Shown one piece after another: positions 1 through 64,000 of a DNA stretch of 64,000 nucleotides. Position numbers and translations under genes: made by a program. The DNA comes from Promicromonospora iranensis (GTDB lineage Bacteria; Actinomycetota; Actinomycetes; Actinomycetales; Cellulomonadaceae), in NCBI RefSeq assembly GCF_028994805.1, contig NZ_JAJQQP010000005.1, forward strand, positions 62,001 through 126,000, given 5' to 3'. Numbering within the stretch: position 1 is the first letter of the stretch; each line of letters starts with the position of its first letter. A model generated the notes under the pieces. The model was given only the letters and a program-made list of their open reading frames with translations, was not told where the DNA came from and did not search any database.

Positions 1-48
1 ACCGTGGTGCCCAGAAGGGCGCCCGCGGTCGTGACCCGAGCGGCCCGG

Positions 49-909
49 TCAGATCGAGTTCACGATCCGCTCATGCTCCAGCTCCCCCTCGCGGGTCTGG
101 ATCCCCGCGGCCAGCAGCTCGTGCGCACGTCGCGTGACGTCGGGCCCCATCGTCGCCATCAGCCCGTCGTTCTCCACCGCGTACGCCGCGCGCGGGACCG
201 CCGGCGCCACCGCGTTCACCGCCGCCTTGATCGCGGACACGACCTCCGGCCCGAGCCGCGCGATCCGGCCAGCGAGCTCGCTCACGAAACCGTCCAGCTC
301 CGCGGCGGGAAGGGCCCGGTTCACCAGCCCGTACCGCTCGGCCAGCTCCGCGTCCACGAGCTCGCCGCCCAGGATGAGCTCGAGGGCGCGGGCCCGGCCC
401 GCCAGGCGGGTCATGTTCACGGTTCCGCCACCGCCCGGAAGGATGCCCATCAGGGCCTCCGTCTGCGACTGACCCGATCTGCCGATCGCCGCGAACCTCA
501 TGTCGAGGTACATGAGGAACTCGTTGCCGGCGCCGCGCGCGAAGCCGGACAGCTTGCCGATGGTGACCTGTGGCAGGTGGTGCACCTCCTCGCTCATGGC
601 CTGCAGGATGTTCATGCCGTCCGGCACCGGTGCCTCCTCGGCGGCGGCGATCGCCGCTCGGGTCGCCTTCGACAAGGCGTCCGGGTCGGTGAGGTAGCCC
701 ATGTCCCCGTGCGCGCTGAAGAACTCCGGGTCGGCGCTCTCGAACACGATCACGCGGATGCTCTCGTCCCTCCTGGCCCGGTTGATGAACCCGCGCAGCG
801 ACGGCAGCAGGACGCCGTCCATCAGGTTGAGGGGAGGGTGGTCGAGTGTCACGGTCGCGACGCCGTCCGATGATGTGATCCGGAGGCCGGGCAGGTTGTC
901 GTAGCTCAT
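49..909 (-). CDS. Enoyl-CoA hydratase/isomerase (crotonase) family protein
   Basis: A 286-residue protein of normal crotonase length. The N-terminal stretch reads VATVTLDHPPLNLMD, the usual first beta strands of the fold. An oxyanion-hole-like segment (KLSGFARGAGNEFLM, about residues 140-155) and a second one (ALMGILPGGGGTVNMTRLAG, about 190-210) follow in the expected order. The family hydrates or isomerises acyl-CoA thioesters in the cytoplasm; the substrate cannot be read from sequence. The ATG start is supported by a TAGGGT hexamer 8 bases upstream, so the message is probably leaderless or nearly so. It diverges from an HxlR regulator, a plausible but unproven controller. The G-rich second loop is intact, so nothing suggests a broken gene. 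Confidence 0.85.
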   Translation of the reverse strand: MSYDNLPGLRITSSDGVATVTLDHPPLNLMDGVLLPSLRGFINRARRDESIRVIVFESADPEFFSAHGDMGYLTDPDALSKATRAAIAAAEEAPVPDGMNILQAMSEEVHHLPQVTIGKLSGFARGAGNEFLMYLDMRFAAIGRSGQSQTEALMGILPGGGGTVNMTRLAGRARALELILGGELVDAELAERYGLVNRALPAAELDGFVSELAGRIARLGPEVVSAIKAAVNAVAPAVPRAAYAVENDGLMATMGPDVTRRAHELLAAGIQTREGELEHERIVNSI

Positions 910-964
910 GAGTCGTGACCCTAGGAAGCGACCGGGTAACCGACCGGGAACCTAGACTCGTGCT
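910..964. promoter_or_regulatory. Divergent promoter region between crotonase and HxlR genes
   Basis: On the plus strand TAGACT (953-958) lies 6 bases before the ATG at 965. On the minus strand TAGGGT (918-923) lies 8 bases before the ATG at 909. Both fit the TANNNT -10 pattern placed for leaderless transcripts. The 55-base gap would let one regulator, such as the HxlR protein, control both genes; no clear palindrome was seen. Confidence 0.5.
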
Positions 965-1342
965 ATGTCCGAGCTGGCTGTCGACATGTTCGACGAGATC
1001 TGCCCATCGCCGATGCAGCCCCTCCGGATGAAGGACAAGTGGGCGCCGATGGTCCTGCGCTGTCTGGAGGAGGGGCCACGCCGGTTCTCCGAGCTGCGCG
1101 TCCCGCTGCACCGCACCAGCGCCAAGGAGCTCACCCGGTCGCTCCGCAACCTGCAGCATGACGGCTTCGTGTGCCGGACGTCGGCGGGACGCACCGTGAC
1201 CTACGAGCTCACCGACCTCGGGCGCAGCCTGCTCGACCTGCTCGACACGGTCTACGCCTGGAGCGACGAGCACGGGGACGACCTCCTCGACGCCTACGAC
1301 CCGGATGACACCGCGGGTGGCCGAGGGGCGGTCAAGGAATAG
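965..1342 (+). CDS. HxlR-family winged-helix transcriptional regulator
   Basis: A 125-residue regulator of typical HxlR size. The MQPLRMKDKWAPMVLRCL segment, the FSELRVPL stretch before the recognition helix, and the wing region (GFVCRTSAGRTVTYELTDLG, residues about 82-101) are all in the family order. An early cysteine (CPSPMQPL) precedes the helix-turn-helix, as in redox- or thiol-reactive HxlR proteins, but whether it senses anything is unknown. It is a cytoplasmic DNA-binding protein, probably dimeric. It is transcribed away from the crotonase gene, and its 3' end overlaps the end of the convergent TspO-like gene by 11 bases. The start is supported by a -10 hexamer 6 bases upstream. Confidence 0.88.
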   Translation: MSELAVDMFDEICPSPMQPLRMKDKWAPMVLRCLEEGPRRFSELRVPLHRTSAKELTRSLRNLQHDGFVCRTSAGRTVTYELTDLGRSLLDLLDTVYAWSDEHGDDLLDAYDPDDTAGGRGAVKE

Positions 1343-2138
1343 CGGAGACCGTGCGGGTGGCGGCGCGCAGCCTCAGGGCCCCCGCCACCCCGAGGACGAC
1401 GACGGCCGTGGCGGCCGCTGCCACCGCGGTCGGGCCCGACTGGGGTGCGCCGTCCCATCGGGCCACCGCGATCCAGGCCAGTCCCCACGCGATCGCGACG
1501 GCCACGGCGATGCGGCCCCCGCTCCGCGCCGCCAGGACGACGCCGACAGCGCCGACCACCGCGAGGACCGCGACCGCCCACCAGTCCGGGTCGATGCCGG
1601 CCCCGTCGAACCCGGAGGCAGTGAGGGCCGCCGCCACGTTGGCGGCGGTGGCCACGCAGACCCAGCCGAAGTAGAGGCCGAGCGAGCCGTCGACGAGGAC
1701 GCGCTCCAGCATCCCGGCGGGGCGCGTCCGCACGAGGATCACGAACACCCGGCTGAGCAGCGCGAGCAGCACCCCGATCACGGCCACGCTCGCCCAGAGC
1801 CAGCCCGCCTGGACCACCAGGATCCACGCCGCGTTGAGCAGCATGGTCCCGGCGACCGGCAGCCGGAGGCGACGCTGTCGGTCCGCGGACGCCGGGGCGG
1901 GGAACCACTGCAGCACCGTGTACCCCGCCAGCCCGGCATAGACGACGGTCCACACCGAGAAGGCGGCGGAAGCGGGTGCGAGCAGCGTGGCGTCAGGGGC
2001 GAGCGCGCCGCCGGCCGCCGACGCGATACGGGTCCCGCCGAACACGCCGACGCCGATCATGGAGCCCACCAGGCAGGCCAGGTAGCTGACGGTGACGACG
2101 ATCTGCTGGGTCCGGTCGGTCGAATGCTGTCCCGTCAT
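1332..2138 (-). CDS. TspO/MBR-related tryptophan-rich membrane protein
   Basis: A 268-residue integral membrane protein with about seven to eight hydrophobic segments. Tryptophan-containing helices (FSVWTVVYAGLAGYTVLQW, LNAAWILVVQAGWLWASV, LGLYFGWVCVATAANVAA) match the actinobacterial tryptophan-rich sensory protein group. That group is longer than the five-helix TspO proper (about 160 residues). TspO proteins bind tetrapyrroles or sterols, but a ligand here is only inference. The start follows a GAGGAC sequence. The gene ends inside the last codons of the convergent HxlR gene and is divergent from the SDR-DUF2867 gene. Confidence 0.7.
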   Translation of the reverse strand: MTGQHSTDRTQQIVVTVSYLACLVGSMIGVGVFGGTRIASAAGGALAPDATLLAPASAAFSVWTVVYAGLAGYTVLQWFPAPASADRQRRLRLPVAGTMLLNAAWILVVQAGWLWASVAVIGVLLALLSRVFVILVRTRPAGMLERVLVDGSLGLYFGWVCVATAANVAAALTASGFDGAGIDPDWWAVAVLAVVGAVGVVLAARSGGRIAVAVAIAWGLAWIAVARWDGAPQSGPTAVAAAATAVVVLGVAGALRLRAATRTVSAIP

Positions 2139-2262
2139 GGGTCCTCACTCCTCGGGTCGGTGGCCCGCTCGCGCCCGGTGCCTGAGCCGTGAGCGGCGAA
2201 TATCGCTAGCCTATCTAGTAATCTTCCAGGATTCACGATGTCGAGCGAAAGGCGGTCCTGCC

Positions 2263-3750
2263 ATGACGGACGCCGCGACGGTCCTTGTCACCGGGGCCAC
2301 CGGCTATATCGGCGGACGGCTGGTACCCGAGCTGATCGCTGCCGGCTACCGGGTGCGTGTGCTGGCCCGGCACCCCGAACGGATCTCCTCCCGTGAGTGG
2401 TCCGACGACGTGGAGGTCGTGGCCGGTGACGCCACGTCACGTCCGGACCTGCGGCGAGCGCTCGACGGCGTCGACGTCGCGTACTACCTCATCCACGCCC
2501 TCGGGTCGGGGCCAGGGTTCGCCGAACGCGACCGTGACACCGCCCGCGGCTTCGCGGTCGTGGCGAGGGAGGTCGGCGTCTCACGTCTCGTCTACCTCGG
2601 CGGGCTGCACCCGGACGCGGAACGGCTCTCGCCCCACCTGGAGTCCCGTCGCGAGGTCGGGGAGATCCTGCTGGACAGCGGGGTGCCGACGGTCGTGCTG
2701 CGGGCCGCGGTGATCCTGGGCTCGGGCAGCGCGTCCTTCGAGATGATGCGTTACCTCACCGAACGGCTCCCGGCGATGGTGGCGCCCCGCTGGATCAACA
2801 ACCGGATCCAGCCGATCGCCGTGCGCGACGTGCTGCGCTACCTCGTGGGCGCGGCGAGCATTCCGTCCGAGGTGAGCCGGGGCTTCGACATCGGCGGTCC
2901 CGACGTCCTCACCTATCGCGAGATGATGCAGCGCTACGCCGCCGTCGCGGGCCTGCGCCCCCGGGTCATCCGCGCGGTCCCGGTGCTGACGCCGGGCCTG
3001 GCCAGCCTGTGGGTCGGTCTGGTGACGCCGGTACCGCCGGCGATCGCCCGCCCGCTGGTCGGATCCCTGGTGCACGAGGTCGTGGCGCGGGAAGACGACA
3101 TCAAGGAGTACGTGCCCGACCCACCTGAAGGGCTGATCGGCTTCGACCAGGCGGTCGATCTCGCCCTGGCGCGCATCCAGGACCTGGACGTGCGCACGAG
3201 CTGGGTGTCGGCCTCCACCCCGGGGGCGCCGTCCGACCCGCTGCCCGACGACCCCGACTGGGCGGGCGGGAGCCTGCTGGTGGACGACCGGTCGGTCGTG
3301 GTGGACACGACCCGCGAGTCGCTCTGGACGGTCATCGAGGGTATCGGCGGGGCGCACGGCTGGTACTCCTGGCGCCTGGGCTGGGTGGCCCGGGGCGCCC
3401 TGGACCGCCTCTTCGGTGGCCCGGGCCTACGTCGCGGACGACGGCACCCGCACCGCCTCGCGCCCGGCGACGCGCTCGACTGGTGGCGGGTGGAGAAGGT
3501 GGAACCGGGGGAGATGCTGCGGCTGCGGGCCGAGATGCGCCTGCCGGGGCTCGCCTGGCTGGAGCTGTCCGTCGAGGGCGAGCCCGGTGGCCGCCCGACG
3601 TTCCGGCAGCGCGCCGTCTTCCTGCCGCGCGGGCTCCCCGGGCAGCTGTACTGGTGGGCGATCAGCCCGTTCCACGGGATTGTGTTCGGGGGCATGCAGC
3701 GCAACATCGCCCGCGCGGCGCAGGAGCACGGCATGGAGCAGGGGTACTGA
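2263..3750 (+). CDS. NAD(P)-binding SDR-like protein with C-terminal DUF2867 domain
   Basis: A 495-residue two-domain protein. Residues 1-300 form an atypical SDR/NmrA-like Rossmann domain with the nucleotide motif VTGATGYIGGRL near the N terminus and YYLIHALGSG further on. Residues about 340-495 match DUF2867, with WYSWRLGWVARG, WWRVEKVEPGE and the end segment YWWAISPFHGIVFGGMQ. The family is annotated as a putative NAD-dependent epimerase or reductase; the substrate is unknown. I start the gene at the ATG at 2263 because the Rossmann motif follows at once and AAAGG lies upstream. An in-frame upstream extension looks non-protein-like and overlaps the divergent TspO promoter. Confidence 0.85.
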   Translation: MTDAATVLVTGATGYIGGRLVPELIAAGYRVRVLARHPERISSREWSDDVEVVAGDATSRPDLRRALDGVDVAYYLIHALGSGPGFAERDRDTARGFAVVAREVGVSRLVYLGGLHPDAERLSPHLESRREVGEILLDSGVPTVVLRAAVILGSGSASFEMMRYLTERLPAMVAPRWINNRIQPIAVRDVLRYLVGAASIPSEVSRGFDIGGPDVLTYREMMQRYAAVAGLRPRVIRAVPVLTPGLASLWVGLVTPVPPAIARPLVGSLVHEVVAREDDIKEYVPDPPEGLIGFDQAVDLALARIQDLDVRTSWVSASTPGAPSDPLPDDPDWAGGSLLVDDRSVVVDTTRESLWTVIEGIGGAHGWYSWRLGWVARGALDRLFGGPGLRRGRRHPHRLAPGDALDWWRVEKVEPGEMLRLRAEMRLPGLAWLELSVEGEPGGRPTFRQRAVFLPRGLPGQLYWWAISPFHGIVFGGMQRNIARAAQEHGMEQGY

Positions 3751-3786
3751 GCCGTGGCTCCGTCGTCTGCCGGCTGCGCGTCGCCC

Positions 3787-4446
3787 TCAGGTCACCAACC
3801 CGTTGCGGTAGGCGTACACCACGGCCTGCACGCGGTCGCGCAGGCCGAGCTTCGCCAGGAGCCGCGACACGTACGTCTTGACCGTCTCCTGGCTGATCAC
3901 CAGTGTGGCCGCGATCTCGCCGTTCGACTGGCCGTCGGCGATGAGGCGCAGCACCTCCAGCTCGCGCCGGGTCAGCTCGGTGTCACCGGAGGCGCTCTCG
4001 GTGGGCCGGATCCGCGCCGCGTACCTGCCGACGAGCTGCCGGGTCACCTCGGGTGCCAGCAGCGCGGCCCCGGCCGCGACGGTGCGGATGCCGGTCAGCA
4101 GCTGCGCCGCGGGGGCGTCCTTGAGCAGGAACCCGCTCGCCCCGGCGCGCAGCGCCTCGTAGACGTACTCGTCGAGGTTGAACGTCGTCACGACGAGCAC
4201 CTTGACGGGCTCCTCCACCCCGGCACCGGCGAGGAGACGGGTCGCCTCGATGCCGTCGAGCACCGGCATGCGGACGTCCATCACCACGATGTCGGGGCGC
4301 AGCCGGCGCGCGAGGTCGACGGCGGCCCGACCGTCCCCGCACTCGCCCACCACCTCCAGGTCGGGCTGGGCATCGATGATGGTCGCGAACCCGGTCCGGA
4401 TCAGCACCTGGTCGTCGCAGACCAGGACCCGGGTCGGCGCGCTCAC
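3787..4446 (-). CDS. NarL/FixJ-type response regulator
   Basis: A 219-residue response regulator. The receiver domain (residues 1-120) has the acidic pair DD at 11-12, the phosphoacceptor Asp57 in IVVMDVRMP, and the conserved Lys in FLLKDAP. The C-terminal LuxR helix-turn-helix (about 150-215) reads LTRRELEVLRLIADGQSNGEIA and ETVKTYVSRLLAKLGLRDR. It starts with GTG and overlaps the kinase stop by 4 bases, so the two are co-translated. Phosphorylated protein would bind DNA as a dimer. The targets are not visible, though the upstream CPBP protease in the same operon suggests an envelope-related response. Confidence 0.93.
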   Translation of the reverse strand: MSAPTRVLVCDDQVLIRTGFATIIDAQPDLEVVGECGDGRAAVDLARRLRPDIVVMDVRMPVLDGIEATRLLAGAGVEEPVKVLVVTTFNLDEYVYEALRAGASGFLLKDAPAAQLLTGIRTVAAGAALLAPEVTRQLVGRYAARIRPTESASGDTELTRRELEVLRLIADGQSNGEIAATLVISQETVKTYVSRLLAKLGLRDRVQAVVYAYRNGLVT

Positions 4447-5642
4447 GAGCGGCTCCCGGTGGGGATGCGGGCCAGCACGACGAAGCCGCCGTCGTCCGTC
4501 GGGTGGGTGCTGAGCTCGCCGCCCAGGGCCGCGACCCGTTCCCGGAGCCCGATCAGGCCGCGCCCGCTTCCGGCCGGAGCACCGCGCGAGCCTGCCCGAG
4601 GGCCGCGCTGTGCGCCGGCTTCCGTGCCCGGCCCTGCCGTGCTGACCTCCACGGTGATCTCCCTGTCGTCGTAGTGCACGGTGACCGCCGTCGGGCGGCC
4701 GTAAGCGTGCTTGAGGGCGTTCGTCAGCGACTCCTGGACCACGCGGTGCGCCGTGCGTTCGGCGCTGCCCGCCTCCTGGGCGGGCGTGCCCTCCTCGGTG
4801 AGCTCCACCGGCTGCCCGGCCTGGCGGGTCTGCTCGACGAGGGTCCGGTGGTCGCCGTCGGTCTGTGTCCTGGCGGCACCCTCGTGCCCGGGGTCGAGCA
4901 GGTCGAGCAGGTTCCGCAGGTCGCCGATGGCCCGCCGGCCGGTGTCGCCGACGGCGGTCAGGGTCGCGTCGAGCCGGTCCGGCTTCGCAGTCAGGTACCG
5001 CGCCGCCTCCGTCTGCACGACCATCGCCGTCACGTGATGGGTCACGACGTCGTGCAGCTCGCGGGCGATGCGGGTGCGCTCGGCGGCGCGGGTGTCCTCG
5101 GCGACCCGGAGGCGGCGTTCTGCCTCGGCCGCCCGGCTGGACCGCAGCCAGGTGCCGATGCCCCACGCCAAGGCCATGACCAGGTAGAACGTCAGGTACT
5201 CGTCCACGCGCTCCGCGCCGGTCAGCCGGTCGAGCATGACCGCCAGCCCCACGTACGCCACGGAGAGCGCGACGGCGGCGAGCCGACGGCGGTGCGCCAG
5301 GTGCGCACCCGCGCTCACCAGCGCGATGCCGAGCGCGTTGGACCCGAACGAGTGGTACCCCTGGACCTGGCTGACCACGAAGCCGAGCGAGACCAGCGCG
5401 ACGCACAGGGCCGGCCACCGCCGGCGCACGGCGAGCGGGAGGCACTGGAGCGCGATGACCAGCACCGCGACACCGTCGAACGGACGGACGGGCACCTCGC
5501 CGACCTGCGTCCCGTACTCGCGGAGCACGGGCACGAACGCCGCACCGGCGAGCGCGAGGGCGAGCGGCAGGTCCCGGACCGTGACGTCGAGCCGGTGCCA
5601 CCGGTCGCGCCACCGATTCGGGACCTGCCGGAGATCGATCAC
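4443..5642 (-). CDS. Sensor histidine kinase, HisKA_3 type
   Basis: A 399-residue membrane kinase. The first 165 residues hold about four or five membrane segments without a large extracellular sensor, as in DesK/LiaS-like actinobacterial kinases. A dimerisation helix follows, with the H-box RIARELHDVVTHHV carrying His197 as phosphorylation site. The ATPase domain contains VVQESLTNALKHAYG (N box) and GRGLIGLRERVAALGG (G box). It begins with GTG inside the stop of the upstream CPBP gene (4-base overlap) and ends in a 4-base overlap with the response regulator. A low-complexity Gly/Ala-rich insertion separates the N and G boxes. The signal sensed is unknown. Confidence 0.92.
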   Translation of the reverse strand: MIDLRQVPNRWRDRWHRLDVTVRDLPLALALAGAAFVPVLREYGTQVGEVPVRPFDGVAVLVIALQCLPLAVRRRWPALCVALVSLGFVVSQVQGYHSFGSNALGIALVSAGAHLAHRRRLAAVALSVAYVGLAVMLDRLTGAERVDEYLTFYLVMALAWGIGTWLRSSRAAEAERRLRVAEDTRAAERTRIARELHDVVTHHVTAMVVQTEAARYLTAKPDRLDATLTAVGDTGRRAIGDLRNLLDLLDPGHEGAARTQTDGDHRTLVEQTRQAGQPVELTEEGTPAQEAGSAERTAHRVVQESLTNALKHAYGRPTAVTVHYDDREITVEVSTAGPGTEAGAQRGPRAGSRGAPAGSGRGLIGLRERVAALGGELSTHPTDDGGFVVLARIPTGSRS

Positions 5643-6469
5643 CGGGGGAGCGTAACGGCCGCGTCGGCCCGGGTGCCGCGCCGACGCGGGATCACGTGAC
5701 CACGCCGGTAGGCCAGCCGCATGAACACCGCGGCGACCAGCAGGCAGAACACGATCGAGAACAGGCTGCCCTCGGGGCCGAACTCCCCGCCCGTGATCAG
5801 CACGGGGCCCGACGTCGTCGCGTCCAGCAGGCCCTGCGGGGTGTTGTTGCCCGAGACCTCCGTGCTGAAGATGGCGCTCCCCGCGATGTTCCAGCCGAAG
5901 TGCAGACCGATCGGCACCCAGAGCTTGTGGGTGGCAACGTACGCAGCGGTGAGCATGCCGCCCGCGATGGCGATCGCGAGGGCGCCCCACAGGGTGGCGT
6001 TCGGGTTGACCAGGTGGACCAGGCCGAACAGCACGCTGGTCAGGACCAGAGCGATCCAGGTGCCGGTCCACCCCTTGATGATCCGGAACAGGACGCCGCG
6101 GAAGATCAGCTCCTCCACCACGGCGACGGACGCCATGACGCCGAGCAGTCCCACCGCGCCCGCCGTCGTGCCCAGGCCGTGGACCGTGTAGCTGCCGAGG
6201 AAGGCGAGGCTCACGATGACCAGGCTGAACAGTGCCACACCGAGCAGCGTGCCCCAGGCGAGACCGGACGCGGCCCCCTGCCGGGACACCTCTACGACGG
6301 CGCGGTGCTCGGTGCGCCGTACCACCCAGGCGTAGACGAGGACCGCGACCACGGCGGTCACCAGCCCGACGACGAGCGCCAGCCAGGGGCTGTCGCCGAC
6401 CAGCAGCGAACCCTGGCTGCCGAGGAAAGAGACCGCTACAACGGCCAAGAGCTGCCACACCAGACGCAC
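5639..6469 (-). CDS. CPBP-family intramembrane metalloprotease
   Basis: A 276-residue polytopic membrane protein with about seven to eight hydrophobic helices. The CPBP (Abi/CaaX) motifs are complete: EE at 119-120 with Arg124 (VVEELIFRG), His152 in FGLVHLVN, and His190 with Asn194 in HFGWN. These residues form the metal site of the family, which cleaves substrates within the membrane or acts in prenyl-protein or bacteriocin-related processing. GTG is the start, preceded by AAGGAG with 5-base spacing. It is the first gene of an operon with the histidine kinase and response regulator, overlapping the kinase by 4 bases, so protease and signalling are probably linked. Confidence 0.88.
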   Translation of the reverse strand: MRLVWQLLAVVAVSFLGSQGSLLVGDSPWLALVVGLVTAVVAVLVYAWVVRRTEHRAVVEVSRQGAASGLAWGTLLGVALFSLVIVSLAFLGSYTVHGLGTTAGAVGLLGVMASVAVVEELIFRGVLFRIIKGWTGTWIALVLTSVLFGLVHLVNPNATLWGALAIAIAGGMLTAAYVATHKLWVPIGLHFGWNIAGSAIFSTEVSGNNTPQGLLDATTSGPVLITGGEFGPEGSLFSIVFCLLVAAVFMRLAYRRGHVIPRRRGTRADAAVTLPR

Positions 6470-6600
6470 GATGACTCCTTCGAGAAGCCGCAGCCGGAGT
6501 GCCGCGGACTACCCCGAACGCTATGGATCCGGCCGCCTCAGGTAGTCACCGCACGGTGGACACTCGCACGTAGCTCGCACGGGGGACAGACTGGGCAGCT

Positions 6601-7191
6601 ATGCGCAGCACTCTCGACCGGATCAGGGCGGAGATCGTCGCCCACGAGTCCAACGCCTGGGCGCGCGACCTCGGCTACGAGCCGCTCTACGCGGCGGCGC
6701 CCGGCGCCCGCATCGCGCTCATCGGGCAGGCGCCCGGCCGCAAGGCACAGGAGAGCGGCATCCCGTGGAACGACGCCAGCGGTGTGCGGCTACGGAGCTG
6801 GCTCGGCGTCGACGACGTGCAGTTCTACGACCCGAACCTGTTCGCGATCATTCCCATGGACTTCTATTACCCGGGCAAGGGTGCCTCGGGCGACCTCCCG
6901 CCCCGCAAGGACTTCGCGGGACGGTGGCACCAGCGGATCCTCGCGGAGCTGCCGGACCTCCGTCTCACCGTCCTGGTCGGCGGCTACGCCCAGAAGTACT
7001 ACCTGGCGGGGCGGGCGAAGCCGACCCTGACCGAGACCGTGCGTGCCTACGCCGAGTACCTGCCGTTCACGATCCCGCTCGTCCACCCGTCGCCGCTGAA
7101 CTTCCGCTGGCAGACCAAGAACCCGTGGTTCGAGGAGGAGGTCGTGCCCGCGCTGCGCTCGCTGGTGGCGGAGGCGCTCGCGGGTACGTGA
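6601..7191 (+). CDS. Uracil-DNA glycosylase family protein
   Basis: A 196-residue protein with the two signature regions of the uracil-DNA glycosylase superfamily: GQAPGRKAQESGIPWND (motif 1, about residues 42-58) and HPSPLNFRW (motif 2, about 161-169). The cysteines that bind the Fe-S cluster in family 4 and 5 enzymes are absent, so this belongs with the short cluster-free group. It may excise uracil or related bases from DNA, but activity is not proven. It stands alone between a divergent operon and a convergent small regulator. Confidence 0.8.
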   Translation: MRSTLDRIRAEIVAHESNAWARDLGYEPLYAAAPGARIALIGQAPGRKAQESGIPWNDASGVRLRSWLGVDDVQFYDPNLFAIIPMDFYYPGKGASGDLPPRKDFAGRWHQRILAELPDLRLTVLVGGYAQKYYLAGRAKPTLTETVRAYAEYLPFTIPLVHPSPLNFRWQTKNPWFEEEVVPALRSLVAEALAGT

Positions 7192-7223
7192 GGGGACAGC
7201 GGCCTCACGTCAGCCGGGTGCCG

Positions 7224-7532
7224 TCAGGCAGCGTCCTCGGACCGCGGGGTCGTTCCACGTTCTGACGGCTCGATTCCGCCGAGCGCGTCCTTGAGCAGTC
7301 GGGCCTTGTGGGCGAGCTCCAGGATCTGCAGCCCCTTCGCCGTCGGCTGCCAGCTCTGGCCGGTGTAGGTGAGCACCTCGTCCCCGTAGGCCAGACGGGT
7401 TGCCGTCAGGTGGTACTTGACCGTCGCGGAGTCTCGCTCGATCGCGGTGGCGGCAGCGCCGTACGAGCCGCACTCGTGCAGCGCCAGTACGGCAAGCAGG
7501 TTCTCGCTCGTGGCCTTCTTGGCGCGCACCAT
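7224..7532 (-). CDS. Small winged-helix protein resembling a LysR DNA-binding domain
   Basis: A 102-residue protein whose body (ENLLAVLALHECGSYGAAATA ... VLTYTGQSWQPTAKGLQIL) looks like a lone LysR-type winged helix-turn-helix without an effector domain. The ATG at 7532 is chosen because AAGGA lies 9 bases upstream and the translation before it does not look like protein. It is divergent from the large RHS toxin gene 213 bases away, so it is a candidate regulator of that gene. The family assignment is tentative. Confidence 0.6.
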   Translation of the reverse strand: MVRAKKATSENLLAVLALHECGSYGAAATAIERDSATVKYHLTATRLAYGDEVLTYTGQSWQPTAKGLQILELAHKARLLKDALGGIEPSERGTTPRSEDAA

Positions 7533-7745
7533 CGTGGCAGTTCCTTCCCCCTGGCGGCACTGGTGTGGCATACGGCTACACCGTAGGCATGCTGACACGT
7601 AGTCGTCAAAGTCCGACAAATCCGAAGATGCCATTTCACCCGTAGGTTTTCTTCCCCTGTTGGCCGCTGGGCAATGGCTGGTTGGGTACCGGTGGTTCGT
7701 TGACTTCCGCCTGAGACGGGCGGGGGCATTGCTCAGGGGGATCTG

Positions 7746-10700
7746 ATGGCTCGCAGGACGACGACCGGACCGGTCGCGGTGTCGACAACGTTGCCCGTGC
7801 CCGGCGCACGGTGGTGGGCTCGGACGGCGACGGTCGCGGTCACGGCCGCCGCCCTGGTCGGTGTCTACCTGGTGCCTGCCCTGCCGGCGGCCGCATCGAG
7901 CGTCGACGAGCAGTCGGAGGCGGACCGCGCCGCGGCTGCGGCAGCTGCCGCACCGCCCACCTCGGGCAAGAGCGATCTCGGCTCGGGCGAGAGCGACGAC
8001 GAGGGCGGCAACTGGTTCACGGACCTGTTCGACGGCGGCGACTCGACCGAGGCGGATCCCATCCCGGCGGATGCCGAGCTGGCGCCCGAGCAGCATGCGG
8101 TGGATCCGACGGTCGTCACGCCGGCCGAGCCGGGCGAGCGGGTGCGCGAGCTGACCGGCAAGCGGACCGTCAACTCGAGGACGTTCCTGCTGAACGACGG
8201 TCAGCGGCAGGTCGAGGCCGCCGGTGAGCCGTTGTTCTACGAGACCGCTCAGGACGGCCTGGTGGAGATCGACACGACCGTCGCTGCGACGGGCAAGGCG
8301 GTGGCCGCCGCGGGTGCGAAGGGTCTCTCCGCGAAGGCGGGCAAGGCCGCTTCGTCACGGGGCTGGTCGCACGCGAACGTGGCGAACACCGCGCGGTCCT
8401 GGTTCGGCCGGAGTGCCGACCGGGTCGTCCGGGCGGAGGACGCCGACGGCCGTGGCGTGACCGTCGGGCTGCCCGACGCCGACGACGGTGAGCTGTCCTC
8501 GCCTCGGGTCGACGGCGACACGGTGACGCACGAGGACGTCGCGGCGCTGGGCGGCGCCGACCTGTCGTACGAGGTCCTGCCTGGCCGGGTCAAGGAGTCG
8601 ATCACGCTCTCCGAGGCGCCGGACGACGCGGCCCCGGTGGAGTACACGTTCACGCTGTCCGACCTCGGGGAGCTGACCCCGCGCCTCGAGGAGGACGGGT
8701 CGATCGGGTTCTACGGTGAGCTCGACCCGGAGCCTGCCGTGATGATCCCGGCGGGCGTGATGTGGGACTCCCGCGAGGCGGAGACCTCCGAGGGCGGCAA
8801 GCTGTCCGCGCCGGACGACCAGGGCGCGTCGGTGTCCGAGGACGTGACCTACGAGCTGGAGCCGTCGGGCGAGGGTGAGTGGACGCTGACCGTCGCGCCG
8901 GACATGGACTGGCTCACCGACGAGGACCGGGTCTGGCCGGTGACGGTGGACCCGACGATCATCATCTCGCCGACGGGGAACTTCTCGAAGGACACGATGC
9001 TCCTGTCGGAGGCGCCCACCACGGAGTACTACGCGAGCAGCCGCCTGTCGGTGGGCCGCACCGGGGGCGGCGTCGCTCGCGCCATGCTCGCCTTCCCGCA
9101 GCTCGAGGACGTGGTGCCGAACGGCTCCACGGTGACCGACGCGGACCTGGGGCTCTACTTCGACCAGGCACACACCGACTGGGCCACCCGCGTGCCGCTG
9201 GAGGTGCGTGAGGTCACCGGGGCGTGGGAGTCGCCCACGGCGAACTGGTCGAACGCCAACGGTCTGGAGGGCGGGATCGCCGGCTACCAGCGCACCTTCG
9301 ACAACACGCACGCTCAGGCGGAGTTCTCCGGGGACTGGCCGGCGTCGGGCAACACCGCGCTGACGCAGTATGCGTACGGGCGCACGTACCAGTTCTCGTA
9401 CGGCAACGGTGACGGCACGACGGACGAGTTCTCGGTGACGCCGAGCCTGCCGGAGGGCGGGGTGTGGCAGATCCGGGTGGCGCACGTGCCTGCGGAGGAC
9501 CGGGCGAGTGCGGCGAAGCTGCAGGTGACGTTCCCAGGCGGGAGCACGCGCACCTACAACGTGGACATGACGCGCGGTACCGCGACGTCGGGTGGGGTGT
9601 GGTCGGTGGTGCAGTCGCACACCCTGAACCCGGGGGCGCGGGTCGCGGTGACCGACCAGGGCGTGCAGACCGGGAAAGTGGTCATCGCCGACGCGATTCG
9701 CCTGATCAAGGGCGGCACGGCCATCCGCACCCCGGGGCAGATCGGCAAGTGGCACAACTACGACGTCACCCAGACGGTGAAGAAGTGGGCCACCGGTTCG
9801 CTGGCGAACAACGGGTTCATGGTCCGCGCCACCGACGAGAGCGTCAACGGCCCTCTGGGCGGGCCCCGTTACGAGGCGGGGGAGAACGTCTACGGCGGTG
9901 AGACCCGCAACATGCCGCGCCTGACGGTGACCTACGGGCAGCCCGGCGTCGTCATGGACATCCCCGACACGATCCACGCCACCGGTGCGGAGCTGTCCTG
10001 GTCGACGTACAAGGACCCCTCGTCGAACGCCGGCGACAACCTGGTCGAGTACCAGGTGCACCGGTCGGTCTCGCAGACCTTCGCGCCGTCGTCCTCGACA
10101 CTGGTGGCGCCGGTGGCCCCGGGTACGACGGAGTTCGTGGACACGACAGCGGTCCCGACACCGGCCGATGCCACAGGCGACGGCAAGCTGTACTACTACC
10201 AGGTCGCGGTCAAACGGCGAGACGGCAGCATCGTCCCGTCGTCGACACAGATCGTGCGGCTGCCCAAGGCCGGCCACACGACCAAGGTGCTGGTCGCCTC
10301 GGGGGACACCTCGCTGGCCAGCGGCAAGCCGACCCAGAACTGGAACACGGTCCAGGACATCACGACCCAGCACTGGGACCTGGTCGGCAACGCGTCGGCG
10401 GTCTACGGCGACACCCGCACCGTCATGGAGTGGGACGACACCGCGTGGGACGTCCCCGACGGCGCGGTGGTGACCGATGCGTCCCTGCGGATGTGGCAGG
10501 AGACGACGGAGACCACGCGCACCAACACGGACGGCAGCATGGTCTACCCGACCCTCGGCCAGTATCAGCTGCGTCGTGCCACCGTCGACTTCGACGAGAC
10601 CACCGCCACGTGGAACGACCCGGACGGAGCCGGCCCGGGCACATGGAACCCGGGCGGTACGCACACCTCCGCCGTGCAGTCGACCGTCTCGAGCGTCGGT

Positions 10701-13700
10701 GAGGGTCCGTCCCGCCTGGCGTGGGACGCCACCGCCGTGACCCAGGCGTTCGTGAACAACCCGTCCTGGCACAAGTCGCTGATCGTGCGGATGGCGGACG
10801 AGGCGGCGTCCCAGGACCGGTCCCTGTTCGCCTCGAAGGAGGCGGAGAACAACGGCGGCCTGGAGCGTTCCGGTCCGCGCCTGTCGGTCACCTACCTCAG
10901 CACCGCGCCGGAGGACACCTTCTACGCGCCGGACACCCCGGAGCGCATGAACCCCGGCGCCACGTACAAGGTGCCGGTGACCGTGTCCAACACGACCCAG
11001 ACGACCTGGGTCGCCGGGGCCCAGGAGCTGGTCGCGTCCTGGACGCTGCCGGACGGCTCGGTGGCGCCGGGGTCGGAGTCGACCACGACGGCACTGCCGC
11101 AGGACCTGTCCTCCGGCGAGGTGGCGGACATGACGGCGACCGTCGTCGCGCCTCCCGTCAGCGACGGCAACCTGCGTTCGGACTACTCGCTGTCGTGGGA
11201 GATCGCCAACAGCACGTCGGCCGCGCAGGAGAAGACCACCCGACAGGACGCGGAGGCCGCGGGGGAGGACTCTGCGCAGGCCGCGGCGTCCGCCCAGGGG
11301 CTGGACACCACGGCGACGGGGGACCTGGCCGAGCAGACCGAGGCGAGCACCCTGGCCGAGGCCGGCATCGCGGCGCTGCCGGCCGGGAAGCTGAAGCAGA
11401 ACGTCGCGGTCGAGGACCCGACGTCGGACCAGCTGGGCCTGGAGAGCTTCTACACCTACGCCGGCAAGAACACGGGTGCCGGCGGCACCCTCATGACCAA
11501 CGTGGCGGCGGGCAACGCCGTCTGGTCGTACGACGCGTTCAGCAACCCGGGCCGCGGCCTGTCGACGTTCGCGCGGTTCTCGTACAACTCGCAGGACACC
11601 TCCGACACGGTGTCCGGGTTCGGCTGGTCCGCGCAGGTGGCCGGGCCGATCCGGCTGGGCGCGCCGCTGGAGTTCCACCCGAACAACGGCCCGCGCGAGA
11701 TCATGCTGCCGGACGGCGACGGCACGACCCACGTGTTCCGGCTGAACTCCACCACCGGCCAGTGGGACGCCCCTGCGGGCGTGAACTACCGGCTGACGCA
11801 GAGCGCCGCTGACGTGACCTGCCCCGGCAACCAGGACTACGTGGCGGACGCCTGGCAGCTGCTGCGCCCGGACGGCACGACGTTCGTGTTCGGTTGCGAC
11901 GGTTACCTGAACGAGGTGATCGACAAGAACGGCAACACGCAGCAGTTCACCTACGCCGAGCGGCAGTCGAACAACCAGCCCCGCAAGTTCCTGCAGTACG
12001 TCACCGACCCCACGGGCCGGCAGACCCTGACCGTGGACTACTGGACCAAGGGCCAGACCGGCTGGCGGTACGTCGACGAGACCACCGGAAACCTGGTCGA
12101 CGGGTCGGGCAAGCTGACCAACTCGAAGATCTACGACCACGTGCGGTCCATGACGGACGTCTCGGGGCGCAAGCTCGAGTTCTACTACACCGACAAGGGC
12201 CTGATGGGCCGGATGATCGACGGCGCGGGCGCCACGGACGACGCCGGCGAGTCGATCGCCAAGCACTTCAAGTTCACCTACGACGCCGACCAGGGCAACA
12301 AGAACGCCAAGCTCACCGAGGTGACCGACCCGCGGGGCAACACCACGCGCATCGGGTACTACTACCAGTCCGAGGGGGACGACCCGAAGGACCACTGGTC
12401 GGTGCAGACCATCACCGACCGGCTCGGTGGCGACACCTCGTTCGACTACGTGCCGCACGCGACGAACGACGACTGGTGGAACTCGACGGTCACCGACGCC
12501 GAGGGGCACGCGACGAAGTACGTCTCGGACGACTTCGGCCGACCGCGGTCGGTCACCAACGCGAAGTCGGAGACGGTCGCGCTCACCTGGGACGGGGACA
12601 ACAACGTCCGGTCGCTGACGGAGGCCAACGGCGCGGTCACCGCGTACTGCTACGACCCGAAGACCGGGTACCCGCTGTGGCAGCGCGACGCCGAGCAGAA
12701 CGACGCCCGGGGCGGGGCACCCGCGGCCTCGGAGTGCGTGCCCGGGGAGACGGCCGAGCAGGCGCCGCCCGGTGCGCAGGTCATGGAGTACCAGCCCTGG
12801 GAGAACGGGTACGTCGCGCAGATCGCGCGGACCACGTCGCCCGAGGGCCGGAAGAACCAGTTCACGTACGACGACAAGGGCAACCTGCTGATCGTCACGG
12901 ACGGCAAGGGGATCGAGACGGCGACGGCGGGCGACTACACGACGTCGTACACGTACGACGACTTCGGGCAGCTGCTGACGGCCAAGGACGCGAACGGCAA
13001 CGTCACGAAGTACCGCGGGTACACCGCGGTGGGATACCCGGAGGTGTCCGAGGACGCACTCGGCAACGTCTCGCGGACCACGTACTCGAACGACGGGCGT
13101 GGCCTGGTGACCCAGGTCGAGGACCCGCTCGACGGCCTGGTGACGCAGGCGTACGACGCCTTCGGCCGGCCGCTGACGGGTACGCAGCGCAAGTCGGCGG
13201 ACGAGACCATCACGACGCCGGCACCGGTCTACGACGCGAACGACAACGTGACCGTCTCGACGGCGCCCAACGGCGCCGTGTCGACGGCGACGTACGACAA
13301 GACCGACCAGGTCACGAAGTCGACGATGCCGAAGGACACGTCCACGGGGCCGGAGCGCGCGAGCGTGTTCACCTACGACACGGTCGGCAACCTCGAGACC
13401 GTGACCGAGCCCAAGGGCGTGGCCACCACCGGGGACGCCTCCGACTTCGTGACGCGGTACGGGTATGACTCGATCTACCAGCAGACGTCCGTGACGAACG
13501 CTGACGGCGACGTCATCAGCTACTCGTACGACGAGGTCGGCAACCTCGTGAAGACCGTGGACCCGAAGAAGAACGCGTCGGCGGACCCGGACGACTTCAC
13601 GTCCACGACGAAGTACGACCTGAACCACCGGCCCGTCTCGGCGACGGACGCCGCGGGCAACACGAGCACGACGGACTACGACGCTGACGGCCTGGCGGTG

Positions 13701-16700
13701 TCCTCGACCGACCCGGACGGCAACACGTCCTACGTGACCTATGACGTGCGCGGTGCCCAAGTCGAGACGAAGACGCCGCACGAGAGCGTCGGTGGTGTGG
13801 TGCAGTACCGGACCACGAAGGTCGAGTACGACGAGGTCGGCAACACCACCCGGGTGATCACACCACGCGGTGTGGCCACGGCTGAGCCGGACGACTTCGC
13901 CTCGCGGACGGAGTACGACGAGCTGAACCGGCCGGTCAAGCAGTTCCAGCCGTACGACCCGGCGGACACCCGGCACAACGACGCGAACGTCTACACAGAG
14001 ACGACGTACGACGCCGCCGGGCGAGTGGTGAAGACGTCGATGCCGCCGTCGGAGGACCAGACGGTGCGCAACGACTCGACGACCGAGTACTTCGACAACG
14101 GGTGGATCAAGAAGTCCAGCGATGGCTGGGACATCTCGACCGCGTACGAGTACGACGACCTGGGTGCGCAGACGGCTCGGACGCTGACCTCGGCGGACGG
14201 ATCCGCGAACCGGACGATGACGTGGTCGTACTTCCCGGACGGGAAGCTGCGGACCAAGGCCGACGACGGTGTGCCGGTGGGATCGCACTCGGTGGTGACG
14301 GACAACGACACCGAGGGCCTGGTTGAGCCGACCGGTACGTGGGCGACTGCGTCCGCTGCGGGGGAGCAGGGCACCAACCACCGCACGCATGCTGCGGTGT
14401 CGGGGGCCTCGACCGACACGTTCACCTGGACCCTGGATGTCCCGGCGGACGGCACGTACTCGGTGGCGGTGACGTACCCGCAGGTTTCGGGTGCCGCCTC
14501 GGACGCGAAGTTCGAGCTGACGCATGGCAAGGACGGTGACGGTCAAGGCGGCGAGGTGACCGAGCCGGCGTACACGGTGAACCAGACGACAGGTGCGGGC
14601 GGGTGGTCCGACGTCGGACGGGTTGCGCTGCGCAAGGGCGACCCGGTCATGGTGACGTTGAAGCCGTCTTCCACGGGGGTCGTCGTGGCCGATGCTGTGC
14701 GGTTGGTGCGGGACAACTCCGCGGACACCGACACGGAGGCGCACGCGTTCGCGTACTCCTACGACGTCAACGGGAACCTGACGGGGATCAACGACACGTC
14801 CTCGGGTGCCCGGGCGGACGACTACCAGGTCGCGTACACCGGGTTGAACCAGGTGGCGAGCGTCAAGGAGGCGTTGGCGGGTCAGGAGACAGCGACGACG
14901 TCGTACTCGTACGACGTGCTGGGGCAGCCGCTGACGGTGGCTCACCCGGACCAGTCGTCGGCGTACAAGTACGAGGATCCGCGGCACCTGCTGACGTCTG
15001 TTGCGGTCGACGACCTGAACGACACGGCCGCCGCGAAGGTGACTCGGTACAGCTACGACAACCGGGGCATGCGGGCTACGGAGACGAAGGCCAACGGGAA
15101 TGTCGTCACCAACGGCTACTTCCTGGATGGTGCGCTGAAGTCGCTGCGTGAGGAGAAGTCGGGCGGGGCTCTGGTCGCGTCGCACGCCTACACGTACGAC
15201 AACAACGGCAACAAGCACACCGATGTCGCGTCGAAGGCGAACGCGGACGTTGCCGGGGCGTATCTCGAGTCGACGACGACGTACTCGTACGACCCGGCCG
15301 AGCGGCTGTCGGAGTCCGTCAAGACGGGTAACGGGGCCAAGACCGAGACGTATGTGCATGACGACAACGCGAACGTCATCGAGCAGTCGGTGGGTTCGAC
15401 GGCGACGACGTACTCCTACGACCGCAACCGGCTGCTGACTGCGACAGCTGATGGGGCAACGGCGTCGTACCGGTATGACCCGTTCGGCCGGCAGACGTCG
15501 GTGGTCTCGGCGGGGTTGACGATCTCTCGGACGACGTATGACGGGTTCGACCACATAGCCGAGTCCGAGAAGATCAATGAGTCTGGCGCGCTCGAGTCGA
15601 CGACGTACGAGTACGACCCGCTGGACCGGACGGCGTCCAAGACAGCTGATGGCAAGACGACCGACTACACCTATCTCGGAATGTCGTCAGAGGTGCTGGG
15701 CGAGGAGGTCGCCGGGCAGCTGACGAAGTCGTACCAGTACTCGCCCTGGGGTCAGCGGCTGTCGCAGATCACGCACCAGGCGGACGCGGAGGCCGGGGTC
15801 GAGGCGGGGGAGAGTGCGTACTACGGGTACAACGCGCACACCGACGTAGAAACGCTGACCGACGATGCGGGCAACTCGATCGCGACCTACGGGTACACCG
15901 CGTACGGCAACGCGGACGAGTCTGAGTACACGGGGATCGACAAACCCGCGGCCGGTAGCCCGGAGGATGCTGAGCCGTACAACGCCTACCGGTACAACTC
16001 CAAGCGTTGGGACGCAGGCTCCGGCACCTACGACATGGGCTTCCGCGACTACGCACCTGGTCTGAACAGGTTCACCACTCGGGACATGTACAACGGGTCA
16101 CTGGCCAACTTGGGACTCGGATCCGACCCGTACACCAGCAACCGGTACGCCTTCACCGCCGGTAATCCGATTAACTTCATTGAGACTGACGGGCATGAGC
16201 CCCGGCCGATTCATCAGGGTGCGGCAGGGCCGAACACCGCTGGATGGGTCGCGCCCGCGCCGTCAGTCACGAATTCTAAATTGCAGAATATTCTCGGCGA
16301 CATCTATGCAAAGCCTGGCTCGACTCCAGCAGTCGGGTCTGGGAAGGCGGCGGAAGCACTGATCCACGAGCTCGAGACCGGTAAGCCCACGAAGGGCCGT
16401 TTCCATAGTGTGGATGCGGGTGAGTTGCTACGACGAATCAGTATGCTCACCGAAGAGGACCGGAAGGCTCGTGTGAAGGGTAACGCACTACTGACAGACC
16501 GCGATCTCAAGATCGCACAGACCGAAGCACAAGAATTGTGGGACGCTCTCGATCGAAAGGTCGATTCAAAGAACCCTGTTTTGCAAGACCTGAAAGACAA
16601 TCCGGGAAAGATGGAGTCGCTCCGAAACGCCATGACAAAGGTGGCAGAGGCGCCCTCGATGCGCGCAACGACCGGCACCGCTTTCACTGAGGACCCTCAC

Positions 16701-16898
16701 AAAGGGCCCCGGCTCAGTGGGCAGGCAAAACTGCCTAGGCTTATGGGTGGGCTTGGCGTGGTCGGAGAGCTCCTGTTTGTCATCGACTATGGCATGATGG
16801 CGGGCGATGCCTGGAATGGGGACCCGAGTGGCGGCTGCGCAGACCCGTTGCTTGCCAATATCGTCTCGTCCTGCCAATCTCCGGTCCCACCGGCATGA
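7746..16898 (+). CDS. Giant secreted RHS/YD-repeat polymorphic toxin with DNRLRE domains
   Basis: A 3,050-residue protein. A signal peptide (hydrophobic core AVTAAALVGVYLVPALPAAA) probably ends near residue 50. Two DNRLRE-type cell-surface domains follow, at about 412-726 and 847-1055. The first appears split by a golvesin-C-like domain (about 514-655). A fibronectin-like stretch lies at 734-843. RHS/YD repeats (many copies of Y(S/T)YD) run from about 1235 to 2819, interrupted by a second golvesin-like domain (about 2197-2324). The RHS core ends with MGFRDYAPGLNRFTTRDMYN and NRYAFTAGNPINFIETDG. The remaining roughly 230 residues form a variable tip, presumably the toxin, ending with a hydrophobic stretch (LMGGLGVVGELLFVIDYGMM). 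The start follows a strong AGGGGGA ribosome site. The stop overlaps the probable immunity gene as ATGA. Confidence 0.9.
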   Translation: MARRTTTGPVAVSTTLPVPGARWWARTATVAVTAAALVGVYLVPALPAAASSVDEQSEADRAAAAAAAAPPTSGKSDLGSGESDDEGGNWFTDLFDGGDSTEADPIPADAELAPEQHAVDPTVVTPAEPGERVRELTGKRTVNSRTFLLNDGQRQVEAAGEPLFYETAQDGLVEIDTTVAATGKAVAAAGAKGLSAKAGKAASSRGWSHANVANTARSWFGRSADRVVRAEDADGRGVTVGLPDADDGELSSPRVDGDTVTHEDVAALGGADLSYEVLPGRVKESITLSEAPDDAAPVEYTFTLSDLGELTPRLEEDGSIGFYGELDPEPAVMIPAGVMWDSREAETSEGGKLSAPDDQGASVSEDVTYELEPSGEGEWTLTVAPDMDWLTDEDRVWPVTVDPTIIISPTGNFSKDTMLLSEAPTTEYYASSRLSVGRTGGGVARAMLAFPQLEDVVPNGSTVTDADLGLYFDQAHTDWATRVPLEVREVTGAWESPTANWSNANGLEGGIAGYQRTFDNTHAQAEFSGDWPASGNTALTQYAYGRTYQFSYGNGDGTTDEFSVTPSLPEGGVWQIRVAHVPAEDRASAAKLQVTFPGGSTRTYNVDMTRGTATSGGVWSVVQSHTLNPGARVAVTDQGVQTGKVVIADAIRLIKGGTAIRTPGQIGKWHNYDVTQTVKKWATGSLANNGFMVRATDESVNGPLGGPRYEAGENVYGGETRNMPRLTVTYGQPGVVMDIPDTIHATGAELSWSTYKDPSSNAGDNLVEYQVHRSVSQTFAPSSSTLVAPVAPGTTEFVDTTAVPTPADATGDGKLYYYQVAVKRRDGSIVPSSTQIVRLPKAGHTTKVLVASGDTSLASGKPTQNWNTVQDITTQHWDLVGNASAVYGDTRTVMEWDDTAWDVPDGAVVTDASLRMWQETTETTRTNTDGSMVYPTLGQYQLRRATVDFDETTATWNDPDGAGPGTWNPGGTHTSAVQSTVSSVGEGPSRLAWDATAVTQAFVNNPSWHKSLIVRMADEAASQDRSLFASKEAENNGGLERSGPRLSVTYLSTAPEDTFYAPDTPERMNPGATYKVPVTVSNTTQTTWVAGAQELVASWTLPDGSVAPGSESTTTALPQDLSSGEVADMTATVVAPPVSDGNLRSDYSLSWEIANSTSAAQEKTTRQDAEAAGEDSAQAAASAQGLDTTATGDLAEQTEASTLAEAGIAALPAGKLKQNVAVEDPTSDQLGLESFYTYAGKNTGAGGTLMTNVAAGNAVWSYDAFSNPGRGLSTFARFSYNSQDTSDTVSGFGWSAQVAGPIRLGAPLEFHPNNGPREIMLPDGDGTTHVFRLNSTTGQWDAPAGVNYRLTQSAADVTCPGNQDYVADAWQLLRPDGTTFVFGCDGYLNEVIDKNGNTQQFTYAERQSNNQPRKFLQYVTDPTGRQTLTVDYWTKGQTGWRYVDETTGNLVDGSGKLTNSKIYDHVRSMTDVSGRKLEFYYTDKGLMGRMIDGAGATDDAGESIAKHFKFTYDADQGNKNAKLTEVTDPRGNTTRIGYYYQSEGDDPKDHWSVQTITDRLGGDTSFDYVPHATNDDWWNSTVTDAEGHATKYVSDDFGRPRSVTNAKSETVALTWDGDNNVRSLTEANGAVTAYCYDPKTGYPLWQRDAEQNDARGGAPAASECVPGETAEQAPPGAQVMEYQPWENGYVAQIARTTSPEGRKNQFTYDDKGNLLIVTDGKGIETATAGDYTTSYTYDDFGQLLTAKDANGNVTKYRGYTAVGYPEVSEDALGNVSRTTYSNDGRGLVTQVEDPLDGLVTQAYDAFGRPLTGTQRKSADETITTPAPVYDANDNVTVSTAPNGAVSTATYDKTDQVTKSTMPKDTSTGPERASVFTYDTVGNLETVTEPKGVATTGDASDFVTRYGYDSIYQQTSVTNADGDVISYSYDEVGNLVKTVDPKKNASADPDDFTSTTKYDLNHRPVSATDAAGNTSTTDYDADGLAVSSTDPDGNTSYVTYDVRGAQVETKTPHESVGGVVQYRTTKVEYDEVGNTTRVITPRGVATAEPDDFASRTEYDELNRPVKQFQPYDPADTRHNDANVYTETTYDAAGRVVKTSMPPSEDQTVRNDSTTEYFDNGWIKKSSDGWDISTAYEYDDLGAQTARTLTSADGSANRTMTWSYFPDGKLRTKADDGVPVGSHSVVTDNDTEGLVEPTGTWATASAAGEQGTNHRTHAAVSGASTDTFTWTLDVPADGTYSVAVTYPQVSGAASDAKFELTHGKDGDGQGGEVTEPAYTVNQTTGAGGWSDVGRVALRKGDPVMVTLKPSSTGVVVADAVRLVRDNSADTDTEAHAFAYSYDVNGNLTGINDTSSGARADDYQVAYTGLNQVASVKEALAGQETATTSYSYDVLGQPLTVAHPDQSSAYKYEDPRHLLTSVAVDDLNDTAAAKVTRYSYDNRGMRATETKANGNVVTNGYFLDGALKSLREEKSGGALVASHAYTYDNNGNKHTDVASKANADVAGAYLESTTTYSYDPAERLSESVKTGNGAKTETYVHDDNANVIEQSVGSTATTYSYDRNRLLTATADGATASYRYDPFGRQTSVVSAGLTISRTTYDGFDHIAESEKINESGALESTTYEYDPLDRTASKTADGKTTDYTYLGMSSEVLGEEVAGQLTKSYQYSPWGQRLSQITHQADAEAGVEAGESAYYGYNAHTDVETLTDDAGNSIATYGYTAYGNADESEYTGIDKPAAGSPEDAEPYNAYRYNSKRWDAGSGTYDMGFRDYAPGLNRFTTRDMYNGSLANLGLGSDPYTSNRYAFTAGNPINFIETDGHEPRPIHQGAAGPNTAGWVAPAPSVTNSKLQNILGDIYAKPGSTPAVGSGKAAEALIHELETGKPTKGRFHSVDAGELLRRISMLTEEDRKARVKGNALLTDRDLKIAQTEAQELWDALDRKVDSKNPVLQDLKDNPGKMESLRNAMTKVAEAPSMRATTGTAFTEDPHKGPRLSGQAKLPRLMGGLGVVGELLFVIDYGMMAGDAWNGDPSGGCADPLLANIVSSCQSPVPPA

Positions 16899-17374
16899 GG
16901 TCGAAGGTCCTGGGTTTGATTGGCGACATCAATGCAGAGGAGGTGGACCGCGTGGGGTCCGAGTCAAAAAGCGACACAGACGCAGTAGGGGACCTCTTGC
17001 AAGGCTACTTTCCGGATTTCCGCGTCGCCGTAGAGGCCTTTGTCCGTGACCATAAAGATTATGCCGACGGGCTCAATACCGATTGGCGAACGACGGTCGA
17101 TGCGTGGGCGTGGGTGTCGGAACTCTTTATTCCAGAGATTCTCAGGCCAGCGTTGACGGAAGATAGAGGTGATGACCTGGTGCAACGAATCTCCTCGTTT
17201 CTTGAGGATTTGCTTGTGCTCCACCGCCCGTCAATCGATGACCTATTGAGGGCGCGCGTAATCGATCATCTTCTCGGCTACAGAGAACTCTGGCAGAAGT
17301 TGCGTCCGGCAGCAGGGCCACTTCTGCTGGAACTTGTGAGTGAGCAGCAGCAGTATTACGGGAGGTCGCTCTAA
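16895..17374 (+). CDS. Probable immunity protein for the RHS toxin
   Basis: A 159-residue, probably cytoplasmic and largely helical protein with no signal peptide. I do not recognise the family. Its role rests on position: the ATG overlaps the RHS stop codon by 4 bases, the standard place for a cognate immunity gene. It also shares the lower G+C of the RHS tip while genes on both sides are much richer. Features include an acidic middle (TEDRGDDLVQRISSFLEDLL) and a C-terminal helix (LLLELVSEQQQYYGRSL). No further cassette is seen downstream; the 170 bases to the next gene hold nothing recognisable. Confidence 0.65.
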   Translation: MRSKVLGLIGDINAEEVDRVGSESKSDTDAVGDLLQGYFPDFRVAVEAFVRDHKDYADGLNTDWRTTVDAWAWVSELFIPEILRPALTEDRGDDLVQRISSFLEDLLVLHRPSIDDLLRARVIDHLLGYRELWQKLRPAAGPLLLELVSEQQQYYGRSL

Positions 17375-17546
17375 TAGCCTGCTTCTGAAATGTTCTGACG
17401 GTTGGTTTTAATCCTACGGCGTGGCCGAGATGTGAGTTGATGTAGATGGACCTGCATGTGTGCTGATGCCGAGTCCATTCGCCGCGAGCCGAGCGGCCGC
17501 CCCTGGGGTCGGTTCGGTCGTCGCACACAGCCCTCGCTCTACCGGC

Positions 17547-18155
17547 TCACCGAACCGGCTCCCATGCGAACCCGTCTGGGTCGGTGAACGCCCCGAGTTC
17601 ACTGTCCACCGCCAGCCGGTGCGAGCCCGTTCCCTCCGGCGGCACGCCGGCGTCCTTGGCGAGCGCAGCGCGCTTGTACAGGCCGAACCCGATGGGGCTG
17701 GATCCCATCTTGAAGTCGACGTACGAGCCGAAGCTCTTGCCGACGGTCAGCCCGTGCGCGACGTAGAACTTCTTGCTCGCCGACACGTCGTCCGCCCCGA
17801 TGAGGAGCACTATCTCGTCGAACGTCCGCGCGGCGGGTCTGGAGTCCTTCTTCGCGGAGGTCGCGAACTTCCAGATGGTGCCGTCGGGTGCCTGGACCAC
17901 GCCACCGTGGCCCCACATGGACTTCGTGACGGGCTTGAGCACGGTGGCCCCTGCCTCGACGGCGGCGTCGAACAGGGCGTTGACGTCTCCCGGCTGCGAC
18001 GACACCAGGGAGATGTGGAAGCCGCGGAACCCGTCGGTAGGTGCGTCGGTCTCGCGCAGGCGGAGCCGGTCGCCCAGGTCGAAGGCGGCGTCGTAGAAGG
18101 AACGTGCGGAGCTGAGGTCGGTCACCTCGAGGGTGACGGAGTCGATGTGTGCCAT
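17547..18155 (-). CDS. VOC-superfamily (glyoxalase-like) protein, two repeats
   Basis: A 202-residue protein made of two glyoxalase/bleomycin-resistance-fold halves. The first begins HIDSVTLEVTDLSSARSFYDAAF and the second FDEIVLLIGADDVSASKKFYVAHGL. Each carries the usual WKFAT- or FAWEP-like closing segment with an acidic residue. VOC proteins bind a metal and act as lyases, dioxygenases or drug binders; which applies cannot be said. The ATG at 18155 is preferred over the one 6 bases upstream because a TAACGT hexamer lies 7 bases before it, fitting leaderless transcription. It diverges from the toroid-fold gene. Confidence 0.85.
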   Translation of the reverse strand: MAHIDSVTLEVTDLSSARSFYDAAFDLGDRLRLRETDAPTDGFRGFHISLVSSQPGDVNALFDAAVEAGATVLKPVTKSMWGHGGVVQAPDGTIWKFATSAKKDSRPAARTFDEIVLLIGADDVSASKKFYVAHGLTVGKSFGSYVDFKMGSSPIGFGLYKRAALAKDAGVPPEGTGSHRLAVDSELGAFTDPDGFAWEPVR

Positions 18156-18162
18156 GCCCATG

Positions 18163-18254
18163 ACGTTAGGTTCGGCGGGCCGTCGTGTGCTTCTCGATTC
18201 CTGACCACTCGCTACCACTCTCTGCTGACGGCCGTGCCCGCCGGAAAGTAGCCT
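18163..18254. promoter_or_regulatory. Divergent leaderless promoters
   Basis: TAACGT on the minus strand (18163-18168) lies 7 bases before the ATG of the VOC gene. TAGCCT on the plus strand (18249-18254) lies 7 bases before the ATG at 18262. Both match the recurrent -10 placement in this window. No ribosome-binding site precedes either start. Confidence 0.5.
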
Positions 18255-18261
18255 TCTCACC

Positions 18262-19230
18262 ATGGCACCGGAGCTGCTCACCTGGTTGCTCGACTCCGAC
18301 CCGGCCCTGCGCTGGCAGGTCGAACGCGACCTCGCCGGGGCGCCCGAGGACGTCTGGCGCGCCACCCGGGCGCGCGTCGCGACCGAGGGGTTCGGGGCCC
18401 GACTCCTCGCGCTGCAGGATCCCGACGGGCAGTGGGCCGGCGGCGCCTTCTTCCCCGCCGGGTACCAGGGCGACGAGGAGGGCCAGCCCTGGACCGCGAC
18501 GACCTGGTCGCTCAGCAGCCTCCGCGACTGGGGTCTCGACGCCGCCGTGCTGGCCGGGACCGCCGAGAAGCTTGCCGCGAACAGCCGGTGGGAGTACGAG
18601 GACCTGCCCTACTGGGACGGTGAGGTCGACTGCTGCATCAACAGCTGGACGCTTGCCAACGGCGCGTGGCTCGGCGTGGACGTCTCGGGCATCGCCCAGT
18701 GGTTCGTCGACCACCGCCTGCCCGACGGCGGCTGGAACTGCGAGTGGGTGGAGGGCTCGACACGCTCCTCGTTCCACTCCACGCTCAACTCCCTCAAGGG
18801 CCTCCTGTACTACGAGACCGCAACCGAACCTGCGACCGGTGGCAGTGACGACCTGCGCGCCGCGCGCCGCGAGGGCGAGGAGTACCTCCTGGAGCGGCGG
18901 CTGCTCCACAGGCTGTCGACGGGCGAGCTCATCGGTCCGTGGGCCACCCGCTTCGGGTATCCCTTTCGCTGGGGCTACAGCGCCCTCAACGCCCTGGACT
19001 ACTTTCGCGCGGCGGCACTGCACGACGGCGTCGGGCCTGATCCTCGGCTCGCCGACGCCGTCGGCGTGGTCCGCGGCGCCCGCCGACCGGACGGCACCTG
19101 GCTGCAGGAGGGGCGCCATCCGGGCCGGGTCTGGTTCGAGGTGGACGTGCCGCCGGGGGAGCCGTCCAGGTGGCTCACGTTCTACGGCACGCGCGTGCTC
19201 GACTGGTGGGACGGCGCTGGCACTGTGTGA
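18262..19230 (+). CDS. Squalene-cyclase/prenyltransferase-like alpha/alpha-toroid protein
   Basis: A 322-residue protein with repeated helical units containing QW-like motifs: ALQDPDGQWAGGAF near residue 50, HRLPDGGWNCEW near 152 and ARRPDGTWLQEG near 272. These are typical of terpene-cyclase and prenyltransferase toroids. It is half the length of real squalene-hopene cyclases and lacks the DXDD acid motif, so it is probably a toroid protein of other function. The start is supported by a -10 hexamer 7 bases upstream. It is followed after 120 bases by the sugar-transporter operon, which has its own operator. Confidence 0.72.
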   Translation: MAPELLTWLLDSDPALRWQVERDLAGAPEDVWRATRARVATEGFGARLLALQDPDGQWAGGAFFPAGYQGDEEGQPWTATTWSLSSLRDWGLDAAVLAGTAEKLAANSRWEYEDLPYWDGEVDCCINSWTLANGAWLGVDVSGIAQWFVDHRLPDGGWNCEWVEGSTRSSFHSTLNSLKGLLYYETATEPATGGSDDLRAARREGEEYLLERRLLHRLSTGELIGPWATRFGYPFRWGYSALNALDYFRAAALHDGVGPDPRLADAVGVVRGARRPDGTWLQEGRHPGRVWFEVDVPPGEPSRWLTFYGTRVLDWWDGAGTV

Positions 19231-19299
19231 GGCTCGGGTCGGGGAGCTGTACAGGGCTGCGGGCTCGCTGCCCGACTGCTGGCACACGTTTGACTCCCT

Positions 19300-19317
19300 A
19301 TTTACAGCGCTGTAAAT
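19300..19317. promoter_or_regulatory. Perfect 18-bp palindromic operator, LacI type
   Basis: The sequence ATTTACAGCGCTGTAAAT is a perfect palindrome centred on GCGC, with A/T-rich arms standing out from the G+C-rich surroundings. It lies 33 bases before the start of the sugar-binding lipoprotein gene. LacI-family repressors bind such sites with a central CG step, and a LacI gene ends the same cluster at 25034-26050. Binding by that protein is inference. Confidence 0.7.
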
Positions 19318-19350
19318 TCCCCCGGTCGCAGTAATCAAGGGAGATGCAGC

Positions 19351-20643
19351 GTGAGTCCTGGTTTCAGCCGTCCCGTTCCGCTGAGTCGTCGCTCGTTCCT
19401 CGCCGGCTCGGCGGCCCTCGTCGCGCTCGGCGCCGCCGGGTGCGCGCCCGCCTCGCGAGCCGCCGGCGGAGGAACCGGGCTGCGCTTCTACCTGCAGAAG
19501 CAGGAGGTCATCGCGTACTTCGGCGAACTGCTCCGGCGCTTCGAGGACGAGCGTCCCGGCATCACCGTCGTGCACGACTCGACGGTGGCCATCGCGCCGC
19601 AGTTCGTGCGCAACGAACCGGCCGGCGTCGGCTGCTTCAACGACAACCTCGAGCTCGCCCGGTACATCAAGCGCGGGGTGCTCGGCGACCTGTCCGACCT
19701 GCCGTCCGCGCAGACTGTCCGGACCGACATCGACGAGCTGACCGACCAGTACGCCACCTACCCCGGCCGCACGAGCGTCCTGCCGTACTCGCTCGCGGCC
19801 GCCGGCGTCATCTACAACAAGAAGATCTTCGCGGACCACCAGCTACCCGTGCCCGAGACGTGGACCCAGTTCGTCGACGTGTGCGACGAGCTCACCCAGG
19901 CCGGCGTCACCCCGATCTACGCGACCGACCGGGACACGTGGACGCTCTGGCAGGGACTGTTCGACTACTCCGTCGGCAGCCTCGTGGCACCGGGCGAGTT
20001 CTTCCGCCGCATGAAGGAGCTCGGCACGGACGTGGGGCCGGACTCCGAGGTCTCGTTCGAGAAGGACTTCGCGGTGCCGATGGAGCGCGCGAAGGTCATC
20101 TCGTCGTACTTCAACAAGGACCACGCGGTGCGTGCGTACGCGGACGGCAACCTCGCCTTCGGCAAGGGCCAGGCCGCCATGTACCTGCAGGGGCCGTGGG
20201 CGCTGAGCCAGATCGAGCTCGTCGACCCGGACCTGGAGGTCGGCACGTTCCCGCTGCCCGTCTCGGAGAACCCCGACGAGCGGCAGGCGCGCGTCAACAT
20301 CGACCTCGGCCTGTGGATCCCGACGGCGTCCCAACACCAGGACGAGGCGCGCGAGCTCGTCGAGTTCCTCATGCGGCCGGACATCCTCAACGCCTACAAC
20401 GCCGACAACCTCGCCTACTCGACACTCATCGACGCGCCGCCGCAGCAGGACGAGCGCCTCGCGGGGCTCCAGGACTACGTCGACCGTGCGGCGTTCTACC
20501 AGGGCGCCGGCACGTTCGTGCCGACGTCGATCCCGCTGGGCAACTACCTGCAGGCCGCGATCCGCAGCGGCAACTTCGACGGCATGCTCCGCCAGCTCGA
20601 CGCCGACTGGCGTCGTCTCGCCGGACGAGGAGCGACCGTATGA
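19351..20643 (+). CDS. Sugar ABC transporter substrate-binding lipoprotein
   Basis: A 430-residue family-1 extracellular solute-binding protein. The N terminus combines a twin-arginine-like SRRSFLAG with a lipobox ending LGAAGC (Cys31), so it is probably exported folded or as a lipoprotein anchored outside the membrane. The body has the binding-protein pattern: PYSLAAAGVIYNKKIF, GKGQAAMYLQGPWAL and LGLWIPTASQHQDEARELVEFL. GTG at 19351 is the start because AAGGGAG lies 8 bases upstream. It is the first gene of the transporter operon under the palindromic operator. The substrate is probably an oligosaccharide, as judged by the GH31 enzyme downstream. The ATPase (MsmK/MalK type) is not encoded here and is presumably shared. 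Confidence 0.92.
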   Translation: MSPGFSRPVPLSRRSFLAGSAALVALGAAGCAPASRAAGGGTGLRFYLQKQEVIAYFGELLRRFEDERPGITVVHDSTVAIAPQFVRNEPAGVGCFNDNLELARYIKRGVLGDLSDLPSAQTVRTDIDELTDQYATYPGRTSVLPYSLAAAGVIYNKKIFADHQLPVPETWTQFVDVCDELTQAGVTPIYATDRDTWTLWQGLFDYSVGSLVAPGEFFRRMKELGTDVGPDSEVSFEKDFAVPMERAKVISSYFNKDHAVRAYADGNLAFGKGQAAMYLQGPWALSQIELVDPDLEVGTFPLPVSENPDERQARVNIDLGLWIPTASQHQDEARELVEFLMRPDILNAYNADNLAYSTLIDAPPQQDERLAGLQDYVDRAAFYQGAGTFVPTSIPLGNYLQAAIRSGNFDGMLRQLDADWRRLAGRGATV

Positions 20644-20714
20644 GCGGCACAACGTTGTACCGGCTCGAGAGGCACCAGTTCGAGACGTCCCGGCTCACCG
20701 AGGAGCGACGATGA
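20640..20714 (+). CDS. 24-codon micro-ORF coupling binding protein and permease
   Basis: A 24-residue reading frame begins with ATG overlapping the stop of the binding-protein gene (ATGA) and ends with TGA overlapping the ATG of the first permease (again ATGA). The peptide starts MSGTTLYRL, is rich in Arg and Glu and ends in RR. Its exact fit between two overlaps suggests it keeps ribosomes moving from the highly translated binding-protein gene into the permease. The permease also has its own GAGGAG site inside the micro-ORF. Whether the peptide itself does anything is unknown. Confidence 0.5.
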   Translation: MSGTTLYRLERHQFETSRLTEERR

Positions 20715-21643
20715 CAGCACACGCCACCCTGTCCCTGCCGACGGCGGAGGAGGCCGGTCCGCCGAGCCGCCGTCCGGCAGGCGGACGACGGGTCGAGCCG
20801 GTGTACTACCTCTTCCTCGTGCCGACGCTGCTCGTGTTCACGGCCTTCGTCGTCGTGCCGGCCCTGATCGGTGTCTTCTACAGCCTCACGGACTACGTCG
20901 GCTTCGGCCGCTGGTCGTTCCTGGGGTTGCGGAACTACGCCGCGCTCTTCACCGACCCGCGGATGCTCGAGTCGTACGGCTTCACGCTCGGGTTCGCGCT
21001 GGTCACCGTCGTCGTCGCGCAGGTGATCGCGCTCGCGCTGGCCGTGGCGCTGTCCCGGCGGATCCGCTTCGCGACGACGCTCCGCACCGTGTTCGTCATC
21101 CCGATGGTGGTCTCGGGCATCGTCGTGGCCTACGTGTTCAACTTCCTGTTCTCGAACTCGCTGCCGGCCATCGCCACCGCCGTCGGCTTCGGGCCGCTGG
21201 AGGAGAGCATCCTCGGCAACCCGGACCTCGCCTGGCTCTCCATCGTGATCGTGTCCGCCTGGCAGACCATCCCGGGCGCGCTGCTGGTCTACACGGCCGG
21301 GCTGACGTCGATCCCGAACGAGCTGTACGAGGCGAGCGCGCTCGACGGCGCCTCCCCGTGGCGGCAGTTCCGCTCCGTCACCGTCCCGCTCATCGCGGGC
21401 TTCATCCTGATCAACACGATCCTCGGCGTGAAGGGCTACCTCGGCGTGTACGACGTCATCGTCGGCCTGACGGGCGGCGGGCCCGGTACCGCCACGAGCA
21501 GCGTCGCCATGACGATCTTCAGCGGCTTCACCGGGGGCGACTACGCCTACCAGATGGCGAACGCCACGGTGTTCCTGATCGTGACCGCGCTCATCTCCGT
21601 CGCCCAGATCGTCGCCACCCGTGGAAGGGCGGTCAAGCTGTGA
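20711..21643 (+). CDS. Sugar ABC transporter permease, MalF-like
   Basis: A 310-residue membrane protein with six predicted helices and an N-terminal cytoplasmic stretch of about 30 residues. The EAA loop that contacts the ATPase is EASALDGASPWRQFRSVTVPLI (about residues 212-233). The segment LGVYDVIVGLTGGGPGTAT is typical of the MalF/UgpA type. The ATG follows GAGGAG by 7 bases. It overlaps the next permease by 4 bases (GTGA). It imports sugar across the cytoplasmic membrane with the second permease and the binding lipoprotein. Confidence 0.93.
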   Translation: MTAHATLSLPTAEEAGPPSRRPAGGRRVEPVYYLFLVPTLLVFTAFVVVPALIGVFYSLTDYVGFGRWSFLGLRNYAALFTDPRMLESYGFTLGFALVTVVVAQVIALALAVALSRRIRFATTLRTVFVIPMVVSGIVVAYVFNFLFSNSLPAIATAVGFGPLEESILGNPDLAWLSIVIVSAWQTIPGALLVYTAGLTSIPNELYEASALDGASPWRQFRSVTVPLIAGFILINTILGVKGYLGVYDVIVGLTGGGPGTATSSVAMTIFSGFTGGDYAYQMANATVFLIVTALISVAQIVATRGRAVKL

Positions 21644-22524
21644 CCACCGTGAACCCTGCCAGCCCCGCCAGCCCCGCCAGCCGTGCCGGCCGTGCAGGCC
21701 GCGTCAACCGTACGAACTGGCCGCTGACGATCGTCCTCGGCCTCGCGACGCTCACGGTCCTCGTGCCGCTGTACGTCACGCTGTCGATGGCCTTCAAGAC
21801 CAGCACCCAGTCCGCGGACGGCAACGCCTTCTCCCTGCCGGAGCCGTTCAACCCGGCCAGCTTCGCCGAGGCGTGGGAGCTGACCCGCTTCCCGGTGTCG
21901 TTCGCCGTCTCGCTGGCGGTCGCGGCGCTCGCCGTCGTGCTGACCCTGCTGCTCAGCTCGCTCGCCGCCTACGCCATCGCGCGCAACTGGTCGCACCGGT
22001 TCTTCCGCTGGTCGATGATCTACCTGCTGGTGGCGCTGTTCCTGCCGTTCCCGGTGGTCGCCCTGCCACAGATCCAGCTCACGGCGCTCACCAGCCTCGA
22101 CAACCCGATCGGCGTGGGCATCCTGCACGCGATGTTCCAGCTGTCCTTCAGCGTGCTGCTGTACACCGCGTACCTGCGCTCGATCCCGATCGAGCTCGAG
22201 GAGAGCGCCCGGATCGACGGCGCGAGCACCGGGCAGATCTTCTGGCGGATCATCCTGCCGCTGCTGGGGCCCATGAACGCGACGGTCGGCATCTTCGCCT
22301 TCCTGGCGTCCTGGAACGACTTCATGATGCCGTCGCTCATCATGTCCGACCCGGCGTTGCAGACCCTGCCCGTGGTGCAGAACATCTTCCAGAGCCAGTT
22401 CGGCACCAACTACAACGTCGCCTTCGCGTCGTACCTGATGGCGATGGCACCGACGATCATCGCCTACCTGTTCGCGCAGCGCTGGGTGATCAGCGGCGTG
22501 ACCCAGGGCGCCGTCAAGCACTGA
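21640..22524 (+). CDS. Sugar ABC transporter permease, MalG-like
   Basis: A 294-residue protein with six predicted membrane helices. The EAA motif reads EESARIDGASTGQIFWRIILPLLGP, and the tail ends IAYLFAQRWVISGVTQGAVKH, the usual C terminus of MalG/UgpE permeases. The GTG start lies within the stop of the first permease. The N terminus has a short Pro-Ala-Ser repeat (ASPASPAS) before the first helix. Together with the preceding permease it makes the heterodimeric channel of a carbohydrate importer. Confidence 0.93.
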   Translation: MTTVNPASPASPASRAGRAGRVNRTNWPLTIVLGLATLTVLVPLYVTLSMAFKTSTQSADGNAFSLPEPFNPASFAEAWELTRFPVSFAVSLAVAALAVVLTLLLSSLAAYAIARNWSHRFFRWSMIYLLVALFLPFPVVALPQIQLTALTSLDNPIGVGILHAMFQLSFSVLLYTAYLRSIPIELEESARIDGASTGQIFWRIILPLLGPMNATVGIFAFLASWNDFMMPSLIMSDPALQTLPVVQNIFQSQFGTNYNVAFASYLMAMAPTIIAYLFAQRWVISGVTQGAVKH

Positions 22525-22599
22525 GCCGGGCTGTGCGCAGAGCCGAGCTGCGCACCGCACCAGCACCGCACCAGCACTGAACCGAGCACGAGGAGAGTC

Positions 22600-24996
22600 A
22601 TGTCAGAGATCGCCGAGAGCCTGCCCGTCATCCGGCCCCTGCCGGAGGCGGCGCCGCACGCGCGGCACGAGCAGCAGGTACACGGCGCCGGCTGGCGGAT
22701 CACTGTCCTGACCGACGGCGTCTTCCGGATCGAGCGTTCGGCCGACGGCGGCTTCGAAGACCGGGCCTCCACGTTCGCGGTTCGCCGGGACCTACCTCCC
22801 GTCGACTTCGCCGTGGAGCGCGTCGGCGCAGGCGTGGTGCTCACCACCCGCCGTGCCCGGCTGGGCTACGACGGCGGGGAGTTCTCCGCGAGCGGCCTCG
22901 TCGTCGAGGTGCTCGGCCGCGACGCGGGACGCTGGCGGTACGGCGAGCCGACCCGGGACCTCGGAGGGACGGCGCGGACCCTCGACGACGTCGACGGCCG
23001 GACCGAGCTGGAGCCGGGGGTCGTGGCGCCCGACGGGATCGCCGTCGTCGACGACACCGTGTCGTTCCTGTTCGAGGACGACGGGTGGGTCGGTTCGCGG
23101 GTCCCCGGTCGGCAGGACCTGTACGTGTTCGCCCACGGCCGCGACTACGCGGACGCCGTCCAGGACCTGTACCGGGTCTCCGGCCACCCGATGCGGCTGC
23201 CGCGCTGGGCGCTCGGCAACTGGTGGAGCCGCTACCACCCGTACAGCGACGAGTCCTACCTGGCTCTCCTGGACCGCTTCGACGAGGAGGGCATCCCGTT
23301 CTCCGTCGCGGTGATCGACATGGACTGGCACCGGGTCGCGTCGGTGCCGCCGGAGTTCGGCAACGGCTGGACCGGCTACTCCTGGGAGCCCACGCTCTTC
23401 CCCGATCCCGCCACGTTCCTGCGCACGCTGCACGACCGGGGCCTGCGCACCACCCTCAACCTGCACCCCGCCGACGGCGTCCGCGCCTTCGAGGACGCTT
23501 ACCCGGCGGTGGCCCGCGCCCTGGGTGTGGACCCGGACAGCGGGGAGCCGATTCCCTTCGACCCGATCGACCCGGCCTTCCTGCAGGCGTATTTCAGCGA
23601 GCTGCACCACCCGCTGGAGGCCCAGGGCGTCGACTTCTGGTGGATCGACTGGCAGCAGGGCCGCACCTCCGGGCTGCCCGGTGTCGACCCGTTGTGGGTC
23701 CTGAACCACTTCCACCACCTCGACGCCGCCCGGGACGGCGGTCCGGGCATGACGTTCTCCCGGTACGCCGGGCCCGGGAGTCATCGGTACGCCGTCGGCT
23801 TCTCCGGCGACACGGTGGTCTCGTGGGCATCGCTGCACTTCCAGCCCGAGTTCACGGCCACCGCGGCGAACATCGGGTACTCGTGGTGGAGCCACGACAT
23901 CGGCGGCCACACGCGTGGCGTGCGCGACGACGAGCTCGCCACCCGCTGGGTACAGTTCGGCGTCTTCTCGCCGATCATGCGGCTGCACTCCGCGAACAAC
24001 CCGTTCATCCGCAAGGAGCCGTGGGTGTTCCCGCCGGAGCACCGCGCGGCGATGACCGACGCGCTGCGCTTCCGGCACCGGATGGTGCCCTACCTGCACA
24101 CGATGAACCACCGCGCCGCCGAGGGGGTGCCGCTCGTCCGGCCGATGTACCACCTCGAGCCGCGGCGGTCGGCGGCGTACACGGTGCCCAATCAGTACGC
24201 GTTCGGCAGCGAGCTGCTGGTCGCGCCGATCACGGAGCCCCGGGATGCTGCGTCGCTGCGGGGTCGCGTGCGGGTCTGGCTGCCGGACGGCCTGTGGACC
24301 GACATCTTCACCGACGCCGTCTACGAGGGCGGGCGGACCGTCGAGATGCACCGGACCGACGCGTCCATCCCGGTCCTGCTGCGGGCCGGCGGGATCCTGC
24401 CGCTCGACGCCGGGACGGACCTCGACGCGACGCGCAACCCGACGGCGTTCGAGGTGCTCGTCGCGCCCGCCGCGTCCGGCGAGCTGGTCCTGGCCGAGGA
24501 CGGCGAGGACGACGCCGTCGGTGACGGCAGCGGGCCCGCGGCACGAACCGTGCTGTCCTGGGACCGTGCGGCGGGTGAGCTCCGGATCGGCGCCGCGGAG
24601 GGCAACACCGGCGTGCTGCCCGCGAGCCGGGAGTGGACGGTGACCTTCCTCGCCGCGCTGCCCGAGGGACCGGTCACGGTGAACGGCGCGCCCGCCGAGG
24701 TGAGCGGCGCCGACGGGCGGTGGAGCGTGAGCGCCGGCAGTGCCGCGGGCGGCGAGCTCGTCCTCCGAGTCGACGGGGGACCCCTGCGGGTCGGTTCGGA
24801 CCGGCGCGACGCGGCGCGCGTGATCCTGGAGTCCGCGCAGATCGGCAACCCGGAGAAGCTCGAGGCGTGGGACGTCGTCAGCAGTGACCGGAGCGCCACG
24901 GAGAGGCTGGCGGAGCTCACGGCGGTCGAGCTGCCGGAGCCGGTCCGCGCGGCGCTCGTCGAACAGCTCGCGGCGCGGACGGGTTCGGTCCGGTAG
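22600..24996 (+). CDS. Glycoside hydrolase family 31 (alpha-glucosidase/alpha-xylosidase-like)
   Basis: A 798-residue cytoplasmic GH31 enzyme with no signal peptide. The catalytic (beta/alpha)8 barrel covers about residues 200-560. The nucleophile is Asp350 in FWWIDWQQG and the acid/base Asp404 in GFSGDT. YSWWSHDIGGH and FSPIMRLHS are further family hallmarks. A C-terminal beta domain carries the final 200 residues. It probably cleaves alpha-linked sugars brought in by the upstream transporter; alpha-glucosidase, alpha-xylosidase or alpha-galactosidase specificities all occur in this family. AGGAG precedes the ATG. It lies 75 bases after the permease, with a short tandem repeat in between, and probably in the same operon. 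Confidence 0.92.
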   Translation: MSEIAESLPVIRPLPEAAPHARHEQQVHGAGWRITVLTDGVFRIERSADGGFEDRASTFAVRRDLPPVDFAVERVGAGVVLTTRRARLGYDGGEFSASGLVVEVLGRDAGRWRYGEPTRDLGGTARTLDDVDGRTELEPGVVAPDGIAVVDDTVSFLFEDDGWVGSRVPGRQDLYVFAHGRDYADAVQDLYRVSGHPMRLPRWALGNWWSRYHPYSDESYLALLDRFDEEGIPFSVAVIDMDWHRVASVPPEFGNGWTGYSWEPTLFPDPATFLRTLHDRGLRTTLNLHPADGVRAFEDAYPAVARALGVDPDSGEPIPFDPIDPAFLQAYFSELHHPLEAQGVDFWWIDWQQGRTSGLPGVDPLWVLNHFHHLDAARDGGPGMTFSRYAGPGSHRYAVGFSGDTVVSWASLHFQPEFTATAANIGYSWWSHDIGGHTRGVRDDELATRWVQFGVFSPIMRLHSANNPFIRKEPWVFPPEHRAAMTDALRFRHRMVPYLHTMNHRAAEGVPLVRPMYHLEPRRSAAYTVPNQYAFGSELLVAPITEPRDAASLRGRVRVWLPDGLWTDIFTDAVYEGGRTVEMHRTDASIPVLLRAGGILPLDAGTDLDATRNPTAFEVLVAPAASGELVLAEDGEDDAVGDGSGPAARTVLSWDRAAGELRIGAAEGNTGVLPASREWTVTFLAALPEGPVTVNGAPAEVSGADGRWSVSAGSAAGGELVLRVDGGPLRVGSDRRDAARVILESAQIGNPEKLEAWDVVSSDRSATERLAELTAVELPEPVRAALVEQLAARTGSVR

Positions 24997-25033
24997 GGCG
25001 ACCCGCGTCGGGGCCAGTTCGGCCAGGGTTGAG

Positions 25034-26050
25034 TCAGCGCAGCTCGGGGGCGCTCTCCCGGAACAGGATCGTGTGCCCGACGGTGACGTGGCGGCCGGGC
25101 TCGTCGAGCCCGTCCAGGCGGTCGAGCAGCAGGTCGAGGGCGCGCTCGGCGAGCGCCCGGGTGTCCGGCGCGACCGACGTCAGGCTCGGTGCGGTGCTCG
25201 CGCCGAGCTCTATCGCGTCCCAGCCGATGACCGCGACGTCGGCCGGGACGTCCAGGCCGTGCCGGCGCAGGGCGCGCAGAGCGCCGATGGCGGCGAGGTC
25301 GTCGCGGCACAGCAGACCGTCCAGCTCGAGTCCGGCGTCGAGCGCGGCGCTGAGCGCTTCCTCCGCGTCGCGGGCGTCGCCGTCCTGTCGCCGGGGGACG
25401 AGCAGGGCCGGATCGGCGGGCAGGACCGCGTCGTCGAGCGCGGCGTGGTAGCCCTCGATCCGTAGTGTCGACGTCCAGGACAGGTGGTCCGCCTCGTGGC
25501 CGAGGAACCCGATCCGCCGTCGGCCCAGCCGCACCAGGTGTCCGACCGCCTCGCGGGCTGCTGCGACGTTGTCGATCGCGACCTGGTCGGCGCCCGCGGG
25601 CTGCGGGTCCTCGCCGAGGAACACGATGGGCATGCCGTGCCGCACGGCGTCCAGGTCGCGGGCGGCCAGGGCCTGCGGCTGCATGACCATCCCGTCCATG
25701 ATCCCGGCCTCGCGGTCGTGCAGCACCGAGCGCTCGCCGTCGGCCGTCGCGCCGGTCTCCGCGAGCAGGAGGCGGTAGCCGCGCGCCTCGGCGACTCGTG
25801 CGAACACGTGCGCGAGCTCGGCGAAGTACGGCCGCCGGAGGTCGGGGAAGGCGAGCCCGAGCATGCTCGAGCGGCCGGTCGCGAGACTGCGGCCGGTGCG
25901 GTTGGGCCGGTACCCGAGCGCGTCGATCGCGGCCTGGACCCGCTCGCGCATCCCCGGGCTGACGTGACGGTATCCGCGGACGACGTTGGACACCGTCTTC
26001 ATGGAGACCCCCGCGCGGTCCGCGACGTCCTGCAGGGTCACCCGGTTCAT
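25034..26050 (-). CDS. LacI-family transcriptional repressor
   Basis: A 338-residue repressor. The N-terminal helix-turn-helix and hinge (VTLQDVADRAGVSMKTVSNV ... LGYRPNRTGRSLATG, residues 3-60) are typical, including the hinge Arg-Ser-Leu-Ala. Residues 65-338 form the periplasmic-binding-like sensor domain with YHAALDDAVLP and VAVIGWDAIELG segments. It is convergent with the GH31 gene 37 bases away. It probably represses the binding-protein operon through the palindrome at 19300-19317, released by a sugar ligand. Its own upstream region contains a 21-bp-arm hairpin, so its mRNA leader may be highly structured if transcription starts beyond it. Confidence 0.92.
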   Translation of the reverse strand: MNRVTLQDVADRAGVSMKTVSNVVRGYRHVSPGMRERVQAAIDALGYRPNRTGRSLATGRSSMLGLAFPDLRRPYFAELAHVFARVAEARGYRLLLAETGATADGERSVLHDREAGIMDGMVMQPQALAARDLDAVRHGMPIVFLGEDPQPAGADQVAIDNVAAAREAVGHLVRLGRRRIGFLGHEADHLSWTSTLRIEGYHAALDDAVLPADPALLVPRRQDGDARDAEEALSAALDAGLELDGLLCRDDLAAIGALRALRRHGLDVPADVAVIGWDAIELGASTAPSLTSVAPDTRALAERALDLLLDRLDGLDEPGRHVTVGHTILFRESAPELR

Positions 26051-26089
26051 GTCGGCAGGTTACCGCTGGACGGTGAGCCGCACGCTCCT

Positions 26090-26152
26090 CGTTGAGTGCT
26101 GGGTATTTGTCGTTCCGGAGCTGCCGATCGCACAAATACCCAGCACTCAACG
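26090..26152. repeat. Long perfect inverted repeat (21-bp arms)
   Basis: The arms 26090-26110 and 26132-26152 are perfect reverse complements around a 21-base centre containing CGGAGCTGCCGATC. It sits 11 bases beyond the flavoprotein stop and 39 bases before the LacI start, both genes reading leftward. It may act as a transcription terminator or mRNA-stabilising hairpin, but no U-tract follows. A second long hairpin at 32309-32368 contains the same 14-base sequence. Confidence 0.85.
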
Positions 26153-26163
26153 GGCCGGGGCGG

Positions 26164-27900
26164 TTACTCGACCAGCTTGCCCGCCGTGGAGACCTCCTGC
26201 TCCTGGATCAGTGCGGCGATCTCCTCCGGGACCGCCGGGATCTCCTCGCGGACCACGCCCGCGCTGGGCGACCAGACCAGGTTCACCTGCAGTGCCGGGT
26301 CGAGGTCCGGGTAGTCGGAGCGGTTGTGGCAGCCGCGGGTCTCGCGGCGCTCGCGGGCCGCCTCCAGCGTGGCGCGGGCGGCGATGAGCGACGCCTTGAG
26401 GTCGAAGGCGTGCGCCAGGTCCTGGAACCCGGCGATGTCGGGGTGGATGCCGACCTCCGTGGCGCGCACCTCGATCTCGTCCAGCTCGCGCAGGCCTGCG
26501 ACCAGCCCTTGCTCGTCCCGGACGACGCCGGCGTGCTCGGTCATCGTGTTGCGCACCGCGCGCTGCAGGGCCCGCACGTTCTCGTGCCCGTCGGCGGCCA
26601 GCAGGTCGGCGACCTCGGCGCGGGCCTCGGCCTCGGCGTCGTGCGAACGGCGCTGCGCCTCCAGGCCGGCGGAGTAGGCAGCGGCGGCCCGGCCGACGAT
26701 GCGGCCGAACACCAGCAGCTCGATCAGGGAGTTGCCGCCCAGGCGGTTCGCGCCGTGCAGCCCGCTGGACGCCTCACCGATCGCGTAGAGGCCGTCGACC
26801 TCGGTGCTGTGGTCCTCCGGCCGCACCCACACTCCGCCCATGGAGTAGTGCGCGGTGGGGGCGATCTCGATCGGTTCGGCGGTGATGTCGAGCATCTGCA
26901 GCTCGAGCATCGTCTGGTAGACGCGCGGCAGGCGCGTCATGATCGTCTCCCGCGGGAGATGGGAGACATCGAGCCAGACGCCGCCCTTCTCGGTGCCCCG
27001 GCCCTCCTTGATCTCCGTGTACGCGGCCAGGGCCACCCGGTCGCGGGTCGACAGCTCCATCCGTTCCGGGTCGTAGTTCTGCATGAACCGCTCGCCCAGG
27101 GCGTTGCGCAGGATGCCGCCCTCACCGCGTGCGGCTTCCGAGATGAGCGTCCCGGCGGCGTTCTCGGGCTCGAGGATGCCGGACGGGTGGAACTGGACCA
27201 GCTCGGGGTCGCGCAGGCGTGCGCCGGCCTCGACCGCGAGGCGGAACGAGTCGCCGGTGTTCTCGTCCCGGCGGGACGAGGTGCGCCGCCAGATGCGGTT
27301 GTGGCCCCCGGCGGCGAGGATCACGGCGTCGGCGTGGATCAGGTACGGCGTGCCGTCGGTCAGGTCGAACCCGTAGGCGCCGAACACCGCGCCGTCGCGC
27401 GTCAGGATCCGCGTGACGTAGACCGAGTCGAGGACGGGGATGTCGAGCTGCGCCGCCCGGCCGACCAGCGAGCGCTGGATCTCCAGGCCCGTGTAGTCGC
27501 CGGCGAAGGCGGTGCGGCGGTACGTGTGCGCGCCGAAGAACCGCTGCGAGATGCGCCCGTCCTCCTCGCGCGCGAAGGCCATGCCGTACCGCTCGAGGTC
27601 GGCGATGCCCTGTGCGGCGCCCTTCGCGACGATCTCCGCCGTGTGGGGGTTGGCCAGGAAGTAGCTCTCCTTGACGGTGTCCGCGGCGTGCTGCTGCCAG
27701 CTGTCCTCCGCGTCCATCGTGCCGAGTGCGGCGTTGATCCCGCCCGCCGCGAGCGAGGTGTGGGCGTCCATGCGCGGCCGCTTGCCGAGGGCCAGCACGT
27801 CGACACCCTGCTCCGCGAGCTCGATCGCGGCCCGGAGGCCCGACCCGCCCGTCCCGATGACCAGCACTGCCGTTGAGATCCGACGCTCTGTGGTGTTCAT
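26164..27900 (-). CDS. FAD-dependent fumarate reductase/succinate dehydrogenase-like flavoprotein
   Basis: A 578-residue flavoprotein of SdhA/FrdA/NadB type. The dinucleotide motif VLVIGTGGSGLRAAIELAEQG is at about residues 12-32. SLAAGGINAALG, the substrate-side segments APTAHYSMGGV and ELVQFHPSG, and the FAD-contacting NRLGGNSLIELLVFGR follow in order, ending with the SdhA C-terminal domain (RGCHNRSDYPDLDPAL). No iron-sulphur or membrane-anchor subunit gene is adjacent, so it either pairs with distant subunits or works as a soluble oxidoreductase. L-aspartate oxidase is an alternative, but no nadA or nadC is nearby. ATG at 27900 is chosen; an upstream in-frame extension is possible. Confidence 0.82.
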   Translation of the reverse strand: MNTTERRISTAVLVIGTGGSGLRAAIELAEQGVDVLALGKRPRMDAHTSLAAGGINAALGTMDAEDSWQQHAADTVKESYFLANPHTAEIVAKGAAQGIADLERYGMAFAREEDGRISQRFFGAHTYRRTAFAGDYTGLEIQRSLVGRAAQLDIPVLDSVYVTRILTRDGAVFGAYGFDLTDGTPYLIHADAVILAAGGHNRIWRRTSSRRDENTGDSFRLAVEAGARLRDPELVQFHPSGILEPENAAGTLISEAARGEGGILRNALGERFMQNYDPERMELSTRDRVALAAYTEIKEGRGTEKGGVWLDVSHLPRETIMTRLPRVYQTMLELQMLDITAEPIEIAPTAHYSMGGVWVRPEDHSTEVDGLYAIGEASSGLHGANRLGGNSLIELLVFGRIVGRAAAAYSAGLEAQRRSHDAEAEARAEVADLLAADGHENVRALQRAVRNTMTEHAGVVRDEQGLVAGLRELDEIEVRATEVGIHPDIAGFQDLAHAFDLKASLIAARATLEAARERRETRGCHNRSDYPDLDPALQVNLVWSPSAGVVREEIPAVPEEIAALIQEQEVSTAGKLVE

Positions 27901-27976
27901 ACTCAATCCGACCACCGGCGGCCGCGATTCGTGACAGGTTCCGGCTGTGAGGATTCTCAACATGTGAGATGGGTCA

Positions 27977-28768
27977 TCAGGTGAGCTGCAGACCGCCGTC
28001 GACCGCGAGGACCTGGCCCGTGAGCCAGGTGGTGGCAGGGTCAGCCAGCCGCACGATCCACGTGGCGACCTCCTCGGGCTCACCGCGCCGGCCGAGGGGG
28101 ATGCGGGCTGCCTCGTCCCGCTTGATCTGCGCCACGGCGGCGTCGGGCAGGCCGGCGGCGGTGAGGGCCTCGCTCTCCGTGGGCCCGGGCGCCACGGCGT
28201 TGACGCGGACGCCGTCGGCGGCGAGCTCCAGCGCCCAGCTGCGGGTGAGCTGTTCGACGGCCGCCTTGGACGCCGCGTAGTGGGCCGCGCCGGGCAGCGG
28301 CCGGTGCCCGTAGGTGCTGGAGACGTTGACGATCGACCCCTTGGACCGGAGCAGGTGGGGCAGGGCGGCGCTCGCGAGCAGGCTGGGCGCGACGACGTTG
28401 AGGCTGAGCAGCTCGTCGATACCGTCCGCGGTGGTGTCGGCCAGCGCCATCATCGCCGTGGCGCCCGCGTTGTTGACCAGTACGTCGAGGGCGCCCCACC
28501 GGTCGGTCGCCGCGTCGACCACCTGCTGCGGCGCACCGGGGGAGCGCAGGTCCGCCGACAGCGTCACCATCCCGGTGTGCCCGGCGGCGGTCTCGTCCAG
28601 GGCAGCGGCGCGCCGTCCGACGCCGAGCACGTGCGCTCCGGCGCGGGAGAAGGCGCGGGCGGTGGCGCGGCCGATGCCGGAGCCGGCACCGGTGACGATC
28701 ACGACCTTGCCGGTCAGGGCCTCGCTGGTCAGGGCCTCGCTGGGGCGGGTCGTCGGGTGGGCCGTCAA
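27977..28768 (-). CDS. Short-chain dehydrogenase/reductase
   Basis: A 263-residue classical SDR. The cofactor motif VTGAGSGIGRA (about residues 25-35), NNAGA, the catalytic Ser in NVSSTYG and the YAASK motif (Tyr-X-X-X-Lys) are all present, as is the C-terminal LTGQVLAVDGGLQLT. It would reduce or oxidise an alcohol/ketone pair with NAD(P)H in the cytoplasm. The N terminus holds a near-duplicated SEALTSEALT. It reads in the same direction as the flavoprotein 76 bases downstream and may share its transcript. The substrate is unknown. Confidence 0.9.
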   Translation of the reverse strand: MTAHPTTRPSEALTSEALTGKVVIVTGAGSGIGRATARAFSRAGAHVLGVGRRAAALDETAAGHTGMVTLSADLRSPGAPQQVVDAATDRWGALDVLVNNAGATAMMALADTTADGIDELLSLNVVAPSLLASAALPHLLRSKGSIVNVSSTYGHRPLPGAAHYAASKAAVEQLTRSWALELAADGVRVNAVAPGPTESEALTAAGLPDAAVAQIKRDEAARIPLGRRGEPEEVATWIVRLADPATTWLTGQVLAVDGGLQLT

Positions 28769-28885
28769 CGCTGCTCCTCGTTCGCCGGGCTCGACCGCGC
28801 TGAACTCGGGCCGCCGATCCGCCGTGGTCGTCTCTCGTGGTCGTCTGACCGTGGCCGGCTCACCGTCGGGCGAGACCGGCGCGGG

Positions 28886-29536
28886 TCAGCAGTGGATCGC
28901 GGCCAGCTCGGTGAACACGACGCGGTTCAGGTGGAAGGCGTGATGCGCCTCCGCGAGCGTGGTGGCCACCTCGTCCTCGTCCAGGTCGAGGCTGTCGAGC
29001 TGGTTGCGGTACGCGTCCTTGAACACCTTGATCTTCGGGATGTCGGGGAACGTGTAGAAGTCCACGCCGCCCTCGTCGAGGCCGTAGTGCTGCTTCATCA
29101 TGCGCTTGACGATCTGACCGCCCGACAGGTCGCCGAGGTAGCGGGTATAGGAGTGCGCGGCGTAATGCGGCAGGCTGCCGCTGACCTCGCGCACCCGGTC
29201 CGCGTAGTCCCGGGTGGACGGCAGGATCCGGATCTCCTGGCGCCACGACGGCCCGTACAGGAACGCGAGGTCCCGCTCGATCGCCGGGACGCGCGTGAGC
29301 TCGTGGAAGACGAGGCCGGCGCCCCGCTCGTCGTCGCGCACCGCGGTGCTCGCCTCTTCGAGCGCCTCGTAGACCACGAGCAGCTGGGCCGAGAGATCCG
29401 CGTAGGCCGCGCGGTTCAGCGCCCCGGACATGAGCCGTTCGATGAAGTCCTCGGAGTTGGCGGCGCCGTGGTCGGCGCGCGTGCCCTCGCGCAGGAGGGC
29501 GGACAGCGGGATCTCTTCCTCGACGGGCAGGCTCAT
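28886..29536 (-). CDS. hmuO: Biliverdin-producing heme oxygenase
   Basis: A 216-residue heme oxygenase of the HO-1/HmuO family. The proximal heme ligand is His23 in TRADHGAAN, and the distal helix has the family signature YLGDLSGGQI. HYAAHSYTRY and FYTFPDIPKIKVFKDAYRNQLD are also typical. The enzyme opens heme to biliverdin, CO and iron, used by actinobacteria to gain iron from heme. GGAGGAG precedes the ATG. A TATGCT -10 element and a palindrome of DtxR/IdeR type lie upstream, so iron control is likely. No heme-uptake genes are adjacent. The symbol follows the corynebacterial homologue. Confidence 0.93.
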   Translation of the reverse strand: MSLPVEEEIPLSALLREGTRADHGAANSEDFIERLMSGALNRAAYADLSAQLLVVYEALEEASTAVRDDERGAGLVFHELTRVPAIERDLAFLYGPSWRQEIRILPSTRDYADRVREVSGSLPHYAAHSYTRYLGDLSGGQIVKRMMKQHYGLDEGGVDFYTFPDIPKIKVFKDAYRNQLDSLDLDEDEVATTLAEAHHAFHLNRVVFTELAAIHC

Positions 29537-29589
29537 GGATTCTCCTCCGACGCGGTAGCAACGTGCTGACAAGCTGTCATCACGTCGCG

Positions 29590-29619
29590 AGCATAGCAAC
29601 CGGACTTAGGTCTACCTCA
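29590..29619 (-). promoter_or_regulatory. Heme oxygenase promoter with probable iron-regulator box
   Basis: On the minus strand TATGCT (29590-29595) can serve as -10 element. A near-palindrome, TGAGGTAGACCTAA (29606-29619), falls on the expected -35 position. It resembles half of the DtxR/IdeR consensus, with the AGGT-AG-ACCT core fully symmetric. Repressor binding there would block transcription when iron is plentiful. The resulting leader of about 46 bases ends in a good ribosome site. Confidence 0.45.
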
Positions 29620-29673
29620 CGCCTGCCCACCCGGGCGGAGCGGGCAGCGGACCCGGTCGGCTGACCGTCGAGC

Positions 29674-29679
29674 TACGGT
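29674..29679 (+). promoter_or_regulatory. -10 element for leaderless hydrolase gene
   Basis: TACGGT lies 7 bases before the ATG at 29687, with no ribosome-binding site between, fitting the leaderless promoter pattern of the window. Confidence 0.45.
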
Positions 29680-29686
29680 CAGCCGT

Positions 29687-30571
29687 ATGTCTGTTGCACG
29701 GTCTGCTTCGTCTTCGTCTGCTTCGCCGTCCGCCCTGCCCGCGCCCGTCTTCGTCGACGTCGGCGGTGCCCGCGTCGCGACCTACGTGCTGGAGCCGGCT
29801 GGCCGGCCGCCGGTGGGCGACGTCGTGCTGTGCCACGGCACGCCGTGGTCGGCGCGGGTGTGGGAACCGGTCGCGCTGGCGCTGAGCGAGGACCACCGCG
29901 TGTTCCTGTGGGACATGCCCGGGTACGGCGCATCGTCCAAGGACGCCGCGGACCCGGTCGATCTCGTCGCCCAGCGGCGGCGGTTCGCGGCCCTGCTGCG
30001 GCACTGGTCGCTGGACCGGCCTCAGGTGGTGGCGCACGACATCGGGGGAGCGGTGGCGCTCGGCGCGCACCTCCTGGAGGACGCCGACGTCGCGGGCCTG
30101 TTCCTGCTCGACATCGTGGCGCTGGACCCGTGGGGCTCGCCGTTCTTCCGGCTCGTGGCCGAGAACGAGTCGGTCTTCGCGGCGGTGCCCGGCCCGCTGC
30201 ACGCCGCCCTGGTCAAGGAGTACATCGCCGGTGCGGCGAACAACCACCTGCCCACCGCCGCGGTCGAGACGCTCGCGGAGCCCTGGCTCGACGAGGCCGG
30301 GCAGGCCGCGTTCTACCGGCAGATCGCCCAGCTCTCGCCCGCCGACACCGCGCCGATCGTGGCCGGCCTCGGCCAGGTGCGCTGCCCGGTCCGTATCGGC
30401 TGGGCCGTGGACGACCCGTGGATCCCCTTCGAGCAGGCCGCGCGGCTCCGCGCGGCACTTCCGGGTGAGCCCGAGGTGGTGGAGTTCGCGGGTCGCGGGC
30501 ACCTGGTGCCGCTGGAGGACGCCGACGCCGTCGGCCAGGCCGTGCGGGAGTGGCTCGACGCGGGCGCATGA
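29687..30571 (+). CDS. Alpha/beta hydrolase, haloalkane dehalogenase/epoxide hydrolase-like
   Basis: A 294-residue alpha/beta-fold protein. The oxyanion segment LCHGTPWSARVW (about 48-59) is followed by the nucleophile elbow VVAHDIGGAVA, in which the nucleophile is Asp118 rather than Ser. That is the mark of haloalkane dehalogenases, epoxide hydrolases and fluoroacetate dehalogenases. The later acid (AVDDPWIPF) and histidine (GRGHLVPLED) complete the triad. A Ser-rich N-terminal stretch of about 20 residues precedes the fold. Its 3' end adjoins the T-box leader of the next gene. Exact substrate unknown. Confidence 0.85.
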   Translation: MSVARSASSSSASPSALPAPVFVDVGGARVATYVLEPAGRPPVGDVVLCHGTPWSARVWEPVALALSEDHRVFLWDMPGYGASSKDAADPVDLVAQRRRFAALLRHWSLDRPQVVAHDIGGAVALGAHLLEDADVAGLFLLDIVALDPWGSPFFRLVAENESVFAAVPGPLHAALVKEYIAGAANNHLPTAAVETLAEPWLDEAGQAAFYRQIAQLSPADTAPIVAGLGQVRCPVRIGWAVDDPWIPFEQAARLRAALPGEPEVVEFAGRGHLVPLEDADAVGQAVREWLDAGA

Positions 30572-30645
30572 CGGCGTCGGCGTCCTCCGCAACGCCCCCG
30601 TGCTGGTGCGGCGAAAACGTGTGGCGAGGCCGTCGCCGTCGGGCA

Positions 30646-30822
30646 TAGCGTGTGTCGTGGCGAGCGTGAGGCGTGACGACCCTCGGCCCGGGTGACCGGG
30701 CGAGCGCCCTGCCCGCGCGTGCGGCGTACCGACGAGAGGCCGGGGTCTCCCGGCGAAGGAGTGGTGGCACCGCGACCTAGCCCCCGCCCGCTCCTCCAGG
30801 GCCTTCGCTCTCTGGAGGACTG
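30646..30822 (+). promoter_or_regulatory. Translational T-box riboswitch upstream of aspartyl-tRNA synthetase
   Basis: A TAGCGT -10 element (30646-30651) would start RNA near 30658. Within the leader a short hairpin GAGG...CCTC (about 30667-30683) presents a loop with GAC, an Asp codon, as a possible specifier. A hairpin GCCGGG-GTCT-CCCGGC precedes the T-box sequence GTGGTGGCACCGCG (30761-30774). Its TGGC can pair with the 3' end GCCA of an uncharged tRNA whose discriminator base is G, as in tRNA-Asp and tRNA-Asn. Next, CCTCCAG (30793-30799) can pair with CTGGAGG (30812-30818) and hide the ribosome site. Uncharged tRNA would favour pairing of upstream GGAG with CGCTCC and free the site. This is the short-stem translational type known from actinobacterial ileS. 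Confidence 0.82.
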
Positions 30823-32274
30823 ATGAGACCACCTTCGCAAACCCCTGCCACGTCTGTTCGTGCCGCCTCGGGCCCCGCCGCGTCCGCTCACCAGCCGGCT
30901 CGCACGCTGGCGCGCGACCTCGCCGCCGCGCTGCCGGGCTCGACGGTCCGACTACAGGGCTGGGTCCACCGCCGTCGTGAGCTGGCGACGGTGACGTTCC
31001 TCGTGCTGCGGGACCGCACGGGCCTCGCCCAGGTGGTCGTGCGGTCCGGTCCTGGTTCCTGGTCCGGTCCTGGTTCCGCGGCGCCGCAGGTGCCGCCGGA
31101 GGAGACGACCGTCGAGGTGACCGGGACGGTGACCGCGAACCCCCAGGCACCGGGCGGCGTAGAGGTCACGGACCCCGCGATCACAGCGCTCACCGACGCC
31201 GCCGAGACCCCGCCGGTGGAGCTGTGGCGGCCGGCCCTGACGGCCGCGCTGCCCACGCTGCTCGACCATGCGGCGGTCGCCTGGCGGCATCCCGCCCAGA
31301 AAGCGCGGTGGGAGGTCGCGGCGGCGAGCCTGCGCGGCTTCCGCGCCACGCTGGACGCGGCGGGCTTCACGGAGATCTGCACGCCCAAGCTCGTGGGTAC
31401 CGCCACCGAGTCCGGGGCGAACGTGTTCCCCGTCGACTACTTCGGCCGGCCCGCGTACCTGGCGCAGTCGCCGCAGTTCTACAAGCAACAGATGGTCGGC
31501 GTCTTCGAGCGGGTCTACGAGGTGGGTCCGGTCTTCCGCGCCGAACCGCACGACACCGTGCGGCACCTCGCGGAGTACCGCTCGCTCGACGTCGAGCTCG
31601 GCTTCGTGCGGGACCACCGTGACGTGCTGGCGGTGCTCCGTGACGTGCTCGCCGGGATGGCCGACGCCGTGCGCACCGCGGGGGCCGCCGAGCGGCTGGG
31701 CGTCGAGGTGCCCGAGGTCCCGGCCCAGATCCCGGTGCTCCACTTCGCCGACGCCCTGGTGCTCGTCGGCGCGCCGTCGGACGAGCCCGACCTCGCCCCC
31801 GGGCACGAGCGGGCGCTGGGGGAGTGGGCCCTGGCCGAGCACGGGTCGGACTTCGTCGCCGTCGAGGGCTACCCCCTGGCGAAGCGGCCGTTCTACACGC
31901 ACCCCGAGGCTGGCTCGGGTCCGGCGCCGGACGGCGCGCTCGGGGGCGTAGCCGGGGGCGAGCCCGTGGGCAGACCGGCGGGCGGGCCCGGAGGCGCGCG
32001 GTGGAGCAACAGCTTCGACCTGCTGTTCCGCGGTCTCGAGCTCGTCACGGGCGGACAGCGGCTGCACCGGTACGCCGACTACGTCGCGGCGCTCGAGGCG
32101 CGTGGCGAGGACCCGGCGTCGTACGCGACATACCTGGCGGCGTTCCGGCACGGGATGCCGCCGCACGGCGGTTTCGCGATCGGCCTGGAGCGCTGGGTGG
32201 CGCGCCTCGTCGGGGCGGCCAACGTCCGTGAGGTGACGCCGTTCCCGAGAGACCTGCACCGCCTCGTCCCGTAG
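30823..32274 (+). CDS. aspS: Archaeal-type aspartyl-tRNA synthetase (probably non-discriminating)
   Basis: A 483-residue class II synthetase without the GAD insertion of bacterial AspRS, so of archaeal/eukaryal type. An N-terminal anticodon-binding OB fold (LQGWVHRRRELATVTFLVLRDRTGLAQVVV, beginning near residue 44) is followed by the catalytic domain. Motif 2 lies around VYEVGPVFRAEP, and motif 3 is FAIGLERWVARL near the C terminus, ending FPRDLHRLVP. Such enzymes charge tRNA-Asp and often also tRNA-Asn with aspartate, the latter needing GatCAB. Low-complexity insertions (repeated Gly-Pro-Ser near 82-92, Gly-rich near 365-390) look like lineage-specific loops. AsnRS is the main alternative; the FPRD tail favours AspRS. 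The gene is under a T-box leader. Confidence 0.85.
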   Translation: MRPPSQTPATSVRAASGPAASAHQPARTLARDLAAALPGSTVRLQGWVHRRRELATVTFLVLRDRTGLAQVVVRSGPGSWSGPGSAAPQVPPEETTVEVTGTVTANPQAPGGVEVTDPAITALTDAAETPPVELWRPALTAALPTLLDHAAVAWRHPAQKARWEVAAASLRGFRATLDAAGFTEICTPKLVGTATESGANVFPVDYFGRPAYLAQSPQFYKQQMVGVFERVYEVGPVFRAEPHDTVRHLAEYRSLDVELGFVRDHRDVLAVLRDVLAGMADAVRTAGAAERLGVEVPEVPAQIPVLHFADALVLVGAPSDEPDLAPGHERALGEWALAEHGSDFVAVEGYPLAKRPFYTHPEAGSGPAPDGALGGVAGGEPVGRPAGGPGGARWSNSFDLLFRGLELVTGGQRLHRYADYVAALEARGEDPASYATYLAAFRHGMPPHGGFAIGLERWVARLVGAANVREVTPFPRDLHRLVP

Positions 32275-32308
32275 CGCGGGGCGGCGGATCCGGGACGCGG
32301 ATCGGATG

Positions 32309-32368
32309 GTCGGCAGTTCGTCAGGAGATCGGTAGTCGGAGCTGCCGATCTTCTGACGAACTGCCGAC
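32309..32368. repeat. Long inverted repeat (24-bp arms) downstream of aspS
   Basis: Arms 32309-32332 and 32345-32368 pair along all 24 positions with a single G-U pair, around a 12-base loop. It lies 35 bases after the aspS stop and could end transcription or protect the 3' end, though no U-tract follows. Right after it, two imperfect copies of a 16-base unit (CTGACGAACTGCCGAC, then CTGACGGGCTGCCGAC) run in tandem. The loop and right arm contain CGGAGCTGCCGATC, shared with the hairpin at 26090-26152. Confidence 0.85.
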
Positions 32369-32524
32369 TTCCTGACGGGCTGCCGACGGGGCCGCGTCGG
32401 GTGAATGTGCTGGTCCGGGGGCCGGTGTGTCAGTGGTCGCCGCTACCTTGTGGCGCGCGCTGCTGATGCGGCGCGACACAGGGGTGAGCTGTGCCCTGTG
32501 CCCGACGGCTGGGTGAGGAACGAG

Positions 32525-35500
32525 ATGCTTCAGGAACTGGTGGACCGGGTCAAGGGCGGCGACGGGGTCGCACGCACGGTGCAGGACGCGCTGGCACCGC
32601 TGAAGCTGTTGAACGCCGCCCTGTACGACGGCCTGTACGACGACGCCGTCGGCTACGTGCTCGAGGGCACGACGCCGGAGGTGCTCGCTCGCGTGGCCCC
32701 CGTCCGCACGGACCATGTCGACAGCCTCCTCGATCAGCCCGGACGCACGAGCTACTACTCCCGCTGGGTCGCGCCCGATCTCGTCAAGCAGGTCGCCGCC
32801 CTGCACAAGAACTGGACGCAGGAAGTCGGCAACCGCTCGCGCCGCCGCATCTACGCCGATGCCGGGGTGGAGACCGTGGTGCGGTTCGCGCGACTGCTGG
32901 CCCAGATCTGCGAGACCGTGGAGATGCCCGGTGTGCCCGGCTGGTTGTCCCTGCTGCTGCACGACACGTCCCACCTGAGTGCAGCGGGCCGCAAGCGGTC
33001 GGCGCGGTCGGGCGCGGACGGCTCGTCGGCCGGGAAGGGCGCCGGGGCGCGCTGGACACCGGCGGCGTTCGAAGCGGCCGCGGTCGAGGGTGGCGTGCCG
33101 GCCGACGACGCCGTGCACACCGTGCTGCTGGGCATCCTGCACCGGTCCACGAAGGGCCACTCCTGGCACACGGACCCGCGCACGGCGATCGCCACGACCC
33201 CCGCCTTCGACGAGTACGTCACCCAGCACGTCTCCGTGCTCGCCACGCTCACGCCACGCCTGAACGCCGCGGGCAAGACGGAGGTGCTCGACCGCATCGG
33301 AAAGCGTGTGGCGGACGACGGACTCGCACGGATCGTCGCCGCGCTCGCGGTCGACGGGGCCAAGGGCGTGCGGAACGCGGCACTGACGCACCTCGCGGCC
33401 CTGCCGGACGCGCGCCAGGTGGCACTTCTCGCGCCCTCCCTGACCACGGCGCCGTCGGGCAGCCTCGGCGAGGCAGTGTCACGCCTGGCCTCGCTCGACG
33501 GCGGCCTCGACGCGTGCGGGGCAGCGCTCGCGCCACTGGTCGACGAGAACGGGAAGGCCGCGAGCGGGCAGAACGCGCGCGTCCGGCTGCTCGCCCAGAC
33601 GATCGAGCGGTCCCGGGCGCTGGAGTCGCCCGCCAAGGACGTCACGATCGAGCTCCCCGCATGGGAGCCGCTGCCCGACCCGGTGCTGGACGACGCACTG
33701 CTCAAGGAGGTGCGGGCCGTCGTCGAGACGGCGACCGTCGAGGCGCGTGCGCGGCTCGAGGAGCTCAAGAAGCGCTTCTCGCACGACTCGAAGGACTGGT
33801 CGCTGCAGGCCGCCCGGAGAGACCTCGGCCAGCTGCAGAAGATCACGGACAAGGACTTCGAGGCGCTCCCGACCGCGCTGGCCGGGGGGAAGCCGATCAG
33901 GAACTCGGGCAAGGACCGGCCTTCGCCCCTGATCCTGTGGCTGGCCGACCAGCGCCGCGACCCGTTCGCCGGGCAGGGTCCCTCCGCAGGGCAGGGCCTC
34001 ATGCTCCGTATCCGGCTGCACGTGCCGGCCCTCGGCCGTGGCAACAGGCACAACGTGCTGTGGAGCCTCCACGGACACCTGGGCGATGTCACCGACCTGC
34101 GTCAGCTGCACGAAGGCCTGGAGCGGGTAGGGGCCGAGGACGTCGACGGGCTCCTCACCGAGCTCGTGCTCGATCGCTGGTGGGGGACCCAGGAGATCAC
34201 CGCCGCGGTGGCGTGGCCCTGGTTCGCCGAACGGCCGCAGCTGCTGGAACGTGCGCTGCGGCGCGGCGAGGGCGGAGACGGCCGGACCGCGAGGGCGCTG
34301 GAGATCCTCCGGCAGTTCCCCGCGATCCCGCCGCACCTGCTGCCGAGCGTCACGGCGCTCGCCCTCGGTACCGGCAAGACCCACCGTCGCGCGGCGCAGG
34401 AGGTGCTGGAGGCGCACTCCGGCGCGCGTCTCCTGGCCGAGCAGGCGCTTACCGACCCCAAGGCCGAGATCCGCACGTCGGCCGCCGCCTGGCTCGCGCG
34501 CATCGGCGACCCGGCCGCGGTGCCGGCGCTGCGTGCCGTCCTGAAGAAGGAGCGCCGAGAGGCAGCACGCGCCACGCTGCTCTCTGCGTTGGAGGCGCTG
34601 GGCGACGACATCGCCACCGACCTCGCCCCCGAGATCCTGCGCGCCGAGGCCGTCAAGGGTCTGACGGGCAAGATGCCGGCGAGTCTCGGTTGGTTCCCGT
34701 TCGACCAGCTGCCCCAGGTGCGCTGGGCGGGCATCGACGGTACGCCCGGCGACGAGGTGCCTAGCGACGTCGTGCGGTGGTGGGTCGTCCTGGCGACCAA
34801 GCTCAAGTCGCCCAGCGGCGAGGGCCTGATCGCCCGGTACGTCGGGTTGCTGGACCCGCAGTCCCAGGCCGTGCTCGGCTCGTTCGTCCTGCGTGCGTGG
34901 CTGGCCCAGGACACCCGTAACCCCTCGGTCGACGAGTCCCGCACGTACGCCGACCAGAACGCGCAGACGCGGTGGGACAGCATGCAGGCGCTGATCAAGA
35001 GGTACCCCGAGTACTACGGCGACCAGGCGGAGCAGTCCGTCGAGGACTTCTGGAAGATCCTCTACAAGCAGCACCAGGCCACCTACCTCGGCTCGGCCAC
35101 GCAGGAGAAGGGGCTGCTCGCGCTGACGGTCGGCATGCCGGGGGCGGAGCTGGCCACGACGGCGCAGCACTACTTCTCCGCGCACAAGGGCCGGCGCGCG
35201 CAGGCCGAGTACCTGGTACGGGCACTGGCCGCCAACGGGGACCGGGCCGCGGTGCAGCAGCTGCTCGCGGTCTCGCGCCGCTTCAAGCAGCGCAGCGTCC
35301 AGGAGGTCGCGACCGCCCTCGCCCAGGACATCGCGGACCGCAACGGCTGGGACGCGGAGCAGCTGGCCGACCGTACGGTGCAGACCGCCGGGTTCGACGA
35401 CGACGGCATCCTGCGCCTGGACCTCGGAGCGCCCGACGGCGACCGCGTGGTCACCGGGCGGATCACCGAGGCCTTCACGCTGGAGCTGCGCAACCCGACG

Positions 35501-36367
35501 GGCAAGGTCGTCAAGGCGCTCCCCGCACAGCGCGCGTCGGACGACGCCGAGACCTATGCCGAGGCGAAGCGCCAGCTCAAGGAGTCGCGCGCCGAGCTGA
35601 AGGCCGTCGTGACGCTGCAGACCCAGCGTTTCGCCGAAGCGATGGTCACGGACCGCACCTGGCCCTTCGCCGACTGGCGCGAGTTCGTGCTGGGTCACCC
35701 ACTGATGTCGCGCCTCGCCGCACGCCTGGTGTGGGCGGCCGACAGGGGCTCGAGCGCGGTGACGTTCCGTCCGGGGGACGGCGGCGCGCTGATCGGCGTC
35801 GACGACGAGGACGTCACCCTGCCGGACGACGCCCGGGTCTCGCTGGTGCACGCCACGACGCTCGGGGAGGACACCGAGTCGGGCGCGCCGGCCTGGCGGG
35901 CGCATCTCGCCGACTACGAGATCACGCCGCTGTTCGACCAAGGGCTGGGCGCCGACGCCCCGCCGGCCGCCGACCTGCTGCCCGACGTGCCGGAGGGCGC
36001 CCGGGCGATCGAGACCCGCAAGGGCTGGCTCAGCGACTCGTTCACGATCCGCGGTCGCGCCACGAAGCTCGGCTACGCCCGGTCACAGGCGGAGGACGCA
36101 GGCTGGTTCGACGCCTACCGCAAGGAGTACTCGACGCTCGGCGTGACCGTCGAGATCGAGTTCACCGGCGCGTTCCTGCCCGAGGAGAACATCACCGCCG
36201 CCGTCCGGCAGCTCGTCTTCCGCCGCACCGGCACGTGGGGTGACCAGGGCTGCCTTCCGGTCAAGGACGTACCGAAGGCCCTCCTGGCGGTGTCCTACCG
36301 CGACTACGTGACCGTCGCCGAGGGCGGTGTCTTCGACCCGGACTGGGAGAAGAAGAGCCAGTACTGA
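32525..36367 (+). CDS. DUF4132 (MolR/YehI-like) HEAT-repeat protein
   Basis: A very large (1,280-residue) soluble protein. HEAT-like alpha repeats run through the centre; for example AEIRTSAAAWLARIGDPAAV and the following helices at about 650-690. The C-terminal third has the DUF4132 pattern: ESRAELKAVVTLQTQRFAEAMVTDRTW, FVLGHPLMSRLAARLVW, and an end segment with GCLPVKDVPKALLAVSYRD. Family members include E. coli YehI/MolR, coded near MoxR ATPase and vWA genes; the biochemical role is unknown. ATG at 32525 has GAGGAA just upstream; an in-frame GTG 12 bases earlier is possible. The gene stands 94 bases before the MoxR gene and is probably part of one operon with the next four. Confidence 0.85.
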   Translation: MLQELVDRVKGGDGVARTVQDALAPLKLLNAALYDGLYDDAVGYVLEGTTPEVLARVAPVRTDHVDSLLDQPGRTSYYSRWVAPDLVKQVAALHKNWTQEVGNRSRRRIYADAGVETVVRFARLLAQICETVEMPGVPGWLSLLLHDTSHLSAAGRKRSARSGADGSSAGKGAGARWTPAAFEAAAVEGGVPADDAVHTVLLGILHRSTKGHSWHTDPRTAIATTPAFDEYVTQHVSVLATLTPRLNAAGKTEVLDRIGKRVADDGLARIVAALAVDGAKGVRNAALTHLAALPDARQVALLAPSLTTAPSGSLGEAVSRLASLDGGLDACGAALAPLVDENGKAASGQNARVRLLAQTIERSRALESPAKDVTIELPAWEPLPDPVLDDALLKEVRAVVETATVEARARLEELKKRFSHDSKDWSLQAARRDLGQLQKITDKDFEALPTALAGGKPIRNSGKDRPSPLILWLADQRRDPFAGQGPSAGQGLMLRIRLHVPALGRGNRHNVLWSLHGHLGDVTDLRQLHEGLERVGAEDVDGLLTELVLDRWWGTQEITAAVAWPWFAERPQLLERALRRGEGGDGRTARALEILRQFPAIPPHLLPSVTALALGTGKTHRRAAQEVLEAHSGARLLAEQALTDPKAEIRTSAAAWLARIGDPAAVPALRAVLKKERREAARATLLSALEALGDDIATDLAPEILRAEAVKGLTGKMPASLGWFPFDQLPQVRWAGIDGTPGDEVPSDVVRWWVVLATKLKSPSGEGLIARYVGLLDPQSQAVLGSFVLRAWLAQDTRNPSVDESRTYADQNAQTRWDSMQALIKRYPEYYGDQAEQSVEDFWKILYKQHQATYLGSATQEKGLLALTVGMPGAELATTAQHYFSAHKGRRAQAEYLVRALAANGDRAAVQQLLAVSRRFKQRSVQEVATALAQDIADRNGWDAEQLADRTVQTAGFDDDGILRLDLGAPDGDRVVTGRITEAFTLELRNPTGKVVKALPAQRASDDAETYAEAKRQLKESRAELKAVVTLQTQRFAEAMVTDRTWPFADWREFVLGHPLMSRLAARLVWAADRGSSAVTFRPGDGGALIGVDDEDVTLPDDARVSLVHATTLGEDTESGAPAWRAHLADYEITPLFDQGLGADAPPAADLLPDVPEGARAIETRKGWLSDSFTIRGRATKLGYARSQAEDAGWFDAYRKEYSTLGVTVEIEFTGAFLPEENITAAVRQLVFRRTGTWGDQGCLPVKDVPKALLAVSYRDYVTVAEGGVFDPDWEKKSQY

Positions 36368-36461
36368 GCTGTCACCGCAGCACCGCCGTCTGCAGCACCG
36401 TCATCCGTAGTGCCGTCGTCCGCGCGACGGCACCGCCCGAACGTGAGTACCGAAGGACGTC

Positions 36462-37604
36462 ATGACCATCACAGGCACCACCACTGGCACCACCGAACCC
36501 GGCGTCGAGATCCGCCCGCCGGCCGAGATCCGCTACGCCGCCGAGCTGGCGACGCTCGACGCCTGGGACACGGAGCGCGGGCACGAGCGCCCGCCGGGCT
36601 GGCGACTGAGCCCACGGGCCGTGCGGGCGTTCATCATCGGCTCCCCGGAGCTCGGCGTGACGCGCAAGTTCTACGGAGACGACCCGCTGGTCGACCGCGC
36701 CGTCGTCTCCCTGATGGGCAGGCAGGGCCTGATGCTCGTGGGCGAGCCCGGAACGGCCAAGTCGATGTTGTCCGAGCTGTTGTCCGCGGCGGTCTCCGGC
36801 TCGTCGACCCTGACGGTCCAGGGCACGGCCGGGACCACGGAGGACCACGTGCGGTACTCGTGGAACTACGCGCTCCTGGTGTCCGAGGGCCCGAGCGAGC
36901 GGTCGCTCGTCCCCTCCCCGGTCTGCACGGGGATGCGCGAGGGCCAGGTCGTGCGCTTCGAGGAGATCACGCGCTGCGCACCGGAGATCCAGGACACGCT
37001 CGTGTCGATCCTGTCGGAGAAGCAGCTCATGGTCCCGGAGCTCGGGCCGGACGCCCGGGTGGCGGCCCGGCCCGGCTTCACCGTGATCGCGACCGCGAAC
37101 CTGAAGGACCGCGGCGTGCACGAGATGTCAGCCGCGCTCAAGCGCCGGTTCAGCTTCGAGACCGTGGCCCCGGTGCGCGACCGCGCGTTCGAGATCGAGC
37201 TGGTGCAGCGTCAGCTGGAGGCAGAGCTGGGGCCCGCGTTCGGTTGGGGTGGCGACCGGCCCGAGGTCCCGCTCGACGTGCTCGAGGTGCTCGTCACCGT
37301 GTTCCAGGACCTCCGGACGGGCAGCACGCGCGAGGGGGCGCCCGTGAAGCGGCCCGAGACGGTCATGTCCACGGCCGAGGCGGTCAACGTCGCGGTCGCC
37401 GCGTCCCTGGAGGCCCGCTACCTCGGCGACGGCACGGTGACCGCCGCGGAGGTCGCGCGACAGATCGCGGGTGTGGCGCTCAAGGGCGAGGAGGAGGACG
37501 CGCGCCGGCTGCGGCACTACGTCGACAACGTCGTGCGCGAGCGAGCCCGCGCCGACGCGCGCTGGAAGGCGTTCTTCACGGCAGCAGAGCCGCTGTGGCG
37601 GTGA
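36462..37604 (+). CDS. MoxR-family AAA+ ATPase (YehL-like)
   Basis: A 380-residue AAA+ protein. Walker A is GEPGTAKS (residues 94-101). The Walker B position reads VVRFEEI (163-169), with Glu in place of the usual Asp. Sensor 1 is in VIATANLKDRG, and an arginine-finger-like ALKRRFSFE follows. The MoxR group acts as hexameric chaperones that load or remodel partners, often a vWA protein. Here the partner is coded two genes downstream. The ATG follows GAAGGA. The stop overlaps the GTG of the next gene by 4 bases. The YehL subfamily is suggested by the gene context rather than by alignment. Confidence 0.92.
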   Translation: MTITGTTTGTTEPGVEIRPPAEIRYAAELATLDAWDTERGHERPPGWRLSPRAVRAFIIGSPELGVTRKFYGDDPLVDRAVVSLMGRQGLMLVGEPGTAKSMLSELLSAAVSGSSTLTVQGTAGTTEDHVRYSWNYALLVSEGPSERSLVPSPVCTGMREGQVVRFEEITRCAPEIQDTLVSILSEKQLMVPELGPDARVAARPGFTVIATANLKDRGVHEMSAALKRRFSFETVAPVRDRAFEIELVQRQLEAELGPAFGWGGDRPEVPLDVLEVLVTVFQDLRTGSTREGAPVKRPETVMSTAEAVNVAVAASLEARYLGDGTVTAAEVARQIAGVALKGEEEDARRLRHYVDNVVRERARADARWKAFFTAAEPLWR

Positions 37605-40498
37605 GGGGCGGGGCGGCCCGGGGCGTGGACGCGGTGTGGGAGCGCGCACCCGAACGCCTGCGTGCTTCCGCCGACGCGGTTCGCCGGCTGCGGGCCGAGC
37701 GCGGCATCCACTTCGCGCCCGTGCGCCACCACAGCCCCGCGTGCGCGGTCGCGGTGCGTACGGCGATCGAGGAGCTGCGCCCGGCGGTGGTGCTCATCGA
37801 AGGACCGGAGGAGTTCACCCGGCTCATCCCCGACCTGCTGCACGAGGCGACGCGACCACCCGTCGCGGTCCTCAGCCTCGGTGGCCCCGGCGCCGCCTCC
37901 AGCACTCGGGACGGCGCCCGGGCACGTACCCGGCACGACGACACCGGCGACCGCGACGGCGGAGAGGGTGCCGGCTTCTATCCGCTCGCGTCCTTCTCCC
38001 CGGAGTGGGTAGCGCTCCGCGCGGGGCACGACGTCGGCGCGGAGCTCGTGTTCATCGACCGGTCCTTCGGAGAGCGGTCGGTCGAGGAGCGCGCGGCGTC
38101 CGCGGGTGACGGCGGGAGCGGCGTTCCGGACAGCACCCGTGCACCGGATGGCGTCGACGCACCTGGCGGCGTCGGCGCACCGGACGGCGTCGGCAGGAGT
38201 GGCACCGCGCCGCCCGACCCGTTCGCGCGGACCCTCATGTCCGAGCGGTACCTGGCGCACTCGGAAGCCGTTGCCGCGCTCGCGCGGCGGCTCGGCTGCC
38301 GCGACCACGACGAGGTCTGGGACCAGCTGTTCGAGGCACGGGCGAGCGCCGAGCTGACCGATTGGCGCACGGTGTTCGACGACGTCTTCGCCTGGTCGGC
38401 GCTCGCGCGTCTCGACTACGAGGAGGGTGTGCTCGCCGGCGAGGGGTCGTTGGACCGTGAGGCGCGGATGGCGGCCCGGATCACCGAGACGGTCGCTCGC
38501 CTGGCTGAGGGGGACGTCGACGGAGGCGTGGGTGGCAGCGCGGACGACATCCGGCCGGTGCTCGTGGTGACCGGCGCGTTCCACACGCTCGCGCTGGTCG
38601 AGGCGCTGATCGGTGCGCCGGAGGGCGCGCCGATCCGTGATCGGCAGCCCGAGGGTGGTTACGGCCCGGTGGCGCAGGGCGAGGCCTGGCTGGTCCGCAA
38701 CGACCACGAGCGGCTCGACGGGCTGCGTGGCTACGGCGCGGGCATGCCCTCGCCCGGCTACTACGAGCGGCTGCACGCGGCGCATCTCCGGGAGCTGGGG
38801 TCCACGCCGTCGTCGGACGAGGACGGTCCCGTGGGCGCTCGCGCCCTGGTGACGGAGGTGCTCGTCGACATCGCGCGCGGCGCCGCCGAGCGGGGCCACG
38901 CGGTGAGCCTGCCGCAGGTCAGCTCCGCGGCGGAGTCCGCGGTGCGGCTCGCCGAGCTGCGCGAGCGTGCCTTTCCGTGTCGTACCGACCTGCTGGACGC
39001 CGTGCGGTCCTGCTACGTGCAGGACGACGGCGGGGTCGGCGGGCCGGGCGAGCCCGAGCGGCCGCTGGGACTGGCCGTCGCCGAGGTGTTCGGCGGGCGG
39101 TCGCTCGGCGACGTGCCGCCCGGCAGCGCGTCACCACCGCTCGTGCGCGACGTCCGGGAGCGGGTCCGGGCGGTGCGGCTCGCCATCGACGACTCGGTGC
39201 CGCGCACCGCCCGCCTGGACGCCCGGCGCACGGCGTCCCATCGGGCGAAGCGGCAGGTGCTGGCGCTGCTCGACTTCGTCGGTGCGGGCTTCGGGCAGCT
39301 GGTCTCGGGACCGGACCACGTCGCGGGCCGTGGTCTCGGGCTGATCACCGAGGAGTGGCAGTACTGCTGGACGCCGCTCGTCGAGGCGCGCCTGGTGGAG
39401 ATGGTGCATCTCGGCGCGACGCTCGACGCGGTCGCCGTCGCGCGGCTCCACGCCGCGGAGGCACGGCTGGCGGGCACAGCTGCGAGTACCGCGTCGGTCG
39501 CCGTCGCCGCTCGGCTCGTGGCCCAGACGCTGGTGATCGGTATGGGCGCTCACCTGCCCCGGATCGTCGCCCTGCTGCGCAGCACCCTGGACACCGACCG
39601 CGACCTGGACTCCGTGGTCTCGGGCGCGCGGCAGCTGCTCGGGCTGTGGCAGGCCCGGGTGGAGCTCGGCGCCGAGGAGCAGGCGGGCGAGCTGCTCGAC
39701 CTGGTGAGCCAGGCGCTCGCCACCGCTGCCTACCTGGTCAGCGACCTGGGCAAGGTGCGAGCCGAGGACGAGGACGCGGCCGTCGGTACGCTCGTCGGCC
39801 TGCGTGCCCTGCTGCGGGACGCGGCGGCTGCGGGTGGCACGTCAGCTGCGGGCGATGCGACGGCTGCGGGCAACGCGTCGGCGGTGAGCGGAGCGTGGGC
39901 AGACGGCGAGGCTCGCGGCGTTCCCGGGCCCGAACGGGACGAGGACGGTGTCGGCACGGCCGCCCGCGCCGCCGTCGTGCGTGAGCTCGCGCGCCTGCGC
40001 GACGAGGACGGCACCGCGCCCGCCGTGGCGGGCGCTCTGCTCGCGCTCGGCTTCACGGACGGCGAGGTGTCCGACGACGTGCTGATCACCCGGGTGCGCG
40101 GCGCGCTGGCCGCGGGTGCGGACCCGGCCACGGCGGTGCGGTTCCTGGGCGGTGTGATGCGCGCCGCCCCGGACCTGATCCTGCACACGCCGGAGATGTT
40201 CGACGCCGTCGACGACGCCCTGCGCGTGCTCGACGGCGACGCGTTCCTGGCCGTGCTGCCGGACCTGCGCCGGGCGTTCACGTGGCTGCGCCCCACCGAG
40301 ACGCACCGGCTGGCGAAGCGGGTGGCCGAGCGGACCGGTGCTCGCGTGGAGCAGGTGGACGTGCGGGTCGCGCTGTCCGAGGACGACCTGGCGAAAGGCC
40401 TGGCTCTGGACCACGAGCTAGCGGCGGTGCTCCGGCGCGACGGGCTGGCCCACTGGGCTGCCGGTGCCGGGGCCGTTACGACACGAGGAGAAGCATGA
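37601..40498 (+). CDS. DUF5682-family protein (YehM-like)
   Basis: A 965-residue protein beginning with GTG inside the MoxR stop. The N-terminal signature GIHFAPVRHHSPACAVAVR and VLIEGPEEFTRLIPDLL is typical of DUF5682 and reminiscent of TraB/ChaN-like folds with histidines. GLRGYGAGMPSPGYYE and LITEEWQYCWTPLVEARLVE are further conserved blocks. Several Gly/Ala/Asp-rich low-complexity stretches (about 170-205 and 740-790) look like linkers. The family occurs beside MoxR, vWA and SWIM genes, matching E. coli YehM. Function unknown; a role as scaffold or hydrolase of the complex is inference. The stop overlaps the vWA start (ATGA). Confidence 0.85.
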   Translation: MRGGAARGVDAVWERAPERLRASADAVRRLRAERGIHFAPVRHHSPACAVAVRTAIEELRPAVVLIEGPEEFTRLIPDLLHEATRPPVAVLSLGGPGAASSTRDGARARTRHDDTGDRDGGEGAGFYPLASFSPEWVALRAGHDVGAELVFIDRSFGERSVEERAASAGDGGSGVPDSTRAPDGVDAPGGVGAPDGVGRSGTAPPDPFARTLMSERYLAHSEAVAALARRLGCRDHDEVWDQLFEARASAELTDWRTVFDDVFAWSALARLDYEEGVLAGEGSLDREARMAARITETVARLAEGDVDGGVGGSADDIRPVLVVTGAFHTLALVEALIGAPEGAPIRDRQPEGGYGPVAQGEAWLVRNDHERLDGLRGYGAGMPSPGYYERLHAAHLRELGSTPSSDEDGPVGARALVTEVLVDIARGAAERGHAVSLPQVSSAAESAVRLAELRERAFPCRTDLLDAVRSCYVQDDGGVGGPGEPERPLGLAVAEVFGGRSLGDVPPGSASPPLVRDVRERVRAVRLAIDDSVPRTARLDARRTASHRAKRQVLALLDFVGAGFGQLVSGPDHVAGRGLGLITEEWQYCWTPLVEARLVEMVHLGATLDAVAVARLHAAEARLAGTAASTASVAVAARLVAQTLVIGMGAHLPRIVALLRSTLDTDRDLDSVVSGARQLLGLWQARVELGAEEQAGELLDLVSQALATAAYLVSDLGKVRAEDEDAAVGTLVGLRALLRDAAAAGGTSAAGDATAAGNASAVSGAWADGEARGVPGPERDEDGVGTAARAAVVRELARLRDEDGTAPAVAGALLALGFTDGEVSDDVLITRVRGALAAGADPATAVRFLGGVMRAAPDLILHTPEMFDAVDDALRVLDGDAFLAVLPDLRRAFTWLRPTETHRLAKRVAERTGARVEQVDVRVALSEDDLAKGLALDHELAAVLRRDGLAHWAAGAGAVTTRGEA

Positions 40499-41664
40499 GC
40501 ACTGTGTCCGCATCCGCATCCGCATCCGCATCCGGCTCCGTCTCCGACGACGAGGCCGCGCGCCGCTGGCGGCTGGTGCTGGGCCGCTATGCGGCCGACC
40601 AGCTGTCGGTGGGGCCGCAGGACGACGGGCTGGAGCGGTCCCTGCGCTACCTGTACGACCGCGAGTACACGGCGCGCGGACACCGGGTCGAGCAGGGGGC
40701 CGGCCTCGGCGGGTCCCAGCCGCACGGCGTGGACGTGACGGCGCTCCGCTGGCTCGACGAGGCGGGCGGCCTGTTCCCGCGCGAGACGTTCGAGCGCATG
40801 CAGGTCGACGCCGTCAGCCGGTACGGCCTCACCGACCTGCTGCAGGACGACGCCGCGGTCGAGGCCCTCGAACCTTCACGCGAGCTGGCCGTCGCGATGA
40901 TGCAGGTGCGAGGCGCCCTGAACGACCGTGCCGCGGCCGGCCTGCGACGCGTGATCCAGCGGGTCGTCGAGGACATCGTGAAACGCCTGCGCACCCGGTT
41001 CACGACAGCGGTCAACGGCCGGATCGACCGCTCGCGCCGGTCGATGCACCGGGTCGCGCGGAACTTCGACTGGAAGCGGACGCTGCGCGCCAACCTGGGC
41101 CGGGTCGACGCCGACGGACGCATGACCGTGCAGGACGTGCGCTTCTCCGCTCGGACGAGGCGCGCGCTGACCTGGGACGTCATCCTGGTCGTCGACCAGT
41201 CGGGGTCGATGGCCGCCTCGCTGCTGTACTCCGCGGTGTGTGCGGGAATCCTGTCGGGCCTGCCCGGTATCAACGTGCAGCTCTACCTGTTCGACACCTC
41301 GGTGGTGGACATGTCGCACCTCGCCGACGACCCGGTGACGGTGCTCATGACCGCCCAGCTCGGCGGCGGCACGGACATCGCGCGAGCGATGCGCCATGCG
41401 GAGCAGCAGGTGCGCAACCCGTCACGGACCGTGGTGGCGCTCGTCAGCGACTTCTACGAGGGCGGCTCGGTCTCCCACCTGCTGGCCACGGTGCGGCGGA
41501 TGGCGTCCTCCGGCGTGACCATGCTCGGGCTCGCAGCCCTGGACGAGGCAGCGGAGCCGGTCTACGACCAGGGCACCGCCAGGCACCTCGCCGAGTGCGG
41601 CATGGAGGTCGCGGCGCTCACGCCCGAACGGTTCGCCGAGTGGCTGGGAGAGGTGCTCTCATGA
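40495..41664 (+). CDS. vWA-domain protein partner of MoxR (YehP-like)
   Basis: A 389-residue protein with a C-terminal von Willebrand A domain (about 225-385). The MIDAS metal site DQSGS is at 234-238, the conserved Thr in GGGTDI follows, and DFYEGGS provides the third site. The N-terminal half is helical and Arg-rich (RRVIQRVVEDIVKRLRTRF, SRRSMHRVARNFDWKRTLRANL), as in MoxR-associated vWA proteins such as YehP and CoxE. It probably binds its target through the metal site and is remodelled by the MoxR ATPase. There is no signal or membrane segment, so it is cytoplasmic. A hexanucleotide repeat encodes a Ser-Ala run at its start. It overlaps both neighbours by 4 bases. Confidence 0.92.
   Translation: MSTVSASASASASGSVSDDEAARRWRLVLGRYAADQLSVGPQDDGLERSLRYLYDREYTARGHRVEQGAGLGGSQPHGVDVTALRWLDEAGGLFPRETFERMQVDAVSRYGLTDLLQDDAAVEALEPSRELAVAMMQVRGALNDRAAAGLRRVIQRVVEDIVKRLRTRFTTAVNGRIDRSRRSMHRVARNFDWKRTLRANLGRVDADGRMTVQDVRFSARTRRALTWDVILVVDQSGSMAASLLYSAVCAGILSGLPGINVQLYLFDTSVVDMSHLADDPVTVLMTAQLGGGTDIARAMRHAEQQVRNPSRTVVALVSDFYEGGSVSHLLATVRRMASSGVTMLGLAALDEAAEPVYDQGTARHLAECGMEVAALTPERFAEWLGEVLS
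40507..40533 (+). repeat. In-frame hexanucleotide repeat (TCCGCA x4)
   Basis: Four tandem copies of TCCGCA plus a partial copy code for alternating Ser-Ala just after the vWA start codon. Because the unit is six bases, gain or loss of copies would only lengthen or shorten the N terminus, not shift the frame. Confidence 0.8.
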
Positions 41665-43715
41665 GCGACCGGAGAGCCTTCGCCTGGGCCATCCCGTACG
41701 CAGGCCTGGACGACGACGCGCTCAAGGCGCTCGGCAACGGCGGGCTGCTGCGGCGCGCCCGCAAGGATCATGCCCGCGAGGGCGGCGTGACGGAGGTGTC
41801 CCACGATCCGAAGAGCGCGGTGCTCGAGATCGCTGGGGCATCGGTCCGGGTGGACGGCCGCGGTCCGGCGGCCATCACCTGCGACTGCCCGACGGCGGGC
41901 GTGTGCCAGCATGTCCTGACCGCCTGCCTGTGGGCGGCGGAGGTGGCGCCCGATGCGCCGCAGGAGGACGCCGCGACCGTCGTCGCGCAGTCGGTGCCCA
42001 GGTCGCCCAGCGCGGCCGTGACTCCCGGTGCGGTTGTGTCTCCTGGTGAGGCTGTGTCGCCGGGCGTAGCCGGGCCGCCCAGTGCGGCCGGGGATGCCAC
42101 TGCGACCGTCGCCCGCGCGACGACGGCACGCCCGTCGGCGGCGGTGCTGCGGCGTCGCCGAGTGGCACTCGCGGAGGTGCGTGACCTCGTCGGGCGCCTC
42201 ATGTCGGGCGGCTTGTCGCACCTCGGCCCCGCCGACGCCGAGCCGCTGCGTGCGCTGGCCGGCCGGGTACGGCTGGCGGGTCTCGAGCACGTCGCCGGAG
42301 ACCAGGTCGGCGTCGTCCGGCTCGACGGGCTGCTGCGGGTGGCGGCGGGATTGGTTGCCGGCCTCGCCGGGCGGGACGACGCCGTCACCGAGTCCGAGCT
42401 GCTCGACGCGTTCGCCGAGGTCTGGGCCATGTGCGAGGTGCTGCGGCGCGCCCTGGACCCGGGCGAGGCAGCCGACCCCGGGGCTGGGCGACTACCAGAC
42501 CCGGTCTCGGGAAAGGCCGGTATCACGGGCGGCGCGGGTAGCACCGGACGCGCGGGCGGCGCGGGCAGTGTGAGCCGCGCCGGGAACGCCGACGAGGAGC
42601 GGGAGGTCGCGCGGTGGGTGCCGCTCGGCGCTCGGTGGTGGACCTCCCCGAGCGGATCGCGCGGACTGGCCTACCTGGGCTGGGACGCCGAGACCGACGC
42701 GGCAGACGCGGCAGACGCGGCAGACGCAGCCGCCGGAACGAAGGCCGGGCAGGTGCGGCAGGTGGTGACCGGTCGTTCGTCCGGCACTGACCCGAGGTTC
42801 CTGCGCAGCTGGACCAGCCCGCTGCTGTGGGGCAGGTCCCTGAGCAACCTGTGCGAGGGCCCCCTCCGGCTCACCGCTGTGCGTATCAAGCCCGACGGCA
42901 GCCTCGGCGCGGGTGGGACACCGGTGGTCCGTCGGCTGCACGAGGGCGGGGCCGACGCGGGTGAGCTCGACGGGGGCGGGGCTGACGGGGGCGGGTTCGA
43001 CCTCGACGAGCTCCGGCTGATCGCCGAGCGTACGGGGGATGGTGTGGCGCCGCGCGACGTCGTCGGGTTCGGGCGCCGTCCGGTGAACGTGCGGCTCGTG
43101 CTGGTTCGCGACGTCGGCGAGGTGGGGATCGACGAGGTCCGCCAGGAGCTGACGCTGGCCGTCGTCACCTCGGACGGGGAGTCGCGCGCGTTGCGGTTGC
43201 CCGCGACGAGCGAGCAGGCGATCGAGACGCTGTTGTCCGTCAGGGCGAAGCTGGTGGCGGTCACGATCGAGCGCCGCGAGGACCGGGACGAGCCGGTGGG
43301 CCTATTCGTGCGCGACAAGCACACGATCCGGCTGATCAGTCCCACGGTCACGCCTGCCTGGACTCTCGAGGGCAGCTATTGGGACTTCTGGCGCCGACGG
43401 ATCCGCAGGCTGAAGGCGCAGGCGGCGTCGGCGAAGGCTGTCGGATCGCCGGTCGCCCCGCCGTCGCCGGTGCGTCGCGTGACGCTGCTGCTCGGCGACG
43501 TCCTCGTGGCCGTCGGCGCGACGGGCCGACCGGCGCTCACGGCGCGGCAGCGGTCCGACGTCGAGCAGGCACGCGGCCTCGCCCGGGACCTCGGGCTCGT
43601 GACGCTGGAGCGGACGGCCGACGGGCTGCTGGACGGTCAGTTGAACCCGTCGACCGTGCTGCAGGCGGCCTTCGTCGTGGGGAGGGCCCGCGCGGTGGTG
43701 GACGTCGCGGGCTGA
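41661..43715 (+). CDS. SWIM zinc-finger protein (YehQ-like)
   Basis: A 684-residue protein. The SWIM motif CDCPTAGVCQH (Cys74, Cys76, Cys82, His84) lies near the N terminus and binds zinc, probably contacting nucleic acid or protein. A Pro/Ala/Gly-rich region (about 100-155) and a second one (about 275-310) act as linkers; a run of Ala-Asp repeats lies near 350. The C-terminal domain (about 380-684) has no recognised name but contains ETLLSVRAKLVAVTIERRE and SYWDFWRRRIRRLK. It is the last gene of the MoxR operon, starting in the stop of the vWA gene. The same order in E. coli (yehL-yehM-yehP-yehQ) supports a shared function. Confidence 0.88.
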   Translation: MSDRRAFAWAIPYAGLDDDALKALGNGGLLRRARKDHAREGGVTEVSHDPKSAVLEIAGASVRVDGRGPAAITCDCPTAGVCQHVLTACLWAAEVAPDAPQEDAATVVAQSVPRSPSAAVTPGAVVSPGEAVSPGVAGPPSAAGDATATVARATTARPSAAVLRRRRVALAEVRDLVGRLMSGGLSHLGPADAEPLRALAGRVRLAGLEHVAGDQVGVVRLDGLLRVAAGLVAGLAGRDDAVTESELLDAFAEVWAMCEVLRRALDPGEAADPGAGRLPDPVSGKAGITGGAGSTGRAGGAGSVSRAGNADEEREVARWVPLGARWWTSPSGSRGLAYLGWDAETDAADAADAADAAAGTKAGQVRQVVTGRSSGTDPRFLRSWTSPLLWGRSLSNLCEGPLRLTAVRIKPDGSLGAGGTPVVRRLHEGGADAGELDGGGADGGGFDLDELRLIAERTGDGVAPRDVVGFGRRPVNVRLVLVRDVGEVGIDEVRQELTLAVVTSDGESRALRLPATSEQAIETLLSVRAKLVAVTIERREDRDEPVGLFVRDKHTIRLISPTVTPAWTLEGSYWDFWRRRIRRLKAQAASAKAVGSPVAPPSPVRRVTLLLGDVLVAVGATGRPALTARQRSDVEQARGLARDLGLVTLERTADGLLDGQLNPSTVLQAAFVVGRARAVVDVAG

Positions 43716-43717
43716 CC

Positions 43718-43750
43718 CGGATCATGCCGCGCGCCTCGTGGCATGATCCG
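43718..43750. terminator. Hairpin between convergent SWIM and HNH genes
   Basis: Perfect 11-bp arms (CGGATCATGCC and GGCATGATCCG) enclose an 11-base loop. The hairpin begins 2 bases after the SWIM stop and overlaps the last codons of the opposite HNH gene, so it can form in both transcripts. A terminator role is inferred from position; there is no U-tract. Confidence 0.5.
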
Positions 43751-45428
43751 GCAGCGCGCCCACCGGACCGATCTCGTGACCGTGCCGGTCGATCATCGTC
43801 CAGCCCGAGTGCCGGCTGCCCTCCGGATTCCCGGTCCAGCGCATGGTGATGCCGGTGGTGTCGACCAGGTCGTGGTGGTGGTAGCAGAGCAGGGCTGAGT
43901 TTCGGACGCTCGTCTCCCCGCCGTCGGCCCAATGACGTTCCGCATGGTGCACCTCACAGCGTGTCGGCGGCTGGGTGCAGTCGGGGTAGACGCAATGCTT
44001 GTCACGCGCGATCACGGCGCGGCGCATCTGCCCGGTGACCGTGCGCTGCGAACGGCCGACATCCAGCACCTGCCCGTCCGGCCCGAAGACCACACGCGTC
44101 ACCGCTGAGTCGCAGAGCAGACGCCGGAGCGCCGCGGTCGGCACCAGCGATGCGGAGATGCCGAACCGAGCAGGCGCCGCTGTGACGTCGGTCAGCGTGG
44201 TCGGCGGGTCGAACAGACCGTCCCGGTGCTCGTGCTCGTGCTCGTAGTCGCCGTCCCGGTCGCCGCCGCTGTCGCACCGGATTCCGGTGCCGCAGGTGCC
44301 GTCGCGGACGTCCTGGCCGTTCGACCCGCGGCCGCCACGCCTGTGGTTCGGGGGAGCGCCGGAACGGTCGGTCAGACGAGTGAGCTCGGTCCAGGAGACG
44401 GTCACGGTCACGTGCGGTCGCACAGCGGCGCCTGACCCGGTGCTCCCGCTGTCGAGCACCGCCCGGGCGAGGTCGGCAAGCGCTTGGGCGCGGCGCTGGG
44501 TAGGGGAGCGGTCGTCACCGGGTGTCGGTGCCCCCATGACCGAGTCCATGGCAGCACGCAGTGCCTCTCCGTGCTCGTCGGTCAGGAAACCGTCGACGTG
44601 ATATCCACCGAAGGTCTTGGCGACGTCGAGGTGCTCACGCTCGGCGGCCCGCTTGTAGCCGCGTTCGTCCGACGCGGGGTCGGCGACGCGTGCGAACCGG
44701 TCCACGAACCGGCGGAAGACCAGGGGTCCGTGCTGGTCGGCCAGGTCCAGCAGGAGCTCCTCACCCGTGGGGCCGGGCGCCGTTCCGTCGGTGGGTCGGT
44801 CGACCGCGTCCTCGCAGGAGCCGCCACCATCGCTTGGTACGGGGCCATCGCCTGGTGCAGGGCCGTCGCCCGGTGTGCTGCCGTCGCCGTCCGTCGTGTC
44901 AGCGGTCGATGCGACTGGCCCGTCCGGCGTCGCGTCCACGGGCGTGACGAGTGCCCTGCGTCGCTCGTCCGAGGTCGGGCCGACGTCGACCATGCTGCGC
45001 ACCTGGTCCATGCCGAGCCGTCCGCCGAGGGCCGCCGCGAGCGTGGCCGGCAGGTGCTCGAGCAGCCGCTCGGCAGTGAGGACCTCCCTACCCGCGGTGC
45101 GCAGCGTGACCTTCTCACGACGAGCAAGCCAGGCCCGAAACGTGCGCGAACCGTCGAGGGCCCACATCCCGTCGGCCTCGATGCGGTACAACCAGGTCAT
45201 CCGGACCACGTCCAGCTGTGAGCACACCGTGCGCAGCATGGGCGACACCGCGGTGAGGCGCGAACCGAGGCCCGACGCGCCACCCAGACCCGTACCGTCC
45301 AGCGCTGCCGGTCCGGCGGTGTCGATCAGCTCGCGGGTCAGCGTCTGGATGTCCGCCACGATCTCCTCGAACGAGCGCGTGCTCGACGACTCACTTCCGC
45401 TCGGCTGTGCCAGCACCATCCCGCTCAT
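43722..45428 (-). CDS. DUF222 domain HNH endonuclease (13E12-repeat family)
   Basis: A 568-residue protein. The N-terminal DUF222 domain covers about 20-350 with RLTAVSPMLRTVCSQLD and FRAWLARREKVTLRTAGREV. The C-terminal HNH nuclease (about 480-545) has CVYPDCTQPP, the CEVHHAERHWADGG core and LCYHHHDLVD, with all metal-binding Cys and His present. A long Asp/Gly/Pro-rich linker (about 160-215) and an Arg/Gly/His-rich stretch (about 365-410, including EHEHEH) separate the domains. These genes are abundant in actinobacteria, often in many copies, with unknown target. It is divergent from the exonuclease/polymerase gene across a 206-base gap. Confidence 0.9.
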   Translation of the reverse strand: MSGMVLAQPSGSESSSTRSFEEIVADIQTLTRELIDTAGPAALDGTGLGGASGLGSRLTAVSPMLRTVCSQLDVVRMTWLYRIEADGMWALDGSRTFRAWLARREKVTLRTAGREVLTAERLLEHLPATLAAALGGRLGMDQVRSMVDVGPTSDERRRALVTPVDATPDGPVASTADTTDGDGSTPGDGPAPGDGPVPSDGGGSCEDAVDRPTDGTAPGPTGEELLLDLADQHGPLVFRRFVDRFARVADPASDERGYKRAAEREHLDVAKTFGGYHVDGFLTDEHGEALRAAMDSVMGAPTPGDDRSPTQRRAQALADLARAVLDSGSTGSGAAVRPHVTVTVSWTELTRLTDRSGAPPNHRRGGRGSNGQDVRDGTCGTGIRCDSGGDRDGDYEHEHEHRDGLFDPPTTLTDVTAAPARFGISASLVPTAALRRLLCDSAVTRVVFGPDGQVLDVGRSQRTVTGQMRRAVIARDKHCVYPDCTQPPTRCEVHHAERHWADGGETSVRNSALLCYHHHDLVDTTGITMRWTGNPEGSRHSGWTMIDRHGHEIGPVGALPDHATRRAA

Positions 45429-45634
45429 CCCCCTCGTGCCTCGCCTCGTGCCACCGACCCGACGAACGTATCGAACAGACGTACCTATTGCGAGGTGACT
45501 TTGAAATCTGTGGATAACTCTTCACCAGCCGCGGCACGCACGGAGATCCATCACCGAGCAGCCCGGCTGCACAGGACCCCCGCCGGCCGTCCTGCCGGCC
45601 GCCGAGTGTCAGAGGGTCACGGCAGACTGAGCCC

Positions 45635-47542
45635 ATGCACACGGTGATCTCGCGGGAACGTTCGGGTATCGGCCTACGGCCGGTCTCCGACTCGGGCGCG
45701 CCCGCCCGCGAGACGCGCGTCGTCGACGCGGCCGACCTGGCCCGCGAGGTCGCCGCCGCTGAGGCGTCCCAGGTCCGCTGGACCTGGGACGACACCAACA
45801 ACTGGTACCCCGCCCTCCTTGCCGACGGCGTCCGTACGGACCGTGCGCACGACCTGCGCCTGGCGCACGCGGTCCTGCGCGCCTCGGTGCTGTCGGCACG
45901 CACCGCGCTCGCTGAGGCAGGCCCCACCGCATGGGACCGCCTCGCACCCGTCCCACCCCCGGGCGGCCCGACGGCGGCCGCGATGACCCGCCCCGACCGC
46001 CACCCCGGCTCCGAGCCGCTCTTCGAGCTCGGGGAGATCGCCGCGCCGGCACGCTCGGGCCGGGCGGCAGGAAGCCGCCGGCACCCGGGACCGAGCAGCA
46101 CAGGGGAGCCGGACGAGCGGCACGACTCCGACGGACCCCGCAGTCACGACGCACGCCTCGACCCAGGCAGTCGCTCAGGCGGCAAGCTCGGCGACGGGCT
46201 CGACCCCGCCGCAGAGCTCGCCGCGCAGCTGCTCGCGATCAAGGACAGCACCGATCCCGGCCGCCTCCGGCTCCTGCTCGCCGCAGAGTCCGCCGGGGCG
46301 CTCGCGGCTGCCGAGATGCATCACGCAGGGCTGCCGTGGCGCGGGGACATCCATGACGAGATCCTCACCGAGGCGCTCGGCCCACGACCGCGGCCAGGCG
46401 CCCGGCCGGCGAAGCTCGAAGCGCTCGCGAACCGGATCCGGGAAGCCATCGACGCCCCGCCGACGCTCAACCCGGACTCCCACCCCGACCTGCTGCGCGC
46501 CATGGAGTACGCGGGCGTGGGCGCCCGGAGCCTGCGCAAGTGGGAGCTGGAGAAACTCGATCACCCGGTGATCGCCCCGCTCCTGGAGTACAAGGGCCTG
46601 TACCGCCTGTACACCGCGAACGGCTGGAACTGGCTCGACACCTGGGCACCGGACGGCCGGTTCCGCATGGAGTACGTCGTCGGCGGGGTGGTGACCGGCC
46701 GCTGGGCCAGCACGGGGGGCGGGGCTTTGCAGCTGCCCCACAACGTCCGGCGGGCCGTGACCGCGGATCCGGGCTGGACCTTCGTCGTCGCCGATGCCGC
46801 TCAGCTCGAGCCGCGCGTGCTGGCCGCCCTGGCCCGCGACGAGCGCATGGCGGCGGCAGGCCGCAGCAAGGACGGTGCGAACACGGACATGTACGCCGGG
46901 ATCGTCGCGACCGGCGCCGTCGACTCCCGAGAGCACGCGAAGGTCGGCATGCTCGGGGCGATGTACGGGGGCACCACGGGGGTCAGTGCGCAGGTGCTGC
47001 CGCGACTCGCCCGCGCGTTCCCGCAGGCCATCGACCTGGTCGAGCGCGCAGCGCGGGCCGGTGAGCGCGGCGAGAAGGTCACCACGCGCCTGGGCCGCAG
47101 CTCCCCGCTGCCGGGCGACTCCTGGTCCGCGGTCCAGGGCTCTGCGTTCGACGAGGACGCCGGGGCCGACGTCCAGTCACGTGCCCGCAGCCAGACCCGC
47201 TCCTGGGGCCGGTTCACCCGGAACTTCGTCGTCCAGGGCACCGCCGCGGAGTGGGCGCTGTGCTGGATCGCGTCCATCCGCCGTCGGCTCTGGGCACTGG
47301 GCGAGATCGCCGCCGACGCCCCGTCAGGGCTGGCGCCCTCGCCCTTCGACAGTCGCCCGCACCTGGTGTTCTTTCTTCACGACGAGGTGGTGGTGCACGC
47401 ACCGGCGGCGCTCGCCGACGTCGTGGAGCAAGAGGTGCGGGCCGCCGCCGACGAGGCCGGACGGTTGTTGTTCGGCGACTTCCCGGTGGACTTCCCGCTC
47501 AGCGTCGCCGTGACGGAGAGCTACGCGGACGCGAAGGGCTGA
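45635..47542 (+). CDS. Bifunctional 3'-5' exonuclease/DNA polymerase, family A-like
   Basis: A 635-residue family-A polymerase of the actinobacterial PolA-like type. The C-terminal polymerase domain has motif A (VVADAAQLEPRVLAAL), motif B helix (REHAKVGMLGAMYGGTTG) and motif C (FFLHDEVVVHAP). The N-terminal third is a reduced exonuclease region with an Arg/Gly/Ser-rich insertion (about 125-190). The primer-template segment GRWASTGGGALQLPHNVRR is conserved. It is much shorter than true DNA polymerase I and lacks the 5' nuclease. It probably serves in DNA repair. CAGACT lies 6 bases before the ATG, a near match to the leaderless promoter pattern. Confidence 0.85.
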   Translation: MHTVISRERSGIGLRPVSDSGAPARETRVVDAADLAREVAAAEASQVRWTWDDTNNWYPALLADGVRTDRAHDLRLAHAVLRASVLSARTALAEAGPTAWDRLAPVPPPGGPTAAAMTRPDRHPGSEPLFELGEIAAPARSGRAAGSRRHPGPSSTGEPDERHDSDGPRSHDARLDPGSRSGGKLGDGLDPAAELAAQLLAIKDSTDPGRLRLLLAAESAGALAAAEMHHAGLPWRGDIHDEILTEALGPRPRPGARPAKLEALANRIREAIDAPPTLNPDSHPDLLRAMEYAGVGARSLRKWELEKLDHPVIAPLLEYKGLYRLYTANGWNWLDTWAPDGRFRMEYVVGGVVTGRWASTGGGALQLPHNVRRAVTADPGWTFVVADAAQLEPRVLAALARDERMAAAGRSKDGANTDMYAGIVATGAVDSREHAKVGMLGAMYGGTTGVSAQVLPRLARAFPQAIDLVERAARAGERGEKVTTRLGRSSPLPGDSWSAVQGSAFDEDAGADVQSRARSQTRSWGRFTRNFVVQGTAAEWALCWIASIRRRLWALGEIAADAPSGLAPSPFDSRPHLVFFLHDEVVVHAPAALADVVEQEVRAAADEAGRLLFGDFPVDFPLSVAVTESYADAKG

Positions 47543-47560
47543 GCCGGCAGGGCCGTGACC

Positions 47561-49982
<2,422 letters not shown>

Positions 49983-49994
49983 GGGCCGCGCGGG

Positions 49995-50732
49995 TCAGTC
50001 GTCCAGCAGCCCGATCGCCGCCGTGACGACCTGCGCCGAGCGCAGCGCCGCGTCGTCCACGTGCGTGAGGAACTCGGTGTCGTCGGGCGCGCACAGGTCG
50101 GAGACGGCCCGCACCGACACGAAGGCGGTGCCGAAGTTGTGGCACAGCTGCGCGAGCGCCGCCGACTCCATGTCGATGGCGAGCATGTCGGGGAAGTCGG
50201 CACGCAGTTGCAGCGCCAGGTCGGTGGTGGCGAACTTCTCGCCGGAGCCGATGGTGCCCTCGCGCAGCGTCCGGACCTCCGGGCCCACGACCTCGAGCGC
50301 TTCGACAGCCGCTGCGGCCCGCCGGACGGCGTCGGCGAGTCCCGGGGCGGCGTCGTACGCCTCGGGCATGCCGGGGACCTGGCCGAGCACGTACCCGAAG
50401 GCGCGAGCGTCGGCGTCGGCGTTCACGAGGCGGACGCCCAGCACGACGTCGCCCACGGCGATGTCCTTGGCGAGCCCGCCGGCGCTGCCCGCGCTGATCA
50501 GCGGCACGTCCGCGCCGTGGCGGAGGATCGCGCTCGCACCGGCGGCCGTCGCGTTGACGAAGCCGATCCCGGTGCGCACCAGCACGACCGGCCGGCCGGC
50601 GAGCGTGATGTGGCGGTGTGCGGCACGGCCCACGTGCTCCGGCTCGCCCACCTCGGACGCCATATCGAGGAACGGCGCGGCCTCGTCGTCCATCGCGACG
50701 AGCACGACCGCGGCGGGCGTCCCGGTGCTCAC
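49995..50732 (-). CDS. mtnN: 5'-Methylthioadenosine/S-adenosylhomocysteine nucleosidase
   Basis: A 245-residue nucleoside phosphorylase-like enzyme. [21 protein letters not shown] near residues 80-100 is the purine/ribose-binding segment. The catalytic region [18 protein letters not shown] contains the Met-Glu pair that contacts ribose, and RAVSDLC carries the catalytic Asp. It removes adenine from S-adenosylhomocysteine to give S-ribosylhomocysteine, the substrate of LuxS. It follows luxS in the same direction with a 4-base overlap, so the two consecutive steps are co-translated. Confidence 0.92.
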
Positions 50733-51295
50733 CGGTCGGCGGCTGCGTCGCGGGCCGCGGCCGCACGGGCGGCGGCGTCCCGGGCTGCCGCGTCGCTCGC
50801 CGACGCCTCATCGTGGGCATCGTCCGCGAACACCTGCGACCAGACACCGCGCGCCGACAGGAACACGGAGGCGGCCTCCTGGGCGCCGGCCAGCGTGTGG
50901 TTCGCGCCCCAGCCGCACTGCACCTCGTTCGCGGCGGGCACCTCGGTCGCGCTGACGATGTCGCGCATGGTCGCCTCGACGAGACCGAGCACGTCCTCGT
51001 AGGTGGGATCGCCCTGCAGCATCAGGTAGAAGCCGGTCTGGCAGCCCATGGGGGAGAAGTCCAGGACGGCGTCGGAGTGGTTGCGCGAGTGCTCGGCGAA
51101 CAGGTGCTCCAGGGAGTGCACCGTCGGCATCTCCAGGTGCGCGACGTTGGGCTGCGTGAACCGCACGTCGTACTTGACGATCACGCTCCCGCCCGCGAGC
51201 TGCTTGCGGTCGGCGAGGCGCACGTACGGTGCGGCGACGGCGCGGTGGTCCAGGTTGAAGGACTCTACGTTCATGCGGGGGGCTGACTCGGTCAC
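50729..51295 (-). CDS. luxS: S-ribosylhomocysteine lyase (AI-2 synthase)
   Basis: A 188-residue LuxS. The metal ligands His60 and His64 lie in [14 protein letters not shown] and Cys127 in VQCGWG; Glu63 and Cys85 (PMGCQTGFY) are the catalytic residues. It cleaves S-ribosylhomocysteine to homocysteine and the AI-2 precursor DPD. It has an unusual Ala/Asp/Arg-rich C-terminal tail of about 30 residues absent from most LuxS proteins. The GTG at 51295 is preferred over the ATG seven codons later because TAGGCT lies exactly 6 bases upstream. It is the first gene of a two-gene operon with mtnN. Confidence 0.95.
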
Positions 51296-51301
51296 GGGAC
51301 G

Positions 51302-51307
51302 AGCCTA
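51302..51307 (-). promoter_or_regulatory. -10 element for leaderless luxS-mtnN operon
   Basis: TAGGCT on the minus strand lies 6 bases before the GTG start of luxS, so transcription would begin at the start codon. It sits within the last codons of the upstream SulP gene, so the operon has its own promoter although it could also be read from that gene. Confidence 0.5.
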
Positions 51308-53182
51308 TGCCGTCTGCGCCTGCCGGACGTGCGAACGGGCGTGCTCGACCGCCGCCGGCAGGTCGGCGAACAGGTGGCTCTCGTGCCGCAGCACGCGGTG
51401 CAGTCCCACGGCTTCCAGGAGCCTGCGGTGCTTCGGCTGGATGCCCTTGACCAGCACCATGACGCCACGCCGCTCGAGCTCCTGCACCAGGTCCGCGAGA
51501 GCGCGCGCCCCGGTCGCGTCGACGAGCTGCACGTGGGAGAGGCGCAGGATCACGACCTCGACGGGCTCGTGCAGGTCGTCGCGCCTGCTGTCGGGAACAC
51601 CGCCGGACCCGGCGTCCGTCAGCGCGGTGACCTCGCCGAGGATCCGGTCGGACGCCCCGAAGAACATCGCGCCGTCCAGCCGGAACAGCGCGATCCGCTC
51701 GTCGCCCTCGTGCGCGACGCCGGGCAGCGGCTCACGGTGCACCGACGTCGCCCCTGCCACGGCCCGGAGCGCGAAGAACGCCGCGATGAGCAGACCGATC
51801 TGGACGGCGTCGATGAGGTCGAACGCCACGGTGATGACGGCGGTGACCACGAACGTGAGCGCGTCGGGCCGCGTGGAGGTGAGCACCGAGCGGATGGTCG
51901 AGGCGCCGATCATGCGGAACGACGTCACCATGAGCACGCCCGCCAGCGCGGCGAGGGGGATGCGCCCCACCGGCCCCGTAGCCAGGTAGATCACGGCGAG
52001 GATCACCAGCGCGTGCACGACGGCGGACAGGCGCGTGCGAGCTCCCGAGCGCACGTTCACCGCGGTGCGCGCGATGGCACCCGTCGCGGGGATGCCGCCG
52101 AACACGCCGCTCGCCAGCGACGCGAGCCCTTGCCCCACGAGCTCCCGGTCGGGGTGGTACGGCCCCGAGTCGGGCACCGGACCGTCGGCCGGGCCGCCGG
52201 CCCGCCCGCCCGCACGCCCGCCGGGACGGCCCGCGACCATGCCGGCCGCGACCCGCGCGGACAGCAGCGACTCGATGGCGGCCAGCGCCGCGATCGCGAC
52301 GGCCGCGCCGACGAGGTCGCGAACGGCGTCCGGCGTCGCGTCGGGCAGGACGGGGAAGGCGAGCGAGCTGGGCAGCTCGCCGATGCGGGGCACCGGCGCG
52401 TCCAGCACCTCGGCGAGCACGGTCACCAGGGCGACGGCGACGAGCGACGCCGGAAGGGCGCTCGCCACGCGCGGCAGCACGAGCATCACCGCGGCGACGA
52501 CGGCCACCACGGCCAGCGTCCAGACCCAGAGCGGCGTCCCGCTGCCGTGCACGACGCCGTCGACCACGCTCCCGTCGACGATCGCCCCCGACGGCCAGAG
52601 TGCAGCCCCGACCGACCGTACGGCCGTGACCAGGGTGTTGTGCCCCGTGTCTGCGGCGATGCCGAAAGCCGCGGGCACCTGCTGCAGAAAGATGATCGCC
52701 GCGATGCCGAGGGTGAAGCCCTCGACCACGGGCCAGGGGACGTAGGTGACCACACGGCCCAGCCGGAGGAGTCCGCAGACCAGCACGATGGCGCCGCCCA
52801 GCAGCGTCACGAGCGCCACCGAGCCCACACCGTGCTGCGCCACGATCGGTGCCAGCACCACCGCCATGGCGCCGGTCGGCCCGCTGACCTGCACGTGCGA
52901 GCCCCCGAACACCGCGGCGACGATGCCGGCGACCACCGCGGTCACGAGCCCCGCCGCCGGTCCGACACCGGAGCTGACCCCGAACGCCAGCGCGAGCGGC
53001 AGGGCCACGACGCCCACGGTGATGCCCGCCAGGAGGTCCGAGCGAAGGGTGCGGGGCCGGAGGTCGTAGTCGGCCCGGGACGGCACAAGATCTCGTATGT
53101 CGACGCGCTCACGGAAGGAAGCGATCATCCTGGCGCGCTTGGTCATAGGCCCGCCGAAGCGGTGCTCGACGGTGTCCCCCAC
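51305..53182 (-). CDS. SulP-family anion transporter with STAS domain
   Basis: A 625-residue SulP/SLC26-like protein. About 12 hydrophobic segments cover residues 45-470, with the signature LLAGITVGVVALPLALAFGVSSG and FGGSHVQVSGPTGAMAVVLAP. A cytoplasmic C-terminal STAS domain follows (about 490-620) with VVILRLSHVQLVDATGARAL. A Gly-rich stretch of repeated GGRAGG units lies in a loop near 325. The family moves sulphate, bicarbonate, dicarboxylates or related anions; the substrate is not known. The start is the GTG at 53182 or the in-frame ATG at 53146. Its end lies 9 bases before the luxS start. Confidence 0.9.
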   Translation of the reverse strand: MGDTVEHRFGGPMTKRARMIASFRERVDIRDLVPSRADYDLRPRTLRSDLLAGITVGVVALPLALAFGVSSGVGPAAGLVTAVVAGIVAAVFGGSHVQVSGPTGAMAVVLAPIVAQHGVGSVALVTLLGGAIVLVCGLLRLGRVVTYVPWPVVEGFTLGIAAIIFLQQVPAAFGIAADTGHNTLVTAVRSVGAALWPSGAIVDGSVVDGVVHGSGTPLWVWTLAVVAVVAAVMLVLPRVASALPASLVAVALVTVLAEVLDAPVPRIGELPSSLAFPVLPDATPDAVRDLVGAAVAIAALAAIESLLSARVAAGMVAGRPGGRAGGRAGGPADGPVPDSGPYHPDRELVGQGLASLASGVFGGIPATGAIARTAVNVRSGARTRLSAVVHALVILAVIYLATGPVGRIPLAALAGVLMVTSFRMIGASTIRSVLTSTRPDALTFVVTAVITVAFDLIDAVQIGLLIAAFFALRAVAGATSVHREPLPGVAHEGDERIALFRLDGAMFFGASDRILGEVTALTDAGSGGVPDSRRDDLHEPVEVVILRLSHVQLVDATGARALADLVQELERRGVMVLVKGIQPKHRRLLEAVGLHRVLRHESHLFADLPAAVEHARSHVRQAQTA

Positions 53183-53249
53183 AAGTGAAGGACCGTAGCA
53201 AGGTCATTCACCCTTCGCTCGGTGAAAGAGCAGATCAGGCACCGCGTAC

Positions 53250-53255
53250 TACGCT
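53250..53255 (+). promoter_or_regulatory. -10 element for leaderless Nif3-family gene
   Basis: TACGCT lies 7 bases before the GTG at 53263; no ribosome site precedes the start. Confidence 0.5.
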
Positions 53256-53262
53256 GCGATGC

Positions 53263-54207
53263 GTGAGCAGCAGCGACGTCCCCGCACCCGACCCGTCCAG
53301 CAGCGCGACCCCCACCCTGGCGCAGGTCGTCCACGCCCTCGACGGCCTCTACCCGCCGTCGACCGCGGAGGGCTGGGACGCCGTCGGACTGGTGGCCGGC
53401 GACCCGGCCGCTCCGGTGCGCACGGTGCTGTTCGCGGTGGACCCCGTGACCGCCGTCGTCGATCAGGCCCTGGACTGGGGCGCCGACCTGCTGGTCACGC
53501 ACCACCCGCTGTTCCTCCGCGGAGTCAGCTCCGTGGCCGCCACCACCTTCAAGGGCTCGGTCGTGCACCGGCTGCTGACCGGCGGGTGCGCCCTGCACGT
53601 CGCGCACACCAACGCCGACGCCGCCCCGCGCGGCGTGGCCGACGCCCTCGCCGACCTCGTCGGCATCACCGACCGGCGGCCCCTCGAGGTGAGCGCCGCC
53701 GGCGAGACGGACGGCCACGGCCAGGGCGCCGACTACGGCACCGACCGCGGCATCGGCCGCGTCGGGCGCCTCGCCGAACCCACCACGCTCGCCGACTTCG
53801 CCCGCCGCGTCGCCGCGGCACTGCCCGCGACCGCACAGGGCATCCGCTACTCCGGCGACCCCGACGCCACGGTGACCACCGCCGCCGTCCTCGGCGGCTC
53901 CGGCGACGGCTACTTCGACGCCGTCCGTGCGGCTGCCGCCGACGTCTACGTCACCTCCGACCTGCGCCACCACCCCGCCTCCGAGCTGCGCGAACGGGCC
54001 GAGTTCGAGGCCCGCGCCGCCGGTGGGCCCGGACGCTCGGGCACCCCGTTCCTCGTCGACACCGCCCACTACGCGAGCGAGTGGCCCTGGCTGCGCTACG
54101 CCGTCGAGGACCTCGCCGCGGCGCTCGCGGCCGACGGCCTGGCGGTGGAGGCCCGCGTCAGCGAGCTCGTGACCGACCCCTGGACGGGGCAGGTCCCGTC
54201 CCGCTGA
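53263..54207 (+). CDS. Nif3-like dinuclear metal centre protein (NIF3/YbgI)
   Basis: A 314-residue member of the NIF3/DUF34 family. Metal-binding blocks are WDAVGLVAGD, the double histidine LVTHHPLFLRG, HTNADAAPRG and the C-terminal LVDTAHYASEW. In bacteria it is thought to be a metal-dependent hydrolase, perhaps acting on GTP or folate-related compounds; the role is unsettled. It is followed 129 bases later by a C4 zinc-ribbon gene, an arrangement common in actinobacteria. An internal Gly/Asp-rich loop (about 145-165) looks like a species-specific insertion. Confidence 0.9.
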   Translation: MSSSDVPAPDPSSSATPTLAQVVHALDGLYPPSTAEGWDAVGLVAGDPAAPVRTVLFAVDPVTAVVDQALDWGADLLVTHHPLFLRGVSSVAATTFKGSVVHRLLTGGCALHVAHTNADAAPRGVADALADLVGITDRRPLEVSAAGETDGHGQGADYGTDRGIGRVGRLAEPTTLADFARRVAAALPATAQGIRYSGDPDATVTTAAVLGGSGDGYFDAVRAAAADVYVTSDLRHHPASELRERAEFEARAAGGPGRSGTPFLVDTAHYASEWPWLRYAVEDLAAALAADGLAVEARVSELVTDPWTGQVPSR

Positions 54208-54336
54208 GCACGCCCCGAGTGGGTCCCGGAGTGGATGCCGGAGCGGATGCCGGTGTGGATGCCGGTGTGGATTCCGTGCGGGCAGGCGCGAGGTAGCGTT
54301 GGACAGCCCCCAGAACCTGACCGAGAGGACGCCCCC

Positions 54337-55095
54337 GTGGCTACTGCACCACCCGAGGACCAGCGCAGGCTGCTGGACGTCCAGGCGCTCGACACGCGTG
54401 TCCAGCAGCTCGCCCACCAGCGCAAGAACCTTCCCGCGCTCACGAGGCTGACCGAGCTCGACGCCCGGATCGCTGACCTGCGTGCCTCGCTCGTCGAGTC
54501 GCGTACCCGGGTGGCCGACCTGAGGCGCGAGCTCACCAAGGCGGAGTCGGACGTCGAGCAGGTGCGGAACCGCGCCGATCGTGACCAGAAGCGGCTCGAG
54601 TCGGGTGGGGTCAGTGCCAAGGACGCCGTCGCGCTCACCGACGAGATCGGCTCCCTCGCCACCCGCCAGGCCGCGCTCGAGGAGATCGAGCTCGACGTCA
54701 TGGAGCGGCTCGAGGCGCACGAGGACACGCTGACCAAGGTCGAGGCCGCCAACGACGAGCTCGCGGCCGAGAAGGCGAAGGTCGAGGCCGAGCGCGACGC
54801 CGGCTGGGCCGAGATCGACGCGCAGGTCCAGGAGATCGCGGGCGAGCGGGCCAAGGCCGTCGACGGGCTCGACACCGCCCTCGTCAAGCTCTACGAGAAG
54901 ATCCGGGCGCAGCTCGGTGGCACCGGCGCGGCCGTGCTCAACGGAAACCGCTGCGAGGGCTGTCGGATGGACCTCCCGCCGGCCGACCTGGCGACGATCA
55001 GGAGTGCGGCGCCGGACGCGGTGGTGCGCTGCGAGGAGTGCGGCCGGATCCTCGTGCGGGTCGCCGGCGCGAAGACCGGCGCTGCCGCCGGATGA
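54337..55095 (+). CDS. Coiled-coil C4 zinc-ribbon protein (DUF164/CdsZ-like)
   Basis: A 252-residue protein. Residues about 10-195 form a long antiparallel coiled coil rich in Glu, Arg and Leu (LTELDARIADLRASLVESRT and following). The C terminus carries a zinc ribbon with CEGC and CEEC pairs in NRCEGCRMDLPP and VRCEECGRILV. It starts with GTG after GAGAGGA. Family members associate with RNA, ribosomal or chromosomal functions; the exact role is unknown. The stop overlaps the ATG of the following phosphatase gene by 4 bases. Confidence 0.9.
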   Translation: MATAPPEDQRRLLDVQALDTRVQQLAHQRKNLPALTRLTELDARIADLRASLVESRTRVADLRRELTKAESDVEQVRNRADRDQKRLESGGVSAKDAVALTDEIGSLATRQAALEEIELDVMERLEAHEDTLTKVEAANDELAAEKAKVEAERDAGWAEIDAQVQEIAGERAKAVDGLDTALVKLYEKIRAQLGGTGAAVLNGNRCEGCRMDLPPADLATIRSAAPDAVVRCEECGRILVRVAGAKTGAAAG

Positions 55096-55844
55096 GCGAG
55101 GCGCCAGGGTTCGACACGCACCGGCGCCTGTCGGCCGTGACCACCCGGTCCGACGGCGCCCTCCCGCTCACCGTGGTGCTCGTCCGGCACGGGGCGACAC
55201 CCCTGACGGAAGCAGGGGGCCACTCCGGTTCGGACGGCCCCGGTCCGTCGCTGACGGCGCGCGGTCGGCTGCAGGCGGCGCAGGCTGCCGATGCCGCGTT
55301 CCGCATCGGGCGCGCGGCCCGCACCGGAGCGGGTTCCACCGGCGGCATGCGCAGCGGCGGCCTCTGGCCCGACCTGCCCCGCCCGACGGTGCTCGTCGCG
55401 TCGCCGATGGTGCGCACCCAGGAGACGGCGGTCGCCGTCGGACGACGTCTCGGGCTGCACGTCGCGAACGAGCCTCGCTTCGCCGAGTGCCGGCTGGGCG
55501 AGTGGGACGGGCTCACCGCGGCGGAGATCGAGCAGGGCTGGCCCGGTGAGCTGGCCCAGTGGCACGCCACGGGAACCTTCGTGCCGCCGGGCGGCGAGTC
55601 GTACACGCAGCTCGGCGCCCGGGTCTGGGACGGCCTGACCGACCTGCTGGCCGGCGGCGTCGACCGCACGGTGGTGGCCGTGGGCCACGCGGTGCAGATC
55701 CGTACCGCCGTCGGGCAGGCGCTGGGGGCGCCCGCCTCGCACTGGGCGCGGCTGCGGGTACCGCCCGCGTCGCTGTCGGTGGTGCGTCTGTGGGAGGACG
55801 GCACGACCGAGGTGACGGCGGTCGGGGTCCCGACCGACGGCTGA
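55092..55844 (+). CDS. Histidine phosphatase (phosphoglycerate mutase-like)
   Basis: A 250-residue histidine phosphatase. The catalytic RHG is in VVLVRHGATPLT (about residues 28-39), the second Arg in SPMVRTQETA, the acid in ECRLGEWDG and the second His in VAVGHAVQIRT. In many actinobacteria the gene after the zinc-ribbon protein encodes an RNase H/acid phosphatase fusion. Here only the phosphatase half is present, preceded by about 25 unrelated residues. It may hydrolyse alpha-ribazole phosphate or other phosphate esters. Translationally coupled to the zinc-ribbon gene (ATGA). Confidence 0.88.
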   Translation: MSEAPGFDTHRRLSAVTTRSDGALPLTVVLVRHGATPLTEAGGHSGSDGPGPSLTARGRLQAAQAADAAFRIGRAARTGAGSTGGMRSGGLWPDLPRPTVLVASPMVRTQETAVAVGRRLGLHVANEPRFAECRLGEWDGLTAAEIEQGWPGELAQWHATGTFVPPGGESYTQLGARVWDGLTDLLAGGVDRTVVAVGHAVQIRTAVGQALGAPASHWARLRVPPASLSVVRLWEDGTTEVTAVGVPTDG

Positions 55845-55850
55845 GCCGCT

Positions 55851-57119
55851 CTACCGACGGCTGAGCGTCCCGCGGGCGAAGGCCGGCGCGAGCGGCACCA
55901 GCGCCAGCACGAGGACGGCGGGCAGGGCGAACCCGAGCCGCAGGTTGTCCGCCCCGACCAGCCCTGTGAGCACGGCGCCGAGCAGCGCGCCCACGTAGTT
56001 GAACTGGTTGAAGCGCGCGATCACGGCGTCGGTGCGGCCGCGGTCGGGCTCGACTCCGACCGCCTCCGCGCTGCCGACCAGCGGATCGCTCGAGGTCCCT
56101 GCCGTGCCCGCGGCGATGCGTCCCGCCGCCGAGAAGCTGAGCGGCGCCACCAGGGCGACCGCCGCGCCGAGGACCGTGAAGCCGGCCACCGCCACCTGCC
56201 AGGTCGGCGCGAGCGCGACCAGCGCCAGTGCCCCGCTGGCCAGGACGGCGCCGACCCGGAGCACCGCCGCCACGCCGAAGCGGGTCACGAGGTGGCCCCC
56301 CGCGAGGCGCACCACGATCGACGTGACGAGATAGGGGAACGTCGCGAGCGCCACCAGGTTGCTGGGAGCGTCGAACGACCGGGCCAGGTAGACGGGACCC
56401 CAGGTCGCAGCGGTGGTGTCGACCATGTAGAACACGACCAGCCCGGTGCCGACCAGCCAGATCGGCCGCCACGGGACCGGCGCCCCGGCCGGAGCGGCAG
56501 CGTCCGCGGGTGTCGCCGTCGGGCCCATCGCGATGCCGGCCGTGGGCACGCCGGGTGCGCGGACCGGCGTGGGCGCGGCGTGCGGCAGGAACGGCGCGAA
56601 CGCGACCACGAGGGGAACCAGCACGACGAACGCGCCGACGGCGGGGGAGAGGTGGCCGGTCGCGAGCACGACGACGGCGGCGCTGATGCCACCGGTGGTC
56701 CAGTAGCCGTGCGACGACGGCAGGATGGGCCGGCCGTACCGGTGCTCCAGGTCGACGGCCTGCATGTTGGTGGTGGCGTCGACCAGGCCGAGCGCCACGC
56801 CGTAGACCGCCACGCCGCCCACGAAGAAGCCGATGGCGGGGGCCAGCGTCAGGGCCGGGACGGCCGCGACCATGAGCGCGAGTCCGAGGCGGAGCGTGGC
56901 GGCGCTGCCGAAGCGCCGGGCGGCACGCTCGGCGACCAGCGACCCGACGCCGGCGAGCAGCACCATCATGAGCAGCAGCAGGGACAGGGTCACCTCGTCG
57001 AGACCCCAGCGCTCCAGGAACCGGGGCAACCGGGTGGTGAGGCTGATGAAGACGAAGCCTTGCGCGAAGAACGCCGCGGCCACTGCGATGCGGGCGCCCG
57101 TCAGGCTGCTTGTCCTCAT
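55851..57119 (-). CDS. MFS transporter
   Basis: A 422-residue membrane protein with about twelve helices, split by a Pro/Ala-rich cytoplasmic loop near residues 190-220. Typical MFS segments include FISLTTRLPRFLERWGLDE near the N terminus and GPVYLARSFDAPSNLVALATFPYLVTSIVVRL in the second half. It resembles YbjJ/AraJ-like drug or sugar exporters, but no substrate can be given. It ends 7 bases from the convergent phosphatase gene; a 14-base sequence is directly repeated across that junction. Confidence 0.85.
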   Translation of the reverse strand: MRTSSLTGARIAVAAAFFAQGFVFISLTTRLPRFLERWGLDEVTLSLLLLMMVLLAGVGSLVAERAARRFGSAATLRLGLALMVAAVPALTLAPAIGFFVGGVAVYGVALGLVDATTNMQAVDLEHRYGRPILPSSHGYWTTGGISAAVVVLATGHLSPAVGAFVVLVPLVVAFAPFLPHAAPTPVRAPGVPTAGIAMGPTATPADAAAPAGAPVPWRPIWLVGTGLVVFYMVDTTAATWGPVYLARSFDAPSNLVALATFPYLVTSIVVRLAGGHLVTRFGVAAVLRVGAVLASGALALVALAPTWQVAVAGFTVLGAAVALVAPLSFSAAGRIAAGTAGTSSDPLVGSAEAVGVEPDRGRTDAVIARFNQFNYVGALLGAVLTGLVGADNLRLGFALPAVLVLALVPLAPAFARGTLSRR

Positions 57120-57192
57120 GACCGGCCATCCAACCGGTCGGTGGGCGCGGGCGCCAGGGTTTGGGGCCGGCTCCCTCCTTCGAGGGGGCGTG

Positions 57193-58020
57193 TCAGGCGA
57201 GGACGAGCTCCAGCGTCCGCGGACCGCGCGGCTTCCCGTCCAGCAGGTTCGCCTCGATGAGGGTCTGGTCCTTGCCCGAGCCGATCTCGGTGAGGACCAC
57301 CGAACCCACCAGCTCCTGAGCGGCCTTGAGCACGTCCTCGCTGGTCCGGGCCTCGGGCTCGCGGCGCAGGAGGTGCCCGGTCAGCACACCGCGCGTGTGC
57401 TTCGCGTTGTGCGAGACCACCGTTCGCCTGCCGTCGGTCTCGCGGAGCACGCGCACCTCCACCCACTCGGCGGCCCCGGCGCCCGTCGTCCGCGGCTTCC
57501 AGGCGGCGACGTAGGTCGCGGACCGGCAGTCCACGACGACGTCGCCCGCGGCCCGTGCGTCGAGCACCTCCGCGAGTGCGGGCTTCCAGAACGCGGCGAG
57601 GCGTCCGACGTCGGGCAGGGTCACGCCCATGCTGAGGCGGTAGGCGGGGATGCGGTCACCGGGTGCGACGACGCCCCACAGTCCCGAGAAGGTGAGGACG
57701 CTCGCCTGGGCGCGCCGCGCGGCGGCGTCGGGCAGCGTGGCCAGGCCGGCCGCCGCGTACAGGACTCCCGTGTAGACCTGGGCCGCACGGCCCGACGGCG
57801 CCTCGCGGAGCGCTGTGTTGCGCGCCACCTCGTCGGCGAGCCCGTCGCTGACGCCGAGGACAGCGGTCGCGTCCGGCCGCGCACTGACCCGCGCGAGGTG
57901 CGCGAGGACCTGCTCGCGCCGCGCCGTGAGCTCCGGGTGCACCAGGGCGTTCAGGTCGAGAGGGGCCGCGCCCTCGGGCGCGGGGGTCTTGCCCTCGGAG
58001 GGCGGGAGGAGCAACATCAC
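57193..58020 (-). CDS. yaaA: Peroxide-stress protein YaaA family
   Basis: A 275-residue protein with the YaaA/DUF328 signature LLLPPSEGKTPAP at the N terminus. Further blocks are VYTGVLYAAAGLATL, TFSGLWGVVAPGDRIPAYRLSMG, VVVDCRSATYVAAW and VVSHNAKHTRGVLTGHLL. In E. coli YaaA binds DNA and limits intracellular iron during peroxide stress. The GTG at 58020 is taken because TAGGCT lies 6 bases upstream; the adjoining ATG at 58017 is an alternative. It diverges from the tautomerase-like gene. Confidence 0.9.
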   Translation of the reverse strand: MMLLLPPSEGKTPAPEGAAPLDLNALVHPELTARREQVLAHLARVSARPDATAVLGVSDGLADEVARNTALREAPSGRAAQVYTGVLYAAAGLATLPDAAARRAQASVLTFSGLWGVVAPGDRIPAYRLSMGVTLPDVGRLAAFWKPALAEVLDARAAGDVVVDCRSATYVAAWKPRTTGAGAAEWVEVRVLRETDGRRTVVSHNAKHTRGVLTGHLLRREPEARTSEDVLKAAQELVGSVVLTEIGSGKDQTLIEANLLDGKPRGPRTLELVLA

Positions 58021-58026
58021 CCGCTC

Positions 58027-58062
58027 AGCCTAAGGTGGCGGCCCGGCGGTGCTGACTAGGGT
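58027..58062. promoter_or_regulatory. Divergent leaderless promoters of yaaA and tautomerase-like gene
   Basis: TAGGCT on the minus strand (58027-58032) lies 6 bases before the yaaA GTG. TAGGGT on the plus strand (58057-58062) lies 8 bases before the ATG at 58071. The two promoters fit into 50 bases. Confidence 0.5.
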
Positions 58063-58070
58063 GGCCGTCC

Positions 58071-58454
58071 ATGGTCCAGGTCAAGGTGTACGGAAACCGG
58101 TCGGTATGGGGCGAACGGCGTGCGGAGATCTCCGACGCGCTGCACGAGGCGCTCGTGCGCACCTGGCAGCTCCCGGCGGACAAGCGCTTCCACCGCTTCC
58201 TTCTCCTGGACGACGGCGACCTGGTCGCCCCGCGCTCGGACGCCTACCTCGTCGTGGAGATCGTCTGCTTCACCGGCCGCAGCCGGGAGGCCAAGCGCGC
58301 GCTGATCGCGGCGCTGTACGACGACGTCGCACCGCGCCTCGGCCTGCCCGTGGACGACCTGGAGATCGTGATCCTGGAGAGCCCGAGGGAGAACTGGGGG
58401 ATCCGGGGGATGTCCGGGGACGAGCTGACGCTGAGCTATCGCGTCGAGGTCTGA
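58071..58454 (+). CDS. Tautomerase-family protein lacking Pro1
   Basis: A 127-residue protein of the larger tautomerase-fold type. VQVKVYGNRS, DKRFHRFLLLDDGD, VEIVCFTGRSREAKRALIAALYDDV and ENWGIRGMSGDELTLSYRVEV are family-conserved blocks. Homologues usually begin MPLVQVKVY, giving the catalytic N-terminal proline after Met removal. Here the protein begins MVQVKVY and no upstream start can supply the proline, since an in-frame TGA lies 18 bases before. It may be inactive as a tautomerase. Leaderless promoter likely. Confidence 0.8.
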   Translation: MVQVKVYGNRSVWGERRAEISDALHEALVRTWQLPADKRFHRFLLLDDGDLVAPRSDAYLVVEIVCFTGRSREAKRALIAALYDDVAPRLGLPVDDLEIVILESPRENWGIRGMSGDELTLSYRVEV

Positions 58455-58492
58455 CACGTCGAGGTCTGACAAGCGGTCCGAATACTTGGCGG

Positions 58493-58498
58493 TACGCT
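58493..58498 (+). promoter_or_regulatory. -10 element of rnpB
   Basis: TACGCT ends 7 bases before G58506, the first base of the P1 helix of the RNase P RNA. A good -35 at 17-18 bases was not found. Confidence 0.5.
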
Positions 58499-58505
58499 TC
58501 TACCT

Positions 58506-58911
58506 GCGGACGAGTCGGTCGGACGGTCGCGTCGGGCACCTTCGGGCGCCCGCCGAGGAACGTCCGGGCTCCACAGGGCAAGGTGGTGGTTAACAGCCAC
58601 CCGGGGTGACCCGCGGGACAGTGCCACAGAAAACAGACCGCCCTCGGTCTCACGGTCGGGGGTAAGGGTGAAACGGTGGTGTAAGAGACCACCAGCGCTG
58701 CCGGTGACGGTAGCGGCTAGGTAAACCCCACCTGGAGCAAGGTCAGACAGACTGTGTTTGAGGGCTGCCCGCCCGATTCTCTTCACGAGAAGCACAGTCG
58801 GGTAGACCGCTCGAGCCCTGCGGCAACGCAGGGCCTAGATGGATGGCCGTCGCCCGCGCGGGGGTAACCCGGCGTGGGAACAGAACCCGGCGTACAGACC
58901 GGCTCGTCCGC
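58506..58911 (+). ncRNA. rnpB: RNase P RNA (type A), catalytic subunit of ribonuclease P
   Basis: About 406 bases with the conserved cores in order: GAGGAACGTCCGGGCTCC near 58555, ACAGAAAACAGACCGCC near 58629, GGTAAGGGTGAAACGGTG near 58661, AGGTAAACCCCACC, then AACAGAACCCGG near 58879. The terminal helix P1 pairs 58506-58520 with 58897-58911 over 15 base pairs with one G-U. The RNA matures the 5' ends of tRNAs. Its last 30 bases are part of a 50-base repeat recurring at 60545-60594, so the present 3' end seems to have been brought by an inserted element. Confidence 0.95.
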
Positions 58912-58931
58912 TTTTAACGCTCTGACCTGCT
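58882..58931 (+). repeat. Left attachment-like repeat (current rnpB 3' end)
   Basis: 50 bases covering the last conserved core of rnpB, the 3' strand of P1 and 20 bases beyond, including CTTTTAACGCTCTGACC. It differs from the distal copy at two positions; one of them (G58902) makes a G-U pair in P1. Confidence 0.85.
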
Positions 58932-58956
58932 CGGCGTGTCAGTAGGTGCTGGCAAG

Positions 58957-59445
58957 ATGCCGGTCATGCCGGTTCCCGACCTGATCCCCATCGCCCACGA
59001 GCCCGACTACCGGACTGCCACGATCGGCCGGTACGACGGCGGGCAGTTCTTCGCGTCCCTCACCTACGCATTCCGCGACGGGTACAACGCTACGTGGGGC
59101 GACTGGCAGGATCACAAGCTTGCCTTCGCCGTGCTGCACCGGTTCGACCACGACGGGCACTATGTCGAGTCCGAAATTCTCACCGGCCGCACCGTCCGCG
59201 AGGAGCAGGACGGTGTCACCCCCGCAGCAGGGCTGGAGGAATGGCTTGCGGGTCGGCTCGACGCGCTTCCAGGGCGCCAGTTCGGCAGCATCGCGATCCG
59301 TCCCTTTCAGACCACGCACGACGGGGTCTTGCTCGGTCTGGTCCTCGAGCGTCACGGCGAGGGCGCGGGCGCTGACGACTGGGCCGAGCTCTATCCGGAT
59401 CAGCTGGGCTTCCATGAGCCCTGGGACGGCCTCTACGACACCTGA
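58957..59445 (+). CDS. Unknown protein, first cargo gene of the rnpB element
   Basis: A 162-residue, probably soluble protein. It begins MPVMPVPDLIPIAHEP and is rich in aromatic residues and Asp/Glu (TWGDWQDHKLAFAVLHRFDHDG, LYPDQLGFHEPWDGLYDT). I do not recognise the family. It starts 25 bases after the left repeat and reads away from it. ATG at 58957 is chosen; an in-frame GTG at 58936 directly at the junction is possible. Its position in the element suggests accessory function. Confidence 0.6.
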   Translation: MPVMPVPDLIPIAHEPDYRTATIGRYDGGQFFASLTYAFRDGYNATWGDWQDHKLAFAVLHRFDHDGHYVESEILTGRTVREEQDGVTPAAGLEEWLAGRLDALPGRQFGSIAIRPFQTTHDGVLLGLVLERHGEGAGADDWAELYPDQLGFHEPWDGLYDT

Positions 59446-59564
59446 GCCTGCCGGGCAGGGACGGGCGGGTACCAGTCAGATTCGGTGTAGTCCGGGTTTG
59501 TGTTGGCGATTGAGACTGGCGGTCGAAAACTTGGCGACAAGGGACTCTGCGCAGACGAGCGTGA

Positions 59565-59891
59565 TCAGGTGTTGATGACGCCGTCGAGGGCGTCGGTGTA
59601 TTCCACCGGCTTTCCGGTCTGGTGTGCGTAGCGGATCTCGCGCCGTGTGGACTCCCCGATGTACCCGCCTGGGTTGACCACCAGGACGCGGTCGGCAAGG
59701 TCGATCTTCGCGAGGTGCAGCGTGCCGAGTGCAGCCTTCTGCTCGTCGGTGATCTGGTCGGTGGCGCGCTCGAACTCAGCGGGTGCGATGACGATCGCCC
59801 CAGCGAGAGTCAAGTCACGATTCACTGTGCGGAACTCCTCAGTGAACCGAGTCGAGCCGCACAGGCACACGATCTCCGGGCGGGCTCCCAT
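59565..59891 (-). CDS. Nucleoside 2-deoxyribosyltransferase-like (SLOG-type) small protein
   Basis: A 108-residue Rossmann-like protein. The N terminus EIVCLCGSTRFTEEFRTVN has the CGSTRF motif seen in nucleoside 2-deoxyribosyltransferase-like and related phage and accessory proteins. ADRVLVVNPGGYIGESTRREIRYAHQTGKPVEY is the conserved second half, in which the Glu of GESTRREI is the likely catalytic or ribose-binding residue. It may bind or cleave nucleotides. Its ATG overlaps the TGA of the upstream 128-residue gene by one base (TGATG), so the two are coupled. Confidence 0.72.
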   Translation of the reverse strand: MGARPEIVCLCGSTRFTEEFRTVNRDLTLAGAIVIAPAEFERATDQITDEQKAALGTLHLAKIDLADRVLVVNPGGYIGESTRREIRYAHQTGKPVEYTDALDGVINT

Positions 59892-60277
59892 CACGGCCGC
59901 AGGAGTGACCCGTCGTCGCTGACCGTGGCGACAGCCACTCCGTGCTTGGCAGCCAGCGCTGTGAAGGTGGCTCGCGCCGTCCGTGCTTGGCTCCAGGAGA
60001 ACGCCCCGTAGACCAGCGAGGTGCCGATGCTGTAGTCCGACATCTGGCTTACGAGCTCGATGTCGTTGTGCCAGGTCTCGTACGCCGGCGCGCCCGGACC
60101 GTTCATCGGCGGGTAGGTCTGGATCAGCTCGTTGTAGAAGGACCGCAGATTCGCCGTCGTCACTTCTGGGTCGTCGTACGAGTGGTCCTCGGACCACTGC
60201 GACTGCTCCTCCCACCACGCAGGGAAGTCGGCATCGGTGACCGCTGCTGGATCGAACGCGAGGATGTCGTAACTCAT
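59891..60277 (-). CDS. Unknown protein coupled to the deoxyribosyltransferase-like gene
   Basis: A 128-residue protein starting MSYDILAFDPAAVTDADFPAWW. Notable blocks are EEQSQWSEDHSYDDP, LIQTYPPMNGPGAP and DYSIGTSLVYGAFSWSQA. Similar proteins of unknown function occur sporadically in many bacteria; I cannot assign a role. TACGGT (60284-60289) lies 6 bases before the ATG, giving a leaderless two-gene transcript with the next gene. Confidence 0.7.
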   Translation of the reverse strand: MSYDILAFDPAAVTDADFPAWWEEQSQWSEDHSYDDPEVTTANLRSFYNELIQTYPPMNGPGAPAYETWHNDIELVSQMSDYSIGTSLVYGAFSWSQARTARATFTALAAKHGVAVATVSDDGSLLRP

Positions 60278-60356
60278 GGGCGCACCGTAGCCGCCTCATT
60301 GGTGCGTTGATCGTCACCCGTCGTTGACGGGCTATTGCCGGGCCTACCCAAGGCTT

Positions 60357-60386
60357 GGGGCGCCTCGTGCGCTGACGAGGCGCCCC
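60357..60386. terminator. Strong hairpin inside the rnpB element
   Basis: GGGGCGCCTCGT and ACGAGGCGCCCC form a perfect 12-bp stem with a 6-base loop. It would insulate the leftward cargo genes from transcription out of the flanking DNA. No U-tract, so terminator function is uncertain. Confidence 0.5.
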
Positions 60387-60544
60387 CAGACTCGGCCGGC
60401 TCGAACGGGCTGCCACCCTCTCCGATCGGACGCGGTCATCCGGGAGCCAGCGCGCCTTGGGCGAGGATCAGGACGAGCCTACTGGTGAGGTTGTGCCCAA
60501 CTAGTTCGTCGGACACCGCGAGACATACCTGCACACACCTCGGG

Positions 60545-60594
60545 AGAACCCGGCGTACAGACCGACTCGTCCGCCTTTAACGCTCTGACCTGCT
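60545..60594 (+). repeat. Right attachment-like repeat (displaced rnpB 3' end)
   Basis: Second copy of the rnpB 3' end, 48 of 50 bases identical. Its P1 strand (GACCGACTCGTCCGC) is an exact Watson-Crick complement of the rnpB 5' strand, better than the copy now attached to rnpB. This copy is therefore probably the original end. Confidence 0.85.
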
Positions 60595-60691
60595 ACGACG
60601 CATCTCGAGCGGCTGGCGATCGTAGCCATCGCGCTCTGACGCTGCGATACACCGGACACGGCCTAGTGGCTGTCGGCCCGAAGTTGCGGCG

Positions 60692-61051
60692 TCAGTCCGG
60701 GCCGTCGGGATGCGCCAGGTCGTAGGCCCGGGAGACCTTCTGGGGAACGACCATGCGCCATGCGTCCACGACCAGCTCGCGAGCCTCGGCCCGGTCGAGT
60801 GCCGCAAGGTCGGCATGGATCCAGTTGAAGCGCATGTCCGACGCCGACGGCAGCTGAAACTTCTGCGTCTCGCTCGCCACCAGCGCCGCCCGCTCCTCCT
60901 TCGGGAACGCGAAGCCCATCACGCGCCCGTCGAACGAGAACGCCACGTATACGATCTGCTTGACGCGAAACTTCAACCTGTCGCGTACGTACACCGTGTA
61001 CGAGCGTTCCAGCTCCGAGCCCAGGGGCCGAACGTCGTCGATCACTGCCAT
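60692..61051 (-). CDS. MmcQ/YjbR-family protein
   Basis: A 119-residue protein of the MmcQ/YjbR group (double-wing fold, often called DNA-binding). The pattern includes FRVKQIVYVAFSFDGRVMGFAFP, SDMRFNWIHADLAALDRAEARELVVDAW and PQKVSRAY. The function of the family is not established. ATG at 61051 is chosen because GAGGAG lies 7 bases upstream. It is the first gene beyond the inserted element and is divergent from the hydrolase-like gene. Confidence 0.82.
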   Translation of the reverse strand: MAVIDDVRPLGSELERSYTVYVRDRLKFRVKQIVYVAFSFDGRVMGFAFPKEERAALVASETQKFQLPSASDMRFNWIHADLAALDRAEARELVVDAWRMVVPQKVSRAYDLAHPDGPD

Positions 61052-61169
61052 GGTCCGCTCCTCGCGCCGCACATCCACAAGGTCGACGACGACCACGGCC
61101 CTGAGTCATCGGTACACGCCGCGCCGCGCATGCCCGATGAGTTCTGCCACGTCCTGCGGTCTCCTAGGC

Positions 61170-62021
61170 ATGGAGACCCTACTTCCGGTCGGCGACGTCG
61201 AGCTGTGCGTCGACACGGCCGGCTTGCCGACTGACATCCCCCTTCTGCTGATCGGCACCACCATCGCCACCTGGGACGACGAGTTCGTGGAGCAGCTCAC
61301 CGGCCGGTTCGTCATCCGCTACGACCTGCGGGACGCCGGTCGATCGACCACCGTCGATCCCGACTCCCCCGGATATGCTCTGCGCGACCTCGTCGCCGAC
61401 GCCGTCGGCGTGCTCGACGGCCTCGGCATCTCTCGTGCGCACATCGTAGGAATGGCGACCGGAGGCTTCATCGCGCAACTCTTGGCCCTGGACCATCCGT
61501 CACGGGTCGCTTCGCTCGTACTGGTGGGCACACGTCCGGTCGCACCGGGGCCGGTCGACGACGACCTGCCTGAGCACTCCCCGGCGATCTTCGCCCACTT
61601 CGGCAGCGCCCAACCGGTTGACTGGACCGACCGCTCGTCGATCCTGGACGGTGCGGTGACCGCGGCTCGCGTGTTCTCCGGCTCGCCGCACTTCGACGCG
61701 GCCGAGGCCCGTGCCCACGCGGCACATGTTCTCGATCGCTCCGGTCCGCACCCGGCGTCGGCGCGCAACAGCCTGCTGAGCACGGTGTTCTCGAAACTGG
61801 ACTGCTCACCACGCTGGCGCGAGCGGCTCCGGGAGATCACCGCACCCACGCTGGTCGTGCACGGCGCGGCCGACCCGTTCTTCCCGGTGGGCAATGCGAA
61901 AGCGCTGGCCGAAGAGATCCCCGGCGCAACCCTGTTGGTCGTCGACGGGGTCGGCGCGGAGCTCCCTAGCCGGGCACACGCAGAGGTGGCCACAGCCGTG
62001 CTAGCGCACACAGCGCCGTAG
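61170..62021 (+). CDS. Alpha/beta-hydrolase-fold protein without catalytic Ser and His
   Basis: A 283-residue alpha/beta-hydrolase homologue. The acid residue is present in VVHGAADPFFPV, but the nucleophile elbow reads IVGMATGGFIAQ, with Ala in place of Ser. The segment that should carry the His reads VVDGVGAELPS, with Ala in place of His. Length, fold blocks and codon use are otherwise normal and the frame is open, so it looks like a conserved pseudoenzyme rather than a decaying gene. It may bind a ligand or protein, or work by other residues. Confidence 0.8.
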   Translation: METLLPVGDVELCVDTAGLPTDIPLLLIGTTIATWDDEFVEQLTGRFVIRYDLRDAGRSTTVDPDSPGYALRDLVADAVGVLDGLGISRAHIVGMATGGFIAQLLALDHPSRVASLVLVGTRPVAPGPVDDDLPEHSPAIFAHFGSAQPVDWTDRSSILDGAVTAARVFSGSPHFDAAEARAHAAHVLDRSGPHPASARNSLLSTVFSKLDCSPRWRERLREITAPTLVVHGAADPFFPVGNAKALAEEIPGATLLVVDGVGAELPSRAHAEVATAVLAHTAP

Positions 62022-62145
62022 GCCGGTGGGCTCTCAGGAGGACAGGGCGCGCCTGTACCCATGGGGTAACCATGAGCGCTGTCTCGCGTCGTCGGGCACC
62101 ATCCGGACCAACGACCCGTGTGCACACCCTGAGCAATGTGAAATG

Positions 62146-62562
62146 TCAACGGAGCAGTTCTACGGCCGGCTTCGTTGTGGTCGGCGCGAGCTGGAGCGTT
62201 GCCCGGGGGACATCTGTGCTGGCCCGGACATCACCACCGGTGCGCACGTGCTCGATGACGTACTGGTTGTCGGGCGTGTGTGACCGCCCGTAGGAGTACC
62301 ACTCCCAGCGGATGCGGCTGGCCTGCCGGATCCGGAACTGCCGATCCGATATGGCCACGCCCTCCGGATCCCACACCAACAGCCGCTCACCTTCGGCGAA
62401 GTCGAACGTCAGGCATCCGGCGTCGTCGCCGTACGCGGCGACGAGAATGTGAATGTTGTCGACCCGTCCGCCGAAGACGTCGCCATAGACCGCAAGTGAT
62501 CCTGACCAGACATCGGGAACCTGTCGTTGAATCTCCGACGCGATCTCAGCAACCGTGGCCAT
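62146..62562 (-). CDS. Unknown 138-residue protein
   Basis: A soluble protein of unknown family. Blocks include VAEIASEIQRQVPDVWSGSL, VYGDVFGGRVDNIHILVAAY and CLTFDFAEGERLLVWDPEGVAI, suggesting a small alpha/beta fold. FRIRQASRIRWEWYSYGR follows. TATGCT (62569-62574) lies 6 bases before the ATG, so it is probably leaderless. It is convergent with the hydrolase-like gene across 124 bases in which nothing else was seen. Confidence 0.7.
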   Translation of the reverse strand: MATVAEIASEIQRQVPDVWSGSLAVYGDVFGGRVDNIHILVAAYGDDAGCLTFDFAEGERLLVWDPEGVAISDRQFRIRQASRIRWEWYSYGRSHTPDNQYVIEHVRTGGDVRASTDVPRATLQLAPTTTKPAVELLR

Positions 62563-62669
62563 GTCGCGAGCATAGGGGGGTCCCAGCAGCGCTTCGCTCA
62601 AGCCGAGAACCCCTCCTCGGTGGATTCTTGCGGATCGAACTGATGCATGCGTCACGTCGAGAGTCGTGC

Positions 62670-63233
62670 TCAGCGCCTCACCTCGTACCTGTTCAGGACC
62701 ACCCCGCCGGGAAACGTCCGCGTCTCCACCAGGTTCAGGTTCACCCAGCTGTCCAGCGCGGTGAAGAACGGCGTGCCGCCACCCACCAGGACCGGGTGGG
62801 TGACGACCTCGTACTCGTCGATCAACCCGGCCCGCATGGCCGCCCCGGCGAGCGTCGCGCCACCGACCCTCATCGGCCCGCCGTCCTCGGCCTTGAGCCG
62901 CGTGATCTCCGAGATCGCGTCGCCGTCGACCAGGCGGGTGTTCCAGTCGACCGTGTCGATCGTCGACGAGAACACCACCTTCGGCGTGTCCCGCCAGTTC
63001 CGCGCGAACTCGATCTGCGCCGGGGTGGCGCCCGGCTGTTGATCGCCGGTCGGCCAGTGGGACCTCATGTTCTTCCACAGCTTGCGCCCGTACAGGAGCA
63101 GCCCGATCGCCCGCTCCTGGTCGAGCCACCACTGGAACAGCTCGTCGCTCGGCACGCCCCAGCCGATGTCGTCGCCGGGAGCGGCGATGTAGCCGTCCAG
63201 GGACAGGTTCATGCCGTAGACCAGTTTCCGCAT
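62670..63233 (-). CDS. RibD-C/dihydrofolate-reductase-like reductase
   Basis: A 187-residue protein of the RibD C-terminal/DHFR fold. MRKLVYGMNLSLDGYIAAPGDDIGW, LLLYGRKLWKNM, KVVFSSTIDTVDWNTRLV and the NADPH-binding MRVGGATLAGAAMRAGLIDEY appear in order. Such stand-alone proteins are NADPH-dependent reductases of unknown substrate, not true DHFR. GAAGG and GGAG lie upstream of the ATG. It is divergent from the PPOX-fold gene. Confidence 0.88.
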   Translation of the reverse strand: MRKLVYGMNLSLDGYIAAPGDDIGWGVPSDELFQWWLDQERAIGLLLYGRKLWKNMRSHWPTGDQQPGATPAQIEFARNWRDTPKVVFSSTIDTVDWNTRLVDGDAISEITRLKAEDGGPMRVGGATLAGAAMRAGLIDEYEVVTHPVLVGGGTPFFTALDSWVNLNLVETRTFPGGVVLNRYEVRR

Positions 63234-63548
63234 GGCTCCATGCCTTCCGTCAGTCGGTCTCCAGCGGTGAGACCGGGATGGCGCGGGAAAGTCATCGGTG
63301 CGCTGCTTCCGTCGATTCCCGGGTAGTTCGCGCGGCGAAGATTCTGATCGACGGGCAACGGAGTTGACCAGACCTACACACTGCACGCGACACGCCGACG
63401 GTGGCGTGCAGTGTGTTGGGGTCACTTCGGCAGCTACCGCGGTGGGGCGGGCGCTTCCGTCATCGAGCATGGTCGGCTGCCGTCGCAGCGGCACGTCCAG
63501 GTGCTGGGCGAGCCACGGCCGTCGACGACGTTCTGGCAGCATGCGAGC
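63234..63548. other. Intergenic region with hairpin
   Basis: A 315-base gap between the divergent reductase and PPOX genes. It contains perfect 13-bp inverted repeats, ACACACTGCACGC (63376-63388) and its complement (63404-63416), around a 15-base loop. This could be an operator or an RNA hairpin. Nothing else was recognised. Confidence 0.6.
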
Positions 63549-64000
63549 ATGAAAATCCACGAGCGGATCGACGGCCGGCTGCGCCAGTTCGTCGAGCGGC
63601 AACCTGTCTTCTTCGTGGCCACGGCGCCGCTCGCCGCCGACGGGCGCGTCAACGTCTCGCCGCGCGGCATTCCCGGTACCTTCTCCGTGCTCGACGACCA
63701 CACGTTCGCGTGGCTCGACGGCACCGGGAGCGGGAGCGAGACGGTGGCGCACCTCCGCGAGAACGGTCGGATCACCGTGATGTTCTGCGCGTTCGACGGT
63801 GCGCCGAACATCGTCCGGTTCCACGGCACCGGACGCGTCGTCACCCGGTACGACGACGAGTATCCGGCTCTCGCCAGCCAGTTCACCGACATTCCCGGTG
63901 CACGCGCCGTCATCGTGGTCGACGTCGAACGCGTCTCCGACAGCTGCGGCTGGAGCGTTCCTCTGATGTCGTACGAGGGTGAGCGGGACCTGATCGGACC
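63549..64000 (+). CDS. Pyridoxamine-phosphate-oxidase-fold protein (truncated by window end)
   Basis: The first 150 residues of a flavin- or cofactor-binding split-barrel protein. FVERQPVFFVATAPLAADGRVNVSP is the typical N-terminal block of the PPOX family, followed by VAHLRENGRITVMFCAF and IVRFHGTGRVV. It probably binds FMN, F420 or heme; the substrate is unknown. The gene runs past base 64000, so the C terminus is not seen. ATG at 63549 directly precedes the first conserved helix. Confidence 0.85.
   Translation, partial: MKIHERIDGRLRQFVERQPVFFVATAPLAADGRVNVSPRGIPGTFSVLDDHTFAWLDGTGSGSETVAHLRENGRITVMFCAFDGAPNIVRFHGTGRVVTRYDDEYPALASQFTDIPGARAVIVVDVERVSDSCGWSVPLMSYEGERDLIG

Follow-up and report, generated by a model that had tools for sequence, protein, structure and literature searches.

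A probable decayed remnant of a tyrosine-integrase element targeting the 3′ end of rnpB in Promicromonospora iranensis

tRNA and tmRNA genes shelter mobile elements because they are conserved and restorable; among integrative elements, the hallmarks of AICEs are a TraB/FtsK-like translocase and Rep, and integron gene cassettes are marked by attC sites and an IntI integrase. The locus described here belongs, as a kind, with integration into tRNA and tmRNA genes. Its closest described counterparts (PMC4383910) carry a fragment of the target RNA gene, restore that gene, leave the displaced fragment at the distal side, and use a tyrosine integrase; they differ in target, which here is the ribozyme gene rnpB, and neither "rnpB" nor "RNase P" occurs in the available parts of that text. 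Cis-mobilizable elements (CIMEs), reviewed together with tandem accretion (PMC5704250), resemble our segment in having lost integration and transfer genes, kept two att cores, and become stacked with other elements, but rnpB is not named as a target in the available parts of that source, and our segment lacks its arm repeats. AICEs (PMC3218068) are likewise actinobacterial and integrative, with tyrosine integrases that mostly use the 3′ ends of tRNA genes, whereas the rnpB element of the relative G003 carries a TrwC relaxase, and "rnpB" and "RNase P" are again absent from the available parts of the text. In the mostly open-access literature searched, the available text of the best matches listed (PMC8776855, PMC5462765, PMC4524478, PMC2705793, PMC2386152, PMC12884075, PMC10763512, PMC10383233, PMC4383910, PMC3218068, PMC5704250, and PMC12424338) does not describe rnpB as an attachment site. 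The TIGER/Islander survey of 1.75 million islands, which like the present work rests on precise mapping of integration sites, there at very large scale, has only tRNA/tmRNA, coding, and intergenic site classes (PMC12424338); rnpB sites are therefore probably hidden as intergenic in databases of this type.

The DNA analyzed here (the window) is a stretch of 64,000 nucleotides from P. iranensis, whose own genome we call G000; other G numbers denote genomes of relatives or viruses, and L numbers denote loci. A class A RNase P RNA gene, rnpB, lies at 58511 to 58910 on the forward strand (Rfam RF00010, 303.4 bits, model positions 1 to 367 of 367), and its 3′ end is the integration target. The final 29 bases of the gene and 21 trailing bases (58882 to 58931) recur in direct orientation at 60545 to 60594 with 48 of 50 bases identical (E 4.6e-16). 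An ungapped scan of both window strands gave best places matching 50, 48, and then 27 of 50 bases, and a search of the whole genome found the repeat in two places only, both in the window, which bears out the recurrence with two mismatches reported in the first-pass annotation. We regard the forward-strand copy at 58882 to 58931, which comprises the AGAACCCGGCGTA stretch, the 3′ strand of helix P1, and the trailer, as the proximal att-like core, and the forward-strand copy at 60545 to 60594 as the distal one, a displaced copy of the rnpB 3′ end.

As the annotation had also said, the repeats bracket three small genes, and each of the three open frames has stop-free relatives at the rnpB locus elsewhere. 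Gene A (58957 to 59445, forward strand, 162 aa) has an 88% identical open frame in G005, and gene B2 (59891 to 60277, reverse strand, 128 aa) is 77 to 95% identical in G001, G004, G005, and G012; neither matched anything in Pfam, NCBIfam, or PADLOC, and no function is assigned to them. Gene B1 (59565 to 59900, reverse strand, 111 aa) matched nothing in NCBIfam or PADLOC and only weakly resembles DUF4406, DUF7768, and Metallophos_2 in Pfam, all below cut-off; at the rnpB locus it is 86 to 91% identical, without stops, in G001, G004, and G012. Relatives of B1 were found in 33 of 220 family genomes, near rnpB in G000, G001, G004, and G012 and away from it in at least G006, G010, and G014, and because of the latter we take B1 to be cargo not tied to rnpB. 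A case of the same genes with no second copy, which would count against an inserted element, is nearly provided by G005, where A and B2 are present, the copy on their left is decayed, and none was found on their right.

Beyond the distal core lies a further module, C (60595 to 62058), which matches G012 offsets 29639 to 31200 at 96% and contains a YjbR-like gene on the reverse strand (60692 to 61096; Pfam, below cut-off) and an alpha/beta hydrolase gene on the forward strand (61170 to 62021; Pfam). In G012, a copy of the rnpB 3′ end lies on each side of this module (29689 and 31193), which comes ahead of module B, so that the order is A-B, copy, C in G000 and C, copy, B in G012. Further along, a module at 62664 to 63302 of the window, whose gene we take from its sequence to be RibD/dihydrofolate reductase-like, is found again in G004 and G010, next to copies of the rnpB 3′ end and at different places in the order.

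Occupied and empty versions of the site can be compared directly within the genus. A cytochrome P450 gene pair forms the next conserved genes after rnpB in G002, G005, G007, G009, G010, and G011, and in G012 an insert of 24.4 kb separates rnpB from the same pair. The distal copy of G012 (+24811) equals the G002/G005 site at 50 of 50 bases and is followed by 97% identity over 4.7 kb, while the copy on rnpB has a trailer that differs from that site; here, as in tRNA and tmRNA genes, the element supplies the end of the gene and the displaced fragment lies distally. Of the 12 congeners, G012 is the one most similar at this locus to the genome of the window (95.5% across 860 columns; tree support 0.99). 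The 860-column tree combines 500 upstream bases with the rnpB body, and its 71 to 73% identities are not usable as divergence, since the upstream DNA of G001 and G003 hardly aligns with that of most congeners. The P450 segment is itself variable: the larger gene is present in 8 of 13 genomes, at rnpB in 7 of these, and in 4 of the 7 (G002, G010, G011, and G012) the segment is followed by a copy that has the common right arm. The pair, which stands next after rnpB or its copy at loci L047, L036, L045, L046, L048, L049, and L034, is perhaps the cargo of an old element that has become common. One P450 gene is fused to an enoyl-CoA hydratase domain.

The G012 insert opens with a tyrosine integrase and contains a TrwC-like relaxase gene, recognized by an N terminus matching the TrwC protein of G003, and a CBASS-like pair (SMODS cyclase and patatin phospholipase) about 15.3 to 17.3 kb downstream of rnpB (L034). 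Fuller elements in other relatives hold a PDC-S19 candidate and a Schlafen/AlbA protein (G003) or a HEPN protein (G001), and this cargo suggests that rnpB islands partly serve as defense islands; genes of relatives were called by a rough GC3 script, so these cargo lists are incomplete. In G006 (L033), a patatin-like frame lies soon after rnpB, with DNA that is 72% similar.

What the repeats say about the history of the rnpB end is less simple than first proposed. Over the 13 P1 positions compared, the distal copy forms 12 Watson-Crick pairs and the proximal copy 11 plus one G-U, as had been noted. The first-pass annotation took this pairing as a sign that the distal copy is the displaced original and predicted an A at the P1 position in single-copy sites, but the copy on rnpB carries the G-U base in all 13 Promicromonospora genomes, the window's included, among them G007 and G009, whose genomes contain a single copy each (four G025 rows, out of register, were dropped from the comparison). 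Perfect P1 pairing is thereby ruled out as proof of which copy is original. Because the whole genus has the G-U, the distal copy more probably acquired its A through later drift, or carries it as an element allele, and pairing does not tell which of the two window copies has the older bases. Support remains for a segment bracketed by att-like sites made from the rnpB 3′ end, and elements of this sort do sit there in relatives and supply a substitute end (G012 against G002/G005, and the virus contigs described below). In genus g8, GTACCGG is found in 14 of 19 genomes, and in G067 the copy on rnpB reads GTATCGG and the distal copy GTACCGG.

A distinctive rnpB 3′ end of at least 50 bases, together with a similar element left arm, is common to G001, G003, and G008. 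Upstream of rnpB, G008 can be aligned to G000, G002, G004, and others, but to G001 and G003 over 45 to 47 bases only; the upstream DNA of G001 and G003 aligns mutually and with that of G007 and G011. Since the end of G008 matches G001 and G003 while its upstream DNA does not, the rnpB 3′ end seems, from these alignments, to travel with the element and not with the flank. When only the rnpB body is compared, the closest genome to G008 is G004, at 96.9% (G001 and G003, 96.1%), with a tree support of only 0.65.

Extra copies of this end are frequent well beyond the window. A 425-base rnpB region searched against 59 genomes (our own and 58 relatives) gave 35 rows beyond each genome's best match; 5 of these were set aside as pieces of the same rnpB (G023, G038, G046, G055, and G057), and 25 of the remaining 30 lie at query positions of at least 370, that is, at the 3′ end, with 5 elsewhere (G013, G027, G037, G043, and G056). 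A 26-base core was matched in 175 of 221 family genomes, and the reversed core, as a control across the same 221, gave no matches. At least two copies of the core occur in 29 of 221 family genomes, spread over 8 of 25 genera (Promicromonospora and seven others), and in 25 of 394 genomes of the class; both figures were counted by eye, include copies on other contigs or strands (for example, in G014 and G186), and refer to candidate att sites. The claim that use of rnpB is unusual holds for the literature searched, where it is not described; in the family, copies of this kind are far from exceptional, and tandem copies are frequent in Promicromonospora. Wherever regions were fetched and oriented, the additional copies lie on the rnpB strand, downstream, and 1.7 to 33.5 kb off; the exceptions are opposite-strand copies in G001 (about 80 kb off) and G003 (about 110 kb) and copies on separate contigs in G002, G014, and G017. 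At G001:C1:1924866-1925544, about 80 kb from rnpB and inverted, an integrase fragment lies by a copy of this end. Other families of the class also have genomes in which a second rnpB 3′ end is accompanied by an integrase or a fragment of one (L135 in G275 and L136 in G333).

A search for an integrase beside the same sequence, as the annotation had proposed, was successful in relatives. With the G003 integrase as the query, 11 of 220 family genomes matched at E ≤ 1e-60, all by an rnpB 3′ end: in 10 genomes a full rnpB lies upstream of the integrase at a distance of about 20 bp to 5.5 kb, and in G230 the integrase lies by a bare rnpB 3′ fragment. The integrases beside rnpB match PF00589 (102 bits in G003 and G001, 67 bits in G012), so that these elements have, as an integrative mobilizable element (IME) does, an integrase of their own, and in G003 a TrwC relaxase (290 bits) is near it. 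Pairs of copies enclose such integrases in G067 (3.6 kb), G063 (16.3 kb), G117 (19.7 kb), and G208 (22.3 kb), the last being Myceligenerans indicum, in which the integrase match ends 135 bp from rnpB and is followed by a relaxase-like frame. Because G116, G136, G173, G191, and G333 hold integrase fragments at most 1 kb after rnpB and a second copy 1.4 to 7 kb off, worn elements resembling that of the window are not rare. Among 16 further regions with extra copies or integrases, 12 contain an integrase or a fragment, and 4 (G157, G170, G383, and G642) have no integrase of the G003 kind; G642, where the script misplaced the rnpB end, says little.

In the window's own genome, the picture is one of loss. 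The rnpB integrases and the TrwC relaxase gave no match in the segment or in the 59-kb stretch fetched (for the latter, at E 0.01), and among the matches listed for integrase remnants in 58851 to 64000 none was better than E 0.26. None of the 14 listed of 17 PF00589 places in G000 is on the window's contig, and a search of the whole genome for an rnpB integrase acting in trans gave 8 matches, all on other contigs, the best by E value being 31% identical over part of its length. The segment has thus kept its attL and attR cores, 48 of 50 bases identical, and the integration and transfer genes searched for (the rnpB integrases and TrwC) are gone from it and from the 59-kb stretch, as in a CIME.

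The flanks of the cores show further loss. In the regions aligned, 14 of 21 extra copies, picked by eye for alignment, have the same bases, including an inverted repeat, on the upstream side of the core. The other 7 have different ends, of which a second type is common to G001_31112, G004_4529, G012_24811, and G025_21486. With up to 3 mismatches allowed, 335 kb of sequence contain 15 instances of a 21-base arm repeat, GGTACACATTGGGTACACATG: 5 lie at +74/75 from the core start (in G001, G003, G006, G008, and G014), 9 lie at −155/−159, and one, in G012, has no listed core nearby. By our own comparison, these fixed-distance repeats resemble the arm sites of lambda-type integrases. The arm repeat is absent from the window on both sides. 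The right end of the window element aligns with the right ends of G001, which belongs to a 28-kb integrase element, and G004, except for one gap at 60492/60493, where the outer right arm with its GTACACAT repeats is missing (129 bases against G001, 126 against G004); the inner part of the conserved right arm remains at 60493 to 60544 on the forward strand, as placed by alignment with G001 and G004 and by the 14-copy alignment. The left end (GTGTCAGTAGG...) recurs only in G005 and G012, and none of the integrase-bearing elements fetched has it, so the source of A-B may be a different type of element from that of the right end. At L042 (G004; copies at +370 and +4529) and at L051 and L052 (G025), other left and right end types were observed at the same core. 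Because end types differ at the same core, more than one integrase specificity for rnpB appears to exist.

We therefore read 58882 to 60594 as a decayed, immobile, CIME-like remnant of an rnpB-targeting tyrosine-integrase element, and place the probability of this reading at about 0.88. In the working cycle, as relatives suggest it, a circular element would carry an attP with a core that duplicates the 3′ end of RNase P RNA (the unpaired stretch, the P1 3′ strand, and the trailer) and with arm repeats on either side of this core. The integrase would recombine this core with the identical core in rnpB, which would stay complete at its 3′ end, now partly supplied by the element, with the displaced end left at the far side, and successive insertions would accumulate downstream of rnpB. 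The window copy would then have lost the integrase, the relaxase, the left arm, and 129 bp of the right arm while keeping the three cargo genes and both cores. Because both arm repeats are missing, we infer that the segment should no longer be able to excise by the integrase route, and for the same reason its mobilization in cis is doubtful.

The first-pass annotation had left open whether the element is a satellite or a remnant, and the missing matches to the integrases and TrwC and the loss of both arm repeats favor the latter. A non-autonomous satellite, made up of A-B and its two cores and still mobile in trans, would account for the nearly intact cores and for the different module orders of G000 and its near relative G012, which are what excision followed by re-entry would produce; the same orders could, however, arise by gain and loss of modules, and with the arm repeats absent, 129 bp of the right arm missing, and an own genome in which the best candidate integrase is as distant as 31% identity and on other contigs, we consider this unlikely. 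Plausible, though less likely than not, is a variant of the remnant reading in which homologous recombination or deletion between two tandem elements produced a hybrid with a lost middle: the left end is common to G005 and G012, the right end to G001 and G004, and tandem copies are frequent in the genus, but no genome fetched has both parents in tandem. Duplication of the rnpB 3′ end by slippage or terminator duplication, with no integrase involved, has a precedent in E. coli, where 113-bp repeats downstream of rnpB contain extra copies of the rnpB 3′ end with no mobile genes. Those are short tandem repeats with no known integrase, whereas here the distance of the additional copies downstream of rnpB reaches 33.5 kb, an arm is shared by 14 of 21 of them, integrases lie between some of them, and virus contigs contain the core without the gene. 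Together with the occupied and empty sites of the G012 comparison, this makes local duplication extremely improbable.

The decayed remnant in the window thus sits at a target that viruses appear to use as well. The core was found in 23 stretches of 22 virus records, and 21 of these stretches contain only the last 30 to 37 bases of rnpB; L066 holds the whole gene and L082 a part cut by the contig end. Of the 21, L072 and L083 include fewer than 50 bases upstream, so that more of rnpB is possible there, and the other 19 include at least 130. In 18 of the 22 records, the strand opposite the core encodes an integrase domain no more than 350 bp away, which in three of these records (G247, G249, and G253) scores below the family cut-off. 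The nearest integrase is further off in G252 and G256, G250 and G257 have none, and the core is near a contig end in G250, G252, and G257. Ten virus integrases that were aligned are 30 to 33% identical to the G003 integrase and have the same N terminus. Phage-type integrases matched in 32 of 394 class genomes, but none of the 30 loci fetched has RNase P RNA within 1.5 kb; the phage-type family as a whole is therefore not rnpB specific. Most virus contigs have a core that is also common, in exactly this form, in genome group g73, and that lies within rnpB in G383, the one genome looked at; g73 is probably Streptomyces-like, which hints at the hosts of these contigs. A DNA search of named phages gave two weak matches, both human fecal records (MT835553.1 and MT836823.1) in which some 30 bases match the rnpB 3′ end and may represent att sites used in gut actinobacteria, and a plasmid search gave four weak matches.

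Taken more widely, the rnpB 3′ end is quite probably a widely used integration hotspot of actinomycetes, where several integrase types, mobilizable elements with defense cargo, and temperate phages of Streptomyces-like hosts would converge on one strand of P1, each insertion rewriting it, with RNase P RNA 3′ ends moving horizontally. Since rnpB is, as far as is known, single-copy, conserved, and essential, phages and mobilizable elements that insert there extend the range of RNA genes that serve as targets by a further kind. The swap of one strand of helix P1 at each insertion provides a clear molecular test, and rnpB-specific integrases and their att sites are possible integration tools in actinomycetes. 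The region downstream of rnpB is a place to look for defense genes, CBASS and others having been seen there, and rnpB 3′ ends may mislead species phylogeny.
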